IMG/VR virus record: IMGVR_UViG_3300032224_000293
Coordinates: 1-24,473 of that record
Length of the DNA stretch: 24,473 nt
Reading direction: 5' to 3' (one strand)
Source: a virus
Under the pieces are notes generated by a model that worked only from the letters and a program-made list of their open reading frames with translations, searched no databases and was not told the origin of the DNA. The stretch's first letter is position 1; each line of letters starts with the position of its first letter. The position numbers and the translations under genes are program-made. This document shows positions 1-24,473 of the stretch, in pieces.

Positions 1-308
1 ACCCAATTCATACCTAGTGCTTTGGCCACTTTAATACGCTGTCGGATAAGCCGCTTCTGGAGGCCCTGTCCCTGATGAGGTCGTGTAACACCCGCACGAC
101 ACATATACATGCAGTCGCTCCAACGACTAGAGGAAACAAGGCCAGCGAAGCCAGCTGCCTCACCAGTTTCTGAGTAAGCAATGAACCAGTAGCCATTTTT
201 TGTAATTTCATATAGGGGACAATCAGGAAGACATGTTTTTTGCAACGACTTGAGAAGCTTTACCACTTCGGGCAAACTTGTATCAACACGGGCAATTTGA
301 TATTTCAT
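1..308 (-). CDS. GNAT-family N-acetyltransferase, C-terminus off the left edge
   Basis: Reading the minus strand from the ATG at 308-306 gives an uninterrupted frame of 102 codons to the window edge. GNAT enzymes transfer an acetyl group from acetyl-CoA to an amine; the substrate here cannot be told. Seen: a beta-rich N-terminal half (GYWFIAYSETGEAAGFAGLV, about residues 39-58), then motif A: the strand MYMCRAGVTRP (67-77), the pyrophosphate-binding loop QGQGLQ (79-84) and a basic helix KRLIRQRIKVAKALG. The last glycine of the usual R/Q-x-x-G-x-G/A signature is Gln84. The start is preceded by AGGTG a few bases upstream. It is the only gene on this strand and points away from the structural operon. 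Such enzymes are common in phage genomes and may modify host or virion proteins, but that is inference. The family call is strong; the function is unknown. Confidence 0.85.
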   Translation of the reverse strand, partial: MKYQIARVDTSLPEVVKLLKSLQKTCLPDCPLYEITKNGYWFIAYSETGEAAGFAGLVSSSRWSDCMYMCRAGVTRPHQGQGLQKRLIRQRIKVAKALGMNW

Positions 309-322
309 GCACCTATTGTGCA
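308..322. repeat. Small palindrome at the GNAT gene start
   Basis: TGCAC (308-312) and GTGCA (318-322) form a perfect 5-bp inverted repeat with a 5-nt spacer. It overlaps the first base of the GNAT start codon and its ribosome-binding region on the minus strand. It could fold as a small mRNA hairpin limiting translation, or be a half-site pair for a DNA-binding protein. A repeat this short can arise by chance. Confidence 0.3.
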
Positions 323-348
323 AAAGATTTATGACAAGAAAATAAAGG

Positions 349-377
349 TTGCAAAGTTAAAAAACACATGATATAAA
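349..377 (+). promoter_or_regulatory. Sigma70-like promoter for the structural operon
   Basis: TTGCAA (349-354) and TATAAA (372-377) are separated by exactly 17 bp. They match the -35 consensus at 4 of 6 and the -10 consensus at 5 of 6 positions, in an AT-rich stretch. This is the best promoter-like site in the only sizeable intergenic region. It lies 90 bp upstream of the first structural gene, and no comparable gap follows for 22 kb. TTGCAA is self-complementary and could also serve as a -35 for the divergent GNAT gene, but the matching minus-strand -10 candidates are poor. This is a motif match only. Confidence 0.55.
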
Positions 378-398
378 CAAGGTAATCCGGGGTTATCC

Positions 399-443
399 GG
401 TGCATTAGACAGTCCCGGCTGACGACATACAGACTAATGCGCC
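399..443 (+). promoter_or_regulatory. Leader hairpin upstream of the first structural gene
   Basis: GGTGCATTAG (399-408) pairs with CTAATGCGCC (434-443): ten base pairs including one G-T wobble, closing a 25-nt loop. It lies between the predicted promoter and the ribosome-binding site AAGGA (456-460), so it would be in the 5' untranslated leader. No T-tract follows, so it is not a normal intrinsic terminator. A role in mRNA stability, RNase processing or regulator binding is possible. The rest of 309-466 shows nothing gene-like. Confidence 0.45.
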
Positions 444-466
444 TAACTTGTATGTAAGGAAAAATC

Positions 467-1006
467 ATGGCACGCACAACATTCAGTGGCCCAGTACGAT
501 CAATGGGCGGTATGTATCAACAAGGTAATGGCGCAGTGATTGCACTCACCGCCAGCACAACCTTGGATCCCATCTCTCATGGTGGTCGCATTTTGAGCGT
601 TGGTGGCACTTTGGCTTCTAACCTCGTTATCACTTTGCCCACAATTAGCACTGTTGCTAATGGCGTTTCTTCTGGCCCCGGTCAAGACTACAATACCGCC
701 AATAATTTGGGCGTGTTGTATAGCATTTGGGTTCCTACAACGATTGCTACCAGCTCTGTTAAAATTGGCACTGATGGTACTGACAAATTTGTCGGTTCTT
801 TGTTGTCTGTTGACACAGATTCTTCTGGCGCTATGGTTGGTTTCACAGCCGCTGCTTCCAACGACTTCATCAACTTGAACGGCGGCACCACTGGTGGCGT
901 TGCAGGCACTTGGATTGAAATCCGCGCGCTTGCCGCATTGAAATATGTGGTTACTGGCGTGATTCTCGGCACTGGCACCGTGGCTACGCCATTCGCAGAT
1001 TCCTAA
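467..1006 (+). CDS. Virion structural protein, decoration-like
   Basis: A 179-residue protein with a good Shine-Dalgarno (AAGGA, 6 nt before the ATG). It is rich in Gly, Thr, Ser, Ala and Val and poor in charged residues, with alternating hydrophobic stretches such as LASNLVITLPTIS and TWIEIRALAALKYVVTGVIL that suggest a beta-sandwich. There is no signal peptide, and the hydrophobic runs look like buried strands. It starts with MARTTFSGPV, a pattern I associate with small capsid-associated proteins of uncultivated aquatic phages. It is the first gene after the promoter, a position often used by abundant capsid or decoration proteins. At 179 residues it seems too short and too beta-rich to be an HK97-fold major capsid protein. 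The virion role is inferred from position and composition; no catalytic motif is seen. Confidence 0.6.
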   Translation: MARTTFSGPVRSMGGMYQQGNGAVIALTASTTLDPISHGGRILSVGGTLASNLVITLPTISTVANGVSSGPGQDYNTANNLGVLYSIWVPTTIATSSVKIGTDGTDKFVGSLLSVDTDSSGAMVGFTAAASNDFINLNGGTTGGVAGTWIEIRALAALKYVVTGVILGTGTVATPFADS

Positions 1007-1015
1007 TTAACTCAA

Positions 1016-1032
1016 GGGGGCCCATGGCCCCC
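1016..1032 (+). terminator. GC-rich hairpin between first and second structural genes (terminator-like, no T-tract)
   Basis: GGGGGCC (1016-1022) and GGCCCCC (1026-1032) form a perfect 7-bp all-GC stem with a CAT loop, 10 bp after the first gene's stop codon. The next bases are AACTTAAGG, not a run of T, so full intrinsic termination is doubtful. It more likely acts as a partial terminator, or as a barrier protecting the 3' end of the first gene's mRNA so that gene is expressed above the rest. Confidence 0.5.
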
Positions 1033-1051
1033 AACTTAAGGGAGATTAATT

Positions 1052-1558
1052 ATGTTTCAATATGACGTAAAACAGGCACATATAAACGGTACGGGGTTTC
1101 TTGTGCAGGGGAGATCCCGTGTCAAGGCAATTTCATTTACAGGTAGCGCGACTGCAGGATATGTTTCGTTATTTGATACCTCAGTTGCTCCTGTTACTAC
1201 TGCGACCTATGGTAGGTCAGGCACTACAGTAACCGTTAGTTCTACGGGCCATGGGTTATCCACAGGGGATGCGATTGGGGTAGATTTTGGTACTGGGACA
1301 GGTGGAACGGCCACAAATGGTAACTACACAGTTACGGTTACAAATGCAAATACTTTTACCATTACTGATATCAATTCTGGCTCCATTACTGCGGGAGCCT
1401 CAATGGTATATGCAGCCCGTTGGTTGATGACCTTTGATATCTCCGCAGGCGATACATACAACAACGTCAGCCTTATCCCGGGTGATGGTGTAGTAGCATT
1501 TAATGGGGTATATGTCCAAACGTCTAATATAACAGCAGTAAACATCTTCTACGGATAA
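1052..1558 (+). CDS. Structural protein with an FCCH-like beta module
   Basis: A 168-residue protein with GGAG seven bases before its ATG. Residues about 1-50 and 125-168 form two beta-rich flanks (FLVQGRSRVKAISFTGSA; DTYNNVSLIPGDGVVAFNGV). Between them lies a module of about 55 residues: GRSGTTVTVSSTGHGLSTGD, then NGNYTVTVTNANTFTI. The HGL-x-TGD and NG-x-Y-x-V-x-V-x-x-x-N-T-F-T-I signature resembles the FCCH-type beta module (named after ubiquitin-activating E1) that recurs in phage tail and capsid proteins. A diverged relative sits in the hub protein at 13033. It is probably a capsid- or tail-surface protein. The family assignment is from motif reading only. Confidence 0.6.
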   Translation: MFQYDVKQAHINGTGFLVQGRSRVKAISFTGSATAGYVSLFDTSVAPVTTATYGRSGTTVTVSSTGHGLSTGDAIGVDFGTGTGGTATNGNYTVTVTNANTFTITDINSGSITAGASMVYAARWLMTFDISAGDTYNNVSLIPGDGVVAFNGVYVQTSNITAVNIFYG

Positions 1559-1568
1559 GGAGTCCAAA

Positions 1569-1751
1569 ATGGGACGAGCAGCAAAAATGGCAGATGATCA
1601 GTACCAAGGCGAAGTTCAGCCCGGTGCAAACAAGCAAGATATGAGCAAAGGTGGCGCTAAGCAGACCGCACGTAAAACTGTGGCCCCTTCTGGTTCCACT
1701 ACACCTCGTGGTGTTGGCGAAGCACGCAATAAGCCCTGCAAACTGTATTGA
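1569..1751 (+). CDS. Small basic phage protein with C-terminal RGVGxAR motif
   Basis: A 60-residue hydrophilic protein, starting MGRAAKMADDQYQGEVQPGA and rich in Lys, Arg, Gln and Gly, with no hydrophobic segment. The C-terminus TPRGVGEARNKPCKLY shares RGVG-x-AR and a terminal tyrosine with the 130-residue protein at 2232-2624. It starts 10 nt after the previous stop and is followed after 1 nt by the next gene, so it is probably translationally coupled. Small basic proteins of this kind are common between capsid and adaptor genes in uncultivated podoviruses; the function is unknown to me. Confidence 0.6.
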   Translation: MGRAAKMADDQYQGEVQPGANKQDMSKGGAKQTARKTVAPSGSTTPRGVGEARNKPCKLY

Positions 1752-1752
1752 A

Positions 1753-1998
1753 ATGGCTAAGTCTCCCGCATGGCAGAGGAAAGAAGGGAAAAGCCCAACT
1801 GGCGGTTTGAACGCCAAGGGGCGCGCCTCCGCCAAAAAGCAAGGCATGAATTTGAAACCTCCCCAGCCGGAAGGCGGCTCCCGCAAGGACTCTTTTTGTG
1901 CGAGGATGGAAGGCATGAAAAAGAAGCTGACCAGCGAGAAAACCGCCAAAGATCCAGATAGCAGAATTAATAAAAGCTTACGGAAATGGAAGTGCTGA
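1753..1998 (+). CDS. Small basic phage protein, DUF6321-like
   Basis: An 81-residue protein. The start chosen is the ATG at 1753, one base after the previous stop, rather than an upstream ATG overlapping that gene. It opens MAKSPAWQRKEGKSPTGGLN, continues NAKGRASAKKQGMN and ends SRINKSLRKWKC, with SFCARMEGMKKKLTS in between. This closely matches the pattern I remember for the DUF6321 family of small phage proteins, but I could not check it. It is about one quarter Lys plus Arg, with no membrane segment. Two Cys residues (in SFCAR and the last residue) are too few for a zinc site in one chain. A nucleic-acid or virion-interior role is plausible but unproven. Confidence 0.7.
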   Translation: MAKSPAWQRKEGKSPTGGLNAKGRASAKKQGMNLKPPQPEGGSRKDSFCARMEGMKKKLTSEKTAKDPDSRINKSLRKWKC

Positions 1999-1999
1999 A

Positions 2000-2248
2000 A
2001 TGGAATTGATGTTATGGAATATTGTCCTGACAGCACTTTTAGGCTTTGTTGGGTGGGTTCTAAAGGATAAATCCGAAGAGATTAATCGTCTTCAGATTTT
2101 GATTAACCGTACCCGCGAAGAAATTGCCAAAGAATACGTGACCAAAGCTGAGGTCCATGCGGATATCAACCGTGTTTTGGATAGACTAGATAGGTTGGAC
2201 GAAAAGTTAGACCGTTTAATGGGAGTAACAAATGCCCGTAGTCAGTAA
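2000..2248 (+). CDS. One-TM membrane protein with coiled coil
   Basis: An 82-residue protein. Residues about 3-21 (LMLWNIVLTALLGFVGWVL) form one transmembrane helix. The rest is charged and heptad-like, ending in VLDRLDRLDEKLDRL with regular leucines, typical of a coiled coil. It starts 1 nt after the preceding stop and overlaps the next gene by 17 nt. Membrane anchor plus coiled coil fits lysis accessory proteins (spanin or holin-like), but the gene lies about 9 kb from the lysis genes, so this is only a possibility. It is a plausible real gene because of tight packing and composition. Confidence 0.6.
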   Translation: MELMLWNIVLTALLGFVGWVLKDKSEEINRLQILINRTREEIAKEYVTKAEVHADINRVLDRLDRLDEKLDRLMGVTNARSQ

Positions 2249-2624
2249 GAAACAAAAAAGATTTATGGATGCAGCGGCACACAGTCCTGCATTTGCCAAA
2301 AAAGTAGGCATCCCACAGTCTGTGGCGATGGATTTTAGTGAAGCCAGTAAAGGCAAAAAGTTTAGAAAAGGTGGTGAAGCCATGGCAAAGATGAAAATGT
2401 TTGAAAAGTCTGGTAAAGATGTCGAGAAAAAGGGCGTAAAAGAAGGCTCTAAAGCCGATATGGCCATGGACAAAAAGCAAGGTTATGCCAAAGGTGGCAT
2501 GGTTGCTGGCATGGGTCAGTCACAAGGGAAAACCCTTAATCAAAACGTCAAGAAATTAGAAGGCGATAAAGTTGCCGTTCGTGGCGTTGGTGCAGCTCGT
2601 GCACGCACAGCAATGATCTATTGA
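2232..2624 (+). CDS. Lys-rich small phage protein
   Basis: A 130-residue, strongly basic protein opening MPVVSKKQKRFMDAAAHSPA, then KKVGIPQSVAMDFSEASKG, a pattern I recognise as recurrent in phage genomes with no known function. The middle is Lys, Glu and Met rich and looks helical. YAKGGMVAGMG (about residues 84-94) resembles short Ala-x-Gly-Gly motifs in the 938-residue internal protein. The C-terminus VAVRGVGAARARTAMIY matches the end of the 60-residue protein at 1569. It overlaps the previous gene by 17 nt, and the adaptor gene starts 1 nt after its stop. Packaged DNA-binding or assembly roles are guesses. Confidence 0.65.
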   Translation: MPVVSKKQKRFMDAAAHSPAFAKKVGIPQSVAMDFSEASKGKKFRKGGEAMAKMKMFEKSGKDVEKKGVKEGSKADMAMDKKQGYAKGGMVAGMGQSQGKTLNQNVKKLEGDKVAVRGVGAARARTAMIY

Positions 2625-2625
2625 T

Positions 2626-3303
2626 ATGGCTGTTTCTGGCGTATCCAACTTTGATCTGCAGTTTGACGACCTCATAACTGAGGCGTATGAGCGCTGCGGC
2701 ATTGAAGTGCGTGATGGTTACGACATGAAAACAGCGCTTCGTTCTATAAATTTAATTTTTGCAGAATGGGCTAATCGGGGGTTAAATCTTTGGACGATTG
2801 AGCAGCGCCAACAGGTTTTGACACCCGGTGTGTATGAGTATGACCTCCCTACGGATACGATTGATGGCCTCTCAGCCGTCATTCGGACCAATGCAGGCCA
2901 GTCTACCCAGCAGGACATCACAATTGATCGTATAGGCCGCGCAGAGTGGTTGCACGTACCAAACAAGTTGACCCAGTCTCGCCCTGCGCAGTATTACATT
3001 CAACGGACTGTGCCGGCTAAAGTATTTTTGTATCCTTCTCCCGATGCCACGCAGACTTGGACATTTGTTTATTACGCCATTCGGCGCATGGACGATGCAG
3101 GTGGATTTACAAATACTGCAGACATCTCTTTTCGCTTCCTGCCTTGTTTAGTGGCTGGACTGGCTTATTATTTGTCAGTCAAAAAAGCGCCTGATCGTGT
3201 TATGTTGCTCAAGCAAATGTATGAAGAAGAGTTTGCACGTGCAGCTTCGGAAGATCGTGAGCGATCAGGCTTCTTTGTGGTGCCTACCTATACGCAGAGG
3301 TAA
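2626..3303 (+). CDS. Head-tail adaptor / tail-tube connector, gp4/gp11-like
   Basis: A 225-residue protein of the size of podovirus adaptors. The N-terminal helical part (LITEAYERCGIEVRDGYDM, TALRSINLIFAEWANRGLNL) is followed by a beta section with VYEYDLPTDTIDGLSAV, then YYIQRTVPAKVFLYPSPDAT, and a C-terminal helical part with FLPCLVAGLAYYLSVKKAPD. This arrangement is typical of proteins that dock under the portal (P22 gp4-like or T7 gp11-like). The gene at 3633 has the same order of elements, including the PSPDA/PTPDA turn. It starts 1 nt after the upstream stop. The structural role is well supported by context; the exact ring it forms is not known. Confidence 0.65.
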   Translation: MAVSGVSNFDLQFDDLITEAYERCGIEVRDGYDMKTALRSINLIFAEWANRGLNLWTIEQRQQVLTPGVYEYDLPTDTIDGLSAVIRTNAGQSTQQDITIDRIGRAEWLHVPNKLTQSRPAQYYIQRTVPAKVFLYPSPDATQTWTFVYYAIRRMDDAGGFTNTADISFRFLPCLVAGLAYYLSVKKAPDRVMLLKQMYEEEFARAASEDRERSGFFVVPTYTQR

Positions 3304-3306
3304 GCC

Positions 3307-3636
3307 ATGGCTTATGTATCAGGCAAATTTGCAATTGCGCTGTGCGATAGATGCGGCCAACGATACAAGCTCAACACTCTTATCAAAGAATGGACGGGTT
3401 TTAAGGTTTGTCCTGAGTGTTATGAGCCAAAGCACCCACAGTTGGAGCCAAAGCGCTCAATAAATGAGCCTCAGGCCTTGCAACAACCTCGCCCAGAGAG
3501 TAGACTTGGGGTTACCGTCTACGTCGGGTTCACGGCTGATACTTCATTTGCAAGTATCGGAATGATGCCGATGCCTTATGCCAAACCATTGGTCGCTGCA
3601 GCGATTCTTGGAACAGTCAAAACGAGCATCACATGA
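3307..3636 (+). CDS. Zinc-ribbon protein
   Basis: A 109-residue protein with GAGG placed just before the upstream stop as ribosome-binding site. CDRCG (Cys13, Cys16) and CPEC (Cys35, Cys38) form a four-cysteine zinc ribbon, followed by the conserved-looking KHPQLEPKRS. The C-terminal third (RLGVTVYVGFTADTSFASIG) is unrelated and may be beta-structured. It sits between two adaptor genes and overlaps the second by the 4-nt ATGA, so co-expression is expected. Small zinc-ribbon proteins at this position recur in similar phages; whether this one is in the virion or helps assembly is unknown. Confidence 0.7.
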   Translation: MAYVSGKFAIALCDRCGQRYKLNTLIKEWTGFKVCPECYEPKHPQLEPKRSINEPQALQQPRPESRLGVTVYVGFTADTSFASIGMMPMPYAKPLVAAAILGTVKTSIT

Positions 3637-4478
3637 ACTACACTGAATTAAGTACCGCTATTCAGGCTTACACCGACAATACAGACGCTGGTTTTGTAGC
3701 AGAAATTCCTGTTTTTGTTATGCAAGCTGAGCAGCGTGTATATAACGCGGTACAAATTGCCAACTTACGCAAAAACGTGACGGGTGTGTTGCAAACCGGA
3801 AATAAATATCTTAGTTGTCCAAGTGATTTTTTATCTACTTATTCATTGGCAGTATATCTTGCACCTAGTACAACGGCTACGGGATCCTCGGGCAGTTCTA
3901 CTATTATTGTGGCGAGTGCATTAAACATAGCTGTAGGCATGTATGTTTCGGGCACTGGTATTGCAACTGGTGCAACTGTTACAGTGGTCAACGGCACTAC
4001 CATTACCCTGAGCATTGCAAATACTGGTGCAGTATCTGGCACTGTGACGTTTCAGGGTGAGTATACATATCTGTTAAACCGAGACGTGAACTTTATGCGT
4101 CAGGTATACCCCAATCCGCTTTATCAAGCTACGCCTAAGTACTATGCTATTTTTGGGCCTCAATCAAATGACGTCAATGAGCTGACGTTTATCATGGGTC
4201 CCACCCCTGATGCCCAATACAATGCAGAACTTCATTTTTATTATTATCCCGAGTCAATTGTTACGGCAAACCGGTCGTGGTTAGGGGATAACTTTGACAG
4301 CGTTCTTTTGTATGGGTCTCTTGTTGAGGCATATACATACATGAAGGGTGAGCAGGATTTGATGGCGCTATACGATGTCAAATTTAAAGAGGCGTTGGGT
4401 CTCTTGAAGAATTTGGGCGATGGTAAGCAACGCGGTGATGCTTACTTGGATGGCCAAGTCAAAATACCAGTGAGTTAA
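3633..4478 (+). CDS. Second adaptor-like structural protein with inserted beta domain
   Basis: A 281-residue protein with helical N-terminus (IPVFVMQAEQRVYNAVQIAN), beta strands ending YLSCPSDFLSTYSLAVYL, and a C-terminal helical section (DSVLLYGSLVEAYTYMKGEQ) preceded by MGPTPDAQYNAELHFYYYP. The order matches the 225-residue adaptor at 2626, so the two are probably paralogues forming neighbouring rings of the tail. About residues 77-140 interrupt this plan: a Gly/Ser/Thr/Val-rich segment containing GMYVSGTGIATGATVTVVNG, of a type usually seen in tail fibres. Translation starts in the ATGA overlap with the zinc-ribbon gene. Role inferred from architecture and neighbours. Confidence 0.65.
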   Translation: MNYTELSTAIQAYTDNTDAGFVAEIPVFVMQAEQRVYNAVQIANLRKNVTGVLQTGNKYLSCPSDFLSTYSLAVYLAPSTTATGSSGSSTIIVASALNIAVGMYVSGTGIATGATVTVVNGTTITLSIANTGAVSGTVTFQGEYTYLLNRDVNFMRQVYPNPLYQATPKYYAIFGPQSNDVNELTFIMGPTPDAQYNAELHFYYYPESIVTANRSWLGDNFDSVLLYGSLVEAYTYMKGEQDLMALYDVKFKEALGLLKNLGDGKQRGDAYLDGQVKIPVS

Positions 4479-4481
4479 ACC

Positions 4482-4898
4482 ATGATTACAGCTGGCCTTA
4501 CCAACAGTTTTAAGCAGCAATTGCTGCTTGGAGTGCATGATTTTTTAACAGACACGTTTAAGATTGCGCTGTATACATCTTCGGCTGTTTTAGGTCCTGA
4601 TACCACTGTATATACAACAAGTAATGAAGTATCTGGTGCGGGGTATACGGCAGGTGGTTTGCAGTTGCAAAATATCACAGTCAATTTATCTATGGGCGTA
4701 GCTTATGTAAGCTTTACAAACCCATCGTGGTCGGGCGCAACCTTTGCCACACGCGGAGCATTAATCTATAATTTCAGTAAATCAAACAAGTCTGTTGGTG
4801 TCTTGAATTTTGGTGTTGATCAAACGATGTTGGGTCAATCTTTCACTATTCAGCTGCCTACAAATGATCCAGAAACCGCCCTCATCCGAATCTCTTAA
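4482..4898 (+). CDS. Structural protein, function unknown
   Basis: A 138-residue protein opening MITAGLTNSFKQQLLLGVHD and then DTFKIALYTSSAVLGPDTT. It is beta-rich, with alternating hydrophobics and a Trp in TNPSWSGATFATRGALIYN. I recognise the pattern from uncultivated phage genomes, where it is labelled only as a structural or hypothetical protein. It starts 3 nt after the adaptor gene's stop and is followed after 9 nt by another beta-rich gene. Its place between adaptors and fibre genes suggests a tail or capsid-surface protein. No catalytic motif or membrane segment is visible. Confidence 0.6.
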   Translation: MITAGLTNSFKQQLLLGVHDFLTDTFKIALYTSSAVLGPDTTVYTTSNEVSGAGYTAGGLQLQNITVNLSMGVAYVSFTNPSWSGATFATRGALIYNFSKSNKSVGVLNFGVDQTMLGQSFTIQLPTNDPETALIRIS

Positions 4899-4907
4899 GG
4901 ACACACC

Positions 4908-5486
4908 ATGACCACAGAAAAACTCACAGCAACTGACCATGTTTTTAGTGGTCTGACTGCCGGTACACAATCAGGCGAGCAAGCCAAAGCCACAGGCGTT
5001 TACTACGTTGAGTGCCATGATAAAGATGGTAACTTGAAGTGGTCTGCTGAGTCTAAGAACTTGGTAGTGAACGTTGGCCTTCAGTACATGGCTGGCACGG
5101 CTCTGACTTCAGTGACCCAGATTACCACTTGGTATATTGGTCTGTATGGTGCTGGTGCATCTAACACCCCTGCGGCTGGCGACACAATGTCTTCTCACGC
5201 TGGCTGGACTGAAGTTGTGCCTTACAGCAATGCAACCCGCGTGACTGCTACGTTTGCCACAGCAACGACTGCAAACCCTTCTGTGGTTACTAACTCAGCT
5301 TCCCCTGCTACGTTTAACATCAATGCGACTTCCACTGTTGGCGGTGCGTTCTTGACAAGTGGTAGTGCTAAGAGCGGTACGACTGGAACATTGTTCTCTG
5401 CTGCTGACTTCTCATCGCCCGGTGACCGCTCTGTGGTTTCTGGTGACGTTTTGAGCGTAACTTATACATTCAGCTTAGCCGGTTGA
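4908..5486 (+). CDS. Structural protein, function unknown
   Basis: A 192-residue protein rich in Thr, Ser, Ala, Gly and Val. The N-terminal part has GVYYVECHDKDGNLKWSAES followed by NLVVNVGLQYMAGTALTS and WYIGLYGAG, a pattern I associate with a common but uncharacterised phage virion protein. The C-terminal half is Thr/Ser/Ala-rich (VVTNSASPATFNINATSTVG) and ends SGDVLSVTYTFSLAG, as expected for a beta-sandwich. It lies 9 nt after the preceding gene and 7 nt before the repeat protein, in the same operon. It may be a tail-surface or decoration protein; nothing in the sequence decides between these. Confidence 0.6.
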   Translation: MTTEKLTATDHVFSGLTAGTQSGEQAKATGVYYVECHDKDGNLKWSAESKNLVVNVGLQYMAGTALTSVTQITTWYIGLYGAGASNTPAAGDTMSSHAGWTEVVPYSNATRVTATFATATTANPSVVTNSASPATFNINATSTVGGAFLTSGSAKSGTTGTLFSAADFSSPGDRSVVSGDVLSVTYTFSLAG

Positions 5487-5493
5487 GGTCTAA

Positions 5494-6516
5494 ATGGCTG
5501 ACGGCGGCTGGGGTTCTGGCACATGGGGTCAGGCTGGCTGGGGTGATTCAGTCGTTGACCGGAGTGTTGCTGAAACTGCGACAGGGACGGATGACGTCTC
5601 CGCATTGGCCTCGTTGGGGTCTAGCGTCAGTGAAACAGCTACAGGATCGGATGCGGTCAGTGCATTAGCTACATTTGGGTCGGCGGTAAGTGAGACTGGT
5701 ACTGGGACGGATTTAGTAAGCGCCATACCAACGTATGGGGTATCGGTCAGTGAGAGCGGTACAGTTTCAGATGCAGTAAGTTCTACGCCCACTTATGGGG
5801 TGTCGGTTTCTGAAACGGGTACGGGTACAGACAGTGTTGCGGGAGCAATGACCTTTGGGTCGGCTGTCAGTGAAACAGGTACTGGAACAGATGCGGTAAG
5901 TGCGCTTGCAACGTTTGGTGCGGCGATCAGTGAAACGGGTACAGGGACAGATGCGATAAATGCCAAAGCTACTTTTGTAGCAAGCTTGAGTGAAACTGGA
6001 ACAGGAAGTGATGCGATAAGCGCGATACCTACATATGGGGTGTCAGTAAGCGAGAGCGCTACAGTATCGGATGAGGCGGTTGCATTTGCCAACTTCTTGG
6101 GCAGGATCACAGAGAGCGCGACAGGTACGGATACAGTGGCAGGGGCATTCACATTCTTGGCGTATATTGTTGAGAGTGTGACTGGAACGGATGCAGTAGC
6201 TGCCAATATATCTGTTGGGTCTTCTGTAAGTGAGTCGGCAAGCGGGTCTGATTCTGCGGCAGCAAAGGTTACGTTCAGCGGTGTTATTGCTGAGAGCGCA
6301 ACAGGATCGGATGTAGATGCGGCGCTGGCTTTGTTTAGGGCTTCCATTGTGGAGCTGGCAACGATATCGGATTTGGTGGTGGGGAGGCCTTTGTGGGAAA
6401 TTATTGATGACACGCAGACCGCAAACTGGCAAAATATCAACAACGTTCAGTCTTCGGGCTGGACACAGATAGGTGATACTCAGGACGCTGGGTGGGCACA
6501 GATCGACACGAACTAG
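5494..6516 (+). CDS. Tandem-repeat virion protein (14 x 20 residues) with Trp-rich ends
   Basis: A 340-residue protein in three parts. Residues 4-17 are Trp/Gly-rich (GGWGSGTWGQAGWG). Residues 23-302 are fourteen consecutive 20-residue repeats with core SVSETGTGTDAVSALATFG. The end (about 293-340) has four 11-residue units of the form W-x-x-I-x-x-x-Q or similar (LWEIIDDTQ, NWQNINNVQ, GWTQIGDTQ, GWAQID). There are almost no Lys, no Cys and few aromatics in the repeats, so an extended beta-helical or beta-solenoid rod is likely. It sits directly before the fibre gene (9-nt gap), which suggests a fibre, spike or fibre-adaptor role. The ATG at 5494, 7 nt after the previous stop, was chosen as start. 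I do not recognise a characterised homologue. Confidence 0.65.
   Translation: MADGGWGSGTWGQAGWGDSVVDRSVAETATGTDDVSALASLGSSVSETATGSDAVSALATFGSAVSETGTGTDLVSAIPTYGVSVSESGTVSDAVSSTPTYGVSVSETGTGTDSVAGAMTFGSAVSETGTGTDAVSALATFGAAISETGTGTDAINAKATFVASLSETGTGSDAISAIPTYGVSVSESATVSDEAVAFANFLGRITESATGTDTVAGAFTFLAYIVESVTGTDAVAANISVGSSVSESASGSDSAAAKVTFSGVIAESATGSDVDAALALFRASIVELATISDLVVGRPLWEIIDDTQTANWQNINNVQSSGWTQIGDTQDAGWAQIDTN
5560..6399 (+). repeat. Fourteen in-frame 60-bp repeats
   Basis: Fourteen uninterrupted units of exactly 60 bp encode the 20-residue repeats of the preceding entry. The protein pattern is much better conserved than the DNA, since synonymous positions differ widely between units. 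Units 3-5 resemble units 8-10 more than their neighbours (SAIPTYGVSVSES and VAGA-x-TF occur in both), which points to an ancient 300-bp segmental duplication. Confidence 0.85.
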
Positions 6517-6525
6517 GAGTATTGA

Positions 6526-8196
6526 ATGACGACAGCATACACATCACTATTGGGCTTGGCACTGCCAGTCACGGGCGAATTGAGCGGCACATGGGGCGAC
6601 ACTGTAAACAACTCCATTACATCTTTGCTCGACTCCGCAGTTGCCGGTACGACTAACGTAAGCACTGATGCAGATGTAACACTGACCACAACCACAGGCG
6701 CAGCAAACACAGCCCGTGAAGCTATTCTCTTATTCTCAGGTGCGCGTACAGCTCTTCGCACAATTACAGCGCCCGCCCAGTCAAAGGTTTATACAGTTAT
6801 CAACGCCACCACAGGCGGCTACTCTGTTAAGTTGGTAGGTGTTGGCCCAACTACTGGTGTGACGATTGTTGCTGGTGAGTCTGCTGTTTGTGCATGGAAC
6901 GGCTCTGACTTTGTGAAGGTGAGTAATACGGGCGGCACAGCTTCGTTCACCAACGTTACTGTTACAGGCACAACCACTTTATCTGGCCTGACTGCTTCTA
7001 CAGCACTGGCTCTGGATGCAAGCAAAAACGTAGTGAGCGTAACGAATACAGGTACAGGCAACAATGTCTTGTCTGCTTCGCCTACATTAACTGGTACTGT
7101 TGGTGGCGCAAGTTTAACTTTGAGTTCATTGACTTCTGGTCGCGTAACTTACGCAGGAGCATCTGGTCTTCTCCAAGACTCTGCCAACTTGCTATACAGC
7201 GGCACTGACCTGACTGTTTATGGCATTACAGTAGGCCGTGGTGGTGGTGCTCAATCATCTAATACTGCTGTTGGTGCTGGTGCGTTGGCGGCTTCAAGTA
7301 GTGGTCAATGTACTGCTATTGGTGGTTCTGCCTTAGCGGTAAATACAGCAATAAATAATACTGCTGTTGGATTTCAATCGTTACTTGCAAATACGTCTGG
7401 TATTAACAATGATGCTTTTGGATATGCCGCTTTATATTCAAATACAACAGGAACATACAATGTTGCAATAGGTGGATATAACTCTAATAGTCTATCTGCA
7501 TTATTTTCAAACACAACTGGAAGTGCTAATATTGCGGTTGGAAATGGTGCATTAAAGTCCAACACCACAGCATCTAACAACACTGCTGTTGGTTATCAGG
7601 CGGGTTATAGCACTACTGGGGCAGGGACAGGTATTACTGCTTTTGGTTATCAAGCCGCTTACACTCACACTACAACAAGCCCTAATTACGCAGATACATT
7701 TATTGGTTATCGTGCAGGATACTTAACTACAACTGGTGCTGATCTAACATTTATTGGCGGTTTTGCTGGCAATTCAAACACTACGGGTTCATATAATACT
7801 GCTGTAGGTGGAGGCTCTCTTTATGCCAACACAACCGCTTCTGCAAACACTGCTGTAGGCTACAACACATTAGTAGCAAATACTACTGGCGCAGACAACA
7901 TTGCAATGGGCGTTTCAGCACTATCGTCAAATACAACAGGCGCAAGCAATACTGCTCTTGGTCGTTCCGCACTTGCATCAAACACCACAGCAGCAAACAA
8001 TACTGCTGTAGGTTATCAAGCGTTGTACAGTAATACAACTAGCAACGGAAGTATTGCTATAGGCAAAGGTGCGCTTTACTCAAACACAGGCGCTATAAAT
8101 GTTGCTATTGGTTATGAAGCGGCTTATACAAACACCACGGCAACTCAAAACGTAGTCGTTGGCTATCAAGCGGGGTATAGCAGTACCACTGGATAA
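6526..8196 (+). CDS. Tail fibre, N-terminal 556 residues, ended by an in-frame TAA
   Basis: The frame starts with an N-terminal domain typical of phage fibres (TSLLGLALPVTGELSGTWGD; VYTVINATTGGYSVKLVGVG; CAWNGSDFVKV, residues about 5-130) that should attach to the tail. A beta linker follows, then from residue 246 repeats of about 17 residues built on NTAVGYQALYSNTTG. These resemble the NSVAIG head repeats of YadA-type trimeric adhesins, which fold as a left-handed beta-roll. Eighteen repeats precede the TAA at 8194-8196. The same frame then continues without a break to 9819, so this product lacks 22 repeats and the C-terminal domain. If the stop were sense, the fibre would be 1097 residues. 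No close ribosome-binding site restarts translation after the stop. Alternatives: sequencing error, strain mixture, natural truncation or a switchable allele. Confidence 0.8.
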   Translation: MTTAYTSLLGLALPVTGELSGTWGDTVNNSITSLLDSAVAGTTNVSTDADVTLTTTTGAANTAREAILLFSGARTALRTITAPAQSKVYTVINATTGGYSVKLVGVGPTTGVTIVAGESAVCAWNGSDFVKVSNTGGTASFTNVTVTGTTTLSGLTASTALALDASKNVVSVTNTGTGNNVLSASPTLTGTVGGASLTLSSLTSGRVTYAGASGLLQDSANLLYSGTDLTVYGITVGRGGGAQSSNTAVGAGALAASSSGQCTAIGGSALAVNTAINNTAVGFQSLLANTSGINNDAFGYAALYSNTTGTYNVAIGGYNSNSLSALFSNTTGSANIAVGNGALKSNTTASNNTAVGYQAGYSTTGAGTGITAFGYQAAYTHTTTSPNYADTFIGYRAGYLTTTGADLTFIGGFAGNSNTTGSYNTAVGGGSLYANTTASANTAVGYNTLVANTTGADNIAMGVSALSSNTTGASNTALGRSALASNTTAANNTAVGYQALYSNTTSNGSIAIGKGALYSNTGAINVAIGYEAAYTNTTATQNVVVGYQAGYSSTTG

Positions 8197-9315
8197 TTTG
8201 CGGCAGTTGGCTCTCAGGCTCTGTACAGTAACACCACTGGTATTGATAATGCCGCTTTTGGTCGTTATCGAGTGTTGTATTCCAACACGACAGGAAGCTA
8301 TAACTCGGCTTTTGGCGACAGGTCGATGTACACAAACTCAACTGGTGCTAATAACACCGCTGTTGGATGGGCCGCTCTATACTCTAACACCACAGCTTCA
8401 AACAACACTGCTGTAGGTTATCAAACGCTTTACGCTAATACAACAGGAACTCAAAATACTGCAATTGGCGCATATTCAGCGGCTTCAACAACAACTGGAT
8501 ATTACAATACGTCTGTTGGCGTTACTTCTTTTAATTCAAATACAACTGGAATAGCAAATTCAGTATTTGGTACTCAGGCACTTCAATTCAACACAACTGG
8601 AAACTACAACACAGCGCTTGGTATGCAAGCATTAGCTGGTAACACCACAGCATCACAAAACACTGCAGTAGGTTATCAGGCTGGTTACTCAAATACTACA
8701 GGTGCAAGTAACTTAACAATTGGTGCTTACTCTGGTTATTCTGGTAATGGAAGCACAAGAAATACTTTTGTCGGAAATGGCTCTGGATACTATGTCACTA
8801 CTGGTAATGATAATGTGGGCGTTGGTTATGGAGCGCTTGCCTATAACAACCCAAATGCAACTGGTTCAAATAACACAGCAGTTGGCAAGGAAGCATTAGC
8901 TTATAACACCACAGTAAATAACAACACTGCTATTGGTTTTCAGGCTGGGTATACCAATACGACAGGAACTGGCATCACAGCGGTTGGCGCGTCTGTTCTT
9001 TACAGCAATACAACTGGTGTTGGAAATACAGCGGTTGGAGGTGTTCATTCTGGTTCAGTTAACCCTGCTTTGTACGCAAATACAACGGGTGGTTACAACA
9101 CCGCTGTTGGCTCTGGCGCACTGACTGTTAACACTACAGGCTCTTACAATACTGCAACAGGGCATTCGGCAGGCACTTCAAACACGGGTACGGCTAATTC
9201 TTACTATGGGGCAAACGCTGGTCTTTCCACCACATCTGGCTCTAATAATGCTTTCTTTGGCGCTGGCGCTGGTTATTACGTCAGTACGGGCTCTAAAAAT
9301 ACCATCATTGGCGGC
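7261..9315 (+). repeat. About forty YadA-head-like repeats of ~51 bp
   Basis: The N-T-A-V-G core (variants NTAIG, NVAIG, NAAFG, NTFVG) recurs about 40 times with a usual spacing of 17 codons, occasionally 16 or longer. Eighteen copies lie before the TAA at 8194 and 22 after. Many units share SNTTG or NTTASN between cores. The array has the same frame and composition on both sides of the stop, so it was one continuous reading frame. Confidence 0.85.
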
Positions 9316-9819
9316 TTTTCAGGCAACCAAGGTGGCCTAGACATTCGCACGTCAAACAACAACGTTGTTCTGTCTGATGGGGATGGAAACCCATTAGGAT
9401 ATCTCAACAGTGCTGGAAGTTTCTTTCTTGGCGCTACAAGCGCACTATCTGGCGGTAGTGCAGATAGACTTTTTCAGATTACATCAGGCACAAATGCTGT
9501 CGGCACTGCTAATAGCAACGGTTACATTGTTTATACAAAAAGTATTGAAGCTAATACAGCCACCACAATTTTGACTCCCGCAGGAATTGACCAGTGGGCT
9601 GGCGTAATTTTAATTTCTTATGTTCGCGATGCTGACCAAAACCGTTCCGGTATGTTGATGTCTCGGTACAAATACAACAGAACATTTACAACATTGTTGT
9701 CAGATTCACAAAATTCAGGTGCAACTTTTTCTATAAGCGGTAGCAATATTCAAGTAACAATTGGCGGTGCTGGAACTTATTTATGTCAAATTTCAATCTG
9801 GGGTGGAGCAGGAACCTAA
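8197..9819 (+). pseudogene. Tail fibre, C-terminal 540 codons downstream of the in-frame TAA
   Basis: This is the direct in-frame continuation of the fibre frame: FAAVGSQALYSNTTG follows the stop immediately and the repeat series continues. After the repeats comes the connector VVLSDGDGNPLGYLNSAGSF, frequent at the end of fibre repeat regions, and then a C-terminal domain of about 120 residues (DQWAGVILISYVRDADQN, GMLMSRYKYN, ending YLCQISIWGGAGT), probably the receptor-contacting or trimerising tip. The only early in-frame start candidate, a GTG at 8272, has no Shine-Dalgarno and lies inside a repeat, so independent translation is unlikely. With the TAA as sequenced this part is untranslated, yet it has no further stops, which suggests the interruption is recent or artefactual. 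Confidence 0.7.
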
Positions 9820-9820
9820 T

Positions 9821-10144
9821 ATGAACTACACATGGACTATCAATCAAATGGACTGTTACCCTCAATATGAGGGTCAGGTTAATGTTGTTTGGAATGCAGT
9901 TTGGAAACTTTCTGCAACAGACGGCATTACTACTTGCTATATCACTGGCAATCAAGCTTTAACTTATGTTGCTGGAACGGCGTATACACCATATAGCGAA
10001 TTAACAGAAGCACAAGTTGTTGGATGGGTTCAAGAGGCAATGGGTGCTGATGCCGTTGCAGCAAATGAGCAAATAGTAAACAATCTTGTTGTAGAAACAG
10101 TAGTTCCTGCAACGTATCAACCACCACTACCTTGGAGTAATTAA
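9821..10144 (+). CDS. Small fibre-associated protein (DUF7936-like)
   Basis: A 107-residue protein. The ATG at 9821, one base after the fibre stop, is chosen because it gives MNYTWTINQMDCYPQYEGQ, the N-terminus I recall for a family of small proteins encoded after phage fibres (DUF7936-like, unverified). The middle (VVWNAVWKLSATDG, TYVAGTAYTPYSEL) is beta-structured, followed by the helical LTEAQVVGWVQEAMGADAV and a proline-rich C-terminus (YQPPLPW). It may be a fibre chaperone or a small tail protein; there is no direct evidence for either. It is followed after 1 nt by the next small gene. Confidence 0.6.
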   Translation: MNYTWTINQMDCYPQYEGQVNVVWNAVWKLSATDGITTCYITGNQALTYVAGTAYTPYSELTEAQVVGWVQEAMGADAVAANEQIVNNLVVETVVPATYQPPLPWSN

Positions 10145-10145
10145 A

Positions 10146-10367
10146 ATGACTATTGAAACACAAACCCCTACCGCAGAAGAAATTGCCAAGCACTACAGTG
10201 CCGCAATGGATTCCGTCAACCTGATTAACGCAGGACAGCCAGAAAAAATGTCTGACGAAGACTGGGCTGACACTGTTGCTCGTAACAAAGAGCACCTCAA
10301 AATCATGTTGGCTAAAGACTTCTGGACAACAGAAGACCTGACACCCCTGCGTACAGCATCAGCATAA
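10146..10367 (+). CDS. Small acidic phage protein
   Basis: A 73-residue, mostly helical and soluble protein: MTIETQTPTAEEIAKHYSAA, VNLINAGQPEKMSDEDWADT and HLKIMLAKDFWTTEDLTPL. I recognise it as a recurring small gene near fibre genes in related phages, without known function. It begins 1 nt after the preceding stop and is separated by 12 nt from the homing endonuclease. It has no membrane segment or catalytic motif. Confidence 0.6.
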   Translation: MTIETQTPTAEEIAKHYSAAMDSVNLINAGQPEKMSDEDWADTVARNKEHLKIMLAKDFWTTEDLTPLRTASA

Positions 10368-10379
10368 CGGGAAGCCACA

Positions 10380-11069
10380 ATGACCGCCTTCTATGTGTAT
10401 GAACACATCCGCAAGGATACGGGGGCGGTCTTTTATGTTGGCAAAGGGCGCGGTAATCGGCGCTGCTCACAACGCGACAGGAACCAATATTGGCACAATG
10501 TTGTAAATAAGGCTGGCGGGTTTGATTTCCGTGTTGTTTGTGAAGACCAGTCTGAAGAATTGATATTGCTTGCTGAAATGGAAAAAATTGACCAGCTGCG
10601 GACGCTGGGTGTGACGCTTGTTAACTTGACCGATGGCGGTGAAGGAATTACGGGCCTGAAGCACTCAGAAGAAAGCAAACAATTGATGAGTCAAAAACTC
10701 AAAGGCAAAAGCCACAAGCATACGCCTGAGTCAATTGAGAAAATTAGGCAAGCAAATACGGGTGTTGTTTTTTCTGATGAACGCAAGGAAAAGTTGCGGC
10801 AAAAGGCTTTGGGCAGAAAGATGCCACCTCATGTAAGAGAAGCTCTTAGTGAGAAAATGAAGTCGTTTAAACATTCAGAAGAAACCAAAGAGCATTTGAG
10901 GCAAGTAAACCTTGGTCGCAAACATACGCCAGAAGCTTTAGCAAAGATGAGCGCATGGCAGAAAGATAGACCAAAGTTAATTTGCCCACATTGCAACAAG
11001 GCCGCTAGCGTTGGCATGGCTAAACGTTGGCATTTTGATAACTGTAAAATGAAAGATACAAATGGCTAA
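10380..11069 (+). CDS. Free-standing GIY-YIG homing endonuclease
   Basis: A 229-residue protein. The catalytic domain has YVY (residues 5-7) and YVG (19-21), the two halves of the GIY-YIG signature, then Arg24/Arg27 and a Glu in LAEMEKIDQL (66 or 68) as likely catalytic residues. VNLTDGGEG (81-89) closes the domain as in other phage members. Several NUMOD3-type DNA-binding motifs follow (GLKHSEESKQLMSQKLKG, KHTPESIEKIRQ, GRKHTPEALAKM). A C-terminal Cys2-His-Cys finger (CPHC ... HFDNC) is also typical of these enzymes. They cut DNA of relatives lacking the gene and spread by repair. It lies between two small late genes and overlaps the next by 8 nt, as expected for an inserted selfish gene tolerated inside an operon. 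GGGAAG before the start serves as ribosome-binding site. Confidence 0.92.
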   Translation: MTAFYVYEHIRKDTGAVFYVGKGRGNRRCSQRDRNQYWHNVVNKAGGFDFRVVCEDQSEELILLAEMEKIDQLRTLGVTLVNLTDGGEGITGLKHSEESKQLMSQKLKGKSHKHTPESIEKIRQANTGVVFSDERKEKLRQKALGRKMPPHVREALSEKMKSFKHSEETKEHLRQVNLGRKHTPEALAKMSAWQKDRPKLICPHCNKAASVGMAKRWHFDNCKMKDTNG

Positions 11070-11298
11070 AGACACGAAAAACGCCGTTTTAATCGATGGG
11101 CAAGAGTACCAAGTAGAAGATTTGACTCAGCAACAGCAAGCATTGCTTTCGCACGTTGCCGATTTAGATCGCAAGTTGGATTCAGCAAGATTTTCTGTGG
11201 ATCAGCTTCAAGTGGGCCGCAATGCCTTCTTTGAGTTACTGAAACAAGCGTTGGAAGCCAAGCCTGAAGAGGCGGTTACTGACGTAGAACCCAAGTAA
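11062..11298 (+). CDS. Small coiled-coil phage protein (DUF6447-like)
   Basis: A 78-residue acidic protein. It begins MAKDTKNAVLIDGQEYQVED, where the short IDGQEY beta turn is typical, followed by one long helix (QQQALLSHVADLDRKLDSAR, then FFELLKQALEAKPEE) with heptad-like hydrophobics. The pattern recalls the DUF6447 family of small phage proteins, which I could not verify. Its first 8 nt overlap the homing endonuclease, so that insertion left its start intact, but its ribosome-binding site is now inside the endonuclease gene and weak. Function unknown. Confidence 0.6.
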   Translation: MAKDTKNAVLIDGQEYQVEDLTQQQQALLSHVADLDRKLDSARFSVDQLQVGRNAFFELLKQALEAKPEEAVTDVEPK

Positions 11299-11313
11299 GG
11301 GGTTAGGCAATGA

Positions 11314-11601
11314 ATGATGCGCTGGTTCTCGGTACTGCTTATTTCCCTAGTGTTTTGGGCAAGTGCCAAGAGTCCGTGCATCGTTTCAGATTTTTATGCG
11401 CTAAGCGGGATACATGAGCCAACACTGCGCTACATTGAGTTATCTCGGTGGCTGACAACAAACGGCGACAACTGTAGCTCGGAACAGCTTGTAGGAATCT
11501 GGAACAACCTAGCTCTATGGGCGGGCGTGGCTGACAGTGCGGAGCTTAGATCAAAGGTTCTTTACTACTATGCACGAGCAATGGAGCGGGAGAAGAAATG
11601 A
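11314..11601 (+). CDS. Exported small protein with signal peptide
   Basis: A 95-residue protein. The N-terminus MMRWFSVLLISLVFWASAKS has a positive end, a hydrophobic core and an ASA-K cleavage-like site; no lipobox is seen. The mature part carries two Cys (SPCIVSDF; GDNCSSEQ) that could pair in the periplasm, followed by helices (GIWNNLALWAGVADSAELRS). The start could be either of two adjacent ATGs (11314 or 11317). The next gene starts in the ATGA overlap with its stop. Placement at the head of the lysis cluster suggests an accessory lysis role such as a spanin-like or periplasmic protein, but no family match is certain. Confidence 0.6.
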   Translation: MMRWFSVLLISLVFWASAKSPCIVSDFYALSGIHEPTLRYIELSRWLTTNGDNCSSEQLVGIWNNLALWAGVADSAELRSKVLYYYARAMEREKK

Positions 11602-11837
11602 AGGTCAGCTACGACAAGTGGTATCCAGTTGTTCAGCCCCAAGCTATGGTGCAGCAGGAAGCATTTATTAAGCGGGTGGAAAAGCAGAACGCAGAACACG
11701 CCTTGCAAGTGCAGATTGACAGTACGGTGAAGAAGTTTCACCAGTATGAGTATGAGATTTATGAGTACAGGATGCGACAGGTAACGCTGAACATCCAGAT
11801 TGCAAACCTTAAGCGCGACATTGACCAACTAGTGTGA
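11598..11837 (+). CDS. Small coiled-coil protein
   Basis: A 79-residue cytosolic protein beginning MKVSYDKWYPVVQPQAMVQQ and continuing as a long amphipathic helix rich in Gln, Glu, Lys and Tyr (YEYEIYEYRMRQVTLNIQI), ending LKRDIDQLV. No signal or membrane segment. It starts in the ATGA overlap with the exported-protein gene and the next membrane-protein gene follows after 7 nt. I have seen similar short proteins at this position in related phages, but no function is known to me. Confidence 0.55.
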   Translation: MKVSYDKWYPVVQPQAMVQQEAFIKRVEKQNAEHALQVQIDSTVKKFHQYEYEIYEYRMRQVTLNIQIANLKRDIDQLV

Positions 11838-11844
11838 GGGCAAC

Positions 11845-12075
11845 ATGGAAGATTCAAGAAACAAACTGACATTCTGGGTGACATTTATGGTGAGCGCAAC
11901 GCTTTGCCTGTGCATCCTTGGAATGGTATCGGCCTTCCTTCTCGGCCTGTGGGCTAAAGAAGTGGATAACGCTGAGATCTTTTCTATGCTTCACCCCGCT
12001 TTTCAAACCATCATTGGTGGCTTTATTGGCCTTTTAGCGGGCGTAAAACTTTCACAGAATCAGGATGAAAAATGA
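11845..12075 (+). CDS. Two-TM membrane protein, holin candidate
   Basis: A 76-residue protein with two predicted membrane helices: about residues 9-32 (FWVTFMVSATLCLCILGMVS and onward) and about 52-67 (FQTIIGGFIGLLAGVKL), separated by a short charged loop (WAKEVDNAEIF), with a polar tail QNQDEK. Size and topology fit a small class II-type holin or antiholin. Its stop overlaps the next start as ATGA. Because a more recognisable holin lies just downstream, this one may be an antiholin or accessory membrane protein. Confidence 0.6.
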   Translation: MEDSRNKLTFWVTFMVSATLCLCILGMVSAFLLGLWAKEVDNAEIFSMLHPAFQTIIGGFIGLLAGVKLSQNQDEK

Positions 12076-12173
12076 TTGATATGTTGATTGGCATGACGAT
12101 TGGTGCTTTGTTTATTTTTGTCGTGTCATTCCTGCACAACCTCATTTCAGTTTGGACAAAGGATAAAAAATGA
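12072..12173 (+). CDS. 33-residue single-TM microprotein
   Basis: A short frame starts in the ATGA overlap with the preceding membrane protein and ends in an ATGA overlap with the GTA-type holin. It encodes MIDMLIGMTIGALFIFVVSF, then LHNLISVWTKDKK: one hydrophobic helix (about residues 4-26) with a basic tail, consistent with inner-membrane insertion, positive end inside. Double ATGA coupling and membrane-like composition argue that it is a real gene despite its size. A role as antiholin or holin partner is inference from position. Confidence 0.55.
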   Translation: MIDMLIGMTIGALFIFVVSFLHNLISVWTKDKK

Positions 12174-12577
12174 TTGGACTAGACGCACTTTTAAACGTGG
12201 GCGGCAAGCTCATCGACAAGCTCATCCCAGACCCAGAAGCTAAAGCCAAAGCCCAGATGGACTTGGCTAAGATGGCTCAAGATGGTGAGTTGGCAAAAAT
12301 GGCTAACGAAACCGAGTTATACAAAACCGAACAAAACAACCTGACCCAGCGCGTTCAGGCAGACATGGCATCCGACTCTTGGTTGTCAAAGAACATTCGC
12401 CCCATGACGCTGATCTTCTTGCTGGTGGCTTACTCTGGCTTTGCTATTGCGTCTATCTTTGAATACGAAACCCGTGGCGCTTATGTTGAACTACTCGGTC
12501 AATGGGGAATGTTAGTAATGTCGTTCTACTTTGGCGGCAGAACGCTTGAGAAAATTACCGACAGGGTGAAAAAATGA
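12170..12577 (+). CDS. Holin, 3TM / GTA-type
   Basis: A 135-residue protein. The cytosolic N-terminal half is an amphipathic helix with IDKLIPDPEAKAKAQMDLAK, typical of the 'holin of 3TMs, for gene-transfer release' family. SWLSKNIRPMTLIFLLVAYS then starts the membrane region, with hydrophobic segments at about residues 80-96 and 108-124 (WGMLVMSFYFGGRTLEK). It would form the inner-membrane lesions that let the endolysin through or trigger lysis. It starts in an ATGA overlap with the microprotein, and the M15 peptidase starts in an ATGA overlap with its stop, the usual holin-endolysin pairing. Confidence 0.8.
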   Translation: MIGLDALLNVGGKLIDKLIPDPEAKAKAQMDLAKMAQDGELAKMANETELYKTEQNNLTQRVQADMASDSWLSKNIRPMTLIFLLVAYSGFAIASIFEYETRGAYVELLGQWGMLVMSFYFGGRTLEKITDRVKK

Positions 12578-13002
12578 AACTCACAGAACACTTTTCCCTT
12601 GAAGAACTGACCCATACCGACCATCGTGAATATGATAATACGCCAAATGATAAAGAACTCGAGAACCTCAAACGCCTCGCAGAATTTCTTGAAGAAGTCA
12701 AAACAGTACTTGGCGGTAGGCCCATCATGGTCAACTCGGCTTTTAGAAGCAAGCAAGTCAATGATGCAGTGGGCAGCTCTGATCGGAGCCAGCATCGCCT
12801 TGCTGCTGCTGTGGACTTCCGAGTTCCTGAACTGACGCCAGATCAGGTTGTCAAAGCAATCATCGCATCAAATCTTGGCTACGATCAGGTCATCCGAGAG
12901 TTTGACCGCTGGACACATCTGAGCATCCCAAACACACCTGATGCCAAGCCCAGAAAACAAGCGCTGATTATCGACAAATCCGGCACTAGAGCTTATGCTT
13001 GA
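12574..13002 (+). CDS. Endolysin, M15-family zinc peptidase
   Basis: A 142-residue single-domain enzyme that should cut the peptide stems of peptidoglycan. FSLEELTHTDH opens the domain. SAFRSKQVNDAVGSSDRSQH leads to the zinc ligands His74 and Asp81 (HRLAAAVD), and WTHLSIP supplies His115, with acidic residues Glu109/Asp111 nearby as likely catalytic base. The usual H-x-x-G-x-A-x-D motif has Ala77 in place of Gly. There is no signal peptide, so release through the neighbouring holin is expected. Length fits stand-alone M15_3-type phage endolysins. It is translationally coupled to the holin by ATGA. The next gene lies 30 nt downstream, with no terminator visible. Confidence 0.85.
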   Translation: MKLTEHFSLEELTHTDHREYDNTPNDKELENLKRLAEFLEEVKTVLGGRPIMVNSAFRSKQVNDAVGSSDRSQHRLAAAVDFRVPELTPDQVVKAIIASNLGYDQVIREFDRWTHLSIPNTPDAKPRKQALIIDKSGTRAYA

Positions 13003-13032
13003 TATACGCCCAATTTGATGGGAAAATAGCTC

Positions 13033-14883
13033 ATGCCATTACAAAAGATTCTTTTTAAACCCGGGGTAAATCGGGAGAATACTAGGTACACCAATGAGGG
13101 CGGCTGGTATGAATCGGACAAGATCCGGTTCCGCCAAGGCACGCCTGAGATGATTGGTGGATGGCAGCGCATATCTACATATACATATGACGGTGTTTGC
13201 CGCTCATTGTGGAACTGGGTCACATTAGGTGGCAATAATTTGTTGGGAGTGGGTACCAACACTAAGTTTTATATTGGTCGGGGTGGACAATATTATGATA
13301 TTACGCCGACTCGAACGCCCATAACCCTGACTAATCCGTTTAACACAACGGTTGGATCCAAGGTGGTTTTAGTTACCAGTGCTGCGCATGGATTGACTAC
13401 CGGCACATATGTTACCTTTTCCGGAGCTTCCGCTGTAGGCGGAATTACCGTTAATGGTGAGTATCAAGTTACCGTTGTAAGCATTAATACTTACAACATT
13501 ACTGCAGCTACCGCTGCCTCATCAACCGCGGGCCCCGGAGGTGGGACCGTTACCGCTGTTTATCAAATCAATGCAGGTACAGAATATCAGGTTCCCTTAG
13601 TTGGTTGGGGCGCCGGTCCTTGGGGCTATGCTGCTTGGGGAACGGGGCAGTCAAGTAATTCAACGTTACGGCTGTGGAGCCAGATTAATTTTGGAGAGAA
13701 TTTAATCTTTGGCCCGCGAGGCGGGGGCATTTATTATTGGATTCAATCCTCAGGGGTTACGACCCGTGGTGTCGATTTGACAACGTTAGGTGATGCACAG
13801 ACCCCTGTTGTGCAGAATACTTTGACGGTGTCTGATGCTTCGCGTTTTGTGATTGTATTTGGCACGAATGATCCAAATTCTGCCAATCCAACTCAGCTTG
13901 ATCCAATGTTTATTCGTTGGTCAGATCAGGAAGATCCTTTTACATGGACTCCTGCGCCTACTAATCAGGCGGGCAGTATTCGTTTGTCACATGGTTCAGA
14001 GATTGTGACAACAGTCCAAACGCGGCAAGAAATTGTGGTTTTCACTGATTCAAGTGTTTATTCGTTGCAGTATTTAGGGCCACCTTTTGTTTGGGGCTCT
14101 CAGCTGCTTGGTGACAATATTTCTATTGCAGGTCAGAACGCTGCTGCACAGGCAAACGGTATCATCTATTGGATGGGTGTGGACAAGTTCTATATGTACG
14201 ATGGACGTGTGCAGACGCTTAATTGCGATCTACGCCGTTTTGTATTTCAAGATATCAACAAAGAACAATCTGGACAAGTCTTTGCCAGTACCAGCGAAGG
14301 TTTTAATGAGATCTGGTGGTTCTACTGCTCGCTTAATAGCGTAAAGATTGACAGATATGTGGTTTTCAACTACGTAGAAAATGTTTGGTATTACGGCACG
14401 ATGGCCCGCACGGCGTGGCTTGATTCTGGTTTGTTGGATTATCCAATTGCTGCTACGTATTCAAACAACCTTGTGTATCACGAGCAAGGGCTCAATGACA
14501 ATGAAACAGCTACAGAAAAAGCTATTGAGGCGTATATCTCTTCCTGTGAGTTTGATATTAATGATGGTAATAACTTTGGTTTTGTATGGCGTGTATTGCC
14601 TGACTTGACATTTCAAGATTCAATAAATGCTCCTACAGGTGAACCTCCTACAGTTACTTTGTATTTGTATGGGATGACTAACTCGGGCTCTGGTGTGACA
14701 AACAGCGCCAATCAAGCTGTTTTAAAGTCAGCGAGCTACACAATTACTGAGCAGTTTACAGGCCAGATTTATACGCGGGTACGTGGTCGGCAGATGATTT
14801 TTAAGATCATATCTAACCAGCTTAATACTTCGTGGCAACTTGGCGCGCCGCGTATTGATATTAGACCAGATGGACGGCGCTGA
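13033..14883 (+). CDS. Tail nozzle/hub protein, P22 gp10-like
   Basis: A 616-residue protein opening LFKPGVNRENTRYTNEGGWY, then DKIRFRQGTPEMIGGWQRIS and CRSLWNWVTLGGNNLLGVGT, the characteristic start of the packaged-DNA stabilisation/nozzle proteins of many podoviruses. Multiple WSDQEDPFTWTP- and VVFTDSSVYSLQYLG-type segments fit a beta-propeller closing the tail tube. About residues 101-181 hold an FCCH-like module (HGLTTGTYVTFSG; NGEYQVTVVSINTYNI). Residues 191-205 are a Trp/Gly loop (GWGAGPWGYAAWGTG) nearly repeated at the N-terminus of the 340-residue repeat protein. The stop overlaps the next start by 1 nt. The nozzle call is well supported by motif resemblance; which host surface it contacts is unknown. 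Confidence 0.75.
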   Translation: MPLQKILFKPGVNRENTRYTNEGGWYESDKIRFRQGTPEMIGGWQRISTYTYDGVCRSLWNWVTLGGNNLLGVGTNTKFYIGRGGQYYDITPTRTPITLTNPFNTTVGSKVVLVTSAAHGLTTGTYVTFSGASAVGGITVNGEYQVTVVSINTYNITAATAASSTAGPGGGTVTAVYQINAGTEYQVPLVGWGAGPWGYAAWGTGQSSNSTLRLWSQINFGENLIFGPRGGGIYYWIQSSGVTTRGVDLTTLGDAQTPVVQNTLTVSDASRFVIVFGTNDPNSANPTQLDPMFIRWSDQEDPFTWTPAPTNQAGSIRLSHGSEIVTTVQTRQEIVVFTDSSVYSLQYLGPPFVWGSQLLGDNISIAGQNAAAQANGIIYWMGVDKFYMYDGRVQTLNCDLRRFVFQDINKEQSGQVFASTSEGFNEIWWFYCSLNSVKIDRYVVFNYVENVWYYGTMARTAWLDSGLLDYPIAATYSNNLVYHEQGLNDNETATEKAIEAYISSCEFDINDGNNFGFVWRVLPDLTFQDSINAPTGEPPTVTLYLYGMTNSGSGVTNSANQAVLKSASYTITEQFTGQIYTRVRGRQMIFKIISNQLNTSWQLGAPRIDIRPDGRR

Positions 14884-15149
14884 TGGCTGAATTAAACGTA
14901 ACCCCTCCCAATTTTCCCTTGGCTCCTGACGAATATGATCGTCGCTACCAAGATCAGTTAAATAACATCTTACGTTTGTTTTTTAATCAAATAAGTAACC
15001 CCGGGAATATCGGGGGAGCTACGTTAAATTTAAATATAAATACGTTGCCCACGCAAGCTAACTTAGCAGCTCTTCGTGTGGGAGATGTGTACAGAGATAC
15101 GACGACGGGTGCAGCAACACAAGTGCTTCGCATAAAAGTCACTCCGTAA
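14883..15149 (+). CDS. Small nozzle-linked structural protein
   Basis: An 88-residue protein starting on the last base of the nozzle gene's stop (TGATG). It has NFPLAPDEYDRRYQDQLNNI, a helix NILRLFFNQISN, then LPTQANLAALRVGDVYRDTT and a final beta segment VLRIKVTP. The pattern LP-T-Q-A-x-x-A-x-L-R-x-G-D-x-Y is recurrent in phages, usually next to tail genes. The role is unknown; the tight coupling suggests it is made in proportion to the nozzle. Confidence 0.6.
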   Translation: MAELNVTPPNFPLAPDEYDRRYQDQLNNILRLFFNQISNPGNIGGATLNLNINTLPTQANLAALRVGDVYRDTTTGAATQVLRIKVTP

Positions 15150-15167
15150 TACAATTGCACAAACATT

Positions 15168-15180
15168 TTCCTTTAAGGAA
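15168..15180 (+). promoter_or_regulatory. Hairpin containing the ribosome-binding site of the 938-residue gene
   Basis: TTCCT (15168-15172) and AGGAA (15176-15180) form a 5-bp stem with a TTA loop. AGGAA is the Shine-Dalgarno of the gene starting at 15186, so the fold would hide it. The stem is short and weak, so the effect may be slight. The remainder of the 15150-15185 gap shows no promoter or terminator. Confidence 0.35.
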
Positions 15181-15185
15181 GTAAC

Positions 15186-18002
15186 ATGGCCCAAGCACCT
15201 CAAGCATCAATGGAACAGCCCCAGCAGGGAGGTTCGCCTTTTTCTGATCCTAATACCATGGCCATTTATGACCAGATGCGCCAGTCTGTGTCACCCAAGC
15301 AGTTTGGTGATGAGGTGTTGGCGGGCGCTGCTCAGGTGGACCCAAAGGCGGTTGATGCATTTAAGGCTGAGTTAGAGCAGATTCAAATGCCTCCTGAGGC
15401 GCTTGATTTGCTTAATAACATGGTTGATGAGATCTTGGCTAACCCTGAGAAGTACGAGGAAATTCGTGCTAAATACAAAGAAATGGGTGCCCCTGACGAG
15501 ATCCTGCCAGAGCAGTTTGATCCCCAGTTTTTTGCAGCATTAAACATGGCTGTGGACCAGATGATTGGCGCTCCTGCCGGCGCAGAAGCTTTTGCAAAAG
15601 GTGGTATTGCTGAACTCACGCCCGTGTCAAAAGCGATTGCTAACTATGGCCGCAATGGCGATACGATGTTGGCGCATATTACGCCTGCTGAAGCCCGTAT
15701 GTTGCGTCGTAAGGGCGGTAGCGGAACAATCAACCCTAAGACAGGAATGCCAGAGTTCTTTAATTTATTTAAAGAAATTGGTAATGCATTTAAGTCGGTG
15801 GGTAATGCTGTTAAAAGTTTTGCCAGTAGCACCGTGGGCAAGATTGTCACTACTGTTGCGCTTGGTTATTTTTTAGGCCCTGCCGCAGCCAATTTCTTGG
15901 GTGCAACTTCTGCTGCTGGTGTTGCTGCTGTTAGCGGTTTTGTCGGCGGTGCGGGCTCCACGCTCCTTGGTGGTGGCAACTTGAGCCAAGCTTTGAAAGC
16001 CGGTGCAATCGGTGGTTTGACTGCTGGCGCGGGTGCTGGAGTTCTGGGCGGATCAGAAGCTTTTGCTGCAAATAGTTATACAGGTCCAACCACAGTTAGC
16101 GGTCAGTATGACAAGCTTATTGGCGCTCCTACGGCGGATGTTACGACAACCACAGCCCGCGAAGCTGCTGCTCGTCAAGCTGCTATTTCCCCAACAGGAC
16201 AAGTAGCCGGGATGGCTTCTGTGCCGGATAATCCACTTATTACTGCAAGGGACGCTTACGTTCCTCCCCCTACTCAACCGTCGTTGATTGATCAGGCAAA
16301 AGATTTTTATAGCAAAAATATTTCTCCTGAGGGCATTCAACAGCAGGGTGTTCCTGCTGCCCAAAATGCAGCTGCAAAAGCTGTCACTGATTTAACCGCT
16401 CGAATTCCTGATGCTACTGCTGCGATGAAAGAAGCGGCGTATCAAAATGCATATAAAGCAGCCTTACCCGGGGTTCTTAGTACTTATGGCCCAATGACTG
16501 CTGCTGGAATAGGTGCTATTGGTTTGGCGGGTGGTTTTAAGACAAATCCTGTTACGCCTTCTAAGACTAAATCAGAATTGATGAAGCCTGCCACGCAACG
16601 TATTGCAGAACAAAATCAACAAAAACAATATTACATTCAAAACCTGCCCGGTGTGAAATATGACGAGTTTGGTGCGCCTATTTATGGCGAGTACAATCCG
16701 TTGCCTACGACTCCCGCATCAACTACTCCAACAAGTAATTTTAATCTTCCCAGCACTATTGGCGGGATTGGTTCTTTGTACACACCTCCTCCCGGCGCCA
16801 TGGGTTCACAAAAACCGATTGCTCAGCCGTACAACACTGCATCGATGTATACCAACTTGATGCCCCCACGTGGCTTTGCGGATGGTGGCGATGTTGTGCA
16901 ATCTCGTGAAAGTGCTGCCATGGTGGATGCACAGCGCGCAGCGTTGATTGCTCAAGCACAGGCATTGGGTCAAACAGGATACACGCCCTCTAGCCCCGGT
17001 AATTATGGCGTAGAACGCGGTGCATATACGCCATCCACAGGTTTTGCACAGTTTACGCAACAATATATGCAAGATCATCCGGCAGCTGCGCCTACCAGTG
17101 CGCCTGCTCAAAATACTAGCAGCTTGACTAATTCAACAACACCGGTTATTAGTCCTCCTGTAGATTCTACTTATACTTCTCCGGTTACATATAACCCTCC
17201 CGTGGATACATATCAGCCACCCGTGGACACATATCAGCCACCTGTGGATACTTACGAACCGCCAATGGATACATACGTAGATGATCCTTCTGTTACTGCA
17301 AGGGATGCTTATGTTCCTCCGATGGACACATACGTAGATGATCCTTCTGTTACTGCAAGGGACGCTTACGTTCCTCCGATGGATACCTATCAGCCGACGA
17401 TGGATGATTCGTACATTACTGCAAGGGACGCTTACGTTCCTCCGATGGATACCTATCAGCCAACGATGGACGATTCGTACATTACTGCAAGGGACGCTTA
17501 CGTTCCTCCGATGGATGCCTATCAATCACCACAAGATACTTATCAACCCCCGCAAGATAACTATCAGCCGCCGGAAGATGCATATATGTTTCCAACGGAT
17601 GCTTATCAGCCAACAGTTTACGATACGCCAGTAGATACCTATCAGCCTAGCTTTAATGCTTCGGGCGATGGTGGAAGTATGGGTGGTGGCTATGGTAGTG
17701 CGTTTAATAACAACTTTGACTACACTGGCGGTGGGGGCTACGACAATAATTCGTTTATGGACTCCCAATTTAACATGGGGGGTATTGCTTCTTTGAGCTC
17801 GGGAGGTTATCCTCGACGTACCGGTCAAATTCAGGGCCCGGGGACCGCGACCTCTGATTCAATCCCTGCAATGCTTTCTGATGGCGAATTCGTAATGACT
17901 GCCAAAGCCGTCCAAGGCGCAGGCAAAGGCGACAGACGCGCAGGAGCAAAACGCATGTATGCGCTAATGCATCAACTTGAACAAAACGCAGCACGGGGTT
18001 AA
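15186..18002 (+). CDS. Large internal virion protein with Gly-rich membrane-like segment and PP-x-DTY repeats
   Basis: A 938-residue protein. Residues about 1-130 are helical and acidic (FKAELEQIQMPPEALDLLNN). GDTMLAHITPAEARMLRR (158-175) followed by GGSGTINPKTGMPEFF is a recurring phage motif. Residues about 214-285 are an Ala/Gly stretch with little charge (VTTVALGYFLGPAAANFLGA and glycine-zipper sequence) that could enter a membrane. Residues about 650-830 are Pro/Asp/Tyr-rich repeats (YQPPVDTYQPPVDTYEPPMD; ITARDAYVPPMDTY). The C-terminus (884-930) carries GPGTATSDSIPAMLSDGEFV, also recurrent in virion proteins, and a basic helix. This fits an ejected core protein that crosses the host envelope, by inference from context. 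It is followed after 3 nt by another internal protein gene. Confidence 0.6.
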   Translation: MAQAPQASMEQPQQGGSPFSDPNTMAIYDQMRQSVSPKQFGDEVLAGAAQVDPKAVDAFKAELEQIQMPPEALDLLNNMVDEILANPEKYEEIRAKYKEMGAPDEILPEQFDPQFFAALNMAVDQMIGAPAGAEAFAKGGIAELTPVSKAIANYGRNGDTMLAHITPAEARMLRRKGGSGTINPKTGMPEFFNLFKEIGNAFKSVGNAVKSFASSTVGKIVTTVALGYFLGPAAANFLGATSAAGVAAVSGFVGGAGSTLLGGGNLSQALKAGAIGGLTAGAGAGVLGGSEAFAANSYTGPTTVSGQYDKLIGAPTADVTTTTAREAAARQAAISPTGQVAGMASVPDNPLITARDAYVPPPTQPSLIDQAKDFYSKNISPEGIQQQGVPAAQNAAAKAVTDLTARIPDATAAMKEAAYQNAYKAALPGVLSTYGPMTAAGIGAIGLAGGFKTNPVTPSKTKSELMKPATQRIAEQNQQKQYYIQNLPGVKYDEFGAPIYGEYNPLPTTPASTTPTSNFNLPSTIGGIGSLYTPPPGAMGSQKPIAQPYNTASMYTNLMPPRGFADGGDVVQSRESAAMVDAQRAALIAQAQALGQTGYTPSSPGNYGVERGAYTPSTGFAQFTQQYMQDHPAAAPTSAPAQNTSSLTNSTTPVISPPVDSTYTSPVTYNPPVDTYQPPVDTYQPPVDTYEPPMDTYVDDPSVTARDAYVPPMDTYVDDPSVTARDAYVPPMDTYQPTMDDSYITARDAYVPPMDTYQPTMDDSYITARDAYVPPMDAYQSPQDTYQPPQDNYQPPEDAYMFPTDAYQPTVYDTPVDTYQPSFNASGDGGSMGGGYGSAFNNNFDYTGGGGYDNNSFMDSQFNMGGIASLSSGGYPRRTGQIQGPGTATSDSIPAMLSDGEFVMTAKAVQGAGKGDRRAGAKRMYALMHQLEQNAARG
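16239..16267 (+). repeat. Distal copy of the ITARDAYVPP repeat core
   Basis: These 29 bases are identical to 17415-17443 and 17481-17509 in the tandem array of the same gene, and encode ITARDAYVPP in the same frame. Perfect identity, including synonymous positions, 1.1 kb away indicates recent copying or exchange within the gene. Confidence 0.8.
17259..17504 (+). repeat. Two 57-bp and two 66-bp tandem in-frame repeats
   Basis: Units 17259-17315 and 17316-17372 encode PPMDTYVDDPSVTARDAYV. Units 17373-17438 and 17439-17504 encode PPMDTYQPT, MDDSYITARDAYV. The last two differ at only a couple of bases. A 28-base core (TTACTGCAAGGGACGCTTAC and the following 8 bases) is identical in three units and in the distal copy at 16240; the first unit differs at two bases. 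Weaker PP-x-DTYQ repeats flank the array on both sides (about 17196-17258 and 17505-17655). Confidence 0.85.
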
Positions 18003-18005
18003 TAA

Positions 18006-20228
18006 ATGGCAGATACATCCGTCCAAGAATCGGTAGTCCGGGAAGCACCGGACATTGAAGCAGCCAAAGTTGGCTTAATGTCTTCTGCCAAGGCGCAGGT
18101 AGATGCAGCAAATGCCGCCGCCGCACAAGGCAGATACCTCACCCCTGATTACAAAGTACAGGGGATGACTACAGACCAGTTGGATGCGCTCCAACTGGGT
18201 CGTCAAGGTATTGGCGCATATCAGCCTTACATGACCGCCGCGGCTCAAGGCACTGCAGCCGGCGCAAATACGTTGGGCGAAGCAGCAAATGTGTTGCGTG
18301 GGGCAGATACCCGTAATCAGTTTGGTGCTGCTCAAGCGGCAATGAACAACGCTGCAGTTCCAATCAATCAAATGACGGGCGCCGCAAACCTGACAACTGC
18401 TGGTATTCCTTTGATTGCGCAGGGCGCACAAGGAATGGCAGATGCTCAACGCCTATCACTGGCCTCTACCAACCAGCCCGGATTTCAGCAGGGTATTGGC
18501 TCTTTGTATGGCGCTGCAGATGCCGCAAGAGCCGCGGCTCAATTAGGTGCTGCTCCAACTGCACAGGCTGCTCAGTTCCAAGCACCTATGAATGTTAACA
18601 ATCAGAATGTTAATGCACAAGGTATCAACGCTGCGCAAACTAATTACAACCCTAACTTGCAGACTTTTCAGATGAACCCCGCAGAGCGGGTGCAGTCTCA
18701 ATCGGTGAATACACCATTGATGAATGCTGCTCAGTCTGGATTTAGTTCTCAGGGGTTGACCGCGTCTCAAATGGGCCCTGCAGAGCAGCTTAGCACCCAG
18801 TCAATCACTGCACCGGGCACTGCACAGCAATACATGTCACCTTACCAACAAGCGGTGACTGATATTGGTGTTCGTGAAGCACAGCGCCAAGACGATATTG
18901 CACGTCAAAGCCGTAATGCCGCTGCTGTTAAATCAGGCGCGTTTGGCGGTTCTCGTCAAGCAATTCAAGAATCTGAAGCAGCCCGCAATCTGGCACAGCT
19001 CAAAGCCGATATCCAGAACAAGGGCTCTCAAGAAGCCTACATGTCGGGTCAGCAACAGTTTAACGCGGAGCAACAAGCACGGCTCGCGGCTCAGCAAGCC
19101 AATCAGCAGGCAGGTCTTACTGTGGGTCAACAAAACCTTGCTGCTCAACAAGCAACAAAGCAGTTGGGTTTTGGTGCAGATTTGCAAGTGGCGTTGGCCA
19201 ACCTTAACTCTTCACAGCAATCAAACGTCCAAAATCAAGCTGCGCAGTTGCAAGCTCAGGGTATGAATTCTCAGCAAGCACTGCAGGCGGCCTTGGCCAA
19301 TCAACAAGCTGGTCTTACTGTGGGTCAGCAGAACTTGGCTTCTCAGCAGAACACACAGCAATTGGGTGCGCAAACAGGCCTACAAACTTCTTTGGCAAAC
19401 TTGTCAAGTCAACAGCAGGCCAACGTTCAAAATGCGGCAAATGCACTGCAGGCTCAGGGTATGAACCAGAGCGCGGCTATGCAGGCAGCGTTGGCAAATC
19501 AGCAAGTTGGCTACAACACCAACGCGCAAAACGCTCAACTGCAACAGCAAACAAACCTTGCTAATCAAGGACTTCAGGGTCAATACGGCTTGGCAGGTGC
19601 TCAGTATGGTTTGCAAGCCGCTCAGCAACAAGCTGCTGCGGGTACAGGCCAAATCAATGCCGCTGCTCAACAAGCCGGTATTGAGCAAAACGCTGCAAAC
19701 ATGTACGGCAACTTGGCAGGACAGCAAGCAAACCTTGCCAATGTCTACGGTAATTTAGGCGGACAACAGGCCAATATTCTTGGTCAGCAATCCCAGTTGA
19801 ATCAATCATTGGGTCAAGGTATTGGCTCATTGGCTACTAACCAATTCAATATTGGTGCGCAAACTGCTCAAGGCCTTGGTGCATTGGGTACACAACAATC
19901 TAACATTGGTATGCAGCAAGCCGCTTTGGGTCAAAACGCACAGGCAATGGGCCAGCAAGATACTAATATGCTGTTTAATATGGGCTCTATGCAACAGAAA
20001 CAACAGCAGGCTGAGATTGATGCAGCTCGTCAGAACGAGTTGACAAAAAATATGCAGCCCTATCAACAGTTGGGATTCTTGTCGGATATTTACAAAGGCG
20101 CGCCATCCTCACAAATGGCTGTTACGACACAAAGTCAAGCCACGCCCAGTCCTTTCCAACAGATTGCCGGATTAGGTATTGGCGCAACTGCTGCAGCGGC
20201 GGCAGCGGCAAGAACCGGAATTATTTAA
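18006..20228 (+). CDS. Ala/Gln/Asn-rich internal virion protein with 11-residue periodicity
   Basis: A 740-residue protein starting 3 nt after the preceding stop. Low hydrophobic content, extremely rich in Gln, Ala, Asn and Gly, no Cys and few aromatics. Residues about 278-330 contain SPYQQAVTDIGVREAQRQDD and AAVKSGAFGGSRQAIQESEA, a segment I have seen in other phage internal proteins. From residue 366 two 66-residue units follow (366-431, 432-497), each six 11-residue repeats usually starting with Asn (NLAAQQATKQL, NLNSSQQSNVQ, NQAAQLQAQGM, NSQQALQAALA). The 11-residue rhythm seems to continue towards residue 600. This predicts long right-handed amphipathic helices. A role as ejection or core protein is inferred from position among other internal proteins. 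The C-terminus is Ala-rich (GIGATAAAAAAARTGII). Confidence 0.6.
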   Translation: MADTSVQESVVREAPDIEAAKVGLMSSAKAQVDAANAAAAQGRYLTPDYKVQGMTTDQLDALQLGRQGIGAYQPYMTAAAQGTAAGANTLGEAANVLRGADTRNQFGAAQAAMNNAAVPINQMTGAANLTTAGIPLIAQGAQGMADAQRLSLASTNQPGFQQGIGSLYGAADAARAAAQLGAAPTAQAAQFQAPMNVNNQNVNAQGINAAQTNYNPNLQTFQMNPAERVQSQSVNTPLMNAAQSGFSSQGLTASQMGPAEQLSTQSITAPGTAQQYMSPYQQAVTDIGVREAQRQDDIARQSRNAAAVKSGAFGGSRQAIQESEAARNLAQLKADIQNKGSQEAYMSGQQQFNAEQQARLAAQQANQQAGLTVGQQNLAAQQATKQLGFGADLQVALANLNSSQQSNVQNQAAQLQAQGMNSQQALQAALANQQAGLTVGQQNLASQQNTQQLGAQTGLQTSLANLSSQQQANVQNAANALQAQGMNQSAAMQAALANQQVGYNTNAQNAQLQQQTNLANQGLQGQYGLAGAQYGLQAAQQQAAAGTGQINAAAQQAGIEQNAANMYGNLAGQQANLANVYGNLGGQQANILGQQSQLNQSLGQGIGSLATNQFNIGAQTAQGLGALGTQQSNIGMQQAALGQNAQAMGQQDTNMLFNMGSMQQKQQQAEIDAARQNELTKNMQPYQQLGFLSDIYKGAPSSQMAVTTQSQATPSPFQQIAGLGIGATAAAAAAARTGII
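19101..19496 (+). repeat. Two 198-bp tandem repeats (66 residues each) with partial third
   Basis: Units 19101-19298 and 19299-19496 each encode a block starting NQQ-A-G-LTVGQQNLA and ending LQAALA. A third begins at 19497 (NQQVGYNTNAQ) and diverges. Each block divides exactly into six 11-codon subunits, mostly beginning with Asn. DNA identity is clearly lower than protein similarity, so the duplication is not recent. Confidence 0.8.
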
Positions 20229-20237
20229 GGACGCACC

Positions 20238-22622
20238 ATGAAGAATGAGATTTTAAAGCGTGCCATGTTTGCGATGCCTTTGACAAAAGATGCCCGCAAC
20301 TCAGGAATCATGGCGGGATTTGACGATCAGATGCCCGAGGCTCCCGAGGACAATGTTGAGGAAATGCCTCAAATGGCGCGTACCCCACAGAATCCTGAAA
20401 TTTTGATGAATACTTTGCGGGGCGACATGCGTTCTGTTGATGCTCGCTATAAAGAATTGGCTCAAATGGTTGGTGAAGATGCCGCCATGGAAACTCCCCC
20501 TGAAGTGTTGGCCATGCTCCAAGGTCAAATGGGTGCTCAGCAGCAACCACAAGGCGGTATTGGTAGCTTGCCACAAGGCCAACAGATGACTCCGCCTCCT
20601 ATGGGAATGCCTGATCAAGGTGGTATGCCTCCACAGGGAGAAATGCCCCCACCCGGACCGGAGGGCGCTGGCCCTTTTCCACAGGGCGGGGCTGAGCAGG
20701 CTCCGCCCACCCCTGATGGCATGCCCCCCATGACGGCAGCTTTTGGTGCGTTTGTCACTCCGGCTACCCGCGCTATGCAATTTATGGGCGATAAAGCTGC
20801 ACAATATGGGCCTGCCCTAAATCAGTACCTTGGCAACCTGACGATGCGCGCTCAGCCTACGATTCAGCGCCTGACTGGTGGTAATCCTGCTATGCCTTTG
20901 TCTGTTCAAGGACGAGAGACCTTGGTCCAAGGACCTGCGGGCACGGTCATACAAGGTGCAGGAACACAATTCGCTCCTTATACAACGATGGGCCCTTTGA
21001 TGAGCCCTACGTTTACTGAAGGTATCAAAATGGGTGTGCAACGCGCAGCACAAGAATACCCACGTGTAACAGAAGCGTTGTCCCGTATTTCTCCGGGCTT
21101 GGGGTTAACGGCGGGCGCGTTGTCTGCCATGCCTTTTATGAAAAGTGGTAACGAAGGCCGTACTCCTGAACAAGAAGCAGCTTATCAGGCCTTGGTTGCA
21201 CAGATCCCCGGAAATACACGTGCGCCTGTGGAGCAAGCGCCAAGCCCCACGGCTCCTGCTCAAAACCCTGCTCGCTTGAAAGCTACAACAGACGCAGAAC
21301 AAGCAGCGATTGATGAGCGTCAATTAGCTGCAGCAGAGAAGCCAAATACTGATCCTTTAGGTGCTTTTATTGATCAAAAATTAAAGCTCTTTAATGAGCG
21401 CGAAGCTAAAGGATCTGTTAAGGAAAAAACCCGTGCAGAACGGACCAAAGAAGGTTATCAAGAGCTGGCTCCTTTGTTCCAAGAGATCTTGGGTGACAAC
21501 AAAGAAGACATGAAGACAAATGCTTTGTTGATGCTGGCGGATGCTGGCTTCAAACTGGCATCTAGCCGTCAGCCTACTTTTGGAATGGCTGTAGGTGAAG
21601 CTGCTGCTGGGTTACCAACAGGGTTTATGGCGCTGTTGGCACAGGCTAGAGATCGTGACCTTAAGATTAAATCCTCGGCACTGTCACAGGCGTATACAGA
21701 TGTTCAAGAGCAAGACAAGTATGCTCAGCAGCTTAAGACGAAGATGTTGGACATTGATGGCCGAATACTTTTGGAGCAGATTAAACAAGGAAATGGTACT
21801 CTTGAAGATGGTGGTGCAGGTCTGCTTATTGGTAAAAATAAACAAAACGGTTTTGTAGGTGTATCAATTAATCCAAAAGATCCAACAGTGCAATCGGCTA
21901 TTCAAAGTCGTTGGACACTGCGCGATACAGACAATCCTTTTGTTGAAAATCGCGGACAAGCGCCAGCAACAATAGAAACAGATAAGGGCGAGCGGCTTAA
22001 ACTGACTGCATCCTTACGTGCAATGGATAATAGTTTGAGAACTTTGGATGAGCTTAGAGGCGTATATACTGGTTTGTATAGCCCCGGCACATGGGTTGTG
22101 GATAAAATCAATAACTTAGTTGTTCCTGTAACTGGTGGTCTAGTTCGTCCTGATGTTGATCAAGCTTCTGCTGCTCAACGTGTTCAAACTGGCATGAATA
22201 GTTTAATAAAGAACCTTGCTGCCTCTGGTGATTCAGGACGTGTTGCTGTGCAAGAACAGGAATGGGCACGTAAGACTGCAGAAAATATTGCTGATCCTGT
22301 AGCTTTCTTCCAAAATAAAGAATTGGCAGCAAAAGGGTTTGTAACATTGGAAGCTGGTTTACGTAATGCACGTCAGCAGATTTTGACTCAATTAGGTTAT
22401 GAAAATAATGATTTGTCTATGCGTGTTCCTAGTACTGGTACACAGAATGACCCATTTGTAATTCCTGCTGATAAAGATGGCCAACGCGTGATGTTTAACT
22501 TCCTTGGTAGTACTATTGGAAAACTGCAAGATCAAAATGCAATGGTCTATGTAAGAATGCCAAACAATACTATTCAACAGTTTAATCCTATTCAATTGCG
22601 TGGCTTGATAGGAAACCAATAA
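20238..22622 (+). CDS. Large internal virion protein with Pro/Met/Gln-rich region
   Basis: A 794-residue protein with AGGACG before its ATG. It opens ILKRAMFAMPLTKDARNSGI, MAGFDDQMPEAPEDNVEEM. Residues about 75-165 are low-complexity Gly, Pro, Met and Gln (MPPQGEMPPPGPEGAG), probably unfolded. Residues about 375-530 are strongly helical (KEKTRAERTKEGYQELAPLF, DNKEDMKTNALLMLADAGFK) with an Ala/Gly-rich hydrophobic part (GMAVGEAAAGLPTGFMALLA). The C-terminal part is mixed alpha/beta, with GTQNDPFVIPADKDGQRVMF near the end. Similar proteins occur after the previous type in related phages. No enzymatic motif is recognised. The next gene starts on the last base of its stop (TAATG). Confidence 0.6.
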   Translation: MKNEILKRAMFAMPLTKDARNSGIMAGFDDQMPEAPEDNVEEMPQMARTPQNPEILMNTLRGDMRSVDARYKELAQMVGEDAAMETPPEVLAMLQGQMGAQQQPQGGIGSLPQGQQMTPPPMGMPDQGGMPPQGEMPPPGPEGAGPFPQGGAEQAPPTPDGMPPMTAAFGAFVTPATRAMQFMGDKAAQYGPALNQYLGNLTMRAQPTIQRLTGGNPAMPLSVQGRETLVQGPAGTVIQGAGTQFAPYTTMGPLMSPTFTEGIKMGVQRAAQEYPRVTEALSRISPGLGLTAGALSAMPFMKSGNEGRTPEQEAAYQALVAQIPGNTRAPVEQAPSPTAPAQNPARLKATTDAEQAAIDERQLAAAEKPNTDPLGAFIDQKLKLFNEREAKGSVKEKTRAERTKEGYQELAPLFQEILGDNKEDMKTNALLMLADAGFKLASSRQPTFGMAVGEAAAGLPTGFMALLAQARDRDLKIKSSALSQAYTDVQEQDKYAQQLKTKMLDIDGRILLEQIKQGNGTLEDGGAGLLIGKNKQNGFVGVSINPKDPTVQSAIQSRWTLRDTDNPFVENRGQAPATIETDKGERLKLTASLRAMDNSLRTLDELRGVYTGLYSPGTWVVDKINNLVVPVTGGLVRPDVDQASAAQRVQTGMNSLIKNLAASGDSGRVAVQEQEWARKTAENIADPVAFFQNKELAAKGFVTLEAGLRNARQQILTQLGYENNDLSMRVPSTGTQNDPFVIPADKDGQRVMFNFLGSTIGKLQDQNAMVYVRMPNNTIQQFNPIQLRGLIGNQ

Positions 22623-24473
22623 TGCCAACCTTAATGAATTCCCGTGGGGAGATGGTAGATTTCTCAACCGGAGAGATTATTGGCCGTGCTGAGGGAGCAC
22701 CTACAATGACTGCCGATCCACTGGCAGGGGGAAAGTCCGCTCCTGATGTACAAACACAAGGCATGGATCGTGTTAATGGCTTGCTAAATAATCTTTCATG
22801 GGGCTTTAACACAGGCCTTTTTGCTTTTCCTGATGCTGCTCAACGCCTTATTGGCAAAGGCATGGGGATGGATGAGAAAGACGTATTTCAATTTACCAAA
22901 CTTTTTAACAAGGGTGTACAGGCTCCTAGAAATGCTGAAGAGCGTTTTGCCCGTGCAATTACCGAAGGCATTGGTGGATCCATGCCCTTCACTGGCGTTT
23001 TAGCCTATGCAGGGTCCGTTAGACCGCTTGTTTCTGCAGCGCAACCCGCAACAGGCATACTTAAAGGAATTGCAAATGATGCTATCAAATATGTTCAAGA
23101 AAGCCCAAGACTTGCTGCAGCACTGGACATCGCGTTCGGTGCAGGCTACGAAGGACTTCGTCAAACGGTTAAAGAAACAGTAGACGACAGCAACCCCTAC
23201 AAAAAGGTTTATGAAGAGCTGCTCCCCGCAGCAGCATTTATTGGCCTTCCTGTAGCTGCCGCAAACCTGCCCTCAGTTCGGGCAATCAAATGGATTTCGG
23301 ACAAAGTCAAAGGTGTATCTAATGGCTTGGGCGAGATCGAAAAGGAGACCTTAGAAGGTCTTCCCAAGGTATACAGATTACCGCTTATCAATGTGCTGCC
23401 AACCATGTTGATGAAGCGCGCTGAGGGCAAATTGGCACAGGTGTTTGGCCCTATCTCCGAGAGCCCCGAAGCACAGCAAGCATTGAAGCAACTTGAAGCT
23501 GCTCTGGCTGATCCTCGCGTCGCAAATGCGGGCTTCATGTTTGATGCTGCCGAGAAAACAATGTACTCACCCTTGGTGCAGCGCAAAGCAGAACTCCTGC
23601 AGCAGCTTGGCCCCAAGGAACTTGAGATTACCAAAGAGCGTATCAACCAAAACCAGCAGGCGCTGGACAGTTTGTTCTCAAGCTTCTCACCAGAAGCACG
23701 CAAGCCCATTCAAGAAGCGTTTACCGCGGCCCAAGCAGATCGTCAGCAATTCTTTGAGAGCTTGCTGAAGAACCAAAAGGACCTGACAGACGCGGAAGTG
23801 ATGTCAATCTCCGAGCGCCTAGGCCCACAGAACATTGACTTGCTTAATGATGAACTGCGCGGCACGTTAATGGCCCGCATGGAGATGGATTCCAAAGCAC
23901 GTGGCGATATCTTGCGCCGTATGGGGTTGAAGCAAGCCGTGTCGCCAGAAGGCCTGCCGATGCCTACGCGTGATCAGGGTATTTCTTTGTTCCCTGCTCG
24001 TGATATTGAATCTGCTGCCAAAGAATTGAGTGCAAAATATTCGCCTGAGCGTCCATCGATGAACGTTCAAGTGCCTGAGCCCATTCGTTTGTTAAAAAAC
24101 TTTGTTCGCACACAAGAGCTTTCCCGCGAGAAGATGGAAGCGGACAAGTTGGTAGAACTAACAGACCAAGCAATCAGTGAACAGTTGTCAAACCTAGGTA
24201 AGACACTTGATCCTGACATGCTTGCTGGACTGCGCGATGCCGTGCTTTCTGCTGTGCGTGGCGAGAAACCAAAGACTGGCCGCAAGACCGCCAGTTTGAG
24301 TGAGTTGTTGCCTGCCCCGGATGCAAAAGGCAATATCTCCATTCGTGCCATTGTGCCGGGTCGCAACATTGTGATTAACCCTGCACAGCTAAAAGCAGAT
24401 GCAGCACGTATTGCCGAAGCCAATACAGCGATTGATTTGAACTTGCCAGAGGCGATTGATTACTTGCAGTATG
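22622..24473 (+). CDS. Very large internal virion protein, N-terminal 617 codons, off the right edge
   Basis: The ATG at 22622 overlaps the previous stop by one base, and the frame stays open for 617 complete codons to the end of the window. It starts MPTLMNSRGEMVDFSTGEII and is mostly helical. Residues about 57-90 (NNLSWGFNTGLFAFPDAAQR) and a glycine-rich stretch (GIGGSMPFTGVLAYAGSVRP) may be membrane-active. Charged coiled-coil-like helices follow (AQQALKQLEAALADP, LGPKELEITKERINQNQQAL). No lysozyme or transglycosylase motif is seen in the part visible; in other podoviruses such domains may lie elsewhere in a giant ejection protein. Role as ejection protein is inferred from size and context. 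Confidence 0.65.
   Translation, partial: MPTLMNSRGEMVDFSTGEIIGRAEGAPTMTADPLAGGKSAPDVQTQGMDRVNGLLNNLSWGFNTGLFAFPDAAQRLIGKGMGMDEKDVFQFTKLFNKGVQAPRNAEERFARAITEGIGGSMPFTGVLAYAGSVRPLVSAAQPATGILKGIANDAIKYVQESPRLAAALDIAFGAGYEGLRQTVKETVDDSNPYKKVYEELLPAAAFIGLPVAAANLPSVRAIKWISDKVKGVSNGLGEIEKETLEGLPKVYRLPLINVLPTMLMKRAEGKLAQVFGPISESPEAQQALKQLEAALADPRVANAGFMFDAAEKTMYSPLVQRKAELLQQLGPKELEITKERINQNQQALDSLFSSFSPEARKPIQEAFTAAQADRQQFFESLLKNQKDLTDAEVMSISERLGPQNIDLLNDELRGTLMARMEMDSKARGDILRRMGLKQAVSPEGLPMPTRDQGISLFPARDIESAAKELSAKYSPERPSMNVQVPEPIRLLKNFVRTQELSREKMEADKLVELTDQAISEQLSNLGKTLDPDMLAGLRDAVLSAVRGEKPKTGRKTASLSELLPAPDAKGNISIRAIVPGRNIVINPAQLKADAARIAEANTAIDLNLPEAIDYLQY

Follow-up and report, generated by a model that had tools for sequence, protein, structure and literature searches.

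Eleven-residue repeats of variable number in a candidate DNA-ejection protein of uncultured phages

The window, i.e. the whole 24,473-nucleotide stretch of the virus record IMGVR_UViG_3300032224_000293 that was analysed, carries on its plus strand an open reading frame of 740 amino acids (18006-20228), which we assign to the internal virion/DNA-ejection type based on a match to phrog_4287 and a conserved gene order. All neighbouring genes described here lie on the same strand. Upstream is a protein of 938 amino acids (15186-18002) with short C-terminal matches to tape-measure PHROGs. Downstream follow a 'mid' protein of 794 amino acids (20238-22622), with which the hendecad protein forms a natural fusion in some relatives, and a 'large' protein of at least 617 amino acids (22622-24472), which runs off the window and whose syntenic counterpart in phage DSL-LC04 carries the annotation 'DNA transfer protein'. 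The 938-aa neighbour contains in-frame tandem repeats with 21-bp and 66-bp units that are up to 97% alike (17186-17579). They encode Pro/Tyr/Asp-rich repeats of 7 and 22 residues, a repeat type that differs from the hendecads.

The 740-aa protein can be divided into several parts, all encoded on the plus strand. A conserved core helix region (residues 277-365, 18834-19100; MSPYQQ...GAFGGSR...QQFNAEQQ) is defined by invariant columns in two family alignments (A1, 32 sequences; A2, 48 sequences, i.e. the window and 47 loci; long members cut at 560 aa) and is common to short phage proteins. Position 19101 of the window corresponds to residue 366, where a first block of 66 residues begins (366-431, 19101-19298), followed by a second (432-497, 19299-19496) and by four more in-phase 11-mers (19497-19628) that start with Asn at residues 498, 509 and 520 and with Gly at 531, the rhythm fading afterwards. 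Gly/Gln/Asn-rich predicted helices with weaker periodicity come next (residues 542-680, 19629-20045), and the insertion formed by the array ends within them, around residue 617. Alignments A1 and A3 and a profile comparison delimit a conserved C-terminal part (residues 676-740, 20031-20225; PYQQLGFLSDIYKGAP...).

An earlier note on this DNA had described two 66-residue blocks, each divisible into exactly six 11-mers. This is what we find: ten of the twelve 11-mers begin with Asn and two with Gly, and fifteen consecutive in-phase 11-mers span residues 366-530, 13 of them starting with Asn and two with Gly. Column information over these residues is high at period 11 (z = 12.2), while among periods 5-39 all except 11, 22 and 33 stay at z ≤ 3.3. 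The two blocks (366-431 and 432-497) have a protein identity of 71% and a DNA identity of 64%; different codons are used at 23 of the 47 identical residues, and no DNA-level tandem repeats were found in the hendecad gene. The Fourier analysis that the note had proposed for residues 340-620 gives a peak of the large hydrophobic residues (LIVMFYW) at 3.67 residues (= 11/3) with a power of 11.5, whereas 99.8% of shuffled sequences give a maximum below 9.3. Counting Ala as hydrophobic yields no significant signal (5.6 vs 6.7 at 95%). The 11-residue periodicity together with a hydrophobic period of 3.67 residues is that of a hendecad (11/3) repeat.

Plain residue identity within the single sequence is highest at lag 66 (z 9-12), followed by lag 33 (z 4-5), and reaches only z 2-3 at lag 11; the two longer lags prevail because the 66-residue unit is duplicated. 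Single-sequence autocorrelation at lag 11 was too weak alone to serve as proof and was dropped, and the periodicity was therefore analysed across the family. A scan of viral contigs returned 201 stretches, 200 of them encoding relatives, and the best 80 were kept. From 83 loci with a match, 77 complete ORFs remained after removal of incomplete ones, corresponding to 62 distinct proteins and 51 representatives at 85% identity. Lag signals summed over the 51 representatives form a comb at 4, 7, 11, 15, 18, 22, 29, 33, 37, 44, 48, 55, 62, 66 and on, that is, at multiples of 11/3, with a significance that is overstated as the Stouffer sums take relatives as independent. In anchored tests of 48 members (L008, L082 and L083 being left out) the best period among 7-16 is 11 for 47 of the 48. 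Lags 33 and 66 also exceed lag 11 in most family members, and with one 66-residue unit taken per member the signal is still present at 11, 18, 22 and 33. Across the 48 members position 1 of the hendecad is Asn in 62% and Gly in 18%. Leu prevails at position 6 and is also frequent at 2 and 10 (rivalled by Gln at 10), Gln dominates positions 3 and 7, and Ala is prominent at 4, 8 and 11. The 11-residue rhythm in the 740-aa protein is thus real. The term 'strict' used in the earlier note is justified by the family, although the single sequence alone looks weaker than that. The suggestion that the rhythm persists beyond the two blocks stands in part: three more in-phase 11-mers follow and the relatives show a weaker signal at 11, 18 and 22, but the query fades after about residue 540 (lag-11 z 0.5 in residues 500-740).

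Searching BFVD with Foldseek (3Di+AA) retrieved proteins of uncultured Caudovirales phages with E values down to 6.9e-19 and identities up to 48%, which belong to the same family as the hendecad protein. At E 0.001 or better the matches comprise only uncharacterised or unnamed phage relatives, the named ones being listed as uncharacterised. Eight relatives occur in bacterial genome contigs, from Bacteroidota, Verrucomicrobiota, Campylobacterota and Alphaproteobacteria; these may be phage contigs binned into genomes, and in none of the eight is the hendecad signal strong (lag-11 z ≤ 2.8). All four groups consist of two-membrane bacteria.

Length changes in the family follow the same unit. When distinct proteins with an identity of 75% or more are compared in pairs, 27 of the 28 indels in the Q/N-rich part that span four or more residues have a length divisible by 11 (11, 22, 33, 44, 55, 66, 77, 88, 110 and 132 were seen), compared with nine of 61 outside it. 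These close pairs replace the larger set of all 490 pairs with at least 50% identity (381 of 651 indels in the Q/N-rich part and 124 of 1018 elsewhere being multiples of 11), which was set aside because its pairs depend on one another and the periodicity itself biases where gaps are placed. The distance between two flanking anchor motifs likewise clusters modulo 11 (R 0.65, approximate 95% limit 0.33), with a best period of 11.0 in the range 2.5-15, for the 27 of 51 members that carry both motifs (the other 24 are without one of the two). Multiples of 11, even in close pairs, could arise from recombination between repeats, and the indel steps alone are therefore no proof of a structural constraint. 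The array is under strong selection. Comparison with L007 gives a dN/dS of 0.040 for residues 366-530, and comparison with L002 one of 0.031, as low as in the conserved core (0.042 and 0.034, respectively) and below the 0.07-0.12 of the other parts where it could be computed. L007 is about 87% identical to the window protein, and the two arrays differ in length by 110 residues.

The assignment to the ejection-type proteins, which the earlier note had also made, is supported by profile similarity, gene order and a virion-proteome note on a relative. In the window protein, residues 598-735 match PHROG 4287 ('DNA ejection protein') with an E value of 2.9e-7. Of 32 family members, 11 match this profile at E ≤ 0.01; a DSL-LC04 protein does so over its length and phiM5_27 of Sinorhizobium phage phiM5 over its full length (E 6.5e-91). 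Tape-measure profiles gave no match to the hendecad protein at E 0.01 or better, the 938-aa neighbour alone having its short C-terminal ones, and in Pfam the window protein matched no family, while A1 gave nothing beyond single matches at chance level. The record of phiM5_27 notes its detection in the phage particle proteome, and the gene directly precedes three putative internal virion proteins; the morphology of phiM5 is LUZ24-like according to a reference title. In the DSL-LC04 genome, which contains portal, adaptor ('Pam1 adaptor protein') and stabilization genes, the order stabilization - tape-measure-like - hendecad protein - mid - DNA transfer protein is the same as in the window. The order hendecad protein-mid-large is kept in most representatives with enough flank, so the hendecad gene comes first in its cluster before two larger proteins, as expected of a podophage ejection protein. 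The protein is probably carried inside the head of a short-tailed phage.

A search with residues 265-378 showed that the MSPYQQ...GAFGGSR core also occurs in phage proteins of 254-470 amino acids and in one of 1185. When a profile of 14 short relatives is aligned with the hendecad family (E 2.1e-43), query residues from about 382 to 617 fall into a gap, which shows the array to be a variable-length insertion into a core of about 300 residues found in other phages. Fusions to the following gene also occur: of seven members that exceed 990 aa and have no mid gene of their own, six (L011, L037, L040, L056, L062 and L070) end in a part that matches the mid protein found elsewhere in phages, and the seventh, L052 (1008 aa), gave no match to the mid protein. 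The core is also found fused to an SLT transglycosylase, in MW202675, which we count in favour of an ejection protein. Based on these data we favour, with about an even chance of being right, the view that the protein is an internal virion (ejection) protein from a short-tailed phage and that its helical conduit or stalk is extended by whole hendecads.

The gene context also bears on a different reading, in which the array is the coiled-coil stalk, trimeric or otherwise of low order, of a tail needle, spike or fibre; the Asn/Leu pattern would then build a right-handed three-helix rod of variable length and no DNA conduit would be formed. Several relatives are annotated 'tailspike', and a Peptidase_S74 chaperone, more typical of trimeric fibres and spikes, is present in three of the seven relatives that were scanned: it lies C-terminally in phiM5_27 and DB2_18 and also occurs in MW202675. 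The last (L099 5716-9273) is a single ORF composed of the core domain, the S74 chaperone and an SLT transglycosylase, in which S74 self-cleavage could separate an ejection protein from the enzyme. A two-seam (second-harmonic) helix pattern occurs in 48 of 48 members (permutation P 0.015), and the control trimeric needle Sf6 gp9 has it too. We rejected this pattern as evidence for a barrel, since it fails to discriminate given the result with Sf6 gp9; the hendecads of phiX174 H do not reach significance. However, the gene adjoins those of internal virion and cell-wall-degrading proteins, the fusion of the six long members to the next protein and the PHROG 4287 match are at odds with a stalk, and no S74 match was obtained for any of the 32 A1 members. 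We therefore regard the coiled-coil stalk as rather unlikely compared with an ejection protein.

The structure predictions bear on the internal virion reading in a different way. AlphaFold2 models of the monomer have modest confidence (mean pLDDT 56.8 for the whole protein with a 32-row alignment; 65.2, with a pTM of 0.32, for residues 265-740 with 48 rows). Helix is predicted across nearly all of residues 279-696, and Pro is absent from residues 280-684 and accounts for three of 6,660 residues in the family segment. Together with the 11/3 period this agrees with the helical hendecad pattern expected from the earlier note. The predicted helix breaks at 386-390, 418-421, 451-456 and 484-487, about every 33 residues, and because of these breaks an uninterrupted single rod is not predicted; the model rather suggests hairpins or a collapsible bundle. 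In a sequence search of the PDB neither A1 nor phiM5_27 had a match at E 1, and the matches of A3 were at chance level, with E values of 0.65 or worse. A fold search of the PDB gave no significant match (best E 3.9); a chain of the PhiM1 ejectosome came second, with E 5.3 and a VIA Z of 4.1, and was not taken as evidence. The structural alignment behind that Z score covered 24 chains only and, for the most part, the first 120 residues of the model.

From these breaks one could argue that the true fold is organised at the level of 33 and 66 residues, each 33 forming a helix and a turn of a helical-hairpin solenoid or collapsible bundle, with the 11-residue rhythm as a by-product of duplication. 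The dominance of lags 33 and 66 in the query and most members agrees with this, as do AlphaFold turns near QGMN with pLDDT 85-90 and weaker breaks at LG..TG. Yet the hendecad phase is kept across the predicted turns, periodicity of 11 persists inside a single 66-residue unit, and lengths change by 11, 22, 44, 55, 77, 88 and 110 in addition to 33 and 66. A fold defined solely at the 33/66 level thus seems improbable to us, about as much so as the coiled-coil stalk, and the hendecad remains the unit in which we would describe the lengthening of the ejection protein.

The composition of the array bears on the remaining explanations. As the earlier note had remarked, the content of Gln and Asn is very high (27.9% and 12.7% in residues 366-530); Ala makes up 19.4%, charged residues only 1.2% and aromatic ones 1.8%. 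The note had also drawn a parallel to membrane-binding 11-mer repeats. Repeats of this length in amphipathic helices are indeed found in synuclein and perilipin, where charged residues flank the hydrophobic face, and ejection proteins meet membranes. A surface helix of this kind is nevertheless very unlikely here because only 1.2% of the residues are charged, and the scarcity of aromatic residues argues in the same direction. A low-complexity, possibly prion-like Q/N-rich filler with no defined structure would agree with the roughly 40% Q+N and the only moderate AlphaFold confidence, but is highly improbable in view of a dN/dS of about 0.04, the length steps of 11 and the conserved lane of Asn (with some Gly) at position 1.

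A literature search, in which coverage of subscription journals was slight, found no paper describing the array and nothing on glutamine-rich internal virion proteins of phage; judged by title, a single paper on hendecads (PMC7354561) concerns a phage protein of such kind. The protein described there, phiX174 H, forms a decameric tube built of hendecads and heptads, with amide and guanidinium side chains facing the lumen (N, Q or R at 18 of 23 positions) (PMC7354561). H is helical, has three hendecads that start with an amide residue, carries amide-rich inward side chains and serves DNA entry (PMC7354561); the window protein would resemble it in its predicted helicity, its Asn-led hendecads, its amide-rich composition and its putative role in DNA entry. 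In contrast, H is a microvirus protein of 328 amino acids with three hendecads followed by eleven heptads (PMC7354561), whereas the window protein has about fifteen hendecads and almost no charge and belongs to a tailed phage. The H tube is the closest working analogue that we found, and the likeness is at most one of working: homology is without support, hhalign of A1 against the single H sequence giving a probability of 0.05%.

With T7 gp14 and Peru-2 P2_38 the hendecad protein shares its place as first gene of the ejection trio and its predicted helicity. Ejected gp14 is described as an antiparallel helix pair, six copies of which form a channel in the opened nozzle (PMC11784390), and ejected P2_38 as a two-helix hairpin in the opened tail channel, as for gp14 (PMC13320782). 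T7 gp14 differs in having 196 amino acids and no 11-residue signal; hhalign of the core-family alignment A3 against the single sequences of T7 gp14 and Sf6 gp11 gave no match, and no profile similarity was found to Sf6 gp12 either. The PHROG 4287 members including phiM5_27 have the same core, with a profile match over most of the matching short relatives, but these relatives (254-470 aa) are without the hendecad array, and phiM5_27 adds an S74 domain.

For the hendecad protein we infer ejection, oligomerisation and the formation of a conduit along the following lines. The ORF occupies the gene position of T7 gp14 and P22 gp7, the first of a three-gene cluster, and the ancestral core of about 300 residues is presumably mostly helical. 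A helical segment of this core, a gp14-like element, could have been lengthened by units of 11 residues and three turns in which Asn, Gln, Ala and Leu abound. Several copies might be ejected ahead of the DNA and pack side by side to become part of a trans-envelope conduit, the array setting the length of that part. A nearly uncharged, amide-rich surface would let the DNA slide and allow the helices to unfold readily for their passage through the tail. By analogy with the known systems, a lining of the trans-envelope channel by the array, as raised in the earlier note, is plausible. It would be odd, however, for a conduit that matches a fixed envelope thickness to differ by 110 residues between proteins of about 87% identity. 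The more specific proposal that a widespread group of uncultured short-tailed phages possesses a length-tunable, nearly uncharged, Asn/Gln-lined helical DNA conduit of 11-residue modules, convergent with the phiX174 H tube and changed in whole three-turn steps, is possible, though we would put its chances well short of even.

Transport of DNA across the whole envelope by short-tailed phages is known in detail for few systems. The family offers a natural length series, in which a predicted helical part varies by three helical turns under strong selection, and the composition of the array resembles that of the one well-studied amide-lined DNA tube. The series could be used to ask if walls of amide-rich helices provide a general means of moving DNA, an idea put forward in the work on that tube (PMC7354561).

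A second repeat of about 32-33 residues (QMNPAERV / QMGPAEQL) is present at residues ~200-270 of the ORF at 18006-20228, in the low-confidence N-terminal part of the model; residue identity in residues 1-300 gives z 4.2 at lag 32 and z 3.2 at lag 33. Elsewhere in the window, the adjoining ORFs at 6526-8196 and 8272-9819 both match the same three tail-spike/structural PHROGs, which suggests that these tail genes are duplicated or mosaic, and a homing endonuclease with a NUMOD3 motif (10380-11069) lies amid the structural genes.
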